Source of the DNA: Silvimonas terrae
GTDB lineage: Bacteria; Pseudomonadota; Gammaproteobacteria; Burkholderiales; Chitinibacteraceae
Direction: 5' to 3'
NCBI RefSeq assembly: GCF_014202765.1
Contig: NZ_JACHHN010000002.1
Coordinates: forward strand, 1-64,000
Length of the DNA: 64,000 nucleotides
Numbering within the stretch: the stretch's first letter is position 1; the number at the start of each line of letters is the position of its first letter. Position numbers and translations under genes: made by a program. Below the pieces are notes generated by a model. That model ran no database searches. It was given only the letters and a program-made list of their open reading frames with translations, and was not told where the DNA came from. Below are positions 1-64,000 of the stretch, piece after piece.

Positions 1-96
1 CCCACGCCTTCCCATCCCGAACAGGACCGTGAAACGACTTAGCGCCGATGATAGTGCGGATTACCCGTGTGAAAGTAGGACATTGCCAGACACCCC
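1..96 (+). rRNA. rrf: 5S ribosomal RNA, 3' part
   Basis: The first ~96 bases match the 3' two thirds of a proteobacterial 5S rRNA: CCCATCCCGAAC is followed by a GTGAAACG...TTAGCGCCGATGATAGT block and a GTGTGAAAGTAGG...TTGCCAG tail. The 5' part lies outside the window. A strong hairpin terminator follows directly, so this is the end of an rRNA operon read left to right. The exact 3' end is uncertain by a few bases. Confidence 0.93.
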
Positions 97-101
97 ATTA
101 G

Positions 102-134
102 AACGCCCGTACAGACAACTGTACGGGCGTTTTG
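102..134 (+). terminator. rRNA operon terminator
   Basis: A perfect inverted repeat (AACGCCCGTACAG / CTGTACGGGCGTT) with a 4-base loop is followed by TTTGCTTT. It lies a few bases after the 5S rRNA end and should stop the rRNA transcript. Confidence 0.88.
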
Positions 135-373
135 CTTTGTGCCGTGCGAGCGCAATGCACTCTCCCTGCGCGTTCCACTCTGCCGGTCATCGATATTTCA
201 TTGCTTTCGTCAAATAAAATTTCCTTTTAAAACAATGGCTAATCAAAATTACAGCCAGAAACTGGTTTTGTTTGTCGATTTGTCAGACATAGATTCGTCG
301 TACTCTTGAGCGCAGCAATTGAAGTGCTTGAATGCCGATGATCTTGAAGAACCAATGATGAAGGAGCTGAAGT

Positions 374-787
374 ATGGATTTCACGCCTTATCTGAACTTT
401 GATGGCACTTGTGAAGAGGCTTTCCATTTTTACGCCAAAGTATTTAATGGCAAGATTCTGATGATGATGAAACATGGCGACATGCCGCCGGGTAACGAAC
501 CGCCGCCGGAGTGGGGCGAGAAGATTGTGCATGCCCGGCTTGAAGCCAACGGTCGTATCTTGATGGGTTCGGATGCACCACCGCAGTATGCAAAGAAGCC
601 GCAAGGCTTTGCCGTATCGGTTTTGCTTGATACACCGGAAGAGGCCGATCGGGTTTATGCAGCGCTGTCCGCTAATGCCGAAGCTATTGATATGCCGATC
701 CAGGAAACATTCTGGGCACAACGCTTTGCCATGTTGACCGACCGGTTTGGTATCCCCTGGATGATCAACTGTGAGAAGCGCGGTTAA
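374..787 (+). CDS. VOC superfamily (PhnB/YjdN-like) protein
   Basis: A 137-residue protein of the vicinal oxygen chelate (glyoxalase/bleomycin-resistance) fold, in the PhnB/YjdN-like subgroup. It opens with the typical TPYLNFDGTCEEAFHFYAKVF, and ends with a segment in which FWAQRFAMLTDRFGIPW is diagnostic of the subgroup. The length fits a single-domain member. Members of this subgroup often lack the full metal-binding set and have no firmly assigned reaction, so no substrate is proposed. The start is supported by AAGGAG about 8 bases upstream. It stands alone between an rRNA operon and a convergent pldA, separated from the latter by a bidirectional terminator. Confidence 0.85.
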   Translation: MDFTPYLNFDGTCEEAFHFYAKVFNGKILMMMKHGDMPPGNEPPPEWGEKIVHARLEANGRILMGSDAPPQYAKKPQGFAVSVLLDTPEEADRVYAALSANAEAIDMPIQETFWAQRFAMLTDRFGIPWMINCEKRG

Positions 788-815
788 GTGAACCGGTTGA
801 AGGTTTGAGTCAATA

Positions 816-846
816 AAAATGCCGGCAGTGCTGCCGGCATTTTTAT
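816..846. terminator. bidirectional terminator between VOC gene and pldA
   Basis: The hairpin AAAAATGCCGGCAG / CTGCCGGCATTTTT is flanked by A and T runs on both sides. It can therefore terminate the plus-strand VOC gene and the minus-strand pldA gene, which converge here. Confidence 0.9.
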
Positions 847-859
847 TGGGCGCCCGGAT

Positions 860-2152
860 TTACCAGGTTTGGCGGGTAAAGCTGTAGCCAAAGCGCACGA
901 TATTGCTGTGCTGCTTGTAGTCCAGCATGTTCTCGCCATATCCGGAGAAAACATCCGCAAAGAAATAGCCGCCTACAGCCGGCCACAGGCGGGTGAGCGG
1001 GTAGGTAAATTGCAGTTCTGCACTACCGTAGTCGGAGCTTGTGCCCTTGCGCAACGTGGTGGCGAGTTGCCAGCCATCGGGTGTGCCATAGATGATATCC
1101 AGATCAACAAAGCCACGATAATCGCGCATATCGGGGTTGTCGCTGCCTGGCGGGTAGTAATAGAGCTTGGGAGCAACAACCCATTCGCCTTTCTGGGGAT
1201 CACCAAAGTGCAGAATCGGGCGTACAAAGGCGTAATTGATGCTGCGAGAGTCATCGCCGGCTTTGCCGTTGGACTCATGCCGTAGCCCGGTTTCCAGGCC
1301 CAGGCGGTTATACCAGCTGGCTTTTACACCGGTATCTGACACGTAGTAGAACAGGCTGGGCATGTAGCTGCTGTCTTCGAACGGGTGTGAATCCTCCGAG
1401 AGATTCCACATTGAGCGTTCAGTGAAGCCAAAGTACAGGTTATCCAGAAAGCTGCGGGACGCCGGGTTTTCCGGCAAACCCAGGCGGTATTTGAAGCTGA
1501 TCTGGAATTTGGACGTGACATCCCCATTCTTGCCAACCCCAAAATACATGGGTTCATACGCGGAAAGACGTGACTCCGCCGCCCGCAAGAGCGTGGGGGA
1601 GGCTGCCGTTTGCTGGCCAGGTGTGGCGACGGTGGCCGATGTCGCCGGTGTACCGTCATCTTGTGTGGTCTGTTGGGGCGCTGGGTTAGCGTCGGTGATA
1701 GAGGCGGGGGCGCTGTTTTGAGTATCTTTACCGGTAGGCATGACGCCCAACGAAATCAGCACGGGGGCGGTATCAAAGCCGCCTAGCTGCACGCGGATGG
1801 TGCCGCGCAGATTGGCGGGGAGTGCAGCCTCATAAGCCACTTTGCGATAGGCCCCAGGTGCCAACTTGATGGTCTCCGGGCTGTTTGCGGCGCGTTGCAG
1901 ATCAAGGGGCACCACCGGAAAATCGGCGCTGCTGACCATGGCTTTCAGTGTGGCGGGCAGGGCGATGGTGGTGTCGTGTTGCCCGGGGTTATCCAGCAGC
2001 AGCGTAAACGAAAGCGGGCTGCCTGCTTTGAGTGTGCTGGCCGGGTGCAAAACGGTGATTTCGGCGTGGGCTGGCGTGTACAGCAGAGCCAGTGCCGCGG
2101 TAAGTGGGCTCAGTACCCACAGGCTGAGCGCGCGATTGCAGCAGGCATGCAC
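860..2152 (-). CDS. pldA: outer membrane phospholipase A (OMPLA/PldA)
   Basis: An outer-membrane phospholipase A1 that hydrolyses phospholipids in the outer leaflet. A signal peptide (residues 1-30, ending PAHA) is followed by a ~160-residue Ala/Thr/Pro-rich extension, then the beta-barrel (about 200-430) ending in aromatic Trp. The catalytic signature is clear: RHESNGKAGDDSRSIN contains His292, Ser294 and Asn306. The family is active as a Ca2+-dependent dimer. The start is GTG with AAGGGAG 8 bases upstream. The protein is longer than the enterobacterial enzyme because of residues 31-190, which begin like an Ig-like domain (LKAGSPLSFTLLLDNPG). It is followed by a shared terminator. Confidence 0.92.
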   Translation of the reverse strand: MHACCNRALSLWVLSPLTAALALLYTPAHAEITVLHPASTLKAGSPLSFTLLLDNPGQHDTTIALPATLKAMVSSADFPVVPLDLQRAANSPETIKLAPGAYRKVAYEAALPANLRGTIRVQLGGFDTAPVLISLGVMPTGKDTQNSAPASITDANPAPQQTTQDDGTPATSATVATPGQQTAASPTLLRAAESRLSAYEPMYFGVGKNGDVTSKFQISFKYRLGLPENPASRSFLDNLYFGFTERSMWNLSEDSHPFEDSSYMPSLFYYVSDTGVKASWYNRLGLETGLRHESNGKAGDDSRSINYAFVRPILHFGDPQKGEWVVAPKLYYYPPGSDNPDMRDYRGFVDLDIIYGTPDGWQLATTLRKGTSSDYGSAELQFTYPLTRLWPAVGGYFFADVFSGYGENMLDYKQHSNIVRFGYSFTRQTW

Positions 2153-2251
2153 GGCAGTTCTCCCTTGGTTGCTATTGCCTGCCGCTTCACCGCAATGCGC
2201 GAGTGTTACGCAGGTTGATGTTGCCCTGCGTCAATCTTCTGTCAGCCTGAC

Positions 2252-3019
2252 CTACGGTGTAGTCAGTAAGCTGCGCAATGCCGTGAAGGAATATTCCTGC
2301 ACGTCGCGGCGGATCAAGCCCTGGCCAGGATTGTCCAGGTCCAGCGTGACATACACCACCATCGCCGTTAACAGCGCAAACCCCAGATATCCCGCCCAAC
2401 TGAAACGGCCATTGGCGCCATGCACGTACCCGCTGGTATAGGCGGTGGCGATGGCCATGATGAACAAAAGCCAGACGATGGCATGGGGCATGCGCGCCTG
2501 TGCGGCAATTTGGCGGCTGGCGGCCAGTGAAAAAGCCCGATCCAGCGCATTGGTGGTCTGGGTACTGGCAAAAGCATTGGCTGGTTCACGTGACCACGCG
2601 GCTACCTTTTGCCAGATTTGCGCCTGCAAGATATCGCTGCGCGCGGTGATGGCGTTTCTGGCAGCGGCATCGTGTTCCTGCTCATAAAAGGCAATCTGCG
2701 TTTCCAGGTAGGCACGCAGATCCGTCCGCAACGCATTGCGTTCGGCCGGTGGGTACAGGTCCGCCCGCAAGATCACACCGTGTAGCGCGTTGGCGGCGTC
2801 CACCAGCAGGCTGGCGCGATTGTCAAAGCGGGAGGCCGCACCAGAAAACGTAAACGCCAGCAGCAAGCCCAGCAGACCAAACAGGCCGGTCTCGACCGCA
2901 GATAAACCATTGGGTGAGGTGGTGTCGCCCTTGTTGCAGCGGGCGGACCATGTTGCACCGGCCACGGCGGCCAGAAGCATCAGGATGGCAAGGAGTAACG
3001 CGATGAGGGTGCTGCTCAT
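2252..3019 (-). CDS. DUF4239 (bestrophin-like) membrane protein
   Basis: A 255-residue integral membrane protein resembling the DUF4239 family, which is distantly related to bestrophin anion channels. Two N-terminal hydrophobic helices (about 5-25 and 45-65, the second with GLFGLLGLLLAFTFSGAASRFD) are followed by a cytosolic helical region. Two C-terminal helices come last, the final one followed by LDLDNPGQGLI, a typical family motif. The transport role is not established for bacterial members. The ATG at 3019 is used; an in-frame TTG lies two codons upstream. It sits 99 bases upstream of pldA on the same strand, so the two may be co-transcribed. Confidence 0.8.
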   Translation of the reverse strand: MSSTLIALLLAILMLLAAVAGATWSARCNKGDTTSPNGLSAVETGLFGLLGLLLAFTFSGAASRFDNRASLLVDAANALHGVILRADLYPPAERNALRTDLRAYLETQIAFYEQEHDAAARNAITARSDILQAQIWQKVAAWSREPANAFASTQTTNALDRAFSLAASRQIAAQARMPHAIVWLLFIMAIATAYTSGYVHGANGRFSWAGYLGFALLTAMVVYVTLDLDNPGQGLIRRDVQEYSFTALRSLLTTP

Positions 3020-3078
3020 GGACAAGACAAAGCGGAGTGTGTGGGCGCCAATGCGCGATACGGCCAGAGACGCGTCAT

Positions 3079-3954
3079 TTACCAGGTGCTAAGAAAGTCG
3101 TTGATGGCTGTGTCAAAGTCTGCCTGGAGTGCCACAAATCTGGGATTGGCCAGTTCTGGGGGCTCCGCGATCTGCGGCGCATCCAGTTTTTGTGCTTCAT
3201 TCAGACCACCCGCCCACAAATTGGCGACGTAGACGAGATCAGCCAGGGAACGCAGCTGGTCCACCGGCGTGGTCCGTGGAAAATCGTGGTCCGCCGCAGC
3301 TTCGACCACTTCTTCTGGCAAACCCAGCGCGTCGAGCAAGATCACGCCAATACTCTCATGCCATTGCGCCACAAGGTATTGCACGGTATCCGGCCGTTCT
3401 ACCAGTTCCGGATAACGCACTGCGTGGTGCAGGATATAAAACGCGCCCAGATCATGCACCAGCCCGGCCAGCAGGGCTGTGTCGGCATTCAGGTGCGGTG
3501 CCAGTTTCTGCGCCAGCACCCGGGCAATGGCGGCTGCTTTCAGGCTGTGCGTCAGGATCTCTCGCGAGAATGCTTCAAACGGCGATACCGCTTTCGATTG
3601 CGACATTTGCTCCATGGCACAGGCCAGCGCCAAAGACCGCGTAGCCTGCATGCCAATACGCATCAGTGCCTGATTCAGGTCAGTGACGGTGCTGCCATTG
3701 GGGTTGTAGGTGACCGAATTGGCCAGCTTCAATACCTTGGTGGTGACGAGTGGGTCTTTCTGGATTTCGATGGCAATTTTTTGAATGGTGGGCGCCTTGC
3801 TGCGCATCACCAGGCTGATTTTGGCTGTGATTTCAAAGCAGACCGGGAAAACGATATTGCCGCCCATTTCCTGGGCAATCTGTTCCAGGATATGAAAGCG
3901 TTGCTCATTGAGTTTGGTGCCGGAAATATCGGGTGCTTGGTGTTCGGTCGTCAT
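3079..3954 (-). CDS. HDOD domain signalling protein
   Basis: A 291-residue protein consisting mainly of an HDOD domain (about 30-230), an HD-like helical domain that generally lacks the full metal-dependent phosphohydrolase set. Characteristic segments include TTKVLKLANSVTYN, the IGMQATRSLALACAM helix and an LLAGLVHDLGAFYIL segment with a VHDLG remnant. HDOD proteins act in regulatory networks (chemotaxis, c-di-GMP, stress), but no partner can be named here. The ATG at 3954 is preferred; a TTG start three codons earlier is possible. It has its own gap from the DUF4239 gene (59 bases) and is divergent from the glucoamylase-family gene. Confidence 0.85.
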   Translation of the reverse strand: MTTEHQAPDISGTKLNEQRFHILEQIAQEMGGNIVFPVCFEITAKISLVMRSKAPTIQKIAIEIQKDPLVTTKVLKLANSVTYNPNGSTVTDLNQALMRIGMQATRSLALACAMEQMSQSKAVSPFEAFSREILTHSLKAAAIARVLAQKLAPHLNADTALLAGLVHDLGAFYILHHAVRYPELVERPDTVQYLVAQWHESIGVILLDALGLPEEVVEAAADHDFPRTTPVDQLRSLADLVYVANLWAGGLNEAQKLDAPQIAEPPELANPRFVALQADFDTAINDFLSTW

Positions 3955-4021
3955 CTTTTGCAATCAGGCAGCTAACAAGACGTTTTATTCTAGTTCATAA
4001 GCTACAAAGCGTGCAGGCGAC

Positions 4022-5452
4022 ATGAAATCTGGTGTCAGGAACTGTACGCTGGCCGCAACGGTCGGGAACCCCGGCGGTTTTCTGGTATCACAACGCTGTT
4101 TGCGCCGGGCTTTTGCCGCTCCGGCGTGCCATGGTGGAAGGGGGATCATTATTTCTGCTCATACTCTGGCGCAAATCCAGCGCGCAGCGTTCGGTTACTT
4201 TGAACACGAAACCAACCCGCAAAATGGCCTGGTGCTCGACAAGACAGCGCCAGACTGGCCGGCCAGCATTGCCGCCGTGGGCATGGGCCTAAGCTGTTGG
4301 CCGGTGGCGGTATTGCGCGGCTTTGTGGCACGCCCCCAAGCCGCAGAAGCGGTGCTGACCACGCTGCAGTTTTTCTGGCATGCCCCCCACGGGCCAGAGC
4401 CAGATGCCACGGGGCACCATGGTTTCTATTACCACTTTCTGGATATGCAAAGCGGACGGCGGCATGGCGGGTGCGAGCTCTCTACCGTCGATACCGCGTT
4501 TTTGCTGGCCGGGGCGCTGACCTGTGCGCAATTTTTTGATGGCGATGATCCGGCCGAGGCGCAAATCCGCACCTTGGCCGACGCGTTATATCGGCGCGCA
4601 GACTGGGTCTGGGCGATGGGGCCGTATCCTGCGGTCTCGATGGCCTGGACGCCGGAGGCGGGGTTTTCTCCGTCGCTGTGGGAAGGCTACGACGAAGCTT
4701 TGCTGCTGTATGTGCTGGGGCTGGGCTCGCCAACGCACCCGCTGCCGCCAGACAGTTACCACACCTGGACCACGGGTTATCAGTGGCAACATAACTACGG
4801 GCAGGCGTATTTGTATTCCGGCTCCATGTTTACGCATCAGCTATCGCATGTCTGGGTGGATTTTCGGGGCATCCAGGACGAATTCATGCGGGGCAAAGGG
4901 ATCGACTATTTTGAAAACAGCCGGCGTGCCACGCTGGTGCAACAACGCTACGCCATGGATAACCCGCGCGGTTTCAAGCATTACGGCCCATTGTGCTGGG
5001 GTATCACGGCCTCGGATGGCCCCGGCCCGGCACGTAAGGTGGTCGATGGTGTCATGCGCGAGTTCTACGACTATATTGCGCGGGGGGTGCCGCATGGCCC
5101 GGACGATGGCACCCTGGCGCCGTGGGTCGTGGTGGCCTCTTTACCTTTTGCGCCGGAGATAGTCCTGCCGTGCATTGATCATTTTGTGCATGAGCTGGAT
5201 CTGCATAACGGCAATCCGTACGGTTTCAAGGCGAGCTTCAACCCTACCTGGCCTGAGCCCTGCAATGGCCCCTTCGGCTGGATTTCGCCCTGGCATTTCG
5301 GCATTGATCAGGGGCCGGTGGTACTGATGATCGAGAACCATCTGCACGGCACCGTATGGCAGTGGATGCGGCAGTGCCCATATATCGTTCAAGGGCTGCG
5401 CCGTGCCGGTTTTAGCGGCGGCTGGCTGGAGTCGGCGGAGCGAATTGCGTAA
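4022..5452 (+). CDS. glucoamylase-family (GH144-like) protein
   Basis: A member of the glucoamylase-like (PF10091-type) family, which includes GH144 beta-1,2-glucanases. From about residue 45 it has the (alpha/alpha)6-barrel signatures AAFGYFEHETNPQNG, FYYHFLDMQSGRR, CELSTVDTAFLLAG, LWEGYDEALLLYVLG, the H/W-rich segment around WVDFRGIQDEF, and YGPLCWGITASDGP. The activity is most likely on a beta-glucan or other glucoside; the substrate is not determined. The first ~47 residues look unlike the family and contain no clear signal peptide. A strong ribosome-binding sequence (GGAAGGGGG, 4135-4142) lies just before in-frame ATC/ATT codons, so the true start may be about 120 bases downstream. Confidence 0.75.
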   Translation: MKSGVRNCTLAATVGNPGGFLVSQRCLRRAFAAPACHGGRGIIISAHTLAQIQRAAFGYFEHETNPQNGLVLDKTAPDWPASIAAVGMGLSCWPVAVLRGFVARPQAAEAVLTTLQFFWHAPHGPEPDATGHHGFYYHFLDMQSGRRHGGCELSTVDTAFLLAGALTCAQFFDGDDPAEAQIRTLADALYRRADWVWAMGPYPAVSMAWTPEAGFSPSLWEGYDEALLLYVLGLGSPTHPLPPDSYHTWTTGYQWQHNYGQAYLYSGSMFTHQLSHVWVDFRGIQDEFMRGKGIDYFENSRRATLVQQRYAMDNPRGFKHYGPLCWGITASDGPGPARKVVDGVMREFYDYIARGVPHGPDDGTLAPWVVVASLPFAPEIVLPCIDHFVHELDLHNGNPYGFKASFNPTWPEPCNGPFGWISPWHFGIDQGPVVLMIENHLHGTVWQWMRQCPYIVQGLRRAGFSGGWLESAERIA

Positions 5453-5557
5453 AACTTGTCATGCTGACGTCACAATCGGCCCTTAAGATGCACGCATTCC
5501 CAAGGGAATGACTTGAGCAAGGCTGAGTCCGAGATGCCTTGCACCAGATACCTGTAC

Positions 5558-5584
5558 AAAGCCCCGCCAATGCGGGGCTTTGTG
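5558..5584. terminator. terminator between glucoamylase-family gene and GGDEF gene
   Basis: The perfect stem AAAGCCCCGC / GCGGGGCTTT has a 4-base loop and is flanked by A-rich and T-rich sides. It lies between the two convergent genes and can serve both. Confidence 0.85.
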
Positions 5585-5605
5585 TTTTGGCGGCGTGTCA
5601 GCGTT

Positions 5606-7912
5606 TCAATTCACTGCAAACGTATGCTTGCCGCTTGCCTTGGCGCGGTACATTGCCGCATCGGCCACGGCCAGCAACTGTTCTGCTGTCAGCATGCAGG
5701 CACCCGTGCAGGTGGCGATGCCAATGCTGGAGCGCAAGGCCACTACTTTGCCGTCGATATGGCTAACCTCGGCAATCCGCGCCAGCACTTTGCTGGCAAC
5801 GTGACTGGCGGCCCCTTCCGGGCTGTCCAGACCTTCCAGGATGATGGTGAATTCATCCCCGGCCAGCCGCGTGACTACATCGGTTTCCCGCACCGTATGG
5901 CTGAGGGTGGTGGCAAAGGTTTGCAGTACCTTGTCGCCAAACTCATGTCCCAGCGTATCGTTGATCTGCTTGAAGCCGTCCAGATCAAGAAACAGCAGCG
6001 CCACACCCAGGGCAGTACGACGGCTGCGGGCGATGGTGTCATGCAAAATGCGCATGAATGCACGCCGGTTGGGCAGGCCGGTCAGCGGGTCGTGTTCTGC
6101 CTCAAACGCCAGCCGGTTCTCCAGGTTTTTGCGCTCGGTAATGTCTTGCGAGAGTAAGTAAAACCCTTGCACGTAGCCATCACCCCGGATGTCTGGCACC
6201 AGCGTCGTGTGGGTATAGCGTGTGCCTTCAGCGCGGGTCACGCAATTTTCATAACTGACCTGCTTGCCCGCCAGCGCTTGTGCAATATAGGGGCCAGCCA
6301 CGGTCATGGCGGTCTCATCGACCACCTCAAGCATGTGCTTGCCGATCAGACTGCCATTGCTGCCACCAAACCAGTTCTCGTAGGTGCGATTGGTAAACTG
6401 ATAGTGCAGGTGTTCGTCTACATGGCAAATCAAGCCGGGCATGTTGTCGGTCAGCAAGCGCAGGCGCCAGCGGCTGGAGAGGATTTCTTGCTCATCGGCC
6501 TTGCGCTGGGAGATATCGCGCAAAAAGGCGTTGACGATACGCTGGCCTTCAATGGTGTTTTCCGCCAGCGTCAGTTCGGCCGGGAACTCGCTCCCATCTT
6601 TGCGTAACGCCGGAAACTGCATGTGCCGGTGATCGCTGGGCCGGGTGTCGATAAACTGATCGAACCCTTTGCGGCCAGAGACACGCAGGGCCGGTGGAAT
6701 GATCAGATCGCGCACCGGCTGGTGCAGCACTTCATCCCGGGTCCAGCCCAGAACCTGTTCCGCGGCCTGGTTCCAGGCGGTGACATTGCCTTGCGGGTCC
6801 AGCTCGATAAACGCGTCAGTGGCGTTAGCCAGCGTCAGCCGGAAACGTTCTTTTTCCAGTTGCAGCGATTGCTGCATGGCCGAGCGCAACTCCATTTCTT
6901 CACGCAACTGTGCAACAGCGGTAGAGAGTTCCAGCGTGCGTGTCATGACGCGCTGCTCCAGTTCGCCTTGCAGCGTCAACAGCTCGCTTTCCATGATTTT
7001 GCGTTGCGAGATATCGTTGATGATGGCGATGAACGAGCGTGTTTTGTCGAACTCGTCATGCATCAAGGACACCGTCAGCAAAATCCAGACGACATGTCCA
7101 TCGGCATGGAAATAGCGCTTTTCCAGCGTATAGGTCGAAATTTCGCCTGCCAGCACCTGACCCACCAGCGCCAGGTCCTTGGGTAGATCATCCGGGTGGG
7201 TGATGTCCTGGAAGGTTTTTGCCAGCAATTGCGCTTCGGTGTAACCCAGCATCTGGCTGAGTTGCTGGTTCACGCGCAGCCATTGGCCCTCTGTGGACAC
7301 AATGGCAATCCCCACGCCGGCATGTTCAAAGGTTTTCTCGAACAGGGTTTGCGTATGCGCCAGTTCGCGCTCGGCGCGATGGGCCCGCATAAAGGATTCT
7401 TGCTGCTGGAAATACTGCTCCACAATGGCCGCCAGATCGCGCAGCGTCGCAGCGTCCGTGTCTGAAAATTCGCGCGGTTGCGGGCTGATCAGGCACAGCG
7501 TGCCGATGGGCTGGCCTTCCAGCGAGCGGATCGGCTGGCCAGCATAGAAGCGGATGTGGGGTTCGCCGGTGACTAGCGGATTATCGGCAAAGCGTACGTC
7601 ACGCAGGGCATTGCGCACCACCAGAGCGCCGGGCGCCAGAATGGCGTGGCCACAAAACGAGATATCCCGCGGGGTTTGGGGCGCGTCCAGGCCCACTTTG
7701 GATTTGAACCACTGGCGATCGGCATCGACCAGAGAGACGAGCGCGATGGGCACGTCAAACAGACGGCCGGCCATGCGGGTGACGCGGTCCAGTTCGTGCA
7801 CCGGCGGCGTATCGAGCACACACATGGTCTGGAGCGCTTCCAGCCGGGTTTTTTCCTCTGGGTGCAGGGCAGGGGCAATCAAGTCATGTCTCTCCCGAAA
7901 GTACAAGATCAT
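5606..7912 (-). CDS. GAF/PAS sensory diguanylate cyclase
   Basis: A soluble multidomain c-di-GMP signalling protein of about 768 residues. Domains in order: GAF (about 20-165, with PIALVSLVDADRQWFKS and DISFCGHAI), PAS (185-305), a coiled-coil segment, PAS (350-470), PAS (480-600) and a C-terminal GGDEF domain (610-768). The active-site loop reads LAGDEFT, an A for the first G, which is compatible with activity. DPLTGLPNRRAF and FLDLDGFKQINDTLGHEFGD are intact. No RxxD product-inhibition site is obvious before the loop. The start is uncertain: TTG 7921, ATG 7912 and TTG 7882 (the last with GGGAGA upstream) are all in frame. No transmembrane segment is visible. Confidence 0.9.
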   Translation of the reverse strand: MILYFRERHDLIAPALHPEEKTRLEALQTMCVLDTPPVHELDRVTRMAGRLFDVPIALVSLVDADRQWFKSKVGLDAPQTPRDISFCGHAILAPGALVVRNALRDVRFADNPLVTGEPHIRFYAGQPIRSLEGQPIGTLCLISPQPREFSDTDAATLRDLAAIVEQYFQQQESFMRAHRAERELAHTQTLFEKTFEHAGVGIAIVSTEGQWLRVNQQLSQMLGYTEAQLLAKTFQDITHPDDLPKDLALVGQVLAGEISTYTLEKRYFHADGHVVWILLTVSLMHDEFDKTRSFIAIINDISQRKIMESELLTLQGELEQRVMTRTLELSTAVAQLREEMELRSAMQQSLQLEKERFRLTLANATDAFIELDPQGNVTAWNQAAEQVLGWTRDEVLHQPVRDLIIPPALRVSGRKGFDQFIDTRPSDHRHMQFPALRKDGSEFPAELTLAENTIEGQRIVNAFLRDISQRKADEQEILSSRWRLRLLTDNMPGLICHVDEHLHYQFTNRTYENWFGGSNGSLIGKHMLEVVDETAMTVAGPYIAQALAGKQVSYENCVTRAEGTRYTHTTLVPDIRGDGYVQGFYLLSQDITERKNLENRLAFEAEHDPLTGLPNRRAFMRILHDTIARSRRTALGVALLFLDLDGFKQINDTLGHEFGDKVLQTFATTLSHTVRETDVVTRLAGDEFTIILEGLDSPEGAASHVASKVLARIAEVSHIDGKVVALRSSIGIATCTGACMLTAEQLLAVADAAMYRAKASGKHTFAVN

Positions 7913-8141
7913 GATAATCAATCCGTTGCAAATTCCCAGCTTTGCACGGCGTATAGCGGGACAAGTGTCCGGACCGCACCACCTTGCCAGACAATGACTG
8001 ACGCAAGAAATCGTCGCGTGCTCACAGTCGGCCTTGCTTGCACCCCGTAGGATGGTTCACGTGCAGAACAGCCGCTGCAACGGATCTGGCGGTTGTAGCA
8101 GAACTGCATTTCCTGACGAACCATCCAAAGAGGAAAGCATC

Positions 8142-8333
8142 ATGAACAAAGATCAAGTGAAAGGCCGCATCAACGAAGCCAAGGGCGCCGTCAAGGAAAC
8201 CGTGGGTAAAGCCACTGGCAACCCGGGCACCCAACTGAAGGGCAACCTGCAAAAGAATGCTGGCAAGGTTCAAGCCGCCGTGGGTGATGCCCGCGAAGAC
8301 GCAAAGCAGACAGTGCGCGGTACCAAGCACTGA
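8142..8333 (+). CDS. CsbD family stress protein
   Basis: A 63-residue hydrophilic protein starting MNKDQVKGRINEAKGAVKE, the defining CsbD motif, and continuing with GNPGTQLKGNLQKNAGKVQ. CsbD proteins are highly expressed under general stress and stationary-phase conditions; their molecular role is unknown. The start has AGAGGAAAG just upstream. It is monocistronic, closed by a hairpin terminator at 8431-8474, and divergent from the GGDEF gene. It is the first of a run of small stress-type genes extending to 17.1 kb. Confidence 0.92.
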   Translation: MNKDQVKGRINEAKGAVKETVGKATGNPGTQLKGNLQKNAGKVQAAVGDAREDAKQTVRGTKH

Positions 8334-8430
8334 TATCGCTGCCATGACTGCACGGGGTGGCCCCAACAGGCTGCCCGACTTGCACCCGACCTGACCGCTT
8401 TGGCGGTTACCTCTCCTTTGTCCGGGTGCC

Positions 8431-8474
8431 GCCGCGCTGCAAGAGCCGCCATCTTGTAGCGCGGCTTCTTTTTG
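8431..8474 (+). terminator. terminator after csbD-like gene
   Basis: The inverted repeat GCCGCGCT / AGCGCGGC is followed by TTCTTTTTG, about 100 bases after the CsbD stop. The loop is long (about 20 bases), so strength is uncertain. Confidence 0.6.
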
Positions 8475-8667
8475 TCCGTCGATTTGTCTGCCCATGTCGT
8501 CCAGATAACGGGCTAACCATTTGAAGATATGAGCAAATGTAGGATGAGGACGACAAAAGAATGGATGGCGCAGTGACAGGCGCAGTGTGGGCGAGCAGTT
8601 ACATTGGATTCACGCAAAGCGGTACGTCACGGACTACCGCCAGCCCCACACTACAAGGAGAGTTGTC

Positions 8668-8802
8668 ATGAAACGCGCTTGCATCGTTGCCGCTTTGTTG
8701 GTCGTCGCAACCCTGTCTGCCTGCAACACCGTCAAGGGTGCAGGTCAGGATATCCAGAAGGGTGGCGAGAAAATCGAAAATTCCGCCGAGCAACATAGCT
8801 GA
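8668..8802 (+). CDS. entericidin-like small lipoprotein
   Basis: A 44-residue lipoprotein of the entericidin (EcnA/EcnB) type: signal peptide MKRACIVAALLVVATLSAC with a lipobox (LSAC, Cys19), then NTVKGAGQDIQKGGEKIENSA, the family core. Entericidins are membrane lipoproteins regulated in stationary phase; in enterobacteria they form a toxin/antidote pair, but here only one is seen. AAGGAG is well placed upstream. A tight tetraloop terminator starts 24 bases after the stop. Confidence 0.9.
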   Translation: MKRACIVAALLVVATLSACNTVKGAGQDIQKGGEKIENSAEQHS

Positions 8803-8820
8803 TCACAGCGGCCGGCCAGA

Positions 8821-10245
8821 TCAGGACAGCACCTTCGGGTGCTGTTTTTCTTTGGAGAATGTACGGGGCAGCAGCACACGGGTGAACAGCCCTTTACCGG
8901 GTTCGCTGCGAAACTCCACCTTGCCGCCTATGGCCGTTGCCCGATGGCGGATGCCCTGCAAACCGTGGGTATCGCCCGGCAGATTATCCAGGTCGCAACC
9001 GGCACCGTCGTCCTCGATCTCCAGCTTCATGTGTTCGTCATCGACCATCAGACCAATCGATACCTTGCCCGCTTTGGCGTACTTGGCCGCGTTGGACAGG
9101 CTCTCTTGCACAATGCGATAGATGATCAGCGCCAGTGTTTCGTCGATCGGGGTGTCATCATCCGGCAGGGCGAGTTCCATTTGCCAGTTGCTGCGCTGGC
9201 CCGCGTCTTCAGCCAAAGAGCGCACGGAGGCGATCAGGCCGAACGTCGACAACAGGGAGGGGTGCAGTTCCTGTACCACCCGACGCTTGAACTGAATGCC
9301 CTGGTCCAGATTGCGCAGCGTGCGCTTAAGCTTTTCAAAGATGGCCGGATACTGCTCCTTGATTTCTCGCTGGACCCAGGAGATATCCATTTTGGTGGCC
9401 GTCAAAATAGAACCCAGTTCATCATGCAGATCGCGCGCCAGCTTGGCACGCTCGCGCTCCACGCCCATCTGGTAATCCATGGACAACGCTTTGAGTTCGT
9501 CGGTTTTTTCGTTGATGCGGGCATCAAGCACGGCATGGCGTTGCGTCATGTCCCGCGCCTGACGGCTCTTTTGCGCCAGCAGGCTGGAGAACAGCAACAG
9601 CAAACCCAGATTCAGGATTAACACCAGCACCCAGGCGGTAGCCACGGCAAGGCGCACATACAGCACCACCCGCAGCCGCGCGCTGCGCTCGGCCTCCAGA
9701 ATGGTGTGTTCATTGCTGAGCAGTTCGTCGATGTGCCGGCCGATCGACGCCGCCAGTTCAAACCCGCGGTTGGTGTTCACCAGTTCCCGCCCGCGCTCCA
9801 GGTCGCCATTGCGGGCATAACCGACACCGATGTCCATCTCGGATAGTTTTTCGCCAATCTCCACCGACAATTGCTGCACTTTGCGTGCGTCACGCGGCGG
9901 GCCATTGCGCGGTACTTCGGCATAACGATCGACCATTTGTCCGGCCAGCGCCCGGATTCTGGGCACGGTCTGGTCGTAGTTCATCTGGTATTGCAGGTCG
10001 CCGTTAACCAGAAAACCGCGCTGCGCAGACTCCGCCTCCAGCAAGAGGCTGCGCAAATCCTGGAACGCCAGAATGCGCTGGTGGGTCGCCACAATGCTGG
10101 CGTTGTCTTCCTCCGCCTGGCCGATCCAGGTATCGCACAGCACTGCCGCCACCACGGGCAGCAGTACGGCCAAGGCTAGCCCCGCCTGCAAACGCCAACC
10201 CAGCGTCATGAGGATGCCAGGCAGATTACGCAGCATTTTCTTCAT
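8821..10245 (-). CDS. CHASE3 sensor histidine kinase (NarX/DegS type)
   Basis: A membrane sensor kinase of about 474 residues. A transmembrane helix (15-35), a periplasmic CHASE3 domain (about 40-190, with RSLLLEAESAQRGFLVNGD) and a second transmembrane helix (about 195-225) are followed by a HisKA_3 dimerisation/phosphoacceptor domain (RDLHDELGSILTATKMD, His274) and an HATPase_c domain (N box ESLSNAAKYA, DDGAGCD, GLQGIRHRA). The ATG at 10245 is chosen because it precedes the first transmembrane helix and GGAG lies 12 bases upstream. An in-frame ATG at 10371 has no visible ribosome-binding site. Likely partners are the NarL-type regulator at 11109 and the receiver at 11930, just beyond the divergent bacterioferritin-like gene. 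Confidence 0.88.
   Translation of the reverse strand: MKKMLRNLPGILMTLGWRLQAGLALAVLLPVVAAVLCDTWIGQAEEDNASIVATHQRILAFQDLRSLLLEAESAQRGFLVNGDLQYQMNYDQTVPRIRALAGQMVDRYAEVPRNGPPRDARKVQQLSVEIGEKLSEMDIGVGYARNGDLERGRELVNTNRGFELAASIGRHIDELLSNEHTILEAERSARLRVVLYVRLAVATAWVLVLILNLGLLLLFSSLLAQKSRQARDMTQRHAVLDARINEKTDELKALSMDYQMGVERERAKLARDLHDELGSILTATKMDISWVQREIKEQYPAIFEKLKRTLRNLDQGIQFKRRVVQELHPSLLSTFGLIASVRSLAEDAGQRSNWQMELALPDDDTPIDETLALIIYRIVQESLSNAAKYAKAGKVSIGLMVDDEHMKLEIEDDGAGCDLDNLPGDTHGLQGIRHRATAIGGKVEFRSEPGKGLFTRVLLPRTFSKEKQHPKVLS
8826..8851 (+). terminator. terminator of entericidin gene
   Basis: ACAGCACC-TTCG-GGTGCTGT is followed by TTTTTCTTT, a UUCG-type tetraloop hairpin with a U tract. It lies inside the 3' coding end of the convergent histidine kinase gene. 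Confidence 0.88.
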
Positions 10246-10507
10246 GGGATCAATGAACTCCAGTACGCGAATCAGGCATGCATCATGCCCTGGCCAGCGC
10301 ATTGCACCCGCCCGCGCGTTGCCGTTTGCCGTGTAGGAATAAGCCGACAGCACCTTCAGTGGCGTCCGCATACGGGGGGGCAGGCAAGGTGCCTATAGTG
10401 GGTTTCAACACCACTGATGTTTGTATGCCACCTGGCTGCCGCATCAGATGTCCCCCATTTTACACCACAGCGCGCAGCTCGCCGCGCGCCATGCTTTGGA
10501 GTCCATC

Positions 10508-11047
10508 ATGTCCCATACCGATGATTTTGTGCTCGATATCGGCGAGATCCGGGAAAAGGCGCGCAAAGATGTGCTCGACGGCGCCCAGACCTCATCGTAC
10601 TCGGGCGACGTTGCCACGGTGATCCGCTTGTTGAATGAAGCGTTGGCAACGGAACTGGTTTGCGTGTTGCGCTACAAGCTGCATCACTATGTCGCCAAGG
10701 GCATCCAGTCTGAAGCCATTGCGGCGGAGTTTGCCGTGCACGCTACCGAAGAACTGGAGCACGCCGACAAACTGGCCGCCCGTATTGTGCAGTTGGGCGG
10801 CAAGCCGGATTTCTCGCCCAAGGGCCTCGCCGAGCGAGCCCACTCGGACTACGCCGAGGTGGATACCCTGCACGACATGATCCGCGAAAATCTGGTGGCC
10901 GAGCGCATTGCCATTGATGTGTACCGTGAACTGGTGCGCTTCATTGCCGACAAGGACCCGACCACACGACGGCTACTGGAAGACATCCTGGCGGTGGAAG
11001 AAGAACACGCCGACGAACTTTCAGACTGGCTGGTCAAAACCAGATAA
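10508..11047 (+). CDS. bacterioferritin-like ferritin-family protein
   Basis: A 179-residue four-helix ferritin-like protein. Diiron ligand motifs are visible in order: an ALATELVCVLRY helix (Glu), EELEHADK (E-x2-H), ENLVAERIAIDVY (Glu) and VEEEHADEL (E-x2-H). The family stores iron or protects DNA from peroxide. The N-terminal ~35 residues are more variable. GGAG precedes the ATG at 10508; an upstream in-frame ATG (10421) has no family-like sequence. It sits between a divergent histidine kinase and a downstream NarL-type regulator, which suggests a link to stress signalling. Confidence 0.85.
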   Translation: MSHTDDFVLDIGEIREKARKDVLDGAQTSSYSGDVATVIRLLNEALATELVCVLRYKLHHYVAKGIQSEAIAAEFAVHATEELEHADKLAARIVQLGGKPDFSPKGLAERAHSDYAEVDTLHDMIRENLVAERIAIDVYRELVRFIADKDPTTRRLLEDILAVEEEHADELSDWLVKTR

Positions 11048-11108
11048 TAATCCGTTATCCAGATAGAGAGGCAGCGGGGCGGTTCAGGCATCGCCCCCGA
11101 GGAACAAC

Positions 11109-11759
11109 ATGGTGAACAGCACGAATAAACGACGCATTTTGCTGGTGGATGACCACGGCATTGTCAGATCGGGTATGCGCTCACTGATCGAGCTTGAAGA
11201 TGATCTGGAAGTGACGGCGGAAGCGGCCTCCGGTATGGAAGCGCTGCAACTCATCCGTAAACAGGATTTCGATATTGTCTTGCTGGATATCTCCATGCCG
11301 GACAAAAACGGCGTGGATACTCTGCGCGACATGCAGCGTATCAAGCCAGAACTGGCGGTACTGATACTGTCTGGCTATGCCGAAGAATTGTATGCGCTGA
11401 ACCTGATCCGCTCGGGTTGTCGGGGTTATTTGTCCAAGGACGCAGACCCCTCCGAGATCATCAAGGCGATCCGTACCATCTGCAACGGCCGCCGCTACGT
11501 CTCGGTAGAACTGGCCGATTTGCTGGCTAACGAGCTGATCAAGCCCAGCGACAAACGGATGCACGAAATGCTCTCCGAGCGAGAGTTCCAGGTGTTCTAC
11601 AAGCTGGCCAGTGGCAAATCGCCGACGGATATCGCCAACGAATTGTTCCTGAGTGTGAAAACCGTGAGCACCTACCGTGCCCGCGTGCTGGAAAAGATGA
11701 ATCTGAAAACCAACGCAGATCTAACCTATTACGCGATCAAGAACGAACTGATCAACTGA
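11109..11759 (+). CDS. NarL/FixJ-family response regulator
   Basis: A 216-residue two-component regulator. The receiver domain (about 8-125) has the acidic pair at 14-15, the phosphoacceptor Asp60 (VLLDISMPD) and the conserved Lys in LSKDADP. A LuxR-type HTH domain (about 150-212) reads LSEREFQVFYKLASGKSP followed by DIANELFLSVKTVSTY. It is the probable output partner of the CHASE3 kinase encoded divergently upstream. AGGAACAAC precedes the ATG. It is followed by a second, stand-alone receiver gene 170 bases downstream. Confidence 0.92.
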   Translation: MVNSTNKRRILLVDDHGIVRSGMRSLIELEDDLEVTAEAASGMEALQLIRKQDFDIVLLDISMPDKNGVDTLRDMQRIKPELAVLILSGYAEELYALNLIRSGCRGYLSKDADPSEIIKAIRTICNGRRYVSVELADLLANELIKPSDKRMHEMLSEREFQVFYKLASGKSPTDIANELFLSVKTVSTYRARVLEKMNLKTNADLTYYAIKNELIN

Positions 11760-11929
11760 TAAGGGGCGACGCAGCGCACGAAGGGGAATGCGTTGAAAGT
11801 CCAACCAGGGTCACCACGATCAGACGACGGCGGCAGGCGGCGCTTTGAAGGCCGCTCTATGCACAACAGCCATACCGGCGACATGGCCGCAGGCTGCCAG
11901 AACAATGAATCAAGCTGTCGGAACAGATC

Positions 11930-12364
11930 ATGAGTACAGAACTGACCTCTCCACCCGCTGAAACCGGTACGGCGCCGGTGGTGACCGCTTTGCTGGTCGA
12001 AGACTCCGTTTTGATCCGCGAAGCGCTGGTCGAGGCACTGTCTGCCAGCGGCCATGTGGTGTTTACCGCTTTTGCTGCTACTGCCAACGACGCCATCGCC
12101 GCACTCAAACAACAGCGTTTTGATCTGGCGGTGATTGATCTTGAATTGCTGGAGGGCACCGGTTTTGATGTGCTCTCTTACATCAAGAACAACGAACTCA
12201 ATCCGCCGGTGCGTGTGGTGCTGACCAACCACGCATTCAGCCTGTACGAACGACGCGCCCGCATGCTGGGTGTCGAGCACTTCTTTGACAAATCCATGCA
12301 CTTTACCGAGGCCGTGCAGACCATTGAGAATGTGCGGCCGCGTTTGCCGGATTTACCCGCCTGA
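11930..12364 (+). CDS. stand-alone receiver-domain protein
   Basis: A 144-residue single receiver domain (about 18-140) without an output domain. The acidic pocket (LLVEDS) and phosphoacceptor Asp70 (LAVIDLELLEGTGFDVL) are present, with the Lys near FFDKSM. Such proteins relay phosphate or act by protein contact. Its position after the NarL-type regulator suggests it shares the CHASE3 kinase, which is an inference. GAACAGATC precedes the ATG, a weak ribosome-binding site. Confidence 0.85.
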   Translation: MSTELTSPPAETGTAPVVTALLVEDSVLIREALVEALSASGHVVFTAFAATANDAIAALKQQRFDLAVIDLELLEGTGFDVLSYIKNNELNPPVRVVLTNHAFSLYERRARMLGVEHFFDKSMHFTEAVQTIENVRPRLPDLPA

Positions 12365-12542
12365 TATTGGTGCACGTGTCCCTCCCGCTGGTGCTGGCTG
12401 ACAGCGTTGGCGGGGCGGTGTCAGACAACCCCCACAAACGCACCGTCTGGGCCCTACAGGGCAATCAGGACCAGAGGGACAGTGCGTGACCCCGCGCCGC
12501 CGTACAGTGGAATCACCGAACGAAAACATCAAGGTGACGACA

Positions 12543-12620
12543 ATGGCCAAATATCTGGTTGCGTGGTTTCTGGGGGTCCCGTTCTCTTTGTTACTGCTGT
12601 TTTATCTGCTGTTCCATTGA
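12543..12620 (+). CDS. 25-residue membrane micropeptide
   Basis: A short gene encoding 25 residues, MAKYLVAWFLGVPFSLLLLF followed by YLLFH, a single hydrophobic helix with a positively charged N-terminus. AAGGTG lies 8 bases before the ATG and a TGA stop follows. It is not similar to anything I can name; similar tiny membrane peptides are common beside stress genes. It precedes the BON lipoprotein gene by about 100 bases. Support is from the ribosome-binding site and coherent membrane composition only. Confidence 0.5.
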   Translation: MAKYLVAWFLGVPFSLLLLFYLLFH

Positions 12621-12721
12621 GTGCGGTTTGCGGTCTGGTGTGAGCCGTGGCCACGCTGACCAGCCCCGATCATCTTGTCCCTGTTTGTCCAACGCGCTTC
12701 TTAAGCAAAGGAGTTATCCCA

Positions 12722-13228
12722 ATGCCCATCCAGCGTATTTCGATGTCCCTGTTGATCGCGTCCGTGCTTGGCATGGGCGCACTGGCCGGTTGCCAGAAAC
12801 ATGAAGATACCGAACCCCTGGCCGCGTCCAGCGTGGCCTCTTCGGCGGCCATGACCGCATCGACGCCAGACGCACCCGTCAGCACAGAACAATCGGGTGC
12901 CAGCGATTCTTCTGCCTCAGCCAAATTGCAGGACGCTGCATCTGATGTTGCCGCCGCGGCATCCAGCGCCAAAGATGCGCTGGCCGAATCTTCTGCCAAA
13001 GCGGGGGCCAAACTGGACGACGCGACGGTGACCACCCGCGTCAAAGCCGCGCTTGCCAAAGACGCCGGCCTCAATACGCTGGCGCTGAATGTGACCACTA
13101 CTGCCGGCGTGGTGACGCTCTCTGGCAATATCAATTCTGAGGCCAAGCATACGGAGATCAAATCGGTGGTCTCGGGCGTGGATGGGGTAGGGTCGATTGT
13201 TGATAACACCACGGTGAAGGGGCAGTAG
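12722..13228 (+). CDS. BON-domain lipoprotein
   Basis: A 168-residue secreted lipoprotein: signal peptide with lipobox (LAGC, Cys about 24), an Ala/Ser-rich linker (25-95) of low complexity, and a C-terminal BON domain (about 98-165; DDATVTTRVKAALAKD, NVTTTAGVVTLSGNI, plus the final glycine-containing VSGVDGVGSIVDN). BON proteins (OsmY-like) associate with the outer membrane under osmotic stress. AAGGAG precedes the ATG. A terminator follows at 13251-13281. Confidence 0.9.
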   Translation: MPIQRISMSLLIASVLGMGALAGCQKHEDTEPLAASSVASSAAMTASTPDAPVSTEQSGASDSSASAKLQDAASDVAAAASSAKDALAESSAKAGAKLDDATVTTRVKAALAKDAGLNTLALNVTTTAGVVTLSGNINSEAKHTEIKSVVSGVDGVGSIVDNTTVKGQ

Positions 13229-13250
13229 ACCGCTTCCCCCTTGGTCGGAT

Positions 13251-13281
13251 AAACGCCAGTGCCCATGCGCTGGCGTTTTGC
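13251..13281 (+). terminator. terminator of BON lipoprotein gene
   Basis: The stem AACGCCAG / CTGGCGTT with a 10-base loop is followed by TTGC. It lies 23 bases after the BON stop codon. The U tract is short. Confidence 0.7.
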
Positions 13282-13308
13282 TTTGCGAGGGTCAACTCCC
13301 GCCGGATA

Positions 13309-13947
13309 ATGGTGGTTTACCCGTGCCTGAAGCGTACCGTGTCCTCTGCCATTCTTTACACCTTCCGCCGTTGCCCCTATGCCATCCGCGCCCGGCTGGC
13401 GCTGGCCGTCAGCCAGGTTGACGTCGTGCATCATGAAGTTAGCCTGCGCGACAAACCTGCTGCCATGCTGGCGATTTCCCCGAAAGGCACCGTGCCGGTA
13501 TTGCAGCTGGCAGATGGACACGTGCTGGAGCAAAGCCTGGAGATCATGTTGTGGGCGCTGGCGCGGCACGACCCCCAAGGCTGGCTGACCGGCGCGGGCT
13601 GGGACGCAAGCGCGCAGCAACTGGTGGCCCGCAATGACGGTGAATTCAAATGTGCGCTGGATCGCTACAAGTATCCGGAACGCTTTCCCGAGCAGGATCA
13701 GGTCTGCTATCGGCAGCAGGGTGAAGCTTTTTTACTGGCGCTGGAGCAGCGCCTGGCCGGGCAGCCCTGGTTGGCGGGTGCGCAAGCCGGTGTGGTGGAT
13801 ATGGCAATCCTGCCCTTTGTGCGGCAATTTGCGCATGTTGATAAGGCGTGGTTTGTCGAGGCACCTTACCCAAAGGTGCGCCAATGGCTGACCGCGTTTC
13901 TGGACAGCGCGCTGTTTTTGGGGGTCATGGAGAAGACGGGGGCGTAG
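13309..13947 (+). CDS. glutathione S-transferase family protein
   Basis: A GST-fold protein of 212 residues. The N-terminal thioredoxin-like half (about 13-90) has RRCPYAIRARLAL, a Cys-Pro active-site region of omega/beta-type GSTs, and SPKGTVPVLQLADGHVLEQS, the glutathione-binding cis-Pro and Glu-Ser signature. A C-terminal helical half follows (about 95-205, with DMAILPFVRQFAHVD). It is likely a glutathione-dependent reductase or conjugating enzyme with unknown substrate. The first 10 residues may not be translated: a GTG at 13339 also fits. Repeats begin immediately downstream. Confidence 0.88.
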   Translation: MVVYPCLKRTVSSAILYTFRRCPYAIRARLALAVSQVDVVHHEVSLRDKPAAMLAISPKGTVPVLQLADGHVLEQSLEIMLWALARHDPQGWLTGAGWDASAQQLVARNDGEFKCALDRYKYPERFPEQDQVCYRQQGEAFLLALEQRLAGQPWLAGAQAGVVDMAILPFVRQFAHVDKAWFVEAPYPKVRQWLTAFLDSALFLGVMEKTGA

Positions 13948-14017
13948 TGACCATCGCTGCGCTTCGGATCCGCCCTGGAGAACGTAGATGCATCGCAGCT
14001 GGCTTCCGGGGGCCGCA

Positions 14018-14395
14018 GAGGACCGGAATGACGGATCAGTGGAATGTGCATGGCCATAACACCGTAGCCCGGATGAAGGCCACAGGCCGGGAATCCGGGG
14101 TGGCTATACCGGAAAAGAACACCGCCCTGGTCAACATTGCCACCCCGGATTCCCGCTCCGCTTCATCCGGGCTACGTGACCGGATTCCGGCGCAAGGGGG
14201 CTGCCGAGGACCGGAATGACGGATCAGTGGAATGTGCATGGCCGTAACACCGTAGCCCGGATGAAGGCCACCGGCCGGGAATCCGGGGTAGCTATGCCGG
14301 AAAAGAACACCGCCCTGGTCAACATTGCCACCCCGGATTCCCGCTCCGCTTCATCCGGGCTACGTGACTGGATTTCCGCTCAAGGCCGGAATGGC
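14018..14395. repeat. 188-bp tandem repeat, two copies
   Basis: Two nearly identical 188-bp units start at 14018 and 14206 (each begins GAGGACCGGAATGACGGATC). Each contains inverted halves, GTAGCCCGGATGAAGG and CTTCATCCGGGCTAC, so each unit can fold back on itself. Related CCGGATGAAG-type sequences recur near 21.6, 36.7 and 38.8 kb. Together with flanking unique sequence this fills the gene-free stretch 13948-14545. Confidence 0.9.
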
Positions 14396-14545
14396 GAGTC
14401 CGTGGGATGGGTGTGGGGTTGGCCGTAACCTGGTTACATGTTCCCGCCGGTATCAAACGATTTTCAACGCCGCACCGCAAGGCGCCAGCACGAATTCTCC
14501 GGCGCAAGCCCACCGCCACCCACTGGCCCAATCCCGCGCCCAACA

Positions 14546-14585
14546 CAAAAAAAAACCGGATAACCCATGACGGGAAATCCGGTTG
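14546..14585 (-). terminator. terminator of DUF1328 gene
   Basis: Read on the minus strand, AACCGGAT...CCC loops to GGG...ATCCGGTT and is followed by a run of nine T. It lies about 40 bases past the stop of the DUF1328 gene. Confidence 0.82.
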
Positions 14586-14623
14586 CCGAAGTAGAGCAGG
14601 GAGGGAAAACAGGTTTGGCGGCG

Positions 14624-14788
14624 CTACCAGCCGCGCATAAAGCCCAGCACAACGCTGACCAGAAAAATCACGATAAACAGGAAGAACAGAATGCGGGCAA
14701 TTTCCGCGGCGCCAGCAGCAATGCCGGTAAAACCCAGCAGTGCCGCGATCAGGGCAATAACAAAAAAGACAACAGCGTAATGCAGCAT
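14624..14788 (-). CDS. DUF1328 family small membrane protein
   Basis: A 54-residue membrane protein with two hydrophobic helices: [20 protein letters not shown], then [20 protein letters not shown], ending VLGFMRGW. This is the standard DUF1328 (YtjA-like) pattern. Such proteins are abundant in stress regulons; function is unknown. AAAGGAG is ideally placed before the ATG at 14788. It is followed by a terminator. An AbiTii-like gene lies upstream on the same strand. Confidence 0.92.
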
Positions 14789-14850
14789 GACGGACTCCTT
14801 TGCGGTTCTGGCGTTATTGGAATAACGGTCGGGCCGGTGCACGCGCAAGC

Positions 14851-15498
14851 TTATGCGGTGCGGCGCTCGGATTGCGGACGTAATCTGCCGGCGCTGGCCA
14901 GCAGGGATGGGCGAACGGGCATTTCAGCTTCCATGGCATTGATACTGGCGTTGAGTGCGGCGCTTTGCCCGAAGCCGAACTCAATCTCGTTCAGTGCAAA
15001 CAACAATTCGTCACGGCAAGAGGCCACCATCTCGCACACGGCGCCACGGTGGATGGTTTTCCAGCCTTCCAGGCAACGCATGGCGGGCATGAACGGACGG
15101 GTTTCAGCGTTCAACTGGGCGACCAGTTGTCGTGGCCAGTTTTCGCGCAGTTCATCTTCATGCTTGCCCAACAGGTACGGCATGTAGTCCGCCACGGGAT
15201 TGCGCAGGTGACTGCATGCCAGGTCCTCTTCCAGCCAGGACGGGATCATGTCGGTGGGGACCAGCATGGCTTCAATCACGAGTTCATTGCCTTGCAAACG
15301 CACCCAGGCTTGTGCGCCCACCACCCGGTACTCTGGCAGCGCGGCGTCATCGGGATAGCCATTCAGTTCATGGTCGGCCCAGCGTTGCACCCGGGCATTG
15401 CCGGCGGCAATGGCGAGGCGTTGCGTGCGCTGCAACAGGTTCACCAGGCTGGTTGTCCGGTTATAGAGTGCGTCCCGGATGGCTTTGCATTCACTCAT
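14851..15498 (-). CDS. AbiTii-domain-like protein
   Basis: A 215-residue soluble protein. The N-terminal half (about 5-110) resembles the AbiTii domain: a helix with [18 protein letters not shown], then [20 protein letters not shown] followed by YRVV. The [16 protein letters not shown] pattern is the core of that family as I recognise it, found in abortive-infection and other defence-associated proteins. The C-terminal half is helical ([33 protein letters not shown]) without a catalytic motif I can name. The start at 15498 has AAAGG upstream; an in-frame start at 15555 lacks support. It sits among stress genes rather than in an obvious defence island, so the role is inferred from the domain alone. 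Confidence 0.65.
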
Positions 15499-15676
15499 GA
15501 TGTGCTGCCTTTCTCTATGGGTGTTATGGGGTGTCAAACAGGTTTTTGTTGCCATGAATGCATGGTACGGCGACCCCGGTCAGCGCAATGTCGGGTGGCG
15601 GGCGCGACGTGCTGTCGGCAGGGCCGTCAGGTTTGGTAGGTGATGTCTGACAAGGGCAGCGCTCTGTCCGGGGCGC

Positions 15677-15711
15677 AAAAAAACAGCCACCCGCGTTTGT
15701 GCGGGTGGCTG
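15677..15711 (-). terminator. terminator of PRC-barrel gene
   Basis: On the minus strand, CAGCCACCCGC / GCGGGTGGCTG (11-bp stem, 6-base loop) is followed by seven T. It lies 24 bases downstream of the PRC-barrel stop codon. Confidence 0.9.
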
Positions 15712-15734
15712 GTCGTCGTCAGTGCGTGGCCGCA

Positions 15735-16166
15735 TTAGTGCGGCAGATTGTCTTTCCAGTACGGATCAGCCTGGTAGTAGCTGTGCAGATTGCTGGACCA
15801 TTGCTCGTCGGCAAAGGTCGGCCAGTGGTCCTTGTCGAACCCTGGTGCGTTCTTGAGTGTTTCTTTATCCACGCCGATCAGCGTGAATTCCTTGTTGACC
15901 TCATCGAGCTTGATTGAGGACCACGGCAGGGCGAACAGTTTGTCGCCCATACCCAGAAAACCGCCGAAGGACAACACGGCATAGGCCACGCGGCCATTGG
16001 TGACATCCAGCACAAACTGGTCAATCTTGCCCAGATGTTCGCCTTGTTCGTTAACCACCTTGTAGCCTTCGGCCTCGTGGGAGGCAATAACCTGTGCGGT
16101 CAGGCCGACTGTGCTGGTGGTAGTGCGCGGGGTGGAGGTATACGACTGATTGCCAGGCAAGGTCAT
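15735..16166 (-). CDS. PRC-barrel domain protein
   Basis: A 143-residue protein with a PRC-barrel domain (about 25-100; TAQVIASHEAEGYKVVNEQG, LGKIDQFVLDVTNGRVAYAV, GDKLFALPWSSI). PRC-barrels are beta-barrel adaptor modules. The stand-alone type is common in stress regulons and its role is unknown. A C-terminal segment (TFADEQWSSNLHSYY) is typical of the group. The start at 16166 is supported by AAGGAG. Monocistronic with a strong terminator. Confidence 0.9.
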   Translation of the reverse strand: MTLPGNQSYTSTPRTTTSTVGLTAQVIASHEAEGYKVVNEQGEHLGKIDQFVLDVTNGRVAYAVLSFGGFLGMGDKLFALPWSSIKLDEVNKEFTLIGVDKETLKNAPGFDKDHWPTFADEQWSSNLHSYYQADPYWKDNLPH

Positions 16167-16371
16167 GATGGACTCCTTGGTGAGTGGATTAACAACGCGC
16201 CAGGCCAAAGGGCTGCTGTTCTGTCTTTACAGCGGGTTTCTGACCCGACGAGTTCATGGTGAACCGTGGGCGTCAGGGGGAATGTCGGTGCTGGACGGGA
16301 TTGGTGTGCGGGAAAGGGCAATGGCGGGAGGGGGTGAGGACTACATGCGCCAGCCCTCAGAAAAAACCGAA

Positions 16372-16412
16372 AAAAACAGCCCGCCGGACTGGCACGTCCA
16401 TCGCGGGCTGGC
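16372..16412 (-). terminator. terminator of hypothetical gene
   Basis: On the minus strand, CAGCCCGC / GCGGGCTG with an 18-base loop is followed by TTTTTTTCGGTTTTTT. It lies about 50 bases after the hypothetical gene ending at 16459. Confidence 0.75.
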
Positions 16413-16458
16413 AGGGGCAGGGTCAGGCTGATCGTGCAAGCGGGCCGGGTGGCCCGCT

Positions 16459-16875
16459 TCAGATCAGGCGCAAGCCTTCTGGCTGTACCAGTTCCTGTTC
16501 ATCATTGACCTGTAGTGCGGGCTGAACTGTCAGCGCGCTTTGTTTCTGGGGGCAACTGGCAGGCAGGCTTAAAACATCGCCTGCGGCAATGGCATGTTCT
16601 GCCAGCAGATAGCGACCATAACCTTGCAGCAGCGGTGAGGCAGATTCCTCAATCGGTTTGCAGGCGGCCCGTGTCGCACGGGGTTGCACAATCAGGCCGG
16701 CCGGGGTGATTTGGGCTTGTTCAATACCGGGGGCGCTGGCCGTGGTATCTGCGGCATCAGCGATGTTCATGGCCTGGTTGACGGCAAGCACAAACGCCGC
16801 TGCCGCCAGCATGTCCAGCATAAAACCAGCTGCACGGCCGCCAGCACGCTGGCGGCGCAGGGTTGAAGTGTCCAT
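16459..16875 (-). CDS. hypothetical protein with one transmembrane helix
   Basis: An unrecognised 138-residue protein: a basic N-terminus (TLRRQRAGGRAA), one hydrophobic helix (about 19-37), then a region that should be extracytoplasmic, with two cysteines and QPRATRAACKPIEESASPLL / LLAEHAIAAGDVLSLPASC. The ATG at 16875 is preceded by GAGGAG. Overall it looks like a small exported or anchored envelope protein. It lies between the PRC-barrel and DUF3309 genes on the same strand and has its own terminator. Confidence 0.65.
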   Translation of the reverse strand: MDTSTLRRQRAGGRAAGFMLDMLAAAAFVLAVNQAMNIADAADTTASAPGIEQAQITPAGLIVQPRATRAACKPIEESASPLLQGYGRYLLAEHAIAAGDVLSLPASCPQKQSALTVQPALQVNDEQELVQPEGLRLI

Positions 16876-16960
16876 GACAGCATCTCCTCGATCCTGAAAC
16901 GGCTCGTTATTAAAAAAGAACATGGGATTGACCATTAAAAATGGGGTAAAGCGGGCGCGC

Positions 16961-17116
16961 TTACACCACGCCCAGAACCAGCAATACGATCAGAACCACC
17001 AGCAATACGCCGGTGCCTCCGCTTGGTCCGTAGCCCCAGTTACGGCTGTGCGGCCAGGTGGGCAGCGCGCCGATGAGGATCAAGATCAGAACCACCAAAA
17101 GTATCGTGCCTAACAT
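16961..17116 (-). CDS. DUF3309 family small membrane protein
   Basis: A 51-residue protein with two hydrophobic helices flanking a turn: MLGTILLVVLILILIGALPT, then WPHSRNWGYGPSGGTGVLL with a VVLIVLLVLGV end. This LP(T/A)WPHSR-WGYGPSGG signature defines DUF3309. Function is unknown; it is widespread in proteobacterial stress-associated gene groups. AAAGGAG is well placed before the ATG at 17116. Confidence 0.92.
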   Translation of the reverse strand: MLGTILLVVLILILIGALPTWPHSRNWGYGPSGGTGVLLVVLIVLLVLGVV

Positions 17117-17405
17117 TGCGGTCTCCTTTGTGTGTTGTTGGTTTTCCGCAGGAAAGCCGGCAGCGCGGCTTTTCCACGCTTTGCAGCTTACATACAGGGC
17201 TGGCCGGAGCATGTCGGTGGCATACGCGGCATGCCAAAGAAAGCCTCGCGTCGCTATGTAGGACGGTGCTGACGTGCCAGTTGATGGTGGTGGATAGGCG
17301 TTTTCCTACACGACAAGACGTACCGCCCGCATGGCTTTACCCGAATGGGGGGCGAATAATCAAAAGCCGGGGTTCAACACAGCAAAGCTGCGGGGTATCC
17401 GCTTC

Positions 17406-19355
17406 ATGAGCACAAAACGCAAAAGAATATGGCCCGTCGTCCTGGCGGTGATCGTGGCGCTGATTGCGCTGGCTATTTATCTCTTTAACTGGAACATGTT
17501 GCGTGGCCCGATTGCGCAGCGCGTATCAGACAAGCTGGGCCGGCCATTTGCCATTACCGGTGATCTGCACGTGCGCCTGGGCTGGACGCCGACCATCACC
17601 GCAGAGGGGCTGACGTTGGCCAATGCGCCCTGGAGCAAGACCCCGACCATGGCGACCTTGCAAAAGCTGGAGTTCGACCTGCCGCTCAAACCCTTGCTGC
17701 ATCAAGAAATCCAGTTGCCTCGCGTGGTGCTGACCGCGCCGGATGTCACGCTGGAACAAAACGCCCAGGGCCAGAATAACTGGACATTCGACCAACTGAC
17801 CAGCAGCCCGGCTGCCAGTAAGGCCAGCGCCCCGGCGGTGAAGTTGGGGCAAGTGAATGTTGATCATGGTCATGTGCACTACCTGGATGCAGAGGGCTCT
17901 GACATTCATGCCGCAGTGTCTACCCGCAATGGCCTGCAAGGCGCGGATGCGGCGATTGATGTCGCCGCCAAAGGGGCATTTCGCAAGCTGGGCTTTAATG
18001 TCAGCGCCACCGGCGGCGGGGTGCTGGACTTGCGCTCAGCCGATCAACCCTACCCGCTGGCCGCATCCGGTACTGTTGGTCAAACCCGTTTCAGCGCCAA
18101 AGGCACCGTCACCAATCCACAAAAACCAGGTGTTTTGTCGCTCAATTTCAATTTGTCTGGTCAGAGCCTGGCGCAACTTTTCCCTATTCTGAAACTGCCA
18201 CTGCCGGCCACTCCACCGTACCGGCTGGCCGGGCATTTGCAGCATGAAAACCAGGTATGGCAGTTGCAGCGCTTTAATGGGCAGGTGGGTAGTAGTGATA
18301 TTGGCGGCGATTTTGCGGTTGATCTGGCCCCAAAGACCAAAATGATCACGGCGGATCTCAGCTCGCGCCGGGTTGATCTGGCGGATTTCTCCGGCTTTAT
18401 CGGGGCCCGCGCGGAAAGTGGCCAGCCGGCCCCGCCCAAGGGGGATCGGATATTGCCGGACAACCCGTTCAGCGTGGAAAAAATCAACATTGCCAATGCA
18501 GATGTCAAATTCAAAGGCGCACAAATTGTTAATGCCAGCCTGCCGCTGGATAACGTGCAGGCGCATTTGCTACTGAATGACGGTGTGCTCAAGCTTGATC
18601 CGCTCAATCTCGGCGTCGCCGGGGGGCATGTGGTCGCGACCCTCAGTCTGGACAGCACGGCGACGCCGCTTAAAACGGCGGTTGACGCCGCGGCTAGCCG
18701 CTTGCAGCTCACCCAACTGGTGCCAGAACTGGGCAAGAGCAAAGAGGCCAGCGCGGGTCTGGTGGGGGGCAAGGCGCGGCTGGATATGCAAGGCAACAGC
18801 GTGGCCGCCATGTTGGGATCGGCCAATGGCAATGTGGCGGTGATCATGGATGGTGGCCAGATCAGCAAACTGTTGATGCGGCTGACCAATCTGGACATCG
18901 CCAATCTGGTGCCCATCTTGTTCACGGGCGACAAGCCGGTGCCGGTGCGCTGCATGGTGGCTGATCTGGGCGCAACCCACGGCGACGCCACCATCAAAAC
19001 CCTGATTCTGGACACCGATAAACAGGTGGTCACGGGCAGTGGTCATGTCAATTTTCGCGACGAACGTCTTGATATGGCGCTCAAGACCAATCCCAAGGAC
19101 ATTAGTCTGGTCGCCTTTCGCGGGCCGATCGAGATCACCGGCACCTTTAAAAAGCCGTCGGTAAGACCATCCTTGCCACAACCTGTGGGCCGCGCGGCGG
19201 TAGCGGTGGGGCTGGCGTTGATCTCACCACCGCTGGCGCTGTTGCCCCTGGTCGATATTGGCACGGCCAAAGACACGCCCTGCGGGCAGTTGATGCAGCA
19301 AGCCAGTGCGCATGCCACCCAGACTCCCGCCACGGCTCACCCCGCCGCGCATTAA
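17406..19355 (+). CDS. AsmA family protein
   Basis: A 649-residue envelope protein of the AsmA family. A short basic N-terminus and a transmembrane helix (about 9-27) precede a large periplasmic region. GRPFAITGDLHVRLGWTP is the AsmA N-terminal signature; the C-terminal AsmA_2 region includes LRLTNLDIANLVPILFTGD and VTGSGHVNFRDERLDMALKT, ending SGTFKKP-like (ITGTFKKPSVRPSL). Related proteins form elongated bridges thought to move phospholipid to the outer membrane. The ATG at 17406 is chosen since it begins the signal/anchor. Its last codon overlaps the convergent LysR gene by four bases. Confidence 0.88.
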   Translation: MSTKRKRIWPVVLAVIVALIALAIYLFNWNMLRGPIAQRVSDKLGRPFAITGDLHVRLGWTPTITAEGLTLANAPWSKTPTMATLQKLEFDLPLKPLLHQEIQLPRVVLTAPDVTLEQNAQGQNNWTFDQLTSSPAASKASAPAVKLGQVNVDHGHVHYLDAEGSDIHAAVSTRNGLQGADAAIDVAAKGAFRKLGFNVSATGGGVLDLRSADQPYPLAASGTVGQTRFSAKGTVTNPQKPGVLSLNFNLSGQSLAQLFPILKLPLPATPPYRLAGHLQHENQVWQLQRFNGQVGSSDIGGDFAVDLAPKTKMITADLSSRRVDLADFSGFIGARAESGQPAPPKGDRILPDNPFSVEKINIANADVKFKGAQIVNASLPLDNVQAHLLLNDGVLKLDPLNLGVAGGHVVATLSLDSTATPLKTAVDAAASRLQLTQLVPELGKSKEASAGLVGGKARLDMQGNSVAAMLGSANGNVAVIMDGGQISKLLMRLTNLDIANLVPILFTGDKPVPVRCMVADLGATHGDATIKTLILDTDKQVVTGSGHVNFRDERLDMALKTNPKDISLVAFRGPIEITGTFKKPSVRPSLPQPVGRAAVAVGLALISPPLALLPLVDIGTAKDTPCGQLMQQASAHATQTPATAHPAAH

Positions 19356-20239
19356 TGGTCGGCCGTGCCAAACTGGGCCTGGCAGCACTGCAGCCAGCTC
19401 CGGCCGGCGCGTGACAGGTAATCTTCACGCCAGACAAAACCCAGCGCCCACACCAGATCCGGGTCTGAGAGCGGCCGTAATGCGACGCGGGCCGGGTCCA
19501 GTTGCCGGGCAATGGGCTCGGGCAAAATGGCGATGCCAATCTCGGCGGCCACCAGTTCGCCGATGAAATCCCAATGGCGGCTATGTCCGGCCACTTGCGG
19601 GGTAAACCCGGCGTTTTCGCAGGCCTGGCTAATCATATGAGCCAAGGCAAAATCATCTTCGTACATCACAAAAGGCCATGCAGCCAGCTCTGCAATGGCC
19701 ACCGGCGCGGTAGAGGCGGGCGCTTGCGCGTGTGGGTACACCACCACCAGCGACTGGCGGGTGACCGGCAATGTAGCCAGGCCGGGTGTGACTGCAGGCA
19801 GCACGGTAATGCCCAGATCCAGCTCGCCATTGACCACGCTTTCTTCCAGCGCGCGGCCACCTTGCTCTTGCAAGCGCAAAGTCACGCCGGGGTAGAGTTT
19901 ACGAAAACGTCCGATCACCGGGGCCAGATAGCGGCCAGCCATGGGGGGAATACCCACCTTCAGTTCCCCGCGTGCCATGCCATCCACTTCTGCCACTTCC
20001 TGGCGCAGCCGTGCGGCTTCGGCCAGCACCGCCAGGGCACGGGCGTAGGCCACCTTGCCGGCATCGGTCAGCAAAACTTTGCGGCCTTCGCGCAGTAGCA
20101 AGAGCCCACCCAGTTCGTCTTCCAGTTGTTTGACCATTTTGCTGACCGTCGGCTGAGTGACAAACAGCGCCGTGGCGGCGCGGGTAAAGCTTTGCTGGCG
20201 AACCACTTCAACAAAATAACGCAGGGCGCGGATATCCAT
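19352..20239 (-). CDS. LysR-family regulator (CidR-like)
   Basis: A LysR-type transcriptional regulator of 295 residues. The winged HTH (1-60; ALRYFVEVVRQQSFTRAATA, QPTVSKMVKQLEDELG) is followed by the periplasmic-binding-like effector domain (90-290; MARGELKVGIPPM). It is divergent from cidA-cidB, the arrangement in which CidR-type regulators respond to acetate/weak-acid metabolism and activate the holin-like genes. The effector here is not known. Convergent with asmA, overlapping its stop. Confidence 0.85.
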   Translation of the reverse strand: MDIRALRYFVEVVRQQSFTRAATALFVTQPTVSKMVKQLEDELGGLLLLREGRKVLLTDAGKVAYARALAVLAEAARLRQEVAEVDGMARGELKVGIPPMAGRYLAPVIGRFRKLYPGVTLRLQEQGGRALEESVVNGELDLGITVLPAVTPGLATLPVTRQSLVVVYPHAQAPASTAPVAIAELAAWPFVMYEDDFALAHMISQACENAGFTPQVAGHSRHWDFIGELVAAEIGIAILPEPIARQLDPARVALRPLSDPDLVWALGFVWREDYLSRAGRSWLQCCQAQFGTADH

Positions 20240-20328
20240 CTTGCTATTCCAATATGGAATTGATCCGGTAATTATTATTCATTTTATATCTGGATGGCGG
20301 GTTTTTATACTGAGGGCATCGTCGTCGC

Positions 20329-20808
20329 ATGACCCTTGGTTTACCTATCATGTCCAGTTCCATCACATCAGCCACTTACCTTGCCCCGGCGCCCGCCAGC
20401 CCGCTCTGGCAACGGGCCCGGCAATTTTCCAGCGCCACTTTGCAAGTCGTGGCACTTTCTGCGCTGTGGCTGCTGGCCGCCTGGATGCAGGCGCGCTGGC
20501 ATGTGCCTATTCCGGCCAGTTTGCTCGGTTTGCTGCTATTGGCGGCATTGCTGTTTGCCGGCGTGGTCAAAACAGGCTGGATACGGCAGGGCGCCAACTG
20601 GTTGCTGGGGGAAATGCTGCTGTTTTTTGTGCCGGCCGTGCTGGCGGTGGTGAATCACCCGGAACTGCTGCATAGCCAGGGCTGGCGCGTGTGCACGGTG
20701 ATCGGTTTATCCACCGTGGCGGTCATGGTGGTGACCGCATTTGTGGTCGATCAGGTCTACCGGGTGGAACTGATGCTGGCCCGGCGCCGGAGCAACCGTC
20801 ATGTCTGA
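20329..20808 (+). CDS. cidA: CidA/LrgA holin-like protein
   Basis: A 159-residue membrane protein of the CidA/LrgA family with four hydrophobic helices between about 40 and 145. Recognisable are VPIPASLLGLLLLAALLFAG, KTGWIRQGANWLLGEMLLFF, PAVLAVVNH and the final VVTAFVVDQVYR. In Staphylococcus the family modulates murein hydrolase export and cell lysis; recent work also links it to pyruvate transport. The N-terminal 38 residues are longer than usual; an ATG at 20350 is an alternative start. It overlaps lrgB-type gene by 8 bases, as expected of a two-gene operon. Confidence 0.88.
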   Translation: MTLGLPIMSSSITSATYLAPAPASPLWQRARQFSSATLQVVALSALWLLAAWMQARWHVPIPASLLGLLLLAALLFAGVVKTGWIRQGANWLLGEMLLFFVPAVLAVVNHPELLHSQGWRVCTVIGLSTVAVMVVTAFVVDQVYRVELMLARRRSNRHV

Positions 20809-21493
20809 TTCACTGCTCGCTGCGTTTTGTTTTGTGCTGACGGTGGGGCTGTATTACGCCAACAAACGTATCTATAACCGCAATTTGCGCGTGATATTGA
20901 TGCCGCTGCTTGTGACACCCGCCATCTTGATCGCCATTGTGCTGCTGGCCGGTATTCCGTATCAGGACTATATGGCCGACACGCACTGGCTGATGTGGCT
21001 GCTGGGCCCCACCACCATTGCCTTTGCGCTCCCCATTTACGACAACCGCGCCATGGTGCGCAAACACTGGTTATCCATCAGCGCCGGCGTGATTGCCGCC
21101 GTGATCACGTCGGTGGTGAGCTCCGTCATGCTGGCGCGCTGGCTGGGTCTGTCTGTCATGTTGCAAAAAGGCCTGGCCGTGCGTTCGGTGACCACGCCAT
21201 TTGCGATCGAGGCGGCCAAGTCTCTGGGTGGGCCGGCGGATCTGGCGGCCGTGTTTGTCGTGATCACCGGTGTGCTGGGCATGGCGATTGGTGAAACCGT
21301 GCTGGCTTGTTTGCCCATGATCCGCAGTCGTCTGGCGCATGGGGCGATTTTTGGTGCCGCAGCACACGGTGCCGGCACAGCCAAGGCGCGGCAGATTGGG
21401 GAAGTGCAGGGCGTGGTGGCCAGTCTGGTGATGATGACTGCGGGGTTGATCAGTGTTTTGGCTGCACCGCTGATTGGACGGTTGTTTTTTTGA
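20801..21493 (+). CDS. cidB: CidB/LrgB family protein
   Basis: A 230-residue integral membrane protein of the LrgB family. Signatures include MLQKGLAVRSVTTPFAIEAA (KS.TTP.A) and HGAIFGAAAHGAGTAKAR (the conserved H-G-x-GTA-A segment). It acts with CidA as a membrane pair implicated in programmed lysis or small-metabolite transport. The start overlaps cidA by 8 bases. The gene ends directly against a block of 147-bp repeats. Confidence 0.9.
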   Translation: MSDSLLAAFCFVLTVGLYYANKRIYNRNLRVILMPLLVTPAILIAIVLLAGIPYQDYMADTHWLMWLLGPTTIAFALPIYDNRAMVRKHWLSISAGVIAAVITSVVSSVMLARWLGLSVMLQKGLAVRSVTTPFAIEAAKSLGGPADLAAVFVVITGVLGMAIGETVLACLPMIRSRLAHGAIFGAAAHGAGTAKARQIGEVQGVVASLVMMTAGLISVLAAPLIGRLFF

Positions 21494-21508
21494 GCGGTGG
21501 AGTGGCAG

Positions 21509-21935
21509 GGAATCCGGAGTGGCGATATTTGCAGGTATGGGATGCTGACCTGGTGTCGGACTCGTTATTCCGGTGAACGCCGGAATCCAGTGGGGGCCGT
21601 TCCGGCCCCGTTCTCTGGCGAGAACCAGTGTGTAGCCCGGATGGAGCGGTAGCGGAAATCCGGGGTGGCGATATTTGCAAGTATGGGTTGCTGGCCTGGT
21701 GACTGGCTCGTCATTCCGGCGAACGCCGGAATCCAGTGGGGGCCGTTCCGGCCCCGTTCTCTGGCGAGAACCAGTGTGTAGCCCGGATGGAGCCGCAGGC
21801 GGGAATCCGGGGTGGCGATATTTGCAAGTATGGGTTGCTGGCGTGGTGACTGGTTCGTCATTCCGGCGAACGCCGGAATCCAGTGGGGGCCGTTTCGGCC
21901 CCGTTCTCTGGCGAGAACCACCGCGGCTGTTAGCG
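21509..21935. repeat. 147-bp tandem repeat, three copies
   Basis: Three direct copies with starts marked by GGCGATATTTGCA at 21521, 21667 and 21814 (periods 146 and 147). Each unit carries an ATTCCGG..GAACGCCGGAAT inverted repeat and ends with GGCCCCGTTCTCTGGCGAGAACCA, related to the end of the long composite repeat next to it. The copies diverge by few bases, so the amplification is fairly recent. No gene is seen here. Confidence 0.9.
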
Positions 21936-22226
21936 CCTTCGGCGCAGGGTTTAAAAACATTTGATACCCGGGGTGCCGGGCCCACGTCACTTTCTTTGCT
22001 TCGCCAAAGAAAGTAACCAAAGAAAGGCGACCCCAGCCGGGCGGCCCTCCGGGCTTCCCTCGGTTGGTCGGGAGCCTAAGGGCTCCCTCCACGCCCTCGG
22101 CGCTGGGCTTTAACGGGGAAATAAAATCAAAAACAACCCCCACCCCAACCCCAACTGCAACGGCAACTGCAACGGCAAAGGCAACGGCAACGGCAACCCC
22201 AACTGCAACTGCAACCCCAAACCCGC
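21936..22226 (-). repeat. composite repeat element with hexamer tract, copy 1
   Basis: Read on the minus strand: a tract of about 15 degenerate hexamers GTTGNN (22134-22226), then TTGTTTTTGATTTTATTTCC, then a conserved body with CCCAGCGCCGA, GGAGGG, GGCTCCCGACC, and a hairpin of CTTTCTTTGG...CCAAAGAAAG type near 21985-22025. It ends with the GCGCCGAAGGCGCTAAC box and GGTTCTCGCCAGAGAAC, where it merges with the 147-bp repeats. The same order of parts occurs at five other places in the window. The hexamer tract abuts the nnrS stop codon at 22227. Confidence 0.85.
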
Positions 22227-23444
22227 TTATCCTGGTTGCCCGTCCGCTCTGGGTTGCCAGTACATCGGCACATACCGCCAGCCCCATGCCGCAATGGTGA
22301 ACAAACCGGCCACGGCTGCAACGCTGAACCAGAGTGTCGCCTGATGCGTAAAGAACTCGCCGGCAATCCGTGCCAGTACCACCGCGTGCATCAACCAGTA
22401 CAGCATCCAGGTCACTTTGGCCACGGCCAGCGGCCGGCCAGAGTGTCCCAGTGATACGCGGGTCACAAAGCCCAGCAAAGTGCAGCAAAAGAACCCGATC
22501 GTGAGCGCGTGCAAAGGGGCAAGGCCACCCGTATAAAGCCCCGCCCATGCAGCCAGACCTTGGGCCGTGTATAAAGCCAGGGCAATGCCGGCCCACAGAA
22601 AGGCGGCATGCAGCATCGCCAGCAGCGGCACTTTGAAGCTGCGGCGCAAAGACCAGCGATAACTGGCATACAACAGCAGGGCGGCAAAGACCAGATCGGT
22701 CAGGCTGCTATTGATACGGCTATCAAACCAGCCAGCAAGGCTTAAGCCTGCGTGGGCCAGCGCCAGGAGCAACCAGGCATAAAGCAGCCAGAATGGCCGC
22801 CACGCTACGTAAGGCTGCAAGACGGATGAAGAAAAGAACGGCACCATGCGGTGACTGACAATCAGGAAAACGGGCAGTAAAAATGCCCAGATACCGATCT
22901 GGATGGCGCTTTGTACCCACAGCGCCGCCAACGGGCCGGCGGGGTACAGGCTGGCCGCCAACTGGCATGACAGGGCCGGCAGTGCCATGACAAAAGCCGC
23001 CAGCACCAGCCAGGCGTGGCGGCGATCCGCAGCGGCGCTGGCCCGGATGCGATCTGCCCAGATCCATACGGCAAATGCCCAGGCCACAAGATGCAAGGCG
23101 TCTCCGGTTGCATGTAAGGGCGGGATGAACCCGGCCAGGGCAATCAGCAGAGAACCCGATGCATAAAGGCCAATGCTGCCGAGCCAGTACGCTTTGGCTG
23201 GCGCAGCAACGCTCAGCCATTTGGGGCCGGCGGTGTTGATAAAACCCAGCATGAAGAGCGGGAAGAACCCGAAGACCATCAGGTCTGCGTGCAGCCAGGC
23301 TGGCGGCGTAGCGGATGACAGGCTCACCCCGGTCAGGCGCAGGACCATTACCCAGGCCCACCACGCCATGGCGGCCAGCAAGACAAGGCTGCCGCTGAAA
23401 AAGCCCACGCGGTGCGGGGCGGCCAGCAAGGAGGGGTTACGCAT
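22227..23444 (-). CDS. nnrS: NnrS family membrane protein
   Basis: A 405-residue polytopic membrane protein of the NnrS family, with about 12 hydrophobic helices. Typical motifs are HRVGFFSG near the N-terminus, ATPPAWLHADLMVFGFFPLF (conserved His), FINTAGPKWL, HRMVPFFSSS and HALTIGFFCCTLLGFVTRVS. NnrS is a heme- and copper-containing protein that relieves nitrosative stress. It lies downstream of hmp on the same strand, separated by a terminator-like hairpin, so expression may be by partial read-through or its own promoter. The C-terminus ends exactly at a hexanucleotide repeat tract. Confidence 0.92.
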   Translation of the reverse strand: MRNPSLLAAPHRVGFFSGSLVLLAAMAWWAWVMVLRLTGVSLSSATPPAWLHADLMVFGFFPLFMLGFINTAGPKWLSVAAPAKAYWLGSIGLYASGSLLIALAGFIPPLHATGDALHLVAWAFAVWIWADRIRASAAADRRHAWLVLAAFVMALPALSCQLAASLYPAGPLAALWVQSAIQIGIWAFLLPVFLIVSHRMVPFFSSSVLQPYVAWRPFWLLYAWLLLALAHAGLSLAGWFDSRINSSLTDLVFAALLLYASYRWSLRRSFKVPLLAMLHAAFLWAGIALALYTAQGLAAWAGLYTGGLAPLHALTIGFFCCTLLGFVTRVSLGHSGRPLAVAKVTWMLYWLMHAVVLARIAGEFFTHQATLWFSVAAVAGLFTIAAWGWRYVPMYWQPRADGQPG

Positions 23445-23471
23445 GGTGAGGCTTCCTGTGGTGACTCAAAT

Positions 23472-23509
23472 AAAAAAGACCATCCGGCCAGGCCGGATCC
23501 GGATGGTCA
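23472..23509 (-). terminator. terminator/attenuator between hmp and nnrS
   Basis: On the minus strand, GACCATCCGG / CCGGATGGTC (10-bp stem) is followed by CTTTTTTATTTG. It lies 33 bases after the hmp stop and about 30 bases before the nnrS start codon, so it should limit read-through from hmp into nnrS. Confidence 0.82.
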
Positions 23510-23542
23510 AACGCGGCCAGGAGGCGCGTGGTGGTTGGATGG

Positions 23543-24754
23543 TCAAAGCAGATGGTCCAGCAATTCCGGGCCGAACACTTCACGGTGGATACGGTCTGGC
23601 GAGACCCCCTGTGTCAGCAAGGCTTGCCATTGCTGCTTCATGAAACCAATTGGCCCGCAGAGGTAGTACTGCGTGTCGGGCGTATCGGCGTCCAGCACGC
23701 TGGCCAGGCTCATGCGGCCACCATGCGTGAAATCCAGACCTGCGCGGTCTTTATCCTGCGGCGCTTCGTAGAAGGTGATATCACGCAGATGCGGCATGGC
23801 CCGCCGGGCCAGGGCGACGTCATCGCGCAGCGCGTGCTGATCACCATGCCGCGCACCGTGGATAAACGTCGTGGTACGGCGCGGGTTGTGTGCCACCAGC
23901 GTGTTCAGCACGGACACCATGGGGGTGATACCGACACCGGCACTCAGCAGCACGATGGGGTTGTTCCCCTCAATGACCGGATGAAAATCGCCATAGGCCA
24001 CCGTGGTGGAGACCAGATCACCGGGACGCAGGTGTTGATGCAACCAGCTGGATACCTGGCCCGCCGGGGTGACGTCGTTACCGTCTTCGCGTTTTACGGT
24101 TATGCGCCACCACGGCTTGTCCGGGGAATCAGACAAGCTGTACTGGCGGCGCTGGGTGAGATCCTGCTCATCAAACCGCACTGAGACGCTGATGTACTGG
24201 CCCGGCAGAAATGCCCCGGGCGAGCCGCCCTGCGGTTTTTCAAGGTAATACGACACCGCATTGCTGCTTTCGCGGCGAATTTCCATGACGCGGAGCGTTT
24301 GCAATTGACCCGCCTGTGCGCCGGATTGCTGATAAAGGCGAGCTTCGGCGGCAATCAATTCTCCGGCCAGCAGCCAGTAGGCTTCATCCCATGCGCTTAG
24401 GAGTTCTGGCGTGGCGGCGTCTCCCAGCACTTCGTGAATGGCGGCAATCAAATGGCGGCCGACAATGGGGTAGTGCGAGGGCTTGATCCCGACCGCAGCG
24501 TGCTTGTGCACAATACGTTCCAGTACCGGCCCCAGCGCTGCGCTGTTATCGATATTGGCCGCATAGGCAAACACGGCCGCAGCCAGTGATTGCTGCTGGC
24601 TGCCATTGGCCTGGTTACCCATATTGAAGAGGTTGGTCAGTTCCGGATGGGCCGCAAACATGCGGGCGTAGAAATGTCGCGTGATAGTCAAACCGTGTTC
24701 ACGCAAGACGGGAACACTGGCCTCGATATAGGGTCTGGAAGCTGCTGATAGCAT
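23543..24754 (-). CDS. hmp: flavohemoglobin, nitric oxide dioxygenase
   Basis: Flavohemoglobin (403 residues) that oxidises NO to nitrate using O2 and NAD(P)H. The globin domain (1-140) has Tyr29 (B10, HFYARMF), Gln53 (E7) and proximal His85 (IVHKHAAVGIKPSHY). The FAD domain (about 150-260) has RQYSLSDSP, and the NAD domain (265-403) has LLSAGVGITPMVSVL and YLCGPIGFMKQQ. The ATG at 24754 has AAGGA upstream; the codons before it do not resemble the family. An NsrR-like operator lies about 150 bases upstream. Downstream is nnrS, also a nitrosative-stress gene. Confidence 0.96.
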   Translation of the reverse strand: MLSAASRPYIEASVPVLREHGLTITRHFYARMFAAHPELTNLFNMGNQANGSQQQSLAAAVFAYAANIDNSAALGPVLERIVHKHAAVGIKPSHYPIVGRHLIAAIHEVLGDAATPELLSAWDEAYWLLAGELIAAEARLYQQSGAQAGQLQTLRVMEIRRESSNAVSYYLEKPQGGSPGAFLPGQYISVSVRFDEQDLTQRRQYSLSDSPDKPWWRITVKREDGNDVTPAGQVSSWLHQHLRPGDLVSTTVAYGDFHPVIEGNNPIVLLSAGVGITPMVSVLNTLVAHNPRRTTTFIHGARHGDQHALRDDVALARRAMPHLRDITFYEAPQDKDRAGLDFTHGGRMSLASVLDADTPDTQYYLCGPIGFMKQQWQALLTQGVSPDRIHREVFGPELLDHLL

Positions 24755-24899
24755 GGTTTGTGTCCTTGAAGTGGAATTTAATATGCATATTTTGAGGGGA
24801 AGAAAAAGGCCGTTCATGACGACCTTTTCTCTTGTGGCTGACTAGCCCCCTATGTGGCAAAAAATGCGGCACTGTTTGCTGCTGTGCGTACAGCGTATC

Positions 24900-24924
24900 A
24901 AATATGCATTTTGTATGCAATAAA
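24900..24924. promoter_or_regulatory. NsrR-like operator upstream of hmp
   Basis: TGCAT-TTTGT-ATGCA (24905-24919) has the same arms and 5-base spacing as the NsrR consensus centre TGCAT-TTNAA-ATGCA. A second ATGCAT occurs at 24783-24788 in the leader. NsrR is the usual NO-responsive repressor of hmp and nnrS. The nsrR gene is not in this window, so the assignment rests on the motif and gene context. Confidence 0.6.
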
Positions 24925-24953
24925 TAACGGCGGCCTTTTTGCGCCAGCGCGGT

Positions 24954-26075
24954 TCAGGCCACCAGCGCCGCCTGGTTTTTATAAAGCGCGGCCAGTAAAT
25001 CGGATTGCGTGATCATGCCCACCAGCCGCTCACCGTCCACGACGGGCATATGATGCAGGCCCCGGTCAGAAAACAGTGTCACCAGTTCATCGATCGGCTG
25101 ATCGGCTCTGGCGCTGAGCACGCGCGTGGTCATGATACTGCTGACCTTGTCTTGCAGCCCGACACGCCGCAACTGCGGCAGGGGTTGCCTGGCTACGCTA
25201 TCGACCAGGAAATCGTGCAAGGAGACGATGCCCAGCACCTGTTCCTGGGCATTGGCCACCGGCAGCGCGGTGACCTTGTGTTCGGCCAGCAGCGCCCAGG
25301 CCTGGCCGAGCAGGGCGTCTGGCCGTACCGAGACCACATCCCGCGACATGATTTCGTCACACCGCACAGTACCAAAGTGACGTCGATGCGCCCGCAGTTC
25401 GGCGGCAAACAGAATGTCTTCCAGATCCTCCCGGCTGATGTCCACCTCTTCGCCCCGGCTTTTGAGTACGGCTTCCAGATCGTCTGGCGTGACGCCGATT
25501 CGCAAGGTGGGCTTGGGATCAGAGGTGTGATGCACATTGGGTTGCACATGCGGGCGATGCGGGTAGCGGCGCTGCAGCGCGTTGTTAAAGATCAGGGCAA
25601 AGGCCAGCAGCAGCAGAGAATTGAGCAGCACTGGCCAGATTACAAAATGAAAGCCCAGGTGCGCCACGGCCGGCCCGCCAAGCACCGCCGTGAGTGCCAC
25701 GGCACCACTGGGCGGGTGCAGGCAGCGCAGTTTGAACATGGCGCCGATGGCCAGCGCACCGGCAAGACCCGCAGCCAGACCGGTGTGGCCGAGCAGCAGG
25801 CCGCAGGCCACGCCAATGCCGGCCGCCACCAGATTGCCGCCAATAATGGACCACGGCTGCGCCAGTGGGCTGGCAGGCACCGCAAACAACAGCACGGCAG
25901 AAGCGCCCATCGGCGCGACAAACCACGGATTAAGGGTGCCCAGTGCGTGGCGGCTGATGGCCTCCGTCACCAGCAGGCCCAAACCCGCACCCACGCAACC
26001 CAGAAGGCGTTCGCGGAGGCTGGCGGTGGAGGGCGCGGGCACAAAGCTCCGCAGCCATTGCAACAGATGCATCAT
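24954..26075 (-). CDS. HPP family membrane protein with two CBS domains
   Basis: A 373-residue protein. The N-terminal HPP domain (about 5-160) has four hydrophobic helices and the family motifs NPWFVAPMGASAVLLFAVPA, SPLAQPW (HPP family SPLAQPxxxxGG) and the naming LHPPSGAVALTAVLGG. A C-terminal pair of CBS domains follows (about 235-295 and 310-370; IMSRDVVSVRPDALLGQAW, LPVANAQEQVLGIVSLHDF, HHMPVVDGERLVGMITQSDL). Some HPP proteins transport nitrite in cyanobacteria and chloroplasts; CBS pairs bind adenosyl ligands. The start is uncertain: ATG 26075 or GTG 26120. It is divergent from marR-clcA. Confidence 0.88.
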   Translation of the reverse strand: MMHLLQWLRSFVPAPSTASLRERLLGCVGAGLGLLVTEAISRHALGTLNPWFVAPMGASAVLLFAVPASPLAQPWSIIGGNLVAAGIGVACGLLLGHTGLAAGLAGALAIGAMFKLRCLHPPSGAVALTAVLGGPAVAHLGFHFVIWPVLLNSLLLLAFALIFNNALQRRYPHRPHVQPNVHHTSDPKPTLRIGVTPDDLEAVLKSRGEEVDISREDLEDILFAAELRAHRRHFGTVRCDEIMSRDVVSVRPDALLGQAWALLAEHKVTALPVANAQEQVLGIVSLHDFLVDSVARQPLPQLRRVGLQDKVSSIMTTRVLSARADQPIDELVTLFSDRGLHHMPVVDGERLVGMITQSDLLAALYKNQAALVA

Positions 26076-26147
26076 TTCAGTGAATTCCAGAGGCAGAACG
26101 TACGTTGGCGCAAAGCACACGCCTGGTTTTTATGTTAGGCCCGCAAA

Positions 26148-26166
26148 TATATCATATTGTGATATA
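26148..26166. promoter_or_regulatory. perfect 7-5-7 palindrome, candidate MarR operator
   Basis: TATATCA-TATTG-TGATATA is a perfect inverted repeat with 7-bp arms. It lies 30 bases before the marR start and 73 bases before the HPP-CBS ATG, in the only intergenic space of the divergent pair. MarR-family proteins typically bind such 16-20 bp palindromes in their own promoter. Binding is inferred. Confidence 0.6.
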
Positions 26167-26195
26167 AATGACGCTCTCGAATTGCGGGGCAATCC

Positions 26196-26627
26196 ATGCT
26201 CACCAAAAAACACTACGAAGCGTTGTCCGAGTTTCGCTACCAGTTACGCCGTTTCATGCACTTCAGCGAAACCGCAGCCAAACAAGAAGGGCTGACACCG
26301 CAGCAGTACCTGTTGTTGCTGCACGTGCGTGGTTTTCCGGGGCGGGACTGGGCAACGGTGGGTGAACTGGCAGAGCGTCTGCAATTGCAGCACCACGGTG
26401 TGGTGGCACTGGTTACCCGCTGTGAAGAAAACCAGCTCGTCACCCGCAAAAAAAGTGAAACCGACCGCCGTCAGGTCGAAGTCCATTTATTACCCACTGG
26501 TGAAGCCTGCCTGCAACGCCTGGCCGCCCTGCATGAGGCTGAACTCCAGTCACTGCAAGGCGTGTTCCGTGTTGCGCAGATCACGGCCTGGAACGATACC
26601 GATAACGGCCACCGACATGAGGGATAA
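26196..26627 (+). CDS. MarR family transcriptional regulator
   Basis: A 143-residue winged-helix repressor of the MarR family. The N-terminal dimer helix (YEALSEFRYQLRRFMHFSE) is followed by the wHTH (about 35-100): LTPQQYLLLLHVRGF, TVGELAERLQLQHHGVVALV and the wing motif KSETDRRQVEVHL (D-R-R). The ligand is unknown. Its stop codon is 4 bases before the clcA start, so the two form an operon. It probably also controls the divergent HPP-CBS gene through the palindrome at 26148-26166. Confidence 0.92.
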   Translation: MLTKKHYEALSEFRYQLRRFMHFSETAAKQEGLTPQQYLLLLHVRGFPGRDWATVGELAERLQLQHHGVVALVTRCEENQLVTRKKSETDRRQVEVHLLPTGEACLQRLAALHEAELQSLQGVFRVAQITAWNDTDNGHRHEG

Positions 26628-26631
26628 ACCA

Positions 26632-28404
26632 ATGAGTCATGCCAGCATCAAGCATGCGCCGCGGCACGGGCACATCGACACCCGACGTAGCGACGCCCGC
26701 CGCGATTACACGGTCGATCACCGCTTGCTGCTCCTGGCCGGGCTGGCCGTACTGGTGGGCGGCCTGGGGACGCTGGCTGCGTTTGTGTTGCTCAAGCTGA
26801 TCTATTTCTTCACCAATCTGTTTTTCTTTCAAACGGTGTCTTTGGTGGAACAGTCGCCCGCGCAGCATCACCTTGGCATGTGGGTGGTGATTGTGCCGGT
26901 GATCGGCGGTTTGATCGTCGGTCTGATGGCGCGTTTTGGCAGCGACAAAATCCGTGGGCACGGCATTCCGGAAGCGCTGGAAGTCATCCTGTTTGGTAAA
27001 AGTCGCATGTCTGGCCGCGTGGCCGTTCTGAAACCGCTCTCGTCCGGCATTGTGATTGGCAGTGGCGGCCCGTTTGGCGCGGAAGGCCCCATTATCATGA
27101 CGGGTGGCGCACTGGGTTCTTTGCTGGCGCAATACCTGCACCTGACCGCATCGGAGCGCAAAACGTTGTTGGTGGCGGGGGCCTGCGCGGGGATGACGGC
27201 CATTTTTGGTACGCCCGTGGCCGCGGTATTGCTGGCAGTCGAGTTACTGCTGTTTGAACTGCGGCCGCGCAGCCTGCTGCCCGTTGCCGTGGCGTGTGCA
27301 GTGTCGGGTTTTGCCCGGCCTTTGCTGTTTGGCGCCGGCCCGCTGTTTGCCCTGCAAACGCCACCTGCCAGCGATATGGCGCTGGTGTCGTGCATCATCG
27401 CGGGCCTCTTGAGTGGTGCGCTGGCCGCCGCAGTGACGCTGGCGCTGTACAAGACCGAAGATTTGTTTGGTCACCTGAAACTGCACTGGATGTGGTGGCC
27501 GGCCATTGGCGGTCTGGTGGTCGGCCTGGGCGGTTTGATCGAACCGCGCGCGCTGGGTGTCGGTTATGACGTGATTGGTGATCTCTTGAACAACCGGTTG
27601 GCGCTGAGTGTGGTGGTCGCCCTGTTAACCGTGAAAGCCATTATCTGGGTCGCCGCGCTGGGTTCCGGCACATCTGGTGGCGTACTGGCACCACTACTGA
27701 TGATAGGCGCAGGTCTGGGTGTAGCGCTGGCCCACGTGTTGCCCGGTGGCTCGCCACAGTTATGGGCGCTGGTGTGCATGGCTGGCGTGCTGGCCAGTGT
27801 ACTGGGGGCGCCGCTGACTGCCATTGTCTTTGCCTTTGGCCTGACGCACGACACCGAAGCGCTGTTGCCGCTGTTGCTGACCACGGTGGTGGCGTATGGC
27901 TTTACCGCCATGGTGCTACGCCGTTCCATCATGACCGAGAAGATTGCGCGCCGTGGTCTGCATATCTATCGGGAATACGGCATTGACCCGCTGGAAAGCC
28001 AGTACGTGGCGGACCTGATGTCCCGCAAGGTGGTCACCGTTGATGGCACCGAACCCTGCGCGGCCGTGTTTGAACGCCATTTTGCCGGCCCACAAGGCCA
28101 CCGGCGCTACCCGGTGATTGAGGCTGGCCGCTTGATCGGCATGCTGGACCGCGAAGCCTTGCGTGGCCACGAACATAGCCTGCAACCGTGCGCGGATTTG
28201 TTCTCTGGTGTACCGGCGATTGCCCGCCCGGAAGAAACGGCCCGGGCGCTGGCGGGGCGGATGACCGAACTGCGGGTATCCAGTTTGCCCGTGGTGGCGG
28301 ATGAGGCATCCAGGCGCCTGGTGGGGGTGATTGCGTTGAGTGATTTGTTACGGCCGCAGCATGCGGTGGTGGTGGAGGAGACGGTGCGGGAGCGGTTGAG
28401 GTAG
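26632..28404 (+). CDS. ClC chloride channel/antiporter with CBS domains
   Basis: A 590-residue ClC-family anion transporter. The N-terminal membrane region (30-440) has GHGIPE (109-114), GSGGPFGAEGP (143-153, gating Glu151) and GSGTSGGVLAPLLMIGAGLG (third filter segment). A C-terminal pair of CBS domains (about 465-520 and 535-585; DLMSRKVVTVDG, RRYPVIEAGRLIGMLDREAL, SSLPVVADEASRRLVGVIAL) follows. GHGIPE in place of the GSGIPE seen in E. coli ClcA is common in other ClC branches. The ATG at 26632 has GAGGG upstream. Co-transcribed with marR; both this protein and the divergent HPP protein end in paired CBS domains, which suggests co-regulation by the same ligand. Confidence 0.93.
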   Translation: MSHASIKHAPRHGHIDTRRSDARRDYTVDHRLLLLAGLAVLVGGLGTLAAFVLLKLIYFFTNLFFFQTVSLVEQSPAQHHLGMWVVIVPVIGGLIVGLMARFGSDKIRGHGIPEALEVILFGKSRMSGRVAVLKPLSSGIVIGSGGPFGAEGPIIMTGGALGSLLAQYLHLTASERKTLLVAGACAGMTAIFGTPVAAVLLAVELLLFELRPRSLLPVAVACAVSGFARPLLFGAGPLFALQTPPASDMALVSCIIAGLLSGALAAAVTLALYKTEDLFGHLKLHWMWWPAIGGLVVGLGGLIEPRALGVGYDVIGDLLNNRLALSVVVALLTVKAIIWVAALGSGTSGGVLAPLLMIGAGLGVALAHVLPGGSPQLWALVCMAGVLASVLGAPLTAIVFAFGLTHDTEALLPLLLTTVVAYGFTAMVLRRSIMTEKIARRGLHIYREYGIDPLESQYVADLMSRKVVTVDGTEPCAAVFERHFAGPQGHRRYPVIEAGRLIGMLDREALRGHEHSLQPCADLFSGVPAIARPEETARALAGRMTELRVSSLPVVADEASRRLVGVIALSDLLRPQHAVVVEETVRERLR

Positions 28405-28443
28405 GGGAATTTGTGAGATGCAGGTGTGTAGGGTGGATTCGGA

Positions 28444-28690
28444 ACGTTAGTGACAATCCACTGTGGCTGGTTTAAAACCTGAACCGCTGTTAGCGCCTTC
28501 GGCACGGTTGGTTTTGATGCCGGCGGTGGCTGGAGCACGTTAAGTTGCAGCACACATTGTATCGTGCAACTTGCTTCGCCACCTCGGCGGCCCCCCGTAC
28601 TTCGCTGCGATGCTCGGCGCGGAGGTACGTCAAAAGCCACTCCAGCGTCAAAGACAACTCCAGCTTCAACAGCAACCCCGCTGTACGCTA
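28444..28690 (-). repeat. composite repeat element, copy 2 (diverged)
   Basis: Minus-strand orientation. A hexamer-like tract (GTTGCT, GTTGAA, GCTGGA, GTTGTC...) at 28634-28680 is followed by TTTTGACGTACCTCC, then GCCGAGGTGGCGAAGCAA and the terminal box GTGCCGAAGGCGCTAAC (28487-28503). The middle is shortened and replaced by an AAGTTGCA..TGCAACTT stem relative to the other copies. Confidence 0.75.
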
Positions 28691-28701
28691 GAACGAACTG
28701 T

Positions 28702-29016
28702 CTTGCCCTCCACCTCGTCATTCCCGCGGACGCGGGAATCCAGTCCGCAGCCCAACGGGCCGCCTAGGGTGGATTGTCGCTGTGCTCCGAATCCACCCTA
28801 CAAAACTATCTTGCCTACCACCTCGTCATTCCTGCGGAAGCAGGGATCCAGTCCGCAGCCCAACGGGCTGCCTACGGTGGATTGTCGCTGTGCTCCGAAC
28901 CCACCCTACAAAACTATCTTGCCTACCACCTCGTCATTCCTGCGGAAGCAGGAATCCAGTCCGCAGCCCAACGGGCTGCTTACGGTGGATTGCCACCATT
29001 ACTCCGCGAATCCACC
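28702..29016. repeat. 108-bp direct repeat, three copies
   Basis: Units begin with CTTGCC at 28702, 28810 and 28918, exactly 108 bases apart. Each carries CCTCGTCATTCC(C/T)GCGGA, an inverted pair around the GGGAATCCAG block, CAGCCCAACGGGC, and GGTGGATTG...CCGAATCCACC. A single related unit lies at 33862-33970. No coding signal is seen between 28405 and 29459. Confidence 0.9.
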
Positions 29017-29078
29017 TTGAATAACGAGCATGCATTGCAGCTGGATTCCGGCTCAAGGCCGGAATGACGAGTCAGTGG

Positions 29079-29455
29079 AGTGCGTGTTGAATTGCAGTTG
29101 CAGTTGTTTTTGACTTTCCTCCCCCATTAAAGCCCAGCGCCGATGGAGTGGAGGGAGGCCTTAGGCTCCCGACCGACTGAGGGGGCCGCCGAGGTGGAAG
29201 CCCGGAGGGCCGCCACCCCGCTGCAACTGCCATTTGGTACGCCAGTGGCTTTGTGGGGGTACCCACCAAGGGGCAGGCTGGGGTCGCCTTTCTTTGCCTG
29301 CTTTCTTTGGGGCCGCCGAGGTAGCGAAGCACCTCGGCGGCCCCAAAGAAAGTAGGGTGCTCCGGCCACCGCCGGTATCAAATGCCTTTCAACCCCGCGC
29401 CAAAGGCGCTAACAAAAGTGGTTCTCGCCAGAGAACGGGGCCGTCGCGGCCCCAT
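29079..29455 (+). repeat. composite repeat element, copy 3
   Basis: Plus-strand orientation. GTTGAATTGCAGTTGCAGTT is followed by TTTTTGACTTTCCTCC, CCCAGCGCCGA, GGAGTGGAGGGAG, GGCTCCCGACCGACTGAGG and the CTTTCTTTGG..CCAAAGAAAG stem (about 29295-29353). GGTATCAAA, the GCGCCAAAGGCGCTAAC box and GGTTCTCGCCAGAGAAC (29420-29436) come last. It ends five bases before the cobA stop codon. An extra GGGTACCCACCAAGGGGCAGG segment is shared with copy 4. Confidence 0.85.
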
Positions 29456-29459
29456 CTAT

Positions 29460-30203
29460 TCACGCCGCAACCAACACCTCACTCCGCACCACATCACTTT
29501 CCCCCACAGCACTCCCCACCAGAATAATCGCCGGGCTACCAAACCCTTGCTGCTGACTACAGGCCGCGAGCTGATCCAGCGTCGTCAGCAACCGCCGCTC
29601 TACACTCGTACTGGCGTTTTGCACCACAGCCGCTGGCGTAGAACCGGGCAACGTGCTCATCAAACCGGAAGCCAGGCTATCGATCCGGCTCATGCCCATA
29701 TAAATCACCAGCGTGGTGCCGGTGGCCGCCAGCGCGTGCCAGTCGGGTTCGCTGTGATCTTGCATATGCGCGGTCACAAACGTCACCCCCTGACAGTGTT
29801 CACGGTGGGTGAGCGAGATATTCATTGCCGCTGCGGCCGCCAGGCCGGAAGAAATCCCGTTGATGATCTCGACCCTGATATTGTGCTGACGCAACCAGGC
29901 AATTTCTTCGCCGGCGCGGCCAAACAACAACACTTCGCCGCCTTTCACGCGGACAACGTGTTTACCTTGCAGTGCATAACGGCGCATCAGTCGCTGGATG
30001 AAGTCTTGCGGGGTAGATTTGCACCCGCCGCGCTTGCCCACGCGGATCACCCGTGCTTGCGGCGCCAGTGTGGTGATGTCGGCATTGGCCAGATCATCCA
30101 GTAGCAAGATGTCGGCGGCGGCCAGCGCGCGCACGGCTTTCAGGGTCAACAGTTCCAGATCGCCCGGGCCTGCGCCCAGCAGAGTGACTTTGCCGTGATC
30201 CAT
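29460..30203 (-). CDS. cobA: uroporphyrinogen-III C-methyltransferase
   Basis: A 247-residue SAM-dependent methyltransferase that makes precorrin-2 from uroporphyrinogen III, the first step to siroheme. Family motifs: VTLLGAGPGDLELLTLKAVR, the VGKRGGCKSTPQ region, VVRVKGGEVLLFGRAGEE and NGISSGLAAAAAMNISLTHR. GGAGAACACC precedes the ATG. It is the last gene of the nitrate assimilation cluster, and its product is needed for the siroheme of NirB. The usual CysG dehydrogenase/ferrochelatase domain is absent and must be supplied elsewhere. Confidence 0.93.
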   Translation of the reverse strand: MDHGKVTLLGAGPGDLELLTLKAVRALAAADILLLDDLANADITTLAPQARVIRVGKRGGCKSTPQDFIQRLMRRYALQGKHVVRVKGGEVLLFGRAGEEIAWLRQHNIRVEIINGISSGLAAAAAMNISLTHREHCQGVTFVTAHMQDHSEPDWHALAATGTTLVIYMGMSRIDSLASGLMSTLPGSTPAAVVQNASTSVERRLLTTLDQLAACSQQQGFGSPAIILVGSAVGESDVVRSEVLVAA

Positions 30204-30231
30204 GGTGTTCTCCAGTTTTTGTCTTTATGTT

Positions 30232-32931
30232 TTACGACGCGACAGCGGTGGCGCTGCACATGCGTTTAAGTTCCGGCACACAAGAGCCGCACACCGTGCC
30301 ACAGCCCAGCTTCGTTTTCAGGCCATCCACATCCGCACCCAGTACAACCAGCTCGCGGATTTGTGACTCCTTAACCTGTTTGCAGTTGCAGACCACCCGG
30401 TCACGCGTGGCGTTGCCGGTTTTGGGGCTGAATACGGTAATGCGTGCGCCTTGCCAGGGTTCACCGGCAATCAGTTGTTCCAGCAACTGGTCTGATCCGG
30501 TGACATCGCCGGCCCAGACAAAACCGTGCAGCACGCCGTCTTGCCAACCGACGCGCTTGACCATGCCACGGCGGGCGTCGCGGTATTCCAGTACGTCCGG
30601 GCCGGGCTGCAGTGCAAGCGCGGTAAACAGTTTCTCCAGCCAGCCCGCAGGGGCAGAATCAGCCGCGGCTTTCAGAATGGCGACATCATCGCCGGCCATG
30701 GTGATGGCGGCATAAGCGCAGTCTTTGAGGAGTGGTTGCAAGGCGGCTTGCAGGGCCTGGGTATCACCCCGGCACGCGGCCGTCAGGCGCCACGGCAAGT
30801 CAGCCCGTTCGACCCGGACAGCGGCGTGTTTAAGCTCTGGCTGGAACGATTTGCGATCCACCGCACCGATGGTCGATTCATTGATACCACCACTGTTGAG
30901 AAACTGGCCGTTCCAGTGCATGGCGGCAAAGACGCTGCCGGTGGTGACTTCGTCCGACAGACCCAGCGGCAGGATCAGCCCGCCACGTTTGCTGGACACC
31001 TTGACCAGTTCACCCGCTTTCAAGCCCCGGCGCTCGGCATCCAGCGGGTTCATGGTCAGCGCAGCTTCTGGCGTGTGGGCAAACAGGCGCGGTACGCGGC
31101 CCGTGCGGCTCATGCCGTGCCATTGATCCCGCAGACGGCCCGTCAAAAGATGGAAGGGGTAACGCGAGTTGGTCGGCTCGGCCACGGGCAGGTACGGTGT
31201 GACATTGAAGCGGGCTTTGCCATCCGCCGTGGCAAACACGCCATCCTCGTAACGGCGGGCCTGGCCGCGTGTTTCGCCATAGGCCTCCACAATCGGCATG
31301 GGCCATTGTTGCGGACCGTGGCTTTCCAGAACGCCATAACTCAGCCCGGTGATATCCAGGTCTTTACCCTCAGTCAGGCGGCGGTGTTCGTTAAACACCT
31401 GTTCTTCATTGGCAAAACCAAACAGGCTAAAGCGGGCCGGGTGGATTTGCGCTTCCAGCCGGCGGGCGACTTCATTGGCAATCCACCAGTCGCCACGGAC
31501 TTCGCCCGGCCCTTGGATGGCCGGGCGCACACGGCTGATACGGCGCTCGGAGTTGGTGACCGTGCCGGATTTTTCGCCCCAGGTGGCGGCAGGCAAAACC
31601 ACATCTGCGTAGGGCACGGTGTCGGTGTTAAGGAAGGCTTCCTGGACAACCACAAACTCGGCTGTATCCAGCGCTTCGCGTATCAGATTGAGATCCGGCA
31701 TGGAATGGACCGGGTTGGTACAGGCAATCCACAACGCCTTGATCTTGCCTGCGCGGATGGCGTTGAACATCTCCACTGCGGGCAAACCCGGTGTGGGGGA
31801 GAGGCGTTCGGTATCGATGCCCCACAAGCGTGCGATTTCCGCGCGGTGATCGGCATTGGTGATGTCGCGGTGCGCCGCCAGCATGGTGGCCATGCCGCCC
31901 ACTTCACGCCCGCCCATGGCGTTGGGTTGCCCGGTGAGTGAGAAGGGGCCGGCGCCTGGTTTGCCAATCTGGCGGGTGGCCAGGTGCAAGTTGATCAGCG
32001 CCAGGTTTTTGTCCGTTCCATGCGCCGACTGGTTCAGACCCATGCAGTAAAGCGAAAGGGCACCCTGACTGCGGCCAAACCACTCGGCGGCGGTCATCAG
32101 GTCGGCCTCGGTAATCCCGCAGATTTCTGCCGCCATGCGCGGCGTGTAATCGCGCACCAGTTGTTTAAGCTCGGCAAACCCGTCGGTATGCTCGGCCACA
32201 AACTGTGGGTCGATCAGGTCTTCCCAGATCAGGTGATGCAGCATGCCGTTAAAAAGGGCGACATCCGTCCCCGGCTGGATTTGCAGATGCAGATCGGCCA
32301 TGGCTGCGGTATCGGTACGGCGCGGATCAATGACGATCCATTTCACATCGGCGCGGGTGGCTTTGGCGGCTTCCAGCCGGCGGTACAACACCGGGTGTGC
32401 CCATGCCATATTGGACCCGGCAAACAGTACGCAGTCGGCCAGTTCCAGGTCTTCGTAACAGGTGGGCGGGCCGTCAGCGCCCAGGCTGAGTTTGTAGCCC
32501 GACACCGCGCTGGACATGCACAGGCGCGAGTTGGTATCGATGTTGTTGGTACCGATCAAGCCCTTGGCCAGCTTGTTGAAAACGTAGTAATCCTCGGTCA
32601 GCAACTGGCCGGAGATATAAAACGCCACGGCATCTGGCCCGTGCTGGCGGATGATGTCGGCAAACTTCAGCGCCACGGTGTCGAGTGCGGTATCCCAATC
32701 TACCCGCTGCCGTTCGCTATCGCGGTTGATGCGGATTTCCGGGTAGAGCGCCCGGTTGGTTTTGCTGGCCACCGTCAGTGGCAGAGTCATGCCTTTGGTG
32801 CACAGTCGGCCATAGTTGGCCGGGTGGGCCGGATCGCCCTGGATGCCGGTGATCTTCTCGCCATCTGATTCAATCAGTACGCCACAGCCGACGCCGCAAT
32901 AGCAACAGGTGGATCGGGTGATGGTTTTCAT
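30232..32931 (-). CDS. nasA: assimilatory nitrate reductase, catalytic subunit
   Basis: A cytoplasmic molybdenum bis-MGD enzyme (899 residues) reducing nitrate to nitrite. The N-terminal [4Fe-4S] site (Cys9, Cys12, Cys16 and the Cys of GRLCTKG) is followed by the molybdopterin oxidoreductase domains (CMSSAVSGYKLSLGADGP, IDPRRTDTAAMADLH, NAMGGREVGGMA, TGRLRDQWHGMSRTGR). A C-terminal BFD-like [2Fe-2S] domain has CNCKQV plus CGTVCGSC (about 845-893). No twin-arginine signal is present, which fits assimilatory NasA/NasC. GGAGGCCGC precedes the ATG, and a perfect 8-bp hairpin (32944-32969) lies just upstream. It is followed by cobA after 28 bases. Confidence 0.96.
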   Translation of the reverse strand: MKTITRSTCCYCGVGCGVLIESDGEKITGIQGDPAHPANYGRLCTKGMTLPLTVASKTNRALYPEIRINRDSERQRVDWDTALDTVALKFADIIRQHGPDAVAFYISGQLLTEDYYVFNKLAKGLIGTNNIDTNSRLCMSSAVSGYKLSLGADGPPTCYEDLELADCVLFAGSNMAWAHPVLYRRLEAAKATRADVKWIVIDPRRTDTAAMADLHLQIQPGTDVALFNGMLHHLIWEDLIDPQFVAEHTDGFAELKQLVRDYTPRMAAEICGITEADLMTAAEWFGRSQGALSLYCMGLNQSAHGTDKNLALINLHLATRQIGKPGAGPFSLTGQPNAMGGREVGGMATMLAAHRDITNADHRAEIARLWGIDTERLSPTPGLPAVEMFNAIRAGKIKALWIACTNPVHSMPDLNLIREALDTAEFVVVQEAFLNTDTVPYADVVLPAATWGEKSGTVTNSERRISRVRPAIQGPGEVRGDWWIANEVARRLEAQIHPARFSLFGFANEEQVFNEHRRLTEGKDLDITGLSYGVLESHGPQQWPMPIVEAYGETRGQARRYEDGVFATADGKARFNVTPYLPVAEPTNSRYPFHLLTGRLRDQWHGMSRTGRVPRLFAHTPEAALTMNPLDAERRGLKAGELVKVSSKRGGLILPLGLSDEVTTGSVFAAMHWNGQFLNSGGINESTIGAVDRKSFQPELKHAAVRVERADLPWRLTAACRGDTQALQAALQPLLKDCAYAAITMAGDDVAILKAAADSAPAGWLEKLFTALALQPGPDVLEYRDARRGMVKRVGWQDGVLHGFVWAGDVTGSDQLLEQLIAGEPWQGARITVFSPKTGNATRDRVVCNCKQVKESQIRELVVLGADVDGLKTKLGCGTVCGSCVPELKRMCSATAVAS

Positions 32932-33083
32932 GCGGCCTCCAGAGCCGCCAGTACAACCCTGCTGGCGGCGTTATGCTTGCTTGTCGTACCCACTTGTACT
33001 GCCTGCGCTTCGCATGCCTTGCCCGCACCGTTGCACTGGGCTGTATTGGCGGCTTTCGTCATGTCCGTGTGTCCGCTCAACAA

Positions 33084-33422
33084 TCAGGACAGGCTCACAA
33101 ACACCTGGCCGTTTTCCACCTTGGCGGCAAACCGCCGCGCGCAGCCTTCATCCGGCGCACGAGCCTGGCCGCTGGCGAGGTCGATATTCCAGGCGTGCAG
33201 CGGACAGGTCACGCTCTCGCCATGGACGATGCCCTGCGACAGCGGGCCGCCCTTGTGCGGGCAGTGGTCCAGCAGCGCAAAGACGCTGTCGGTGGCGGTA
33301 CGGAAGATGGCGACATTGCCAGCCGGGCGTTCCAGCACGCGGCTGCCGAGCGGGGGGATGTCGTTCAGGGCGCAAATTTGTACCCAGGGTGTGGGGGTGT
33401 TCATGTTCATGCTGGTGGTCAT
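33084..33422 (-). CDS. nirD: nitrite reductase [NAD(P)H] small subunit
   Basis: A 112-residue Rieske-type protein. CPHKGGPLSQG and CPLHAWNIDLASG supply the two Cys-x-His pairs for the [2Fe-2S] cluster, but assimilatory NirD proteins vary in cluster binding. It partners NirB in reduction of nitrite to ammonium. The start may be the ATG at 33410, which has AAGGA better spaced. Unusually, 816 bases of repeats separate it from nirB; the two are normally adjacent. nasA follows 152 bases downstream. Confidence 0.93.
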   Translation of the reverse strand: MTTSMNMNTPTPWVQICALNDIPPLGSRVLERPAGNVAIFRTATDSVFALLDHCPHKGGPLSQGIVHGESVTCPLHAWNIDLASGQARAPDEGCARRFAAKVENGQVFVSLS

Positions 33423-33467
33423 CCTTTGTTGTTCCTGGTTGTTGTGCCCGGTATGCCAGGGATAGCT

Positions 33468-33842
33468 GAATCTTTGTTAGCGCCCTTCGGCGCGTTGTTT
33501 ACAACCCGGCGGTGGCCGGAGCACGTTACTTTTCTTTGCTTCGCCAGCCTCGGCGGCCCCAAGAAAAGTAACCAAAAGAAAGGCGACCCTGCGACAGCGC
33601 CCTTCGGGTTCCCTGCGCTTCTCGCGAAGTCCGGCTGGCTCCAGCCCCGCTGCAACGACCATCTGGTGCGCCTGTGTCTTTGTGGGGGTACCCACCAAGG
33701 GGCAGGAACTCGGGCTATGCCCTCAAACACCCTTGCGCCGAAACCCCGGACTTCACTGCGATGCTCGGCGCTGCCGGAGGGGAGGTACGTCAAAAGCAAC
33801 AGCCACATCAACAGCCAAACCAAGCCCTGCAAACCGTCTATT
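33468..33842 (-). repeat. composite repeat element, copy 4
   Basis: Minus-strand orientation. A degenerate hexamer tract (GTTGATGTGGCTGTTGCTT on the minus strand, near 33790-33815) is followed by TTTTGACGTACCTCC and GGGTACCCACCAAGG. A CTTTCTTTTGG..AAGAAAAG stem (about 33530-33583) and the GCGCCGAAGGGCGCTAAC box (33476-33493) follow. It lies between nirD and nirB. Confidence 0.8.
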
Positions 33843-33861
33843 TGCAAGAACGGTTCACCAG

Positions 33862-33970
33862 GCACACCACTTCGTCATTCCCGCGAAGGCGGGAATCCAG
33901 CCCGCAGCCCAACGGGCTGCATACGGTGGATTGTCGCTACGCTCCGAATCCACCCTACAAAAGCCAGCGC
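33862..33970. repeat. single 108-bp type repeat unit
   Basis: This copy matches the triple repeat at 28702-29016: TCGTCATTCCCGCGAAGGCG, GGAATCCAGCCCGCAGCCCA, ACGGGCTGC and GGTGGATTGTCG...CCGAATCCACC. It is flanked by two composite elements in opposite orientation, the same arrangement as at 28.4-29.45 kb. Confidence 0.85.
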
Positions 33971-34222
33971 ACAGACGATTTGGCCGTTGTCGTTGGGGTT
34001 GTTTTTGACTTTTCTCCCGTCAGGGCTCAGCGCCGAAGGAGTGGAGGGAGACCTCAGGCTCCCGACCGACTGAGGGAAGCCCGGAGGGCAAAAGTCCGGG
34101 GGTCGCCTTTCTTTGGTTACTTTCTTTGGGGCCGCCGAGGTGGCGAAGCAAAGAAAGTGACGTGGTCCGGGCACCCCCGGTATCAAACGCCTTTCAAACC
34201 CGCGCCGAAGGCGCTAACACCC
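33971..34222 (+). repeat. composite repeat element, copy 5
   Basis: Plus-strand orientation. CCGTTGTCGTTGGGGTTG is followed by TTTTTGACTTTTCTCCC, CTCAGCGCCGAAGGAGTGG, GGCTCCCGACCGACTGAGG and the CTTTCTTTGGTTACTTTCTT / AAGCAAAGAAAG stem (34107-34158). GGTATCAAACGCC and GCGCCGAAGGCGCTAAC (34202-34218) follow. It ends about 17 bases from the nirB stop codon. Confidence 0.85.
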
Positions 34223-34238
34223 CACCCCCGCACAAAAA

Positions 34239-36671
34239 TCAAGCGACCACCTTCAACGGAATAAACTCATTCCTCTGCTTACCCGCAATCCGCTCCGCCC
34301 ACGGATCCCGCAGGCCTTCCAGCGAATACAGCAACCGTTCATACAAAGCCTTGCGGCCAGCCTCGTCCTCGACCACTTTTTGCTTGATGTAATCCAGCCC
34401 CACGCGCTCGATGTAATGCACCGTGCGATCCAGGTAATACGCCTCTTCCCGGTACAGTTGCAGGAAAGCGCCGCTGAACTCCTTCACTTCTTCAGCCGTC
34501 TTCACCTTGCACAGGTACTGCGCGACTTCGGTCTTGATGCCGCCGTTGCCGCCGACATACAGCTCCCAACCGCTATCCACCGCAATCACGCCAACGTCTT
34601 TGATACCGGCTTCGGCGCAGTTGCGCGGGCAGCCAGAGACGGCCAGTTTTACCTTGTGCGGGCTCCACATATTGGCCAGCATGGTTTCCAGATCAATCCC
34701 CATTTGCGTGCTGTTCTGCGTACCAAAACGGCAGAATTCGCTGCCGACGCAGGTCTTCACGGTGCGGATGGATTTGCCGTAGGCGTGGCCGGATTGCATG
34801 CCCAGATCGGCCCACACGTTCACGAGGTCTTCTTTCTTTACGCCCAGCAAGTCAATGCGCTGGCCGCCCGTGACCTTCACCATGGGGATGTGATACTTGT
34901 CCGCCACGTCGGCAATGCGGCGCAGTTCAGACGGGTTGGTCACGCCGCCTTTCATTTGCGGGATCACGCTGAAGGTGCCGTCTTTCTGGATGTTGGCGTG
35001 GGCGCGTTCGTTGATAAAGCGGCTTTGCGGGTCGTCCACGGCCTCTTTGGGCCAGGTGGACAGCATGTAGTAGTTCACGGCCGGGCGGCAGGTGGCGCAA
35101 CCGTTGGGGGTCCGCCATTCCAGGAATTCGTACACCGCTTTGTGCGTCAGCAGTTTGTGCTCGCGGATCGCCTTGCGTACCTCGCCATGCGTGCGATCAG
35201 TACAACCGCACACGGCTTTGGTCTTGGGCGTCTCCTGGAAGCTGGAGCCCAGCGTGTTCATCAGAATCTGTTCCACCAGACCGGTGCAGGAGCCGCAAGA
35301 ACTGGCGGCTTTGGTGTGCTTCTTCACGTCATCGACCGTGAACAGACCCTTGTCCTTGATCGCCTTGACGATGGTGCCTTTGCAGACACCGTTGCAGCCG
35401 CACACTTCGTCTTTGTCTTGCATGGCGGCGGCACGGCTCTGGCCTTGCACGCCAGAGTCGCCAATGGCGGATTCGCCAAACATCAGGTGATCGCGCAGGT
35501 CATGAATGGTGCGGCCTTCCCGCAGCAGCTTGAAGTACCAGCCGCCGTCAGCGGTATCGCCATACAAACAGGCGCCGACCAGTTTTTCGTCCTTGATCAC
35601 CAGTTTTTTGTAGACACCGCCGGCGGGGTCAGACAGCACGATGTCTTCGGTGCCTTCGCCGCCCATAAAGTCGCCGGCGCTAAAGAGGTCGATGCCGGTG
35701 ACTTTGAGCTTGGTCGACAGCACCGAGCCCTTGTACTGGCCGATGCCCAGATTGGCCAGGTGGTTGGCGCAAACCTTGGCCATTTCAAACAACGGGGCAA
35801 CCAGACCGTAAGCGACGCCACGGTGGTTCACACACTCGCCCACGGCGTAGATGCGCGGGTCGTAGGTTTGCAGGGCGTCGCTGACCACAATGCCGCGGTT
35901 GCAATGCAGACCCGCCGATTCGGCCAGCGCGGTGTTGGGGCGGATGCCGACGGCCATGACCACCAGATCGGCGGCGGCTTCGGTGCCATCCTTGAAGCGC
36001 ACGCCGGTGACTTCGCCGGCCTCGTTGCCAATGATCTCCGCAGTTTGTTTTTGCAGCAGAAAACTCAGGCCACGTTCTTCCAGCGATTGTTGCAAGAGCT
36101 TGCCGGCGGTGACGTCCAGTTGCTTGTCCAGCAGCCATTCGCCCAGGTGCACCACTTTGACATCCATACCGCGAATCTTCAGCCCATTGGCCGCTTCCAG
36201 CCCCAGCAAGCCGCCGCCAATCACAATGGCGTTACGCTTGACCCTGGCGGTATCGATCATCAGTTCGGTATCAAAGATGTCTCGATAGCTGATCACGCCG
36301 CGCAGTTGCTTGCCCGGCACCGGCAAGATGAAGGGCATGGAGCCCGTGGCCAGCAAGAGGCGGTCATACGGCACCACCGTGCCATCGTCGGCCACTACCT
36401 CACGGCGGGCGCGGTTGATCCGGGTGATGGTCTTGCCGGTATGCAGGGTGATGCCGTTGTCGGCATACCAGGACAGCGGGTTCAGGATAATGTCCTTGAA
36501 CTCTTGTTCCCCCGCCAGTACCGGCGAAAGCAAGATGCGGTTGTAATTGGGATGGGGCTCGCTGCCGAAGACCGTGATGTCGTAATGGCCTGGCGCGAGT
36601 GCAAGCAGTTCTTCCACCGTGCGGATGCCGGCCATACCGTTGCCGACGACGACGAGTCTGGGTTTGTTCAT
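34239..36671 (-). CDS. nirB: nitrite reductase [NAD(P)H] large subunit
   Basis: A siroheme nitrite reductase of 810 residues that makes ammonium from nitrite using NAD(P)H. Order of domains: FAD/NAD oxidoreductase (1-310; VVVGNGMAGIRTVEEL, YAVGECVNHRG), BFD-like [2Fe-2S] domains (CGCNGVCKG at 424 to CGSC 459-462; CGCTDRTHG at 488 to CATC 525-528), then the ferredoxin-like half and the siroheme/[4Fe-4S] domain. Its four ligands are Cys641, Cys647 (TCVGSEFCRFG), Cys681 and Cys685 (SGCPRNC). GGAAAGCGC precedes the ATG. It lies downstream of narK (151-base gap containing a repeat) and upstream of nirD. Confidence 0.97.
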   Translation of the reverse strand: MNKPRLVVVGNGMAGIRTVEELLALAPGHYDITVFGSEPHPNYNRILLSPVLAGEQEFKDIILNPLSWYADNGITLHTGKTITRINRARREVVADDGTVVPYDRLLLATGSMPFILPVPGKQLRGVISYRDIFDTELMIDTARVKRNAIVIGGGLLGLEAANGLKIRGMDVKVVHLGEWLLDKQLDVTAGKLLQQSLEERGLSFLLQKQTAEIIGNEAGEVTGVRFKDGTEAAADLVVMAVGIRPNTALAESAGLHCNRGIVVSDALQTYDPRIYAVGECVNHRGVAYGLVAPLFEMAKVCANHLANLGIGQYKGSVLSTKLKVTGIDLFSAGDFMGGEGTEDIVLSDPAGGVYKKLVIKDEKLVGACLYGDTADGGWYFKLLREGRTIHDLRDHLMFGESAIGDSGVQGQSRAAAMQDKDEVCGCNGVCKGTIVKAIKDKGLFTVDDVKKHTKAASSCGSCTGLVEQILMNTLGSSFQETPKTKAVCGCTDRTHGEVRKAIREHKLLTHKAVYEFLEWRTPNGCATCRPAVNYYMLSTWPKEAVDDPQSRFINERAHANIQKDGTFSVIPQMKGGVTNPSELRRIADVADKYHIPMVKVTGGQRIDLLGVKKEDLVNVWADLGMQSGHAYGKSIRTVKTCVGSEFCRFGTQNSTQMGIDLETMLANMWSPHKVKLAVSGCPRNCAEAGIKDVGVIAVDSGWELYVGGNGGIKTEVAQYLCKVKTAEEVKEFSGAFLQLYREEAYYLDRTVHYIERVGLDYIKQKVVEDEAGRKALYERLLYSLEGLRDPWAERIAGKQRNEFIPLKVVA

Positions 36672-36696
36672 GGAGCGCTTTCCTGTTGCGAAAATC

Positions 36697-36815
36697 TGTG
36701 AGTAGCGGTAGCCCGGATGAAGCGAAGCGAGAATCCAGGGTGATATCGATGGCAGATGCTTCGTGGCATGGCCCCCGGATTCCCGGCCCCTTGGGCCTTC
36801 ATCCGGGCTCCGTGC
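36697..36815. repeat. CCGGATGAAG inverted repeat between narK and nirB
   Basis: GTAGCCCGGATGAAGCG at the left and CTTCATCCGGGCTCCG at the right form an imperfect inverted repeat of about 120 bp. It belongs to the same family as the 188-bp units at 14.0 kb, and fills the space between two genes that should be co-transcribed. Confidence 0.8.
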
Positions 36816-36822
36816 ATTTGCG

Positions 36823-38025
36823 TCAAACCCGTGCAGCGGCGACGGCCCAACCGCTGCGCCATTTGGTTTTGACTTGCGACAGGCTGATCCAGCCCAGCGC
36901 GGTCAGGCAGGCAAACAGCCACAGGCCTGCGGCATAGCTGCCGGTGCCTTGCTTGATGGCGCCCAGGCTGGCGGTCAGCAAAAAGCCACCCACGCCACCC
37001 GCCATACCAATCAGGCCAGTCATGACGCCGATCTCTGCTGAAAAACGCTGCGGTACCAACTGGAACACCGCGCCGTTGCCCGCACCCAGGCACAGCATGG
37101 CGCCAATAAAGAGCGTGATCACGCCTGCCGCGCCGCCCATGTTGAAACCGGCTGCGGCAATCAAGACGGTGACGGCGGCATAGACCGACAACAGCGAACG
37201 GGTGCCGCCAATCCGATCTGCAATCACGCCGCCCAGCGGGCGCATGGCGGAACCGGCAAACACACAGGCGGCGGTACACCAGCCGGCGGTTTTGGCATCA
37301 AACGCAAACTGGTCATGGAAGAACCCGGGCAGGGCGCTGGCAAAGCCAGAGAACCCGCCAAAGGTCAGCGAGTAAAAGAACATGAACCACCAGGCATCTT
37401 TGTGGCCCAGCATCTTGATGTAGTCGCCAAAGGTCTTGGGTTTGACGGTGGAGGGGGCGTCTTTGGCACACGTCCAGTAGTAGCCCAGCACCAGCACCAG
37501 CGGAATACACGCAATGCCAAACACGTTCTGCCAGCCAAACGCGGCCGCCAGGGTGGGGGCAAACAGGGCGGCCAGCACCGTGCCAGAGTTACCCGCACCG
37601 GCAATCCCCATGGCCGTGCCCTGGTGTTGCGACGGATACCAGCGTGAAGCCAGCGGCAACGCCACAGCAAACGACGCACCGGCTACGCCCAGGAAGAGGC
37701 CCAGCAGCAAGGCGCCCGCCATGGTAGAGAAGCCCATTTGCCACGCGGTCAGCAACGCACCAATCACAATGAACTGGCCGAGCAAACCGGCGCGCTTGGC
37801 ACCGATACGATCACTCAACACGCCCATCACCACGCGTAGCACTGCGCCAGCCAGAATCGGCGTCGCCACCATCAGCCCACGTTGCTGGGTGGTCAGATGC
37901 AGCGTTTGCGCAATCTGGATCTGCAGCGGGCCCAACAGGTACCAGACCATAAAACTCAGATCGAAATACAGAAAGGCTGCGAGCAGCGTGGGGGTATGAC
38001 CAGAACGCCAGAAACTACGATCCAT
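36823..38025 (-). CDS. narK: nitrate/nitrite transporter (NarK/NasA family MFS)
   Basis: A 400-residue major facilitator protein with 12 predicted helices, of the nitrate/nitrite porter family. The family motifs are visible: TLLAAFLYFDLSFMVWYLLG at the N-terminus, RVVMGVLSDRIGAKRAG (MFS motif A) and the nitrate signatures GAGNSGTVLAALFAPTLA and GAGNGAVFQLVPQRF. It imports nitrate for assimilation. CTGGAG precedes the ATG at 38025; longer starts lie in the regulatory leader and are rejected. It is the first gene of the nar/nir/nas transcript and carries an elaborate 5' leader with a terminator. Confidence 0.94.
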   Translation of the reverse strand: MDRSFWRSGHTPTLLAAFLYFDLSFMVWYLLGPLQIQIAQTLHLTTQQRGLMVATPILAGAVLRVVMGVLSDRIGAKRAGLLGQFIVIGALLTAWQMGFSTMAGALLLGLFLGVAGASFAVALPLASRWYPSQHQGTAMGIAGAGNSGTVLAALFAPTLAAAFGWQNVFGIACIPLVLVLGYYWTCAKDAPSTVKPKTFGDYIKMLGHKDAWWFMFFYSLTFGGFSGFASALPGFFHDQFAFDAKTAGWCTAACVFAGSAMRPLGGVIADRIGGTRSLLSVYAAVTVLIAAAGFNMGGAAGVITLFIGAMLCLGAGNGAVFQLVPQRFSAEIGVMTGLIGMAGGVGGFLLTASLGAIKQGTGSYAAGLWLFACLTALGWISLSQVKTKWRSGWAVAAARV

Positions 38026-38092
38026 GTGCGTATCTCCAGGTGCCTTGGGTTGCCCGTGTATCCGGGCATGCCTGCGGGCGTTGGTGTGGCTG

Positions 38093-38146
38093 AAAAACAA
38101 AAACGGCGTCCGATCCGCTCTGTAAAAAGAGGGAAGGGACGCCGTT
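38093..38146 (-). terminator. leader terminator upstream of narK
   Basis: On the minus strand, AACGGCGTCC / GGACGCCGTT (perfect 10-bp stem, 25-base loop) is followed by TTTGTTTTTC. It lies between the sigma-54 promoter and the narK start codon, 68 bases before the ATG. Without antitermination it should stop transcription before narK. NasT is the likely antiterminator. Confidence 0.88.
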
Positions 38147-38152
38147 GTCCGT

Positions 38153-38182
38153 GAATGACCCGCCGCCTTTGGCCGATCACCC
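38153..38182 (-). promoter_or_regulatory. ANTAR-type hexaloop hairpin P2
   Basis: On the minus strand a stem closes a six-base loop AAAGGC (38165-38170), with A at loop position 1 and G at position 4. The stem is GGGTGATC, a G-G mismatch, GCC paired with GGC and GGTCATTC. A1 and G4 are the conserved bases of RNA hairpins bound by ANTAR-domain antiterminators. It is separated by 6 bases from the terminator stem. Confidence 0.75.
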
Positions 38183-38210
38183 GATAAAGTAATCTGGTGC
38201 ACTGCTTTCA

Positions 38211-38232
38211 CCCATCACGTCGTTGTGACGGG
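38211..38232 (-). promoter_or_regulatory. ANTAR-type hexaloop hairpin P1
   Basis: On the minus strand CCCGTCAC-AACGAC-GTGATGGG forms an 8-bp stem with one G-T pair and a six-base loop. The loop has A at position 1 and G at position 4, as in the two-hairpin ANTAR target. It starts only a few bases after the predicted sigma-54 transcription start. Confidence 0.78.
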
Positions 38233-38245
38233 CTGCTTGATGCTT

Positions 38246-38261
38246 AGCAAGGGACGTGCCA
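38246..38261 (-). promoter_or_regulatory. sigma-54 promoter of the narK operon
   Basis: On the minus strand TGGCACGTCCCTTGCT fits the RpoN consensus TGGCACG-N4-TTGCW in both elements and spacing. Counting from the GG (-24) places the transcription start near 38235, three bases before hairpin P1. An NtrC-type site lies upstream at 38350-38366. Confidence 0.82.
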
Positions 38262-38349
38262 GGTCATGCCAAAGTCATGGAGACTGGCTTGGGTATTGGC
38301 TTGCAGGGGTTTTCTGGGTTGGTGCAGGGGGCAGGATGTAAAGATTTGT

Positions 38350-38366
38350 TGCACTGCGGTGGTGCT
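38350..38366. promoter_or_regulatory. NtrC-type enhancer site
   Basis: TGCAC-TGCGGT-GGTGCT matches the NtrC consensus TGCAC-N6-GGTGCA at all but the last base. It is centred about 123 bases upstream of the predicted sigma-54 start, the usual enhancer distance. A half-site GGTGCA lies 40 bases nearer (38321-38326). The ntrC gene is outside this window. Confidence 0.65.
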
Positions 38367-38429
38367 GATTGCCCATCATTTGTGCGGAGGAAGCCCGCAG
38401 CGTTCAGGACGAAAGAAGCGGAATAAGGG

Positions 38430-38703
38430 AAGTTGGCATTGGTGTTGGTGTTGAAGTTGCAGTGGTTGTTGTAGTTGTTTTTGACTTTCCTCCCCCATTA
38501 AAGCCCAGCGCCGAAGGAGTGGAGGGAGACCTTAGGCTCCCGACCGACTGAGGGAAGCCCGGAGGGCCGCCAGGCTGGGGTCGCCTTTCTTTGCCTACTT
38601 TCTTTGGCGACGCAAAGAAAGTAGGGTGCTCCGGCCACCGCCGGTATCAAAATCACCGCGCCGAAGGGGCTGACACCCGTAGTGGTTCTCGCCAGAGAAC
38701 GGA
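38430..38703 (+). repeat. composite repeat element, copy 6
   Basis: Plus-strand orientation. A hexamer tract (38431-38475, GTTGGC, GTTGGT, GTTGAA, GTTGCA, GTTGTT...) is followed by TTTTTGACTTTCCTCC, CCCAGCGCCGAAGGAGTGG, GGCTCCCGACCGACTGAGG and the CTTTCTTTGG..GCAAAGAAAG stem. GGTATCAAA, a shortened GCGCCGAAGGGGCT box and GGTTCTCGCCAGAGAACGGA (38682-38701) close it. It lies just upstream of the NtrC/sigma-54 region. Confidence 0.85.
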
Positions 38704-38825
38704 GCCGTTCCGGCTCCAGACTGGATTCCCGCCTACGCGGGAATGACGAGTCAAGGGGGCGGCAGGCAGATCATGCTTGCATATATTGCCACCCCGGATT
38801 CCCGCTATCGCTCCATCCGGGCTAC
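38704..38825. repeat. mixed short repeats between nasS and the narK promoter
   Basis: The stretch contains GGATTCCCGCCTACGCGGGA followed by ATGACGAGTC, and a fragment GCCACCCCGGATTCCCGCT..CCATCCGGGCTACA related to the 147- and 188-bp repeats. No gene is seen. Confidence 0.7.
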
Positions 38826-38831
38826 AAAGTG

Positions 38832-39887
38832 CTATGGCAAAGGGTTCCCACGAATCCGCGCCACCTGCGCATACAAATCCACCTGATTCACCCGCGCTGC
38901 CACCGCCGCCGGATCAACATGCTGATCAGCCAGCAACCCCCACCGCAAAAACTGCTGCACAAACCACGCCCCATCAGCGGTCCGGGGCGGGTTCACCGCG
39001 CCGTCGGCAAAAAAGCGCACGCCCGGCGGCTGGGCCAGTGCGTTGCCATAATCGCCCAGCAAACGCGGGGTGATCAGGTCGGCGGGGCAATGGACATATT
39101 CCGGGCGTGCCAGCACAGCGGCCGCTTCCCGGCGGTTGGCCGGGACATCCAGCCACTGGCAGGCGTCCAGCAAGGTGGCAATCAAGGCGCGTGCGGTATT
39201 GGGGTAGAGCGCGGCAAAGTCGCGCCGGCAGGCCAGCACTTTTTCCGGATGATCCGGCCAGAGCTGGCTGGTCGCCAGCAAGGTGTGCCCTACCTGTTCA
39301 CTTTCTGCCTTGGCCGGCCAGGGCTCGCCGGCGCAAAACCCGTCCAGCAAGCCACTGGCCAGCGCACCGGTCATTTCCTGCGGGGCGATGACCACACTGC
39401 GGATCTCCCGCATGGGGTCAATGCCTTCCCGCGCCAGCCAGTCATATAGCCACATGGCATGGGTGCCGGTCGGGAAGGTTTGTGCAAAGACCAGGGGTTT
39501 GTCGGCGGCATCGGCAATCTGGCGCAAGGTGTGGCCGCTGCGCAGCAAATCCCGCAGACGATTGGAAACCGTGATGGCTTGCCCGTTCTGGTTCAAGGTC
39601 ATCAACACCGCCATATCGCACTGCGGGCCGGCGATCCCCAGTTCCATGCTGTAGGCCAGGCCGTAGAGCGTATGTGCGGCATCCAGTTCGCCAGAGATCA
39701 ACTTGTCGCGGATCGCGGCCCAGGAGGATTGGCGCACCAGGTCCAGTTGCAGCCCGTGGCGCTGGGCCAGTTGCAAGGTGTGGGCCATCACCACTGGCGC
39801 GCAGTCGGTGAGTGCCATGAAACCCACGCGCAGGCGGTTTTTTTCTGGCGTGCCGTGTAGGGAATGATTGGGTTGGGGTGAGGACAT
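38832..39887 (-). CDS. nasS: nitrate sensor NasS (NrtA-like)
   Basis: A 351-residue cytoplasmic protein of the nitrate/nitrite-binding (NrtA/NMT1-like) family without a signal peptide. Family segments: RVGFMALTDCAPVVMAHTLQ, ISGELDAAHTLYGLAYSMEL, GIAGPQCDMAVLMTLNQNGQ, FPTGTHAMWLYDWLAREGID and SGLLDGFCAGEPW. In the NasS-NasT system it holds NasT inactive until nitrate or nitrite binds. GGAG precedes the ATG. It is 12 bases downstream of nasT, so the two are translated together. Confidence 0.92.
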   Translation of the reverse strand: MSSPQPNHSLHGTPEKNRLRVGFMALTDCAPVVMAHTLQLAQRHGLQLDLVRQSSWAAIRDKLISGELDAAHTLYGLAYSMELGIAGPQCDMAVLMTLNQNGQAITVSNRLRDLLRSGHTLRQIADAADKPLVFAQTFPTGTHAMWLYDWLAREGIDPMREIRSVVIAPQEMTGALASGLLDGFCAGEPWPAKAESEQVGHTLLATSQLWPDHPEKVLACRRDFAALYPNTARALIATLLDACQWLDVPANRREAAAVLARPEYVHCPADLITPRLLGDYGNALAQPPGVRFFADGAVNPPRTADGAWFVQQFLRWGLLADQHVDPAAVAARVNQVDLYAQVARIRGNPLP

Positions 39888-39899
39888 CCTGTTTCTCCG

Positions 39900-40475
39900 T
39901 CAGCCGAGCAGATCGGCCATGGCAATCACCTGGCGGGCCATCTCGGCCAGGGTAATGCCTTGTTTCATGGCCTGCGTGCGCAGCATTTCAAACGCGGCGG
40001 CCTCGCTCAAGCCGCGTTTGTCCATCAACAGGCCCTTGGCCCGGTCGATCAGTTTGCGATCTGCCAGTTGTTGTTCCACCTTGGCAAGGCGTTGGCGCAG
40101 TTTGTCGTCTTCGGCAAAGCGCACCATGGCGACTTCAATAATGGGCGAGAGTTTGTCCGCATCCAGTCCGTCCACCACATAGGTAGTGACGCCCGCGCCG
40201 ACGGCCGCGCGGATGTGCTGTTGGTCTGCGTCAGGGGTAAACATCACCACCGGACGCGGCGCGAGCGAGTTCATGACCGACAATTGCTCCAGCGTATCGC
40301 GAGAGGGACTTTCGGTGTCGATGATCACCACGTCTGGCCGCTGGCGCTCGACACTGCTGAGCAGTGCCGTAGAACTGGCTGCATCAGTGAGTACGTCGTA
40401 ACCCTGTTGCAGCAGGGTTTCGCGTAACTCGCCGATGGGCTTGGCGGTGTCGGTAACAAGCAAGATGCGCAGCAT
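39900..40475 (-). CDS. nasT: ANTAR-domain antiterminator NasT
   Basis: A 191-residue protein: pseudo-receiver domain (about 1-120; phosphoacceptor-like Asp in DVVIIDTES) followed by an ANTAR RNA-binding domain (about 125-185). The ANTAR signature is intact: KVEQQLADRKLIDRAKGLLM followed by KRGLSEAAAFEMLRTQAM. It should bind the two hexaloop hairpins in the narK leader (38153-38232) and prevent termination at 38093-38146 when freed from NasS. The start has only a weak ribosome-binding site. Confidence 0.93.
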   Translation of the reverse strand: MLRILLVTDTAKPIGELRETLLQQGYDVLTDAASSTALLSSVERQRPDVVIIDTESPSRDTLEQLSVMNSLAPRPVVMFTPDADQQHIRAAVGAGVTTYVVDGLDADKLSPIIEVAMVRFAEDDKLRQRLAKVEQQLADRKLIDRAKGLLMDKRGLSEAAAFEMLRTQAMKQGITLAEMARQVIAMADLLG

Positions 40476-40620
40476 GAATCTATATGAAAACCTGAGAGGA
40501 GCACCGCAAATTCAAGCAAGAATCCGGCCAGGCGTAAATCCGCTGCCGGTCGGTGGCAAAACCCGCCGTGCCAGTGCGGGTCAGCCTGGCGGTACCTGAT
40601 GTTACGTCAGCAAAGACGGC

Positions 40621-41418
40621 TTACCACCACGCGTGAAAATGGTGCACCGGACCAATGCCATGCCCCACGTCCAGCCGGTCTGCCGCCTTGAGCGCTTCTT
40701 GCAGCCAGGCGCGGGCTGCGGCGACGGTATCTTCCCAATTGTCATGCTGTGGGCGGAGTGCGGCCAGCGCGGCAGAGAGCGTGCAGCCAGTCCCGTGCGT
40801 ATTACGGGTGGCAATGCGCGGGTTGGCAAAACGGGTTTCGGCATGCGGGGTGATCAACCAGTCCGGACTTTCCTCGCCGCCCAGGTGGCCGCCCTTCATC
40901 AACACGGCTTTGGCGCCGCCTGCAATCAAGGCGTGGCCCTGGTGACGCATTTCGGCTTCGGTGGTGGCGACCGCGCACTCCAGCAAGGCGGCGGCTTCCG
41001 GCAGGTTGGGCGTAATCAGGGACGCGATCGGTAGCAAGCGCTCGCGGATGGCACTGACTGCATCGCGGACCAGCAAGGGATGACCGCCCTTGGCGATCAT
41101 CACGGTATCAAGCACCACATGGGCCGGCTGATAGCGCAGCAGCCCGTCTGCAACGGCTTCAATAATGGGCGCCGTCGCCAGCATGCCCAGTTTTACCGCA
41201 TCGACGCGGATATCGCTGAATACGGCATCCATCTGCGCGCCAACAAACTCAGGCGGTACCGGGTGGACGGCGCTCACGCCCTGCGTGTTCTGCGCGGTAA
41301 GTGCCGTCAGCACGCTCATGCCATAGGCACCCAGCGCAGAAAAGGTCTTCAGGTCGGCCTGGATGCCGGCACCGCCGCCAGAATCCGAGCCCGCAATGGT
41401 CAAAGCATGGGCGATCAT
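40621..41418 (-). CDS. thiD: hydroxymethylpyrimidine/phosphomethylpyrimidine kinase
   Basis: A ribokinase-fold kinase (265 residues) that phosphorylates HMP and HMP-P in thiamin synthesis. Motifs: [20 protein letters not shown] at the N-terminus, [26 protein letters not shown] and the anion-hole/catalytic [18 protein letters not shown]. It overlaps thiE by 4 bases and is the last gene of the thiM-thiE-thiD operon, all under the TPP riboswitch. Confidence 0.96.
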
Positions 41419-42053
41419 GAACGTGCTCCGGTAATTTCATCGAGTAACTGGCGGGTGGCGATCGCGGGATCTGGCTGGCCACAAATGGCCGAGACCACCG
41501 CCACGCCATCTACGCCGGCCGCAATCAGCGGTGCGGCCATGCCAGGTTTGATTCCGCCAATGGCCACGGCGGGGCATGCTTTGGCGCGCATCAAGCGGGC
41601 ACACTCGGCCAGCCCGATCACGGGTGAGGCATCGGGCTTGGTGCCAGTCGGGTACACCGGGCCGACGCCAATGTAATCGACGATATCCAGCGGCACGGCG
41701 GCGAGTTGTTCGGCATTGCTGGTCGACAGGCCCAGGATTTTATGCCGGCCAATCAGCGTGCGCACCGCATCGGGTGGCAGATCAGCCTGGCCGACATGCA
41801 CGCCGGCCGCGTCGACGGCCAGGGCAATATCGATATGGTCATTGATAATCAGCGGCACGTGGAGTGGGTCCAGCACGGCCTTGAGTTGCCGGGCCGCTTG
41901 TAGCCACCAGCGTTTTTTCTGGTTGGGCGCCCGTAGCTGGACTACGGTGGCACCGTGCTGTGCCGCAATGCGTGCGGTCTCGACCATGTTCTCCAGCCCG
42001 CCGCACAGGTCCGGGTCCAGCACCAGATAGAGCGTCAGATCAATCTGGTTCAC
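41415..42053 (-). CDS. thiE: thiamin-phosphate synthase
   Basis: A TIM-barrel enzyme of 212 residues that joins HMP-PP and thiazole phosphate. Motifs: [13 protein letters not shown] (substrate-binding RxK region), [20 protein letters not shown] followed by [33 protein letters not shown] and VAIGGI. The start is GTG, overlapping the thiM stop (GTGA), with GGAGATCAGC upstream. Translationally coupled to thiM and thiD. Confidence 0.95.
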
Positions 42054-42859
42054 GCGCTGATCTCCAGCAGGTTTTCGGGCTGAATGTGATACAACGCATC
42101 AAGGAACGCACCCTTGAATGAGCCCGGCCCATGACTTTGCTTTTGTGCGTACTGACCTGCCATGCCGGCCATGGCGCAGGCACTGGCGACGGCCTCCAGC
42201 CGGTTGGGCGCGCCAGCCGTAAAGGCCGCGACCAGGGCCGAGAGCGCGCAACCGGTGCCCACTACGCGCGTCATCAGCGGGTGGCCCCACGGCGTAGCCA
42301 GGGTGGTTTTACCATCGGTGATGTAGTCGGTCTCGCCCGTTACGGCGACGATGGCGCCGGTTTCATGGGCCAGAAAGCGTGCGGCATCCAGCGCGGCATC
42401 CGAGCCAGAGGTGCTATCCACGCCACGGCCGCCTTGGCCGGCACCGGCCAGCGCCATGATCTCTGACGCATTACCGCGAATGGCAGTGGGTTTCTGGCGG
42501 ATCAATGCCTGGCAGGCATCCGTCCGGTATTTGAGTGCGCCCACGGCCACGGGGTCCAGCGTCCACGGTACACCAGCCGCGCTGGCGGCGGTCACGGCTT
42601 GTTGCATGGCGGCAAGGCGGGTGGCGTGCAGGGTGCCGACGTTGATGAGTACGGCGCCGGCAATCGCGGCAAAAGTGGGGACTTCTTCTTCAGCCACAAT
42701 CATGGCGGGCGCAGCACCCGCTGCGAGCAACACGTTAGCGGTGATTTCCTGCACCACTTCATTGGTCAGCACATGCACCAGCGGGCAGGCGGCGCGAAAG
42801 CGCGCAAGTTCCTGGGCCAGCGTGGCCAGTGGCAAAGTGGTGGGGGTGGATGCGGACAT
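42050..42859 (-). CDS. thiM: hydroxyethylthiazole kinase
   Basis: A 269-residue salvage kinase for the thiazole moiety. Motifs: CPLVHVLTNEVVQEITANVL, LAAGAAPAMIVAEEE, LDPVAVGALKYRTD and the GTGCALSALVAAF catalytic loop. AAGGAG precedes the ATG, and this site lies just after the TPP riboswitch, which likely controls its access. First gene of the operon. Confidence 0.95.
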   Translation of the reverse strand: MSASTPTTLPLATLAQELARFRAACPLVHVLTNEVVQEITANVLLAAGAAPAMIVAEEEVPTFAAIAGAVLINVGTLHATRLAAMQQAVTAASAAGVPWTLDPVAVGALKYRTDACQALIRQKPTAIRGNASEIMALAGAGQGGRGVDSTSGSDAALDAARFLAHETGAIVAVTGETDYITDGKTTLATPWGHPLMTRVVGTGCALSALVAAFTAGAPNRLEAVASACAMAGMAGQYAQKQSHGPGSFKGAFLDALYHIQPENLLEISA

Positions 42860-42902
42860 CTTGAACAGGCTCCTTGGCGACGCGCGCGGGCAGGGGAGCC
42901 AT

Positions 42903-42985
42903 AAGACTTCCCTACGCCAGCATGATCTGGATCAGGTAACGGGTCTCTCTCAGCCTTTGCTTTGCACAAAGACACCCCGAGTCAG
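42903..42985 (-). promoter_or_regulatory. TPP riboswitch (THI element)
   Basis: The minus strand carries the classical thi-box: GACTCGGGGTG at the 5' side, GGCTGAGAGAGACCC (the CUGAGA core), ACCTGATCCAGATCATGCTG and GCGTAGGGAAGTC. It lies 44 bases upstream of thiM and should shut off thiM-thiE-thiD when thiamin pyrophosphate is plentiful, most likely by blocking the ribosome-binding site since no terminator is evident. Confidence 0.96.
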
Positions 42986-43161
42986 AGCGGGATTGTCCGC
43001 CCATGTGGCCTGCCAGGGCAAGCCGAACCGCCAGGTCGGGACAGTGATTATTCAGTTGAACAGTAAAGTCTTTCAATTTCGGGCTGGATTATCCATATCC
43101 AGGATAAGGCCTAGACTTCGGGTTATTCCAACGCATCAATCACACCAACGGGGTGGCGATC

Positions 43162-43875
43162 ATGGCTTCTTTTCAGCAGCAACGGGTACTGGTTATTGGC
43201 GGTAGTTCGGGGATCGGTTTTGTGGTTGCGCAATCTTTTGTTGAGGCCGGAGCCAGCGTGACCATTGCCTCGCGCTCGGCAGACAAGCTGGACAAAGCGG
43301 CGCAGGAAATCGGCGGGCAAGTGGCGGTTGCCGCTCTGGATACCGGGGACAACGCCGCCGTTGAACGCTTCTTTGCAGACACCGCACCGTGGGATCACAT
43401 CGTGATTTCTGCTGCGCAAACACCGTCGGGCCCGGCCCGTGCCCTGGCGCTGGAAGATGCTTACCGCGCCATGGATAGCAAGTTCTGGGGTGCCTACCGC
43501 ATTGCCCGCGCAGCCCGTTTTGCGCCGGGCGCATCCCTGACCTTTGTCTCCGGTTTTCTGGCCGTGCGCCCCAGCAAGAATTCGGTATTGCAAGGTGCCA
43601 TCAACGCCGCAATTGAGTCTTTGGCGCGAGGGTTGGCGCTGGAGTTGTCGCCGGTACGGGTGAACACCGTCTCGCCGGGCATGATCGTTACGCCATTGTG
43701 GGACAAAATGCCGGAGGCCGATCGCCAGCAGGTCTTCGAGAAAGCCGCAGCCAGACTGCCGGCCGGGCGGATTGGTCAGCCGCAGGATATTGCCAATGCC
43801 GTGTTGTACCTGGCCGGCACTCCGTTTGCCACCGGTTCGACCGTGCTGGTCGATGGCGGCGGGGCCATTGCGTGA
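43162..43875 (+). CDS. atypical short-chain dehydrogenase/reductase
   Basis: A Rossmann-fold SDR of 237 residues. The nucleotide site GGSSGIG (13-19) and RSADK after beta-2 suggest NADP(H) binding; SPGMIVTPLW and the C-terminal STVLVDGGGAIA are normal. The usual Tyr-x3-Lys pair is missing: where it is expected (about 143-149) the sequence reads SVLQGAINAAIESLARG. Ser130 (FVSG) is present. Several SDR subgroups have this AINAA-type replacement, so it may be a reductase with different chemistry or a binding protein. ATG 43162 has GGGGTGG upstream. Its stop overlaps the next gene's start. Confidence 0.85.
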   Translation: MASFQQQRVLVIGGSSGIGFVVAQSFVEAGASVTIASRSADKLDKAAQEIGGQVAVAALDTGDNAAVERFFADTAPWDHIVISAAQTPSGPARALALEDAYRAMDSKFWGAYRIARAARFAPGASLTFVSGFLAVRPSKNSVLQGAINAAIESLARGLALELSPVRVNTVSPGMIVTPLWDKMPEADRQQVFEKAAARLPAGRIGQPQDIANAVLYLAGTPFATGSTVLVDGGGAIA

Positions 43876-45290
43876 GTAAGCCATCTGCGCCAGAAAACAG
43901 CGCTGTCCGCTGGGTGGCCTTGCTGGTGGCGGCGTCCTTTTTCATGGAGAACCTGGACGCCACCGTCATCACCACTGCATTACCGCAAATGGCGCAAAGC
44001 TTTGGCATCGCTCCGGCGCGCTTATCCGCCGGTTTGAGCGCTTATATGCTGGCGCTGGCGGTGTTCATCCCGCTGAGTGGCTGGCTGGCGGACCGCTTTG
44101 GCCCGCGCCGCGTGTTCGGTGCGGCGATCTTGCTGTTCACGCTGGCGTCTTTGTTGTGCGGTTTGTGCACCAGCCTGGCGCAATTTGTCATGGCGCGCGT
44201 GTTGCAAGGCCTGGGCGGGGCCATGATGGTGCCGGTCGGGAGGTTGGTGGTCTTGCGCAATACCCGGCCGCACGAATTGGTTCGCGCCATTGCCACCATT
44301 ACCTGGCCGGGGCTGGTGGCGCCGGTGATCGGGCCACCGGTAGGCGGGCTGATCACCACGTGGCTGTCCTGGCACTGGATTTTTCTGTTGAACGTACCGC
44401 TGGGGCTGATCGCGCTGGTCTTTGCCTTGAAACTGGTGCCACCCGGTGGCGCGGGGCAGCGGCCGTTTGACCTCTGGGGTTTTATCAGCAGCGGCATCGG
44501 TTGTAGTGCCTTGATGATGGGGCTGGATGCCGCCAGCCACCAGCCGCTGGATATCGCCCTCACTGCGGGTTTGCTACTGCTGGGCGTGGCTGCGCTGGCG
44601 GTGACGGCCTGGCATATGCTCCGCGCCAGCCATCCCCTGGTGGATCTGACCGCTTTGCGTATCCCGACCTTTGCCGTGACGGTGGTGGGTGGATCGTTGT
44701 TTCGGATCGCCATTGGCAGCGCGCCGTTTTTGCTGCCGCTGATGTTCCAGTTGGCCTTTGGCTGGAGCGCAGTGACTTCCGGTTTTCTGGTGCTGGCGCT
44801 GTTTGCCGGCAATCTGGCCATGAAGCCGGGCACCACCTGGATCATGCGTCGCCTGGGTTTTCGCACGGTGATGGTGGGCAATGGCTTGCTCGTTGTGGTG
44901 GGTTTTGCCTTGTGCGCCACGTTTACGCCCACCTCGCCGCTGTGGTTGATCTGCCTGGTGCTGTTTTTTTGCGGCTTGTGCCGCTCCATGCAATTTACCG
45001 CGCTCAACACGATTGGTTTTGCTGATGTCCCGCAGCCGCGCATGACCGGGGCGGCCACCTTGTTCAGTGTGTTGCAGCAAATGAATTCCGGCATGGGGAT
45101 TGCTTTGGGAGCAGTGGCATTGCGTTTGACCCAAACCTGGCTGGGAGATACCACGCCATCAGTGCTGGCTTTCCGGCTGTCGTTTGCGCTGATTGCGGTG
45201 GTGGCGCTGCTGGCCGTCATTGATAGCGTCAGGCTGGCACCGGATGCCGGGGCGGCGGTCAGCGGGCATGGCCAACAAGATGCCCAATAA
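43872..45290 (+). CDS. MFS multidrug efflux transporter (DHA2-type)
   Basis: A 472-residue major facilitator protein with about 14 hydrophobic helices, resembling the EmrB/QacA (DHA2) group. FFMENLDATVITTALPQMAQ is the typical first helix, GWLADRFGPRRVFGAAILLF is motif A, and GLVAPVIGPPVGGLITTWLS is motif C for drug antiporters. The start is a GTG that overlaps the SDR stop codon (GTGA), so translation is coupled to the SDR. The substrate is unknown; it may export the SDR's product. Confidence 0.88.
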   Translation: MSKPSAPENSAVRWVALLVAASFFMENLDATVITTALPQMAQSFGIAPARLSAGLSAYMLALAVFIPLSGWLADRFGPRRVFGAAILLFTLASLLCGLCTSLAQFVMARVLQGLGGAMMVPVGRLVVLRNTRPHELVRAIATITWPGLVAPVIGPPVGGLITTWLSWHWIFLLNVPLGLIALVFALKLVPPGGAGQRPFDLWGFISSGIGCSALMMGLDAASHQPLDIALTAGLLLLGVAALAVTAWHMLRASHPLVDLTALRIPTFAVTVVGGSLFRIAIGSAPFLLPLMFQLAFGWSAVTSGFLVLALFAGNLAMKPGTTWIMRRLGFRTVMVGNGLLVVVGFALCATFTPTSPLWLICLVLFFCGLCRSMQFTALNTIGFADVPQPRMTGAATLFSVLQQMNSGMGIALGAVALRLTQTWLGDTTPSVLAFRLSFALIAVVALLAVIDSVRLAPDAGAAVSGHGQQDAQ

Positions 45291-45412
45291 ATATGAGGGA
45301 ACTGTCATAATGCGGATCGCATAAGAAAGGCAGACTACTGCCGCAATAACACTAATCGACTGGTCAATTGGCACTGGCGGCGCCGTCAACGCGCCGGTAA
45401 CAGGAATACACG

Positions 45413-46576
45413 ATGTACCTTGCACTCTTGGCGCTGGCCGCCGCTGCGTTCGGAATCGGCACGACCGAATTCGTCATCATGGGCCTTCTGCCCGAAGTCG
45501 CCAAAGATTTTGGGGTATCCACTCCCGCCGCCGGCATGCTGATTTCTGGCTACGCCATCGGGGTGACAATTGGCGCGCCGATTCTTGCCATCGTCACCGC
45601 CAAATGGCCGCGCAAACAGGCGCTGGTGGGATTGATGGGCTTGTTCATTGTGGGTAATGCGCTGTGTGCGCTGGCGCCTGGCTATTACGCTTTGATGGCC
45701 GCGCGGGTCATCACCGCGTTTTGCCATGCGGCGTTTTTTGGCATTGGTTCTGTCGTGGCGGCGGATCTGGTCCCGCAAAACAAGCGGGCTCAAGCGGTGG
45801 CGTTGATGTTCACCGGCCTGACCGTCGCCAACATTGTGGGTGTGCCATTTGGTACCGCGCTGGGCCACGCACTGGGCTGGCGTTCTCCGTTCTGGGCCGT
45901 GGTCGGCATTGGCGTGCTTGCCGCAACCGCACTGACGGTATGGCTGCCCCAGGTGCCCACGCCCAAAGGCGATGGCATTCTGGGCGAGTTCCGCAAGATT
46001 TTGCACACGCAAACCCAGCTTGCGCTGCTGACCAGCACGCTGGCCTCGGTCAGTATGTTTAGCGTGGTGACCTATATTGCCTACATTTTGCTGGATGTCA
46101 CCGGCTTTACCGCAGCGCAGGAAAGCTGGGTGCTGTTGCTGTTTGGCGCGGGCATTACCGTGGGTGGTCTCCTGGGTGGGCGCCTGGCAGACTGGAAGCT
46201 GATGCGCGGCATGGCGATCACCTTCTTCATGTTGGCGGTGATCCTGGCTATCTTCTCCTGGGCGTGTCATTACAAGGTGCCGACGCTGGTGGTGGTGTTC
46301 CTGTGGGGCATGTTCTCGTTTGCCGTGGTGCCCGCCGCGCAGGTGCGCGTGATCGACAAGGCACAAGGTGCGCCCAATCTGGCGCCCACGCTCAATCAAG
46401 GCGCATTCAATCTGGGTAATGCCTCTGGTGCCTGGCTGGGCGGGGCGATGATCGGTGCAGGCTATCCGCTCTCTAACCTGCCCTGGCTGGGCGCAGGCGT
46501 GGCGTTGATTGCCATGGCGGTGGTGGTGTTTTCTGGCATGCTGGATCGCAAACCCGTACCCGCAATGGCGCATTAA
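45413..46576 (+). CDS. MFS transporter, AraJ-like (DHA1)
   Basis: A 387-residue 12-helix transporter of the DHA1 group (AraJ/YdhP-like). TTEFVIMGLLPEVAKDFGV is the hallmark first-loop motif and FGTALGHALGWRSPFWAVVG the motif-C region; AQESWVLLLFGAGITVGGLL starts the second half. AGGAA lies 6 bases before the ATG. It is 112 bases upstream of the Fe/2-oxoglutarate dioxygenase gene and may export its product. Substrate not determined. Confidence 0.9.
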   Translation: MYLALLALAAAAFGIGTTEFVIMGLLPEVAKDFGVSTPAAGMLISGYAIGVTIGAPILAIVTAKWPRKQALVGLMGLFIVGNALCALAPGYYALMAARVITAFCHAAFFGIGSVVAADLVPQNKRAQAVALMFTGLTVANIVGVPFGTALGHALGWRSPFWAVVGIGVLAATALTVWLPQVPTPKGDGILGEFRKILHTQTQLALLTSTLASVSMFSVVTYIAYILLDVTGFTAAQESWVLLLFGAGITVGGLLGGRLADWKLMRGMAITFFMLAVILAIFSWACHYKVPTLVVVFLWGMFSFAVVPAAQVRVIDKAQGAPNLAPTLNQGAFNLGNASGAWLGGAMIGAGYPLSNLPWLGAGVALIAMAVVVFSGMLDRKPVPAMAH

Positions 46577-46688
46577 CCAAAGGCAGAGCGGGCATGTACG
46601 GGAATCTACGGACTCTTTCCTGTGTCAGATCGATATGATGAGAACTGTATCTATCTGCATGGGTTTCCCGCTCTGATAATGCCGATGT

Positions 46689-47477
46689 ATGGATAAGCTC
46701 GACCCGGTCTGCATGACCTTGCCCCGTTCCCCTTCTGATGGCGCTGCTGCCCTGTTGTTACGCCACGCGCTGACCCAGCAAGGCTATTGCTTTGTGCCCG
46801 CCGCACTCAGCCGGGCGCTCTTGGGCGCTGATACGGTGTTTGAAGCGGCCTGGCCCGCATTTGCGGCCAGTTGGGACGACCTGGTGCTGGACGAATACAT
46901 GGCCGATGGCGGCAAGTACCGCCGGCGTCGCCATGCCACACTGAGCATGGCAGCGGGAGAGGCGACGTTCTGCGTGCAACCGCACCGGCCACATTATCAA
47001 AGCCTGGAATACAACCCGCTCAATGGTGGCGTGGCCCGGCATTACCAGCCGGTGACAGAGGCGGTCTTGCAAAGCCCGGTGCTGGCGCATTTGATGGCGG
47101 CGGGCAGTCAGGTCTTTGGCACGATCCGCCCGGGTACGACGTGGCAAGTGGAAATGCACCAGTTCCGCATCACGGCCGATGGCAGTAACGTGGGGCAGCC
47201 CACGCCAGAAGGCATGCATCGGGATGGCGTTGATTTTGTCTTGATGGTGCTGATCAACCGCCAGAACGTGCAGCAGGGCGTCAGCACAGTCCAGGACCCG
47301 GCGGGCAAGCACCTGCAAACGTTCACCTTGATTGAGCCGCTGGATATGGCGGTGGTCAATGACGAGCGTGTACGCCATGGCGTATCACCCATCCGCCCGG
47401 AAGCGGCGGGCCAACTGGCGGTACGGGATATTCTGGTGCTGACCTTTCGCCGCGCACCTTTGCCCGCAGCACGCTGA
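46689..47477 (+). CDS. Fe(II)/2-oxoglutarate dioxygenase, amino-acid hydroxylase type
   Basis: A 262-residue dioxygenase of the 2OG-Fe_Oxy_2 (BsmA/isoleucine-dioxygenase-like) family. The iron ligands are His177 and Asp179 (PEGMHRDGVDFV) and His230 (DERVRHGVSPI); Arg246 (LAVRDILVLTFR) is placed to bind 2-oxoglutarate. Characterised relatives hydroxylate free aliphatic amino acids. The substrate here is not known. It follows an AraJ-like exporter on the same strand, a pairing often seen for such hydroxylases. Confidence 0.85.
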   Translation: MDKLDPVCMTLPRSPSDGAAALLLRHALTQQGYCFVPAALSRALLGADTVFEAAWPAFAASWDDLVLDEYMADGGKYRRRRHATLSMAAGEATFCVQPHRPHYQSLEYNPLNGGVARHYQPVTEAVLQSPVLAHLMAAGSQVFGTIRPGTTWQVEMHQFRITADGSNVGQPTPEGMHRDGVDFVLMVLINRQNVQQGVSTVQDPAGKHLQTFTLIEPLDMAVVNDERVRHGVSPIRPEAAGQLAVRDILVLTFRRAPLPAAR

Positions 47478-47482
47478 TCACA

Positions 47483-48319
47483 TTACATATTCATGGGCGG
47501 GCTGGTCGAGCCCAGCAGTGCCGCGCAGGCAAACACGCCCGCAAAGGCCAGAATCTCAAGCCAAAGCAGAGCCAGAAAGCGGCGCTGGCCACTGACTGCT
47601 TGCAGATCCAGCGCGGGCAGCACGCTCCAGCGGTTGGTGGCACCCAGCAAGACCGCCACGCCCACCAGCAGTAATTTCACTTTCAGAATCACGCCCCATG
47701 GCTGTTGCCAGAATCCGCTCACCAGCGGGCCGGCCAGCATGCGCCAGACATTGGCCGCACCGGTCAACGCAATCAGCAAGAGAGCCCATGCCGCCAATTG
47801 CGACAAGCGCCGGGCCGCATGCGTATCAAAGGTCCGGCCTTGTCTGGTGTGGCGGGTGACAAAGACCAGCGCACTGCCAGCCCAGGCGCCGGCCGCCAGT
47901 AAATGTACGGTGTGAACGGCGGCGGCGATACTGAACATACCCGCATCAGCAACATGCCCGGTACGGGCGCGCAAGTACACAAAGCCGGTCAAGATCACGC
48001 CGCCCGCCAATCTGGCTGGCACAGGCCGTAGTGCCACCGTCAGCAACAGGGCCATCACCACCACGCCAGCCAGCCAGACATAGCCAAAGTGGGTGGACAG
48101 AATGGCCGGCAGGGCGGGCAAGACGGCGGTGATCTCCACCCCCGCCATGCCCGCGCCGTTGACGGGCAACAGGAGCAGGAATGCCAGGCAGGCCAGCGCC
48201 GCCAGGCGCCAGTTAATCCTGCCGTGATCCAGCAACCACTGGCCGACCAGTACCGCCGTCAGGCTATCGAGCAGCGCTGCCAGCGCAAACGGGCCAGGGC
48301 CAGCCCATTCCATGTTCAT
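47483..48319 (-). CDS. copD: copper resistance protein CopD
   Basis: A 278-residue polytopic membrane protein of the CopD/PcoD family with about 8 helices. AVHTVHLLAAGAWAGSALVF is the core CopD motif, with conserved His residues; ARTGHVADAG and VILKVKLLLVGVAVLLGATN also fit. It is involved in copper import or handling across the inner membrane together with CopC. It lies 47 bases downstream of copC. Confidence 0.9.
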   Translation of the reverse strand: MNMEWAGPGPFALAALLDSLTAVLVGQWLLDHGRINWRLAALACLAFLLLLPVNGAGMAGVEITAVLPALPAILSTHFGYVWLAGVVVMALLLTVALRPVPARLAGGVILTGFVYLRARTGHVADAGMFSIAAAVHTVHLLAAGAWAGSALVFVTRHTRQGRTFDTHAARRLSQLAAWALLLIALTGAANVWRMLAGPLVSGFWQQPWGVILKVKLLLVGVAVLLGATNRWSVLPALDLQAVSGQRRFLALLWLEILAFAGVFACAALLGSTSPPMNM

Positions 48320-48366
48320 GTTGTGTCTATCCGTGCCTGGGTCTGCTTATCTATCTGCTCATTTGC

Positions 48367-48717
48367 TTATTTAACGCTAAAGCTGTACTTGCCGGTGGTG
48401 CGATGGCCGTCTTCTGCCACCGCCACCCATTCCACCGTGTACTGGCCGGCGGCCAGTTGTGGCAAGGGCAGGTGCAGCACTTTGTGATCCGCCGCGTCGA
48501 TGACCGCTTTGTCGGCCAGCGCCTTGCCGGACCGATCCAGCAGTTTGATGCTGGAGAGTGAGGGTTCCAGCGCTTCGGTATACGCAATTCGCACTTCTGG
48601 CGGGGCACTCACGGTGCTCTCCGGCGCCGGGTTTTGTTCGTGGGGGTGGGCGTGGGCACTTGCGAGGCCAGTCACCAGCAAAAAGGTTGTGGCCAGGAGG
48701 GAACGGAAGATTTTCAT
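48367..48717 (-). CDS. copC: copper-binding periplasmic protein CopC
   Basis: A 116-residue periplasmic protein: signal peptide (1-22, ending ASAHA) and the CopC beta-barrel (23-116). The N-terminal His of mature AHAHPHEQNPAPE and the later DHKVLHL and VAEDGHRTTGKYSFSV fit copper(II) binding. ATG 48717 begins the signal peptide. Works with CopD. Confidence 0.92.
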   Translation of the reverse strand: MKIFRSLLATTFLLVTGLASAHAHPHEQNPAPESTVSAPPEVRIAYTEALEPSLSSIKLLDRSGKALADKAVIDAADHKVLHLPLPQLAAGQYTVEWVAVAEDGHRTTGKYSFSVK

Positions 48718-48806
48718 GATGAGTCTCTGTGTTGCAAACAGGGGATAGGGCTGGCCGCAAGGACAAGCCGTTCGGTACGCAGCGTCAGTCTGCGCACGAT
48801 ACAAAA

Positions 48807-49178
48807 TCAGCGGTTCGCAGGCGGGGCGCGAGCGGGCGGGGAGGTAAGGGCCGCCACGATCAGGCGGGCCGGTGCCGGTGGCAATGACGGCCATCCGCTA
48901 TTGCGCGGGGCCATGAATGTCACTTGGGGCAAGCCGGGCAGGGTGGGGGCATGGCAAAACACCGAGCACATGGGGCAGCTTTGCCCCTGACCAGACTCAC
49001 CCGCGTGCTGATGTTGCTGCTGAGAGCAGACCGACCGCTCACGCTGGCTGTCAGTGGTAGTCAACTCCACCGCCACCGGGTTGAGCATCTGCATGACCGC
49101 AGGCACCAGCACAGCCGCCAGCATGGCTAGCAGGGCGGCAATCAGGGCAAGGCGGAGCAGATGCAATTGGCGGTACAT
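48807..49178 (-). CDS. DUF2946-type protein
   Basis: A 123-residue protein with one N-terminal hydrophobic helix (about 8-32) and a Cys/His-rich middle: CSQQQHQHAGESGQGQSCPM followed by CSVFCH. The CPMC motif after a His-rich stretch matches DUF2946, frequently encoded beside copper genes, so a metal-related envelope function is likely. It is 89 bases upstream of copC on the same strand. A GAGAAC-G-GTTCTC palindrome lies 36-48 bases upstream of the ATG. The start is not well supported by a ribosome-binding site. Confidence 0.75.
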   Translation of the reverse strand: MYRQLHLLRLALIAALLAMLAAVLVPAVMQMLNPVAVELTTTDSQRERSVCSQQQHQHAGESGQGQSCPMCSVFCHAPTLPGLPQVTFMAPRNSGWPSLPPAPARLIVAALTSPPARAPPANR

Positions 49179-49213
49179 GGTGGAGAATTGTGCCGTTATA
49201 AAGACGGCTTGTC

Positions 49214-49226
49214 GAGAACGGTTCTC
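49214..49226. promoter_or_regulatory. GAGAAC-G-GTTCTC palindrome upstream of copper genes
   Basis: A perfect 6-1-6 inverted repeat lies 36 bases from the DUF2946 start codon. It resembles a GC-substituted Fur box (TGAGAA..TTCTCA) but could serve any dimeric repressor. Protein not identified. Confidence 0.4.
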
Positions 49227-49594
49227 ATTGAATAACTTGAGCCGGGCAGAGCTAGTGGCCTGCTTCAGATACCGATATTTGTATCGCAAAGTACCGGTTG
49301 GCGGATTGTACTGGACAGGCGTAGCACTGGTTTTGGGGTTTTCATTGAAAAAACAACGGATAACATCAACAGGGTTTGATGATTTACTCCCGTGCCGGGC
49401 GTGCCGGTTTCAATCATTCAATCCGGTTTTTATATCCATGTTTATATGACGTCATTGCAATTGAGATTGGTATTGTTGATTGAAATGAAATTGTTCCTCT
49501 GCCGACAGAGTATGGCTGTTTTTAATTTGGTATTTGAACTGGTCGTTAATGTGGATTGACTGGATTCAGGGAGCCGATTTGCATTCCCGCCGTA
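49227..49594. other. gene-poor, AT-rich interval
   Basis: No convincing gene was found between the DUF2946 promoter area and the luxR 3' region. Composition is noticeably AT-richer than the surroundings from about 49440 to 49560. A lux-box-like dyad follows at 49595. Confidence 0.5.
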
Positions 49595-49616
49595 TGCCTG
49601 CCACTTGTGACAGGCA
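49595..49616. promoter_or_regulatory. lux-box-like dyad downstream of luxR
   Basis: CTGCCACTTGTGACAG (49598-49613) has the 16-bp CTG-N10-CAG lux-box geometry; extended arms TGCCTGCCAC / GTGACAGGCA pair in 9 of 10 positions. It lies 188 bases past the luxR stop, in a 625-bp gene-free interval. It could also be a factor-independent hairpin, although no T run follows. Confidence 0.4.
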
Positions 49617-49803
49617 GATTCCAGCGGGCTGTTCGGGCACAATCTGCTCAAGACATACGGGATAGCCCATCAGCCAGATGGCGATGCATCATGGGCAATC
49701 CGTTACCACCAACGACAGGCAAATAAATACAAAGCCGTTGTTGCGGAGCCCGATAAGCTGCCCCGCAACAAGCTGAGATCAAAGAGGGACTGCTGCCAGG
49801 CAA

Positions 49804-50514
49804 TTAAAGCAAACCGCGCAATGCGGCCTGGACCACGGCAGAGGTTTTATTGGCCGCATTGAGTTTGGCCAGCGTGCTGTTGACATGAAAATTGACCGTG
49901 CGCTCGGCAATATTGAGGATATCGCCAATCTCCGCAGATGTTTTGCCCTCGGCGGTCCAGCGCAGAATTTCTGTTTCACGCGGGGTCAGTTTGACTTCCT
50001 GCCCATAGGAGGAGTGTTCAAGAAAAAAGCGCGACATGCCCACATGCGTCACTTGCGTGAGGTAGGCCAATAGCGGTTCTTTCTCGCCCAGCTCTACGGC
50101 GGTGATGGGTTCGCCGGAGCGGGCCACCGTCATCATGCCCACGACGCCGTTGCCATCGCGGCAGCCTTGGGCCCAGCCATTGCGCAGGCCGTAGGAACGG
50201 GCGTCTTCCCAGAGTTCACGGGCATCAGCGAACAATTCATCGCTCCAGACCAGCGGCACCATGGAGCGTGAACCGTGCGCGACGGTTGGGTCTTGCGTGA
50301 TGTACTGGTGCTCGGAATAGCACTGCTGCCACGCGGCCGGATAGTTGTTGACCATCTCGGTCCGTGGCGCACTCAGCGGAAAAGGCATGCGTGCGCCATA
50401 AGCGCAATATTCAAAACCGATGGCCTGCGCAAGCTGCGTAATCTTGCTGAAATACAGCCTTGGATCGTGAATGCTCAGCAAAGAATGCAGGTTTTCTTCA
50501 ACAAATGGTGACAT
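49804..50514 (-). CDS. LuxR-type quorum-sensing regulator
   Basis: A 236-residue acyl-homoserine-lactone receptor (CviR/LasR-like). The autoinducer-binding domain (about 15-160) has Trp62, Tyr66, Asp75 and Trp90 in the conserved pattern (AAWQQCYSEHQYITQDPTV, MVPLVWSDE). The GerE HTH domain (172-235) has LTPRETEILRWTAEGKTSAE and TVNFHVNSTLAKLNA. It is divergent from rsaM-luxI and likely controls them through the lux box at 51076. Spelling of the native gene name is unknown. Confidence 0.94.
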   Translation of the reverse strand: MSPFVEENLHSLLSIHDPRLYFSKITQLAQAIGFEYCAYGARMPFPLSAPRTEMVNNYPAAWQQCYSEHQYITQDPTVAHGSRSMVPLVWSDELFADARELWEDARSYGLRNGWAQGCRDGNGVVGMMTVARSGEPITAVELGEKEPLLAYLTQVTHVGMSRFFLEHSSYGQEVKLTPRETEILRWTAEGKTSAEIGDILNIAERTVNFHVNSTLAKLNAANKTSAVVQAALRGLL

Positions 50515-50640
50515 GACTTAACCCCCGTCCCGTCGGACCCGCCTTGTGTCATCGCTGGACTACTGACAACTCTGACACTGGTTCCGGTTTAGTGTTTTTT
50601 TTAAACTGGCTAACCCCGTAATACGGTAAGGCAACAACAA

Positions 50641-51072
50641 ATGGCAGCTTCCATTATTTTGCAATCCGGCCGCATATTGGCTGGTTCAATGGGCCTGTGC
50701 CAGGACGGATATGTCCGGCTCGATTGCAATGCCCTCCAGGAAATCGAGTTGATTCACCTGGTGTCAGGACTTGACGACGATCCCACCGCTGTTTTGAAAT
50801 GTGGTTCCGGTGTGAGCGCCATCAGCGGATTCACCGAGTGGATCAGTACGGTGCGTCCCGTATTGTCTATTGGTTGGGACTGGGTGATTGGTTCACACAA
50901 CGGTCATGCGCAATACATGATGGTTGGCAAACCGCGCAGCAATATCATGCTGGTCAATGAAGAATCTCAGGATCTGGGCTTTGAAACCACCGCAGATTTG
51001 CTGATTACCCGGCTTGACCGTTTATTCTGGCAAGAAGCTACCAGCGCCGCTATCACTTCCCGATACGCTTAG
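50641..51072 (+). CDS. rsaM: RsaM-like quorum-sensing modulator (DUF4902)
   Basis: A 143-residue protein in the position and with the sequence type of RsaM, a negative regulator of AHL production found between luxR and luxI in Burkholderia, Pseudomonas and Acinetobacter. Segments ILQSGRILAGSMGLCQDGYV, HLVSGLDDDPTAVLKCGSGV, SGFTEWISTVRPVLSIGWDW and RSNIMLVNEESQDLGFETTA look like that family; no DNA-binding motif is visible. TAAGG precedes the ATG. A lux-box-like palindrome immediately follows the stop. Assignment is from memory of the family, not an alignment. Confidence 0.75.
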   Translation: MAASIILQSGRILAGSMGLCQDGYVRLDCNALQEIELIHLVSGLDDDPTAVLKCGSGVSAISGFTEWISTVRPVLSIGWDWVIGSHNGHAQYMMVGKPRSNIMLVNEESQDLGFETTADLLITRLDRLFWQEATSAAITSRYA

Positions 51073-51073
51073 A

Positions 51074-51093
51074 AACTGTCGCCGTTGACAGTT
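51074..51093. promoter_or_regulatory. lux box / hairpin upstream of luxI
   Basis: CTGTCGCCGTTGACAG (51076-51091) is a perfect CTGTC-N6-GACAG dyad with AA/TT extending both arms. It lies 66 bases before the luxI start, a normal place for a LuxR site. As RNA it would form an 8-bp stem followed by TTTTCC, so it may also end the rsaM transcript. Confidence 0.65.
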
Positions 51094-51158
51094 TTCCTTT
51101 CCGCATCACAGGCAAATTATTTCCCCTGCTTTAGCAACATATTCTATTGCGGGGTGAT

Positions 51159-51728
51159 ATGCATATATTGTCTGGACAGTCGGCACAACTTCCTGATGGT
51201 GTTGCCCATTCATTGTCTGTTTACCGCCACAAGGTTTTTGTGGACATGCTGGGGTGGCAATTGGATACCCCGCCCGGAATCGAACAGGACCAATTTGACC
51301 GCAGTGATACGGTGTATATCGTATCTCATGATGAAGGGGGCCAGATCAACGGCTGCGCACGCCTCCTGCCCACCACCCGGCCGTATTTGCTGGGCGATGT
51401 ATTTCCGCAATTGCTCAATGGCCTTGTACCACCATGTTCGCCTGATATCTGGGAGTTATCCCGTTTTGCCGCAGTTGATTTCAGCGGGCAAACGCCAGTA
51501 GCCAGTGGCCAGTTCAGTTCTCCTGTCACCGCGCAATTGTTGCATGAGTCAATTCGGTGCGCTGGTCGGCTGGGCGCAAAAATGGTCATTACCGTATCGC
51601 CATTGGGTGTGGAGCGTCTGCTGCGCAAACTGGGTTACACGGCTCGCCGTGCCGGCCCGCCAATGGTCATTGACGGCTACCCGTTGTTTGCGTGCCTGAT
51701 TGAGGTGCCTGAGTGTTTGCCAAAATAG
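51159..51728 (+). CDS. acyl-homoserine lactone synthase (LuxI family)
   Basis: A 189-residue AHL synthase. The catalytic pocket residues are in place: Arg23, Phe27 and Trp33 (VYRHKVFVDMLGWQ), Asp44 and Asp47 (EQDQFD), Arg68 (GCARLLPT), and Glu99-x-Ser101-Arg102 (WELSRF). It makes a diffusible AHL from SAM and an acyl carrier; the acyl chain cannot be told. The ATG at 51159 has GGGGTGAT upstream, preferred over TTG 51147. Downstream of rsaM and a lux box. Confidence 0.95.
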   Translation: MHILSGQSAQLPDGVAHSLSVYRHKVFVDMLGWQLDTPPGIEQDQFDRSDTVYIVSHDEGGQINGCARLLPTTRPYLLGDVFPQLLNGLVPPCSPDIWELSRFAAVDFSGQTPVASGQFSSPVTAQLLHESIRCAGRLGAKMVITVSPLGVERLLRKLGYTARRAGPPMVIDGYPLFACLIEVPECLPK

Positions 51729-51800
51729 TCAGCCTGCTTACGCAAGTCAGGTGACACCTACACAGCGGTGCCCATTGTCTTGCAACAGGCTGCAAAACCG

Positions 51801-51866
51801 GATGACTGGCCGCACGTGGCGTCCCGTGTACTGTGGGGACGTGGCAAACGTGCGCGGCCAGTCATC
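51801..51866 (+). promoter_or_regulatory. 66-nt hairpin after luxI
   Basis: GATGACTGGCCGC (51801-51813) and GCGGCCAGTCATC (51854-51866) are a perfect 13-bp inverted repeat; inner CGTCCC/GGGACG arms extend the stem. TTTCTT follows. It may terminate luxI transcription or structure the leader of the next gene, whose start is 73 bases on. Confidence 0.6.
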
Positions 51867-51938
51867 TTTCTTGCCCCGGTTCGTGGCTGGCGATGGTGCG
51901 CCGTTTGCCCTTTTTTCCTTAGAAAAAAAGGTGCCAAC

Positions 51939-52481
51939 ATGCGTCAACTTGCTCTGAATTCCCTGATTGCTGCCACGCTGATGGCCGCCCCTGCACTGAG
52001 TTTTGCCAAACTGGCTCCAGACCAGTACAACGCCCGCAAAGACGAGATCTCCCATCGATATGACGCCGCCAAGGCTCAGTGCAAGACACTGGCCGGTAAT
52101 GGCAAGGATGTCTGCGAGGCCCAGGCTGGCGCCGACAAGAGCATTGCACTGGCCGATCTGGACGCCCAGGACAAGTCCACGGACGCCGCCCGGATTGATG
52201 CGGCCAAAGAACGGGCCAAGTCTGGTTACGACGTGGCGGTAGAGAAGTGTGGTCGCCTGGCCGGTAACGACAAGGATGTCTGCAAGCAGACCGCCAAGGC
52301 GGATCGCGACAAGATGCTGGCCGACATTGATGCCAACAAGGCCCGTTACAAGGCGGACAACCAGGCAGACCAGGCCAAGCGTGAGGCCGACTACAAGGTC
52401 GCCGCGCAAAAGTGTGATGCCTATAGCGGTGATCGCAAGGATAGCTGCGTCGCCCAGGCCCGCGGTGAATACGGCATGTAA
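51939..52481 (+). CDS. periplasmic cysteine-repeat protein
   Basis: An unrecognised 180-residue secreted protein: signal peptide (1-22, ending LSFA), then a charged Lys/Asp/Ala-rich, likely all-helical region. Three approximate repeats each contain a Cys pair about 12 residues apart: AQCKTLAGNGKDVCEAQ, EKCGRLAGNDKDVCKQT and QKCDAYSGDRKDSCVAQ. The pairs probably form disulphides in a helical array. AAGGTG precedes the ATG at 51939. A long hairpin lies upstream and a good terminator downstream, so it is monocistronic. Related unnamed proteins exist in Burkholderiales as far as I recall. Confidence 0.75.
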   Translation: MRQLALNSLIAATLMAAPALSFAKLAPDQYNARKDEISHRYDAAKAQCKTLAGNGKDVCEAQAGADKSIALADLDAQDKSTDAARIDAAKERAKSGYDVAVEKCGRLAGNDKDVCKQTAKADRDKMLADIDANKARYKADNQADQAKREADYKVAAQKCDAYSGDRKDSCVAQARGEYGM

Positions 52482-52527
52482 GGCCGTTTGACCCTGGCGC
52501 TATCGCGTCAGCCTGGCGCTTTTCCAC

Positions 52528-52561
52528 AACCCTCCCGCACCCTTGGTGCCGGAGGGTTTTA
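52528..52561 (+). terminator. terminator of cysteine-repeat gene
   Basis: AACCCTCC / GGAGGGTT with a 15-base loop, followed by TTA, 46 bases after the stop codon. The loop itself contains a GCAC/GTGC pair. Confidence 0.78.
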
Positions 52562-52564
52562 CGT

Positions 52565-52986
52565 TTTCTTTGCACTTGGAGAGATTGCAACTTTCAACAA
52601 ATATCGATTAACTCTCATCGATAAATGACGATGTACTCATGTTTGATTTACGTCAGCAAGCGTGATGACCAGAAACGCGGCTTGTCATTGTTTTTGCTGG
52701 GTTTTTTCTGGTTTGTGCGCCATGTATCGGTGGCGTGTAAAGCCATTGTAAAGATAGTCAACGCAATGTAACGGATTGCGTTGTGCAGTTGGAGGCGCTT
52801 TGATGCACTGCAAAAGTCAGTGCCGCGAACGTCTTTGCGGCTGCCCAGTGGTTGTTCATGCTGCGCCAGACAAGCGTAACGTGAACAGACAGCGGGGCCA
52901 GACCCGCAGATAACCCCGGTTTCTAACGTATCGATGGGGCAGGTGGCCTGAGCCGCCGCGTCATCTGGTATTAAAAAACAGGCGCC
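52565..52986. other. intergenic region before RND genes
   Basis: No gene is seen. The only structure noted is the dyad TATCGAT-N8-ATCGATA (52602-52623), about 400 bases upstream of the RND adaptor start, possibly an operator. No regulator gene is adjacent. Confidence 0.45.
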
Positions 52987-53025
52987 ATGCTCCAGCCTGG
53001 CCCAGCACAAGGTGTGAACAAAGTC

Positions 53026-54180
53026 ATGACCCGGCAAAGAAAAACCCAATCTGCCATCGCCATCGCGTCAATCCTTGTGGTTGCCGGCGGGGTAGGTCTA
53101 TGGAGCAGCACCCGCAAGGCCGATGCCTCTACCCAGCCCCCGCCCGCCGCCCCGGCGATTCGGGTCACGACGGTTAAAGCGGGCGATGAAACCGTGCCGG
53201 TGTACCTGACCGGCGTTGGCACGGTACAAGCCAACGCCTCGGTGACCGTCAAGGTGCGCGTGGACGGGCAACTGCAGAAAGTGGGTTTTCAGGAAGGCCA
53301 GGACGTCAAAAGCGGTCAGATGCTGGCCCAGATTGATCCCAGCCCGTTCCAGGCCCAGCTAGGCCAGGTACAGGCCGCCAAGGCCAAGGATCAGGCCCAA
53401 CTGGATAACGCCCGGCGTGATCTGGCCCGGTATGCAGAATTGATCAAGCAAGATGCCACTACCCAGCAAACGCTGGACACCCAGAAGGCGTTGGTGGCGC
53501 AACTGGAAGCCGCCGTCAAGAACGATGATGCGCAAATCCAGTACGCCCAGGTGCAACTGGGGTACACCACGATTGTTTCTCCGCTGAGCGGCCGGACCGG
53601 GGCGCGTCTGGTTGATCCGGGCAATATCGTGCATGCCACAGATACGACCGGTCTGGTCGTGATCAACCAGATTGACCCCATTGCGGCGACCTTTACCTTG
53701 CCGGAAGACGCGTTGCAGCAAGTCAACAAAGCCACGCTGGGTGGCAAGCCACTCAAGGTGGTGGCTTATGCGCGTACCGGTGGCGAGGCACTGGCCCACG
53801 GCACGCTTTCGCTGGTGAACAACCAGATCGACACCACCACCGGGACGGTCTCGCTCAAGGGGGCGTTCCCCAACCCGCAACATGCCTTGTGGCCGGGACA
53901 GTATGTCAATGTCAGCCTGGTGCTGGGGGATCGTGAGCACGCGGTGACCTTGCCCTCGGCAGCGGTGCAGCGCGGAGTGAACGGCACGTATGTTTATACC
54001 GTGGATGGCAACAGCGCAGCGCAGATTCAGGCGGTGAAAGTGGCGCAGATTCAGGATGGCAAAGCCATCATCGACGAGGGCGTACATGCCGGTGATCGTG
54101 TCGTGATCGACGGCCAGTACAAGCTCAAGCCCGGTGCGGTTGTGGCCGAAGCCGAAAAACAGGCTGCAGCCAGCCATTAA
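53026..54180 (+). CDS. RND efflux periplasmic adaptor (MdtA-like)
   Basis: A 384-residue membrane fusion protein. N-terminal membrane anchor (about 8-26); a lipoyl half-motif (VKVRVDGQLQKVGFQEGQDV followed by KSGQMLAQIDPSP); an alpha-helical hairpin (about 95-165); the second lipoyl half (QLGYTTIVSPLSGRTGARLV); then beta-barrel and membrane-proximal domains. It joins the RND pump to an outer-membrane channel, which is not encoded here. ATG 53026 has AAGG upstream; earlier in-frame starts exist (52987). 14 bases before the pump gene. Confidence 0.92.
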   Translation: MTRQRKTQSAIAIASILVVAGGVGLWSSTRKADASTQPPPAAPAIRVTTVKAGDETVPVYLTGVGTVQANASVTVKVRVDGQLQKVGFQEGQDVKSGQMLAQIDPSPFQAQLGQVQAAKAKDQAQLDNARRDLARYAELIKQDATTQQTLDTQKALVAQLEAAVKNDDAQIQYAQVQLGYTTIVSPLSGRTGARLVDPGNIVHATDTTGLVVINQIDPIAATFTLPEDALQQVNKATLGGKPLKVVAYARTGGEALAHGTLSLVNNQIDTTTGTVSLKGAFPNPQHALWPGQYVNVSLVLGDREHAVTLPSAAVQRGVNGTYVYTVDGNSAAQIQAVKVAQIQDGKAIIDEGVHAGDRVVIDGQYKLKPGAVVAEAEKQAAASH

Positions 54181-54194
54181 GCCGGGACGTTATC

Positions 54195-57100
54195 GTGAGT
54201 ATTTCTGCTGCATTTATCAAACGCCCGATCGGCACATCCTTGCTGGCGGCCGCCATTTTGCTGGTCGGTATCGCCGTATGGAGCCTGCTGCCGGTAGCAC
54301 CGCTACCGCAGGTGGATTTTCCGACCATTCAGGTTTCGGCCAGTTTGCCCGGCGCCAGTCCGGAGACCATGGCCTCCAACGTGGCCCAGCCGCTGGAGCG
54401 CCAGTTCTCGCTGATTGCCGGCCTGTCACAGATGACTTCATCCAGCGCACTGGGCACCACCCAGATCACGCTGCAATTTGACCTGAACCGCAATATTGAT
54501 GCGGCGGCCGTGGATGTTCAGGCTGCCATTAACGCGGCCACTGGCCAGTTGCCCAACAACCTGCCTAACCCGCCAACCTGGCGCAAGATCAACCCGGCCG
54601 ATTCGCCCATCATCGTGATGGCGATCCAGTCGGATACCTTGCCGCTGACCGAGGTCAATGACTACGCCGACAACATCCTGGCGCAGCAGATTTCGCAAAT
54701 CCAGGGTGTGGGTCTGGTGAATATTGGCGGGCAACAAAAGCCGGCGGTGCGTATCCAGATTGATCCGGCCCGCTTGTCGAGCATGGGCATGAGTCTGGAA
54801 GACGTGCGCAACGTCATCGCCACCACCACCGTCAATGCGCCCAAAGGCACGGTTGATGGCGAACGCCAGAGCTTTACCGTGTACACCAACGACCAGTTGT
54901 TGAAGGCTGGGCCATGGAACGACATGGTCATCGCCTACAAGAACGGCGCACCGGTACGGATCAAGGACATTGGCGTGGCCATTGATGGCCCGGAAAATAC
55001 CAAACTGGCGGGCTGGGCCTATGCCGGCAAGGCCAGTCCGGCCGATTCAACCGTGTTGAGCGGGCAGCATTCCATTGTGCTGGCGATTACCAAGCAGCCG
55101 GGTGCCAACGTGATCGAAACGGTAGAACGCGTGAAAGCCGCGCTGCCACGCTTGCAGGCCGCCATTCCACCCACCGTTCACGTCAACATTCTGACGGACC
55201 GTACCCAGACCATTCGGGCGTCGGTGCGGGATGTGGAATTCACGCTGGTCCTGACCATCTTGCTGGTGGTGGGCATCATCTTTGTGTTCTTGCGCAACGT
55301 GCCGGCCACGCTGATCCCCAGTGTGACCGTGCCGCTGGCCTTGATGGGCACGGCGGCGGTGATGTACCTGGTGGGCTTCAGTCTGGATAACCTGTCGTTG
55401 ATGGCGTTGACCATCGCGGTGGGTTTTGTGGTCGATGACGCCATCGTGATGCTGGAGAACATCTACCGCCATGTGGAAGACGGTATGTCGCCCATGGATG
55501 CCGCCTACAAGGGGGCGGGCGAGATCGGCTTTACCATCATTTCGATCTCGGTCTCACTGGTGGCGGTGTTTATTCCGCTGTTGCTGATGGGCGGGATTGT
55601 CGGGCGCCTGTTCCGTGAGTTCTCCATTACCGTCACGCTGACCATTGCGGTGTCGGTGGTGATCTCGCTGACCCTGACGCCCATGTTGTGCTCGCGCTTT
55701 TTGCATGATCATCATGGCGAAAAACACGGCAAGCTCTATCAATTGTTTGAACGCGGCTTTGACGCCATGCTGGCCGGCTACCGCCGTGGACTGGATCTGG
55801 TGATGAAGCACCAGTTCATTACGCTGTGCGTGTTCCTGTGCACGGTGGCGCTGTCGGTGGTGCTGTTCATCTTCATCCCCAAGGGTTTTTTCCCGCAGCA
55901 AGATACCGGCTTTGTCTTCGGCTTTGCTGAAACCGCTCAGGACTCCTCGTTCAAAGCCATGAACGAGCGCATGCAGGCGCTGGCCGAGGTCATCCGCCAG
56001 GACCCGGATGTGGCCAGCTTCGCCATGGTTGGCGGTCAGAGCACCTTCAATACCGGTAACTTCTATATCAACCTCAAGCCCAAGGATGAAGGTCGTACTT
56101 TGAGTGCGGATGAGGTGATCACCCGCCTGCGCCCGAAACTGGCCAAGGTGGAAGGGGTGAACCTGTTCCTGCAAGCGGGCCAGGATATCAACGTGGGCGG
56201 TCGCCTGTCGCGGACGCAGTATCAATACACGCTGACCGATTCGAACCTGGATGAGCTCAATACCTGGGCGCCAAAACTGCTGGAACGTTTCCGCAAGGTG
56301 CCGCAACTGACTGACCTTGCCTCTGACCAGCAAAACGCAGCGGCCACAGCGGTGCTGACGATTGATCGTGCACGCGCTTCCAGCTTTGGCATCTCGCCTT
56401 CGGTGATCGATGCAACGTTGTACGACGCCATTGGCCAGCGCCAGGTGGCGCAGTACTACACCCAGGTGAACACCTACCACGTGGTGCTGGAGGTCAAACC
56501 GGAACTGCAACTGGACCCGGCGCTGTTCGACAAGCTCTATATCACCTCGCCGCTGACCAACCAGCAAGTGCCGCTGTCGACCTTCGTGCATATCGACACC
56601 AACAAGACGGCGTATCTGTCGATCAGCCACCAGAGCCAGTTCCCGGCGGTAACGATCTCGTTTAACCTGGCCAAGGGTGTGTCGCTGGGCGAGGCGGTGG
56701 ACGCCATCGGCAAGGCTCAGGCAGAAATGGGCGTGCCGCAAACGCTGACCGGTGCATTCCAGGGCACAGCCAAGGCGTTTGGGGATTCGCTGGCATCGCA
56801 ACCGTATCTGATCGCGGCGGCACTGGTTGCGGTGTATATCGTGCTGGGGCTGTTGTATGAGAGCTATATTCACCCGCTGACCATTCTGTCGACCTTGCCG
56901 TCGGCGGGGGTGGGCGCGCTCTTGATCTTGATGGCGGCGGGCTACGATCTCTCGGTGATCGCCTTGATCGGGATTATCTTGCTGATCGGCATTGTGAAGA
57001 AAAACGGCATCATGATGATCGACTTTGCCCTCACCGCCGAGCGCGAACATGGCATGGGGCCGCAGGAATCCATCTATCAGGCGTGTATCTTGCGGTTCCG

Positions 57101-57359
57101 CCCGATCATGATGACCACCATGTGCGCCTTGCTGGCGGGCCTGCCCTTGATGCTGGGGCACGGTGCGGGGTCTGAACTGCGCCGTCCGCTAGGTTATGCC
57201 ATGGTGGGTGGTCTGGTGCTCTCGCAAGCGCTGACCCTGTTTACTACGCCGGTGGTATATCTATATCTGGATCGCTTCAGTCACTGGATTCAGACCCGGC
57301 GCTCCGCCAAAAAGCAGTCCCGCAAAGAGGCTGCCGTGTTGCAAGGGGCGGGCGAGTAA
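54195..57359 (+). CDS. RND multidrug efflux pump (MdtB/MdtC-like, HAE1 family)
   Basis: A 1054-residue inner-membrane pump, the normal length of AcrB-type RND proteins. First helix FIKRPIGTSLLAAAILLVGI; porter domains; the proton-relay helix TM4 with GFVVDDAIVMLENI (Asp-Asp pair); PMLCSRF at the end of TM6; second half beginning after KGFFPQQDTGF; and TM10-12 with GIVKKNGIMMIDFA (conserved Lys). HAE1-type drug efflux is expected. Only one pump subunit is present, whereas MdtBC uses two. An efficient terminator follows. Confidence 0.95.
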   Translation: MSISAAFIKRPIGTSLLAAAILLVGIAVWSLLPVAPLPQVDFPTIQVSASLPGASPETMASNVAQPLERQFSLIAGLSQMTSSSALGTTQITLQFDLNRNIDAAAVDVQAAINAATGQLPNNLPNPPTWRKINPADSPIIVMAIQSDTLPLTEVNDYADNILAQQISQIQGVGLVNIGGQQKPAVRIQIDPARLSSMGMSLEDVRNVIATTTVNAPKGTVDGERQSFTVYTNDQLLKAGPWNDMVIAYKNGAPVRIKDIGVAIDGPENTKLAGWAYAGKASPADSTVLSGQHSIVLAITKQPGANVIETVERVKAALPRLQAAIPPTVHVNILTDRTQTIRASVRDVEFTLVLTILLVVGIIFVFLRNVPATLIPSVTVPLALMGTAAVMYLVGFSLDNLSLMALTIAVGFVVDDAIVMLENIYRHVEDGMSPMDAAYKGAGEIGFTIISISVSLVAVFIPLLLMGGIVGRLFREFSITVTLTIAVSVVISLTLTPMLCSRFLHDHHGEKHGKLYQLFERGFDAMLAGYRRGLDLVMKHQFITLCVFLCTVALSVVLFIFIPKGFFPQQDTGFVFGFAETAQDSSFKAMNERMQALAEVIRQDPDVASFAMVGGQSTFNTGNFYINLKPKDEGRTLSADEVITRLRPKLAKVEGVNLFLQAGQDINVGGRLSRTQYQYTLTDSNLDELNTWAPKLLERFRKVPQLTDLASDQQNAAATAVLTIDRARASSFGISPSVIDATLYDAIGQRQVAQYYTQVNTYHVVLEVKPELQLDPALFDKLYITSPLTNQQVPLSTFVHIDTNKTAYLSISHQSQFPAVTISFNLAKGVSLGEAVDAIGKAQAEMGVPQTLTGAFQGTAKAFGDSLASQPYLIAAALVAVYIVLGLLYESYIHPLTILSTLPSAGVGALLILMAAGYDLSVIALIGIILLIGIVKKNGIMMIDFALTAEREHGMGPQESIYQACILRFRPIMMTTMCALLAGLPLMLGHGAGSELRRPLGYAMVGGLVLSQALTLFTTPVVYLYLDRFSHWIQTRRSAKKQSRKEAAVLQGAGE

Positions 57360-57373
57360 ACCCGCCGGCCCAC

Positions 57374-57409
57374 AAAAAAGCCGCATCGAGTGATGCGGCT
57401 TTTTTTATA
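57374..57409. terminator. bidirectional terminator between RND pump and TIM-like gene
   Basis: AAAAAAGCCGCATC / GATGCGGCTTTTTTT with a 4-base loop; A and T runs on either side allow use by both convergent genes. Confidence 0.93.
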
Positions 57410-57431
57410 CCCGGTTTCCCGAGATATGGAT

Positions 57432-58262
57432 TCAGGCGGCGGCGCCGTTCGCCAGTGGCGCATGGCGCGGGCCGTGGTAGGCGCCAATCCGGGCAGCCAG
57501 CGAGACTTCCAGGCAAATCTGCAAAAAGCGCTCGGCTGGATTGGATGCACGACCGACCAGCACGCCATCGATTTCTGCGCCGATCATCAAGCTCGCCGCG
57601 TTGTGTTCATCCACACTGCCGCCGTAGAGAATGCGCTGCGGAAAACCAACCCCGTTGTCCTCGTGCAGTTCCTGCAACAACTGACGCAAAACCCGGATCG
57701 TACCGGCCAGTTGAATGACGGAAATAACGGTGGAGCCATCCAGCGCCCATTGCGGCTGATAAACCAGGATCATGCGTGACCAGTCCGCGCCGAACAACGC
57801 CACTGCCTGCTGGAGCTGCTGTTGCAGCACTTTGGTGGTCTGGTTGCTGCGGCGCTGATCCGCATCTTCGCCAATACACAGTACCGGGGTGAGGCCACTT
57901 TGAATGGCTTGCTGGACCTTGTGGGCAATCTGGTGTTCGGCTTCGTTGAACATGCGCCGGCGTTCGGCGTGGCCAACGACCACGTATTTACAGCCGGCAT
58001 CCACCAACGCACTGGCGGGGACATCCACCGCATCCGGAATATCAGGATCCAGGCTGCAGCTCTGGCCGCCAAGCACGTAACCGTTGGCGAGAAGCGGTGC
58101 TGCTGCTTCGGACAAAAATGCGTGCGCCGGACAAACAACAATTTCCACATCCTTGGGATGAGGTACTTCGGCCAGTTCGGCCAAAACGCCGGCGCTGGCT
58201 TCGCGAGAGACGTAGGTCTTCCAGTTCCCGATCACCAGGGGTTTGAGGTTTTCTTCACTCAT
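57432..58262 (-). CDS. triosephosphate isomerase-like protein lacking the catalytic Glu
   Basis: A 276-residue TIM-barrel of the triosephosphate isomerase family. Asn13 and Lys15 (VIGNWKTYV), His98 (VVGHAERRRMF) and the phosphate site YGGSV are retained. The catalytic base, normally the Glu of YEPVWAIGTG, is Gln169: VYQPQWALDGS. Loop 6 (AIGTGKTA in true TIMs) is also altered. Codon 169 is CAG at 57756-57758. Normal isomerase activity is therefore unlikely; a binding role or altered chemistry is possible. The ATG at 58262 begins the conserved fold. Downstream of nadB on the same strand. Confidence 0.85.
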   Translation of the reverse strand: MSEENLKPLVIGNWKTYVSREASAGVLAELAEVPHPKDVEIVVCPAHAFLSEAAAPLLANGYVLGGQSCSLDPDIPDAVDVPASALVDAGCKYVVVGHAERRRMFNEAEHQIAHKVQQAIQSGLTPVLCIGEDADQRRSNQTTKVLQQQLQQAVALFGADWSRMILVYQPQWALDGSTVISVIQLAGTIRVLRQLLQELHEDNGVGFPQRILYGGSVDEHNAASLMIGAEIDGVLVGRASNPAERFLQICLEVSLAARIGAYHGPRHAPLANGAAA

Positions 58263-58509
58263 CAAGATTCGACTCCGGGTTGCGGGGATGGATCTGGCTT
58301 TTCTTTGGTATAGCCTGGATGGGATTCCCGCACAGCGACGAGCCGGCAACCGGTCGTCATTCCGGTCAGCTTGAGCCCGTTGGCGGGGGCGCACATGAAA
58401 GGTGCATAAACACCTTAAACTGGCACGCCACCCACAATCAACCGGATTTTGTAGTTGTTGTCCGACAAGTACACAAACGGCGCCATCCGCACGAATGACT
58501 TGCCTGGAT

Positions 58510-60090
58510 TTACGGTTTGAGGATGGTCGGCGTCGCATCCGGCAACATGCCAGGATAATCGCGGCTGTAATGCAGTCCGCGGCTTTCCTTGCGTGCCATG
58601 GCCGATTGCACGATCAATTGGGCCGTCGTCACCAGGTTGCGTAACTCGATCAGGTCATTACCCACGCGGAAATTGCTGTAGTAGTCGTGGATTTCGTGCT
58701 GCAGCAGTTCAATGCGGTGCAGCGCGCGTTCCAGCCGCTTGTTGGTCCGCACAATGCCGACGTAATCCCACATGAAGCGTCGCAGTTCATCCCAATTGTG
58801 GGCAATGACCACTTCTTCATCCGGATCGGTGACCTGGCTTTCATCCCATTCCGGGACCGCTGGCAAGGCCGCAGGTGGCGTGGCCAGAATGTCTTCGGCG
58901 GTGGCCTTGCCGATCACCATGCATTCGAGCAGGGAGTTGGAAGCCAGCCGGTTGGCCCCATGCAGCCCGGTGCAGGCCGCTTCGCCAACAGCATAGAGGC
59001 CACTGACATCGGTGCGACCATACAGATCGACCACCAGACCGCCGCAGGTGTAGTGTGCGGCCGGCACCACCGGGATCGGTTCACGGGTGATATCAATCCC
59101 CAATTCCAGGCAGCGCTGGTAAATGTTGGGGAAGTGTTCCTTGATGAATTCAGCCGGCTTGTACGAGATATCCAGGTACACGCAATCGTAGCCGCCTTTT
59201 TTCATTTCAAAGTCGATGGCCCGCGCCACGACATCACGCGGGGCCAGTTCAGCGCGCTCATCATGCTGCGGCATGAAGCGTGTGCCGTCCGGCAATTTGA
59301 GAATACCGCCTTCGCCACGCACGGCTTCGGTAATCAGGAACGATTTGGCGTGGGGGTGATACAGGCAAGTGGGGTGGAACTGGATGAACTCCATGTTCGA
59401 GACACTGCAACCCGCGCGCCAGCCCATGGCAATGCCATCGCCCGTCGCGACATCCGGATTGGTCGTGTATAGATAGACCTTGCCGGCGCCACCCGTGGCC
59501 AGCACGGTGTGACCTGCCACAAAGGTTTCTACCTTGTCGTTTGCTTTGTCATAGACATAAGCGCCCCAGCAACGGTCATCTGCAAGCCCCAGTTTCTTGC
59601 CGGTAATGAGGTCCAGCGCAATGTGGTCTTCCAGCACGGTAATGTTGGGGTGAGAGGCCACTTTTCTGGCCAGGGTGTCGATCACCGCCGCGCCGGTCGC
59701 ATCTGCGGCATGAATGATGCGGCGATGGCTGTGACCCCCTTCACGCGTCAAATGGTAGCCGTGATAGTTGGTATCGCCGGAATCGTCGCGGGTAAAGGGC
59801 ACGCCCATCTCGATCAGCCAGTCGATGGCATCACGTGAATTTTCAATAATGAAACGAGTGGCTTGCGCGTCGCATAATCCGGCTCCCGCAACAAAGGTAT
59901 CCCGGATGTGTAATTCTATGCTGTCTGCATCATCCAGCACGGCGGCAATGCCGCCCTGGGCCCAGCCGCTGCCACCATCGCGCAGCGCCCGTTTGGTCAC
60001 CAGCCCCACCTTCAAACTGTCGGCAAGCTTGAGGGCAATGGTCATGCCGGCAAGGCCGCTCCCCATGATCAACACATCGAACTGGCGCAT
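58510..60090 (-). CDS. nadB: L-aspartate oxidase
   Basis: A flavoprotein (526 residues) that oxidises L-aspartate to iminoaspartate, the first step of NAD synthesis. FAD motif [30 protein letters not shown]; the active-site [15 protein letters not shown] and [19 protein letters not shown]; and [42 protein letters not shown] 60090 starts the FAD domain; upstream in-frame codons do not resemble the family. It stands divergent to rpoE across a 363-bp gap. Confidence 0.96.
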
Positions 60091-60453
60091 AGCTACTCGT
60101 CGCTGTCGCAAAGTTGTAACTATAACAGCCTCTACCATTGGCCGACTTGCCAGTGGCATTAATTGAACGGTTTTTAAGCCGGTTTTAAGGCACGGATGCG
60201 ACGATGAATACACAACGTCCGTCTTGTAAAACGGTTTTGTCAGCCCCACATAACAAAGAATCAATCAAGAAGGTCTGCATCTGACAGCAATCTGGATGGC
60301 ATGCACAGCATGTCATGCTGCCAGTCTGGCGCGTGTGCTTGTTATCAAAATCAGGGGAGCCGCGCCATTTGCCCTGGAGTTATCCCGGTGTATTACCGGG
60401 ATGCCATTGCTGTCATTTGAATATTTAGCAGGCCGGTCCTTACGGAGCCCGCA
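60091..60453. other. intergenic region between nadB and rpoE
   Basis: A 363-bp divergent promoter region. No open frame of interest and no clear promoter could be fixed by eye; an imperfect direct repeat (AACGGTTTTTAAGCCGGTTT, then TAAGGCACGG) lies at 60168-60197. Confidence 0.5.
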
Positions 60454-61065
60454 TTGGAAAACCTAACCGAACGGGATGTCGATCAGGCTCTTGTCGTGCG
60501 CGCGCAAAGCGGCGACAAGAAAGCCTTCGAGCTCCTGGTCGCCAAATACCAGCGCAGAATTGCGCGTCTGCTTTCAAGGCTCATCCGTGACCCGCACGAA
60601 ATCGAAGACGTAACGCAAGAGGCCTTCATCAAAGCCTATCGTGCCTTGCCCTCTTTTCGGGGCGAGAGCGCGTTCTATACCTGGCTTTACCGTATTGCCA
60701 TCAATACCGCCAAGAATTACCTTGCGGCGATGGGCCGTCGGCCGCAGCTTGCTGCCGATTATGAAGACGACGAAGGCGAAACCCTGGATGCTGCGGCACA
60801 GATTCCGGATTACCATACGCCCGATGCTGAACTCTCCAACAGGGAGATTGTCAGAACTGTCAATGAGGTGGTCGACACACTTCCGGACGAACTGAAAACG
60901 GCCATCACGTTGCGTGAAATGGACGGTTTATCGTACGAAGACATCGCCGCCGTCATGAACTGTCCCATAGGTACCGTCCGATCGCGTATCTTTCGGGCTC
61001 GCGAAGCCATTGCCGGCAAATTGCGACCCTTGCTGGAGACAGTAGGCAAAGACAGGCGCTGGTAA
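60454..61065 (+). CDS. rpoE: RNA polymerase sigma factor RpoE (AlgU)
   Basis: An ECF sigma factor of 203 residues that directs the envelope stress response. Region 2 (about 22-95): FELLVAKYQRRIARLLSRLI, DVTQEAFIKAYRALPSFRGE, FYTWLYRIAINTAKNYL. Region 4 (about 140-195): LPDELKTAITLREMDGLSYE, IAAVMNCPIGTVRSRIFRAR. The start is TTG with ACGGAG upstream, giving the standard N-terminus ENLTERDVDQALV. First gene of the rpoE-mucA-mucB-rseC-mucD locus. Confidence 0.96.
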   Translation: MENLTERDVDQALVVRAQSGDKKAFELLVAKYQRRIARLLSRLIRDPHEIEDVTQEAFIKAYRALPSFRGESAFYTWLYRIAINTAKNYLAAMGRRPQLAADYEDDEGETLDAAAQIPDYHTPDAELSNREIVRTVNEVVDTLPDELKTAITLREMDGLSYEDIAAVMNCPIGTVRSRIFRAREAIAGKLRPLLETVGKDRRW

Positions 61066-61123
61066 CAGGAATACACAGCACGACAAAGCCCGCTGGCGGC
61101 GGGCACCAAGAGGGTAACGAATC

Positions 61124-61636
61124 ATGAAAGAACATTTGTCCGCACTGATCGACGGAGAGCTGGAACCAGCCGAGTTCGACCATGTTCTGGCGCAACTGCA
61201 CGCCGATCCGGCCATGCGCAATGACTGGCAAGACTGGCACCTTGTGGGTGACGTGATGCAACAGCATCCCATTCTCTCGCCGGATTTCATGAAATCCTTT
61301 TCTGAGCGCCTTGCAGCTGAACCCGTCGTGCTGGTCGCTGCGGTCGCTTCACGCCGTCGTCGCTTCATGCGGCGTGCGCTGGCGCCGTTGTCTGCCGCTG
61401 CTTCTGTCGCCTTTCTGAGTGTGGTGGGCTGGCAAGCTTTCCACGGCGCATATACTGGTGCTCCGCTGGGTAATCCGCAGATGGCCGCCGCCAAGCAGCA
61501 GGTTGTACGCGTCGCGGCGACCGGTACCGACAACCGTTTCCGTGCTTACCTTGCTGCCCATCACGAAGATTCGGGCAACCCGATTGATGGCCGCGATATC
61601 GTTTACGCCTCGTTTGAGACCCAACCGACCAAATAA
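61124..61636 (+). CDS. mucA: anti-sigma-E factor MucA/RseA
   Basis: A 170-residue inner-membrane anti-sigma factor. The N-terminal sigma-binding domain reads LSALIDGELEPAEFDHVLAQ, DWQDWHLVGDVMQ; a transmembrane helix lies at about 85-105, and the periplasmic tail ends near ASFETQPTK. It holds RpoE until DegS/AlgW-type proteolysis. Its stop overlaps mucB (TAATG). Confidence 0.92.
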   Translation: MKEHLSALIDGELEPAEFDHVLAQLHADPAMRNDWQDWHLVGDVMQQHPILSPDFMKSFSERLAAEPVVLVAAVASRRRRFMRRALAPLSAAASVAFLSVVGWQAFHGAYTGAPLGNPQMAAAKQQVVRVAATGTDNRFRAYLAAHHEDSGNPIDGRDIVYASFETQPTK

Positions 61637-62637
61637 TGATGAAAACCAAGGGCTGGATCCTTGCCGGCAGTCTGTTTCTGGCCGGCCACCGCTTGCTGGC
61701 TGCTACTCCCGTTGCCAATGAACTTTTGAATCCACAGGACGCAACCCAGTTGGTGACGCGCGTGGCCAATGCCGCGCGCACCGTGACCTTTCAGGGCGTC
61801 TACGTGCATCAGCACGGCGACAATATGGAAGCGTTCCGGGTTATTCACGAAGCCACTTCCGGCAACGACATTGAGCGCCGGGAATCGCTGGATGGGCCGC
61901 CTCGTGAATTTTACCGCCAGGGCAACCAGATCAGTCTGTATCTGCCAGGTGGCCAGGTGTACCCGATCGACCGTCGGCAGTCTTCCAAGCTGTTTCCGCG
62001 GCAATTTCCGGATGACCCGGAGCACGTACTGGTCAATTACCATGTGCGCTATATCGGCCAGGAGCGCGTGGCGGGGCAGGACACCAACATTTACGATTTC
62101 GAGCCCAAAGACAAACTGCGTTATCCGCATCGCTACTGGGTTCATACCGATACCGGTTTGATGCTCAAGTCGGTGATGCTGGGTGTGCGGCATGAGCCCG
62201 TTGAAGTCTTTGCGTTCTCGCAGGTGCAGATTGGCGGCACGATCGACAAACGTCAGCTCAAACCGGTTTACCCCGTCAAGCCGGCGCCGGTAGATGATGC
62301 GCCAGGCACGTTGACCCTGCCCAAAGATCCAGAATGGGATATCCATAATCTGCCGGGTGGGTTCCGCCTGTTGAAAGTGGGTCAGCGCCCCATGGTGGGC
62401 AAGCCGCGGCCAGTGATACACCACCTGTATGGTGATGGCCTCGTCACGCTCTCGGTGTTCATTGAACCGTTTGATCCGGCCGCACCGCTGGGTATTGCCC
62501 AGCAAGCCGGGATTACCGTGTTTGCCCGCAAAGCTGGCCCGTATCTGATTACGGTACTGGGTGAAGTGCCCGCTGAAACGGTTCAGGCATTTAGCTATGC
62601 CTATACGCCAAAAGGCGAAAAACCGAGCGCGCAGTAA
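61636..62637 (+). CDS. mucB: sigma-E regulatory protein MucB/RseB
   Basis: A 333-residue periplasmic regulator that binds MucA/RseA and shields it from proteolysis. Signal peptide (1-22); the LolA/LppX-like N-terminal domain (VTFQGVYVHQHGDNMEAFRV, ERRESLDGPPREFYRQGNQ) and the C-terminal RseA-binding domain (DIHNLPGGFRLLKVGQRPM, HHLYGDGLVTLSVFIEPFD). ATG 61636 overlaps the mucA stop; an ATG three bases on is an alternative. Confidence 0.93.
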   Translation: MMKTKGWILAGSLFLAGHRLLAATPVANELLNPQDATQLVTRVANAARTVTFQGVYVHQHGDNMEAFRVIHEATSGNDIERRESLDGPPREFYRQGNQISLYLPGGQVYPIDRRQSSKLFPRQFPDDPEHVLVNYHVRYIGQERVAGQDTNIYDFEPKDKLRYPHRYWVHTDTGLMLKSVMLGVRHEPVEVFAFSQVQIGGTIDKRQLKPVYPVKPAPVDDAPGTLTLPKDPEWDIHNLPGGFRLLKVGQRPMVGKPRPVIHHLYGDGLVTLSVFIEPFDPAAPLGIAQQAGITVFARKAGPYLITVLGEVPAETVQAFSYAYTPKGEKPSAQ

Positions 62638-62686
62638 GCGAAGCACGCATAATTGCGCATTGGTGTGCCCATTGAAATGAACTCAT

Positions 62687-63178
62687 ATGATTGAAAGCGA
62701 AGCACAAGTCGTCAGCCGTGAAGGCGAACATGTCTGGGTGCGGATTCGTCCCCATGCCCCTTGCGGCAATTGCGATCCGGAAACGGGATGCAAGTCGGTG
62801 GCCATTACCCGCATGTTTGGTAATGCCAAAGAGGCATTTCGTGTCCGTAATACCGTGGATGCCCAGCCGGGTGACTTTGTCCGTATCGGCGTTGCTGACG
62901 GCATGTTGCTGCGTACCGCGTTTGCCGCTTATGGCGTGCCCTTGATTGCCCTGATGGCTGGCGCGGTGATTGGCCGCAGCGTTGCACCGTTTGGCCTGCC
63001 AGACCTGGGCGCCGTCATCGGTGCTGCTGTGGGTTTTGTGGCGGGTTTCATGATTTTGCGTGGGCGCCGGCATCTGGCCACCCAGGCTGAACCGGCTACG
63101 CTGGAGCGCCTTCAACCTGGCGCGCAACCCATCAAGTTCTGTGATCGCAACACCCCCAGTCCGGATAGCGCACACTAA
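62687..63178 (+). CDS. rseC: SoxR-reducing system / RseC protein
   Basis: A 163-residue membrane protein of the RseC/MucC family. N-terminal Cys motif CGNCDPETGCKS (C-x2-C-x5-C) for a possible iron-sulphur cluster; two hydrophobic helices at about 78-95 and 103-122. Involved in SoxR reduction and sigma-E modulation in relatives. Located 49 bases after mucB, before mucD. Confidence 0.93.
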   Translation: MIESEAQVVSREGEHVWVRIRPHAPCGNCDPETGCKSVAITRMFGNAKEAFRVRNTVDAQPGDFVRIGVADGMLLRTAFAAYGVPLIALMAGAVIGRSVAPFGLPDLGAVIGAAVGFVAGFMILRGRRHLATQAEPATLERLQPGAQPIKFCDRNTPSPDSAH

Positions 63179-63253
63179 GCTTCAGGCTCTGCCTTGAACT
63201 TGTAGAGGGCGCGTTTGTCTGTGTTTGACCCGTTCCTGAACAGTGGCCAAATC

Positions 63254-64000
63254 ATGCAAATCAAAACCTTGATGCTTAGCGGTTGTATTGCCCTCAGCAG
63301 CCTTGCTGCCAGCGCAGCAGTGACTGGTCTGCCTGATTTCACGCAATTGGTGGAAAAAGAAGGCAAGGCGGTGGTGAATGTCTCGACCACCTCGACAGTG
63401 CGCGAGTCGGACGAACAGTCTGGACTGGATGAAGACACGCTTAATCTTTTGCGCCGTTTTGGTTTTCCGGTCCCCCCATCGGCCGGGCAACAGCAACCAC
63501 GCGAGCGTACAGCGCAGTCGCTCGGTTCGGGCTTCATCATTGACGCCAATGGCTATGTGTTGACCAATGCGCATGTCGTCGCGCAGGCGGATTCCATCAA
63601 GGTCACGCTGACCGACAAAAAAGAGTACAAGGCCACTGTCGTGGGTTCCGATACCCGCACCGACATTGCCCTGCTGAAGATTGAAGCGGCCAACTTGCCC
63701 AGAGTAGACCTGGGCAATTCTGATGCACTCAAGCCAGGCCAGTGGGTCGTTGCCATTGGCTCACCCTTCGGCTTTGAAAATACCGTCACCGCGGGGATTG
63801 TTTCGGCGACCGGGCGGCGTTTGCTGGATGAAAACCAGACCCCGTTTATCCAGACTGATGTCGCGATCAATCCCGGTAATTCTGGTGGACCGCTGTTCAA
63901 TATGGATGGCCAGGTGGTTGGGATTAACTCCCAGATTTACAGCCGTTCTGGCGGTTTTATGGGCTTGTCGTTCTCCATTCCGATCAATGAAGCCATGAAA
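63254..64000 (+). CDS. mucD: periplasmic serine protease MucD/DegP, 5' part
   Basis: The first 249 residues of a DegP/HtrA-type protease; the gene runs off the right edge. Signal peptide (1-22), protease domain with catalytic His107 (YVLTNAHVV), Asp137 (TRTDIALLK) and Ser210 (INPGNSGGPL). Loop LA (about 48-85) is rich in Gln/Pro as in DegQ/MucD. PDZ domains would follow. The ATG at 63254 gives a normal signal peptide. In this locus it degrades misfolded envelope proteins under sigma-E control. Confidence 0.94.
   Translation, partial: MQIKTLMLSGCIALSSLAASAAVTGLPDFTQLVEKEGKAVVNVSTTSTVRESDEQSGLDEDTLNLLRRFGFPVPPSAGQQQPRERTAQSLGSGFIIDANGYVLTNAHVVAQADSIKVTLTDKKEYKATVVGSDTRTDIALLKIEAANLPRVDLGNSDALKPGQWVVAIGSPFGFENTVTAGIVSATGRRLLDENQTPFIQTDVAINPGNSGGPLFNMDGQVVGINSQIYSRSGGFMGLSFSIPINEAMK

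Follow-up and report, generated by a model that had tools for sequence, protein, structure and literature searches.

A third hexaloop hairpin in the predicted NasT-responsive leader of a nitrate assimilation operon from Silvimonas terrae

Introduction

ANTAR proteins have been described as antiterminating through two RNA hairpins, of which P1 is the proximal one and P2 overlaps with the terminator (PMC3369931, PMC3369936). Here and below, published systems are described from parts of the cited papers, and our comparisons extend to those parts. In Klebsiella, the nasF leader joins general nitrogen (Ntr) control of initiation to nitrate-dependent ANTAR antitermination (PMC5424462) and carries P1 and P2 with A1/G4 loops, P2 being located in the terminator arm (PMC3369936). 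The responsible NasR is a single protein that includes a NIT sensor, and its binding to one hairpin is some twelve times weaker than to the pair (∼12 versus 1 micromolar; PMC7496416). In Paracoccus, nitrate or nitrite separates NasS from NasT, which binds the nasA leader RNA and forms an oligomer of roughly six (PMC3795266); the leader has two hairpins (HI and HII), and an NtrC site was reported at nasT and not at nasA (PMC5424462). In P. stutzeri, the nas genes are ntrC-dependent, and unpublished data are said to show that a nasT mutant fails to grow on nitrate (PMC8443478). In addition, a sigma-54 survey lists NirB-type genes and NasT-type regulators among its targets (PMC12316311). Finally, the eut leaders of Enterococcus faecalis are recognized by a dimer of the ANTAR protein EutV through two A1/G4 hexaloop hairpins at constrained spacing, with P2 overlapping the terminator (PMC3369931, PMC8934654). 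EutV, which is phosphorylated by EutW, binds each isolated hexaloop, no longer antiterminates when 20 nt are added between the hairpins, and has been proposed to bind them successively (PMC8934654).

The locus described here lies in a 64,000-nt stretch of Silvimonas terrae DNA (the window). It resembles Klebsiella nasF in combining predicted nitrogen control of initiation with a predicted nitrate-responsive ANTAR leader, and the NasS-NasT systems of Paracoccus, Azotobacter and Pseudomonas in having nasTS beside the nas operon. In contrast to NasR, sensor and RNA-binding protein are separate, and the leader carries three hexaloop hairpins where the cited parts of the nasF work describe two and those on eut leaders describe no third. 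Two is the number given in these papers and no proven limit. Full-text searches of an open library, together with the cited parts of papers, turned up no account of an ANTAR leader with three hexaloops.

Results

A nasTS pair precedes a nitrate assimilation operon

On the minus strand, nasT and nasS are followed by a gap of 466 nt to an NtrC-like site, then by the leader, narK, nirB, nirD, a nasA-like reductase gene and a siroheme methyltransferase gene (Table 1). As the sequence-only reading had recognized, the two regulatory genes lie just upstream of the leader, an ANTAR response-regulator-like gene adjacent to that of an NMT1-like sensor. Residues 3-184 of NasT align with EutV, an antiterminator of solved structure (entry 6wsh), and NasT, whose gene adjoins the leader, is the sole ANTAR match of the genome. 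Above curated cut-offs, the genome also holds a single NtrC and a single RpoN. The NMT1-like protein is a putative NasS, named from its family and from its position beside nasT. NarK shares 98% identity with NarK of Silvimonas amylolytica. The molybdopterin reductase reaches no NCBIfam equivalog cut-off and is read, from its context, as a probable assimilatory nitrate reductase (nasA).

In this cluster, the nirB-nirD gap (∼33430-34238) is long and looks repeat-like by eye. Between nasS and the leader, positions 38500-38790 of the window (minus strand) hold a dispersed intergenic repeat, with at least 64 further matching stretches in the same genome when 40 of 258 candidates were scored.

Table 1. 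Features of the nitrate assimilation locus (window positions; predicted +1 = 38235)
Feature	Position	Strand	Basis and remarks
nasT	39900..40475	-	receiver-like and ANTAR RNA-binding domains; Pfam Response_reg and ANTAR above cut-off
nasS (putative)	38832..39887	-	NMT1-like nitrate/nitrite sensor; Pfam NMT1_2, 285.5 bits
NtrC-like dyad AGCACCACCGCAGTGCA	38350..38366	-	10/12 consensus positions; centred near -123
sigma-54 (RpoN) promoter TGGCACGTCCCTTGCT, predicted	38246..38261	-	12/12 fixed positions
P0, extra 5'-terminal hexaloop hairpin	38210..38233	-	loop AACGAC 38224-38219; fold, motif and pairing tests, covariation
P1, proximal ANTAR hairpin	38153..38182	-	loop AAAGGC 38170-38165; 1x1 G-G mismatch; fold, covariation
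P2, antiterminator hairpin GGAC-AACGGC-GUCC	38137..38150	-	loop AACGGC 38146-38141; inside terminator arm
intrinsic terminator	38093..38146	-	perfect 10-bp outer stem (38146-38137 with 38111-38102); T-rich tract to 38093
narK, nitrate/nitrite transporter	36823..38025	-	top NCBIfam match NarK subfamily, 267.5 bits, below cut-off 311.7
nirB, nitrite reductase large subunit	34239..36671	-	TIGR02374, 937 bits, above cut-off
nirD, nitrite reductase small subunit	33084..33422	-	TIGR02378, 97.3 bits, above cut-off
nasA-like molybdopterin reductase	30232..32931	-	Pfam Molybdopterin, Molydop_binding, Fer2_BFD
cobA, uroporphyrinogen-III C-methyltransferase (siroheme for NirB)	29460..30203	-	TIGR01469, 252 bits, above cut-off

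The terminator arm harbors a predicted second ANTAR hairpin

At -62.6 kcal/mol, the predicted fold of the leader is far more stable than those of its shuffled versions (mean -41.5; z -5.4; none of 200 as low), and a simple terminator scan performed no better than chance in the region (3 found versus 3.4 expected). The sequence-only reading had correctly located the perfect-stem terminator and two upstream hairpins with A1/G4 hexaloops, and had overlooked a further hairpin, P2, which contains the entire 5' arm of the terminator. Together with P1, it forms a dual-hairpin ANTAR leader: both hexaloops carry A1 and G4 on a C-G closing pair, P2 overlaps the intrinsic terminator and the two loops are 24 nt apart. 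P2 is predicted to form in RNAs that stop at +105 and +115 and to give way from +126 onward; the terminator fold wins in the full leader, where P2 would need a bound protein since forcing it costs a predicted 10.1 kcal/mol.

The P1-P2 arrangement was followed in 20 aligned leaders (19 distinct; alignments A1 and A2), retained from 22 prepared (L026 and L031 excluded) that had been picked among 81, and belonging to Silvimonas, Crenobacter, Aquitalea, Undibacterium, Herbaspirillum, a Burkholderiaceae MAG, Xanthomonas, Pseudomonas and Stutzerimonas. The A, A and G4 of the P2 loop and its closing C-G pair are invariant in all 20. In A2, the covariation score of P1 plus P2 is 0.570 versus 0.206 in shuffles, none of 500 reaching it, and 94.3% of the cells pair versus 75.2%. 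The numbers of pairs changed on both sides and of further pair types were not clearly above shuffles in this alignment (33 and 115 of 500, respectively). The P2 part of this covariation rests on one pair, because three of its four pairs never vary.

A covariance model of the element (R1) finds a single convincing site in the S. terrae genome (47.5 bits). The next match, at 22.6 bits (L088; E 0.003), was rejected as a second target and taken as a chance match: by eye, it seems to fall where a reading frame ends, ahead of a different terminator whose arm has no P2. Across the order, 144 of 399 genomes match at E ≤0.01, a threshold that admits chance matches, and 25 of 369 genomes of the class do so at E ≤0.0001. 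Leader geometry was measured on 150 loci, comprising 80 narK relatives, the window and 69 of the listed model matches (29 given as loci and 40 chosen by score, some similar-scoring ones being skipped). Removal of 15 loci without the P2 pattern and of seven without a sigma-54 site of at least 10/12 left 128 leaders, near-duplicates included. The P2 loop lies before +55 in 78 of them (short leaders) and later in 50 (long leaders, 38 when made non-redundant). The P1-P2 loop spacing is 23-26 nt in 64 of the 78 short leaders and in 39 of the 50 long ones, and the first hexaloop begins at +10 to +14 in 71 and 32, respectively. The predicted promoter mostly holds register with the RNA switch. Their association is not universal, since 13 of 27 hits in the wider class lack a sigma-54 site of 10/12; 11 others have one and three lack the P2 pattern.

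Some leaders depart from the common plan. By eye, three ANTAR leaders without a 10/12 sigma-54 site (L164, L165 and L166) have a P0-like CCC-AATGGC-GGG hairpin ahead of P1 and P2. Paraburkholderia loci (L005, L008 and L010, as well as L009, L012 and L013) show, ∼65 nt ahead of the narK start, a hairpin whose hexaloop reads AATGGC or AATGAC; in the first three, control of narK may be translational, because no T-rich terminator is seen by eye in their leaders. In the Andreprevotia leader L002, a further hexaloop, AACGCA, at +46 is followed by a large hairpin before P2 (+46 to +132), and this insert may keep the effective loop-to-loop distance short.

A third hexaloop hairpin is tied to the predicted transcription start

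The hairpin with the AACGAC loop, here P0, lies at the very 5' end of the predicted RNA. Its 8-bp stem begins three bases after the predicted start, as the earlier reading had placed it, and a ninth pair, G-U, begins at +3. Of the 38 non-redundant long leaders, 25 have a hexaloop in their strongest uninterrupted 5' hairpin and 24 of these hexaloops carry A1 and G4, against 4.9 and 0.56 in mononucleotide shuffles. When leaders are selected by loop motif alone, C-AANGNN-G occurs at +7 to +26 in 30 of the 38 (1.5 expected from shuffles of the same kind) and is absent from eight. The six positions flanking this motif pair in 156 of 180 cells (87% versus 42%), and at least five of the six pair in 24 of the 30 leaders (versus 9%), the control being all 2933 copies of the motif across the 80 narK loci, those in the leaders among them.

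Covariation was scored on 28 of the 31 P0 hairpins drawn from the 38 leaders (alignment A3), in which any pairing percentage is a selected one because L128-L130, devoid of an ANTAR loop, were left out. The score reaches 0.784 versus 0.191 in shuffles and two-sided changes affect 70 cells versus 22.8, none of 500 shuffles attaining either value; the number of pairs with two-sided changes does not exceed that in shuffles (320 of 500). The closing C-G pair, which matches the SELEX consensus for NasR (PMC7496416), never changes in A3, unlike the stem beneath it. At loose thresholds, all three hexaloops occur together in 36 of the 50 long leaders, and in 25 of the 38 that remain without redundancy. 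In the sample from the order, such leaders span eight families; they are also found in Xanthomonas loci and in four of the 11 sigma-54-bearing hits of the wider class. The pseudomonad leaders compared here have two hexaloops, in contrast to the three of Silvimonas.

P0 and P1 as a rigid pair were rejected, since their loops, 54 nt apart in the window, are separated by 27-152 nt in relatives; P0 cannot belong to the same rigid pair as the switch if EutV is a guide, because 20 added nucleotides between hairpins abolish its antitermination (PMC8934654). P0 might instead act chiefly as a structure at the 5' end, shielding the mRNA or aiding promoter escape, only P1 and P2 binding NasT and the likeness of its loop to an ANTAR hexaloop being secondary. 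Its attachment to the start site at a free distance from the switch would suit such a role, as would the tetraloop hairpin that occupies its place in L105, L129, L130 and L142 and the fixed spacing that EutV demands of its two hairpins. We consider this explanation rather unlikely, though, given the near-constant A1 and G4 wherever the strongest 5' hairpin is a hexaloop, and the invariant closing pair above a variable stem: a mere cap would need no such loop. A looser docking of NasT is possible, because EutV binds isolated hexaloops and NasR binds a single hairpin weakly. P0 as a NasT site, perhaps one where the protein lands early, is nearly as likely as not.

Between P0 and P1, a TGCACC stretch noted by eye in the window and in L001, L011, L092 and L099 recurs in Silvimonas, Aquitalea and some relatives, which shared descent may explain.

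The leader follows a predicted RpoN promoter

Promoters recognized by sigma-54 share the consensus TGGCACG-N4-TTGCW. The RpoN promoter proposed from the sequence alone fits this pattern fully, with the GG and GC elements at consensus spacing and every fixed position matched. It is the only exact match in the window and one of seven in the 4.83-Mb genome, where a reversed-pattern control matches once. The comparison across relatives extends this result, as a site of at least 10/12 precedes narK in 79 of the 80 narK relatives.

For NtrC, the consensus used was TGCACC-N5-GGTGCA. The candidate site stands where the sequence-only reading had put it, with a score of 10/12 and not the claimed 10/11; when the 200-nt segment that precedes the promoter is shuffled by dinucleotides, 54 of 3000 shuffles contain as good a match, so the site is on its own only modestly significant. 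Within 200 nt upstream of the promoter, a match of at least 10/12 is present at 16 of 20 non-pseudomonad loci (window included) versus none of 60 pseudomonad loci, a count from which one of the 80 narK relatives (L033; short upstream) is excluded and in which L025 was scored from a wrong sigma-54 site. Together, the site and its recurrence in non-pseudomonad relatives suggest that the promoter may depend on NtrC.

The operon RNA could alternatively stem largely from nasT-nasS read-through or from another promoter, in which case the sigma-54 site would be minor and antitermination alone would matter. The two genes do lie just upstream on the same strand, the terminator scan lists none between nasS and the leader, and nearly half of the wider-class hits carry an ANTAR leader without a recognized sigma-54 site. 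This is nevertheless very improbable in view of the conservation of the site upstream of narK and of its near-fixed register with the first hairpin, and no sigma-70-type promoter was found in 37500-41000. Initiation at the RpoN promoter is what we retain for the model below.

Discussion

The leader is a three-hexaloop version of a known antiterminator, in which the second hairpin of the earlier reading is the canonical P1, the hairpin embedded in the terminator the canonical P2, and the first hairpin an extra P0. That reading, in which the two upstream hairpins formed the ANTAR pair and acted on a separate terminator, was right about the hairpins and incomplete in their assignment: both loops do carry A1 and G4, yet their distance is long and variable, neither hairpin overlaps the terminator and the published element places its second hairpin in the terminator arm, where P2 stands at conserved spacing, so that the proposal is hardly credible.

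With P1 and P2 so assigned, the narK-nirB-nirD-nasA-cobA operon is very probably controlled by two locks in series, initiation by NtrC and RpoN and antitermination by NasT through the P1-P2 switch. In nitrogen-starved cells, phosphorylated NtrC would bind near -123 and activate RpoN polymerase at 38261-38246, and the RNA would begin near 38235. By default, the terminator (38146-38102) would fold and transcription would stop ahead of narK. Binding of nitrate or nitrite to NasS would free NasT, whose ANTAR domains would bind P1 (38182-38153) and P2 (38150-38137) by their A1/G4 hexaloops; the terminator could not form once NasT holds P2, because P2 uses its 5' arm. The operon would be read only when nitrogen is scarce and nitrate is present. 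An AND gate of this kind, by initiation plus antitermination, was already the proposal of the sequence-only reading; conservation makes it the best interpretation, with the hairpin assignment completed by P2. The gate itself is not new, since Ntr control together with nitrate-dependent antitermination has been published for Klebsiella (PMC5424462); Silvimonas would add a further genus to this known two-lock control.

A conserved third hairpin of the NasT type, positioned relative to the transcription start and not to the terminator, was less to be expected. P0, at the RNA 5' end, may bind NasT on emergence and raise its local concentration before the P1-P2 decision is taken. More speculatively still, three-hexaloop ANTAR leaders may be spread over a broad group of Proteobacteria in which P0, fixed near +11 but not to the switch, would act as a NasT loading site: freed NasT would dock on P0 and then be handed to, or bridged with, P1-P2, making the response more sensitive or cooperative than in two-hairpin leaders. 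P0 makes it testable whether an ANTAR protein loads early on one hairpin and awaits the next, successive binding having been proposed for EutV (PMC8934654), and the two- and three-hairpin leaders found in nature before the same operon offer matched test pairs.

At gathering thresholds, Rfam has no match at the leader and recognizes in the window only the end of a 5S rRNA and a TPP riboswitch, both elsewhere. The riboswitch (42892-42989, minus strand; 63.9 bits) is followed by genes that we take to be involved in thiamine salvage and synthesis.
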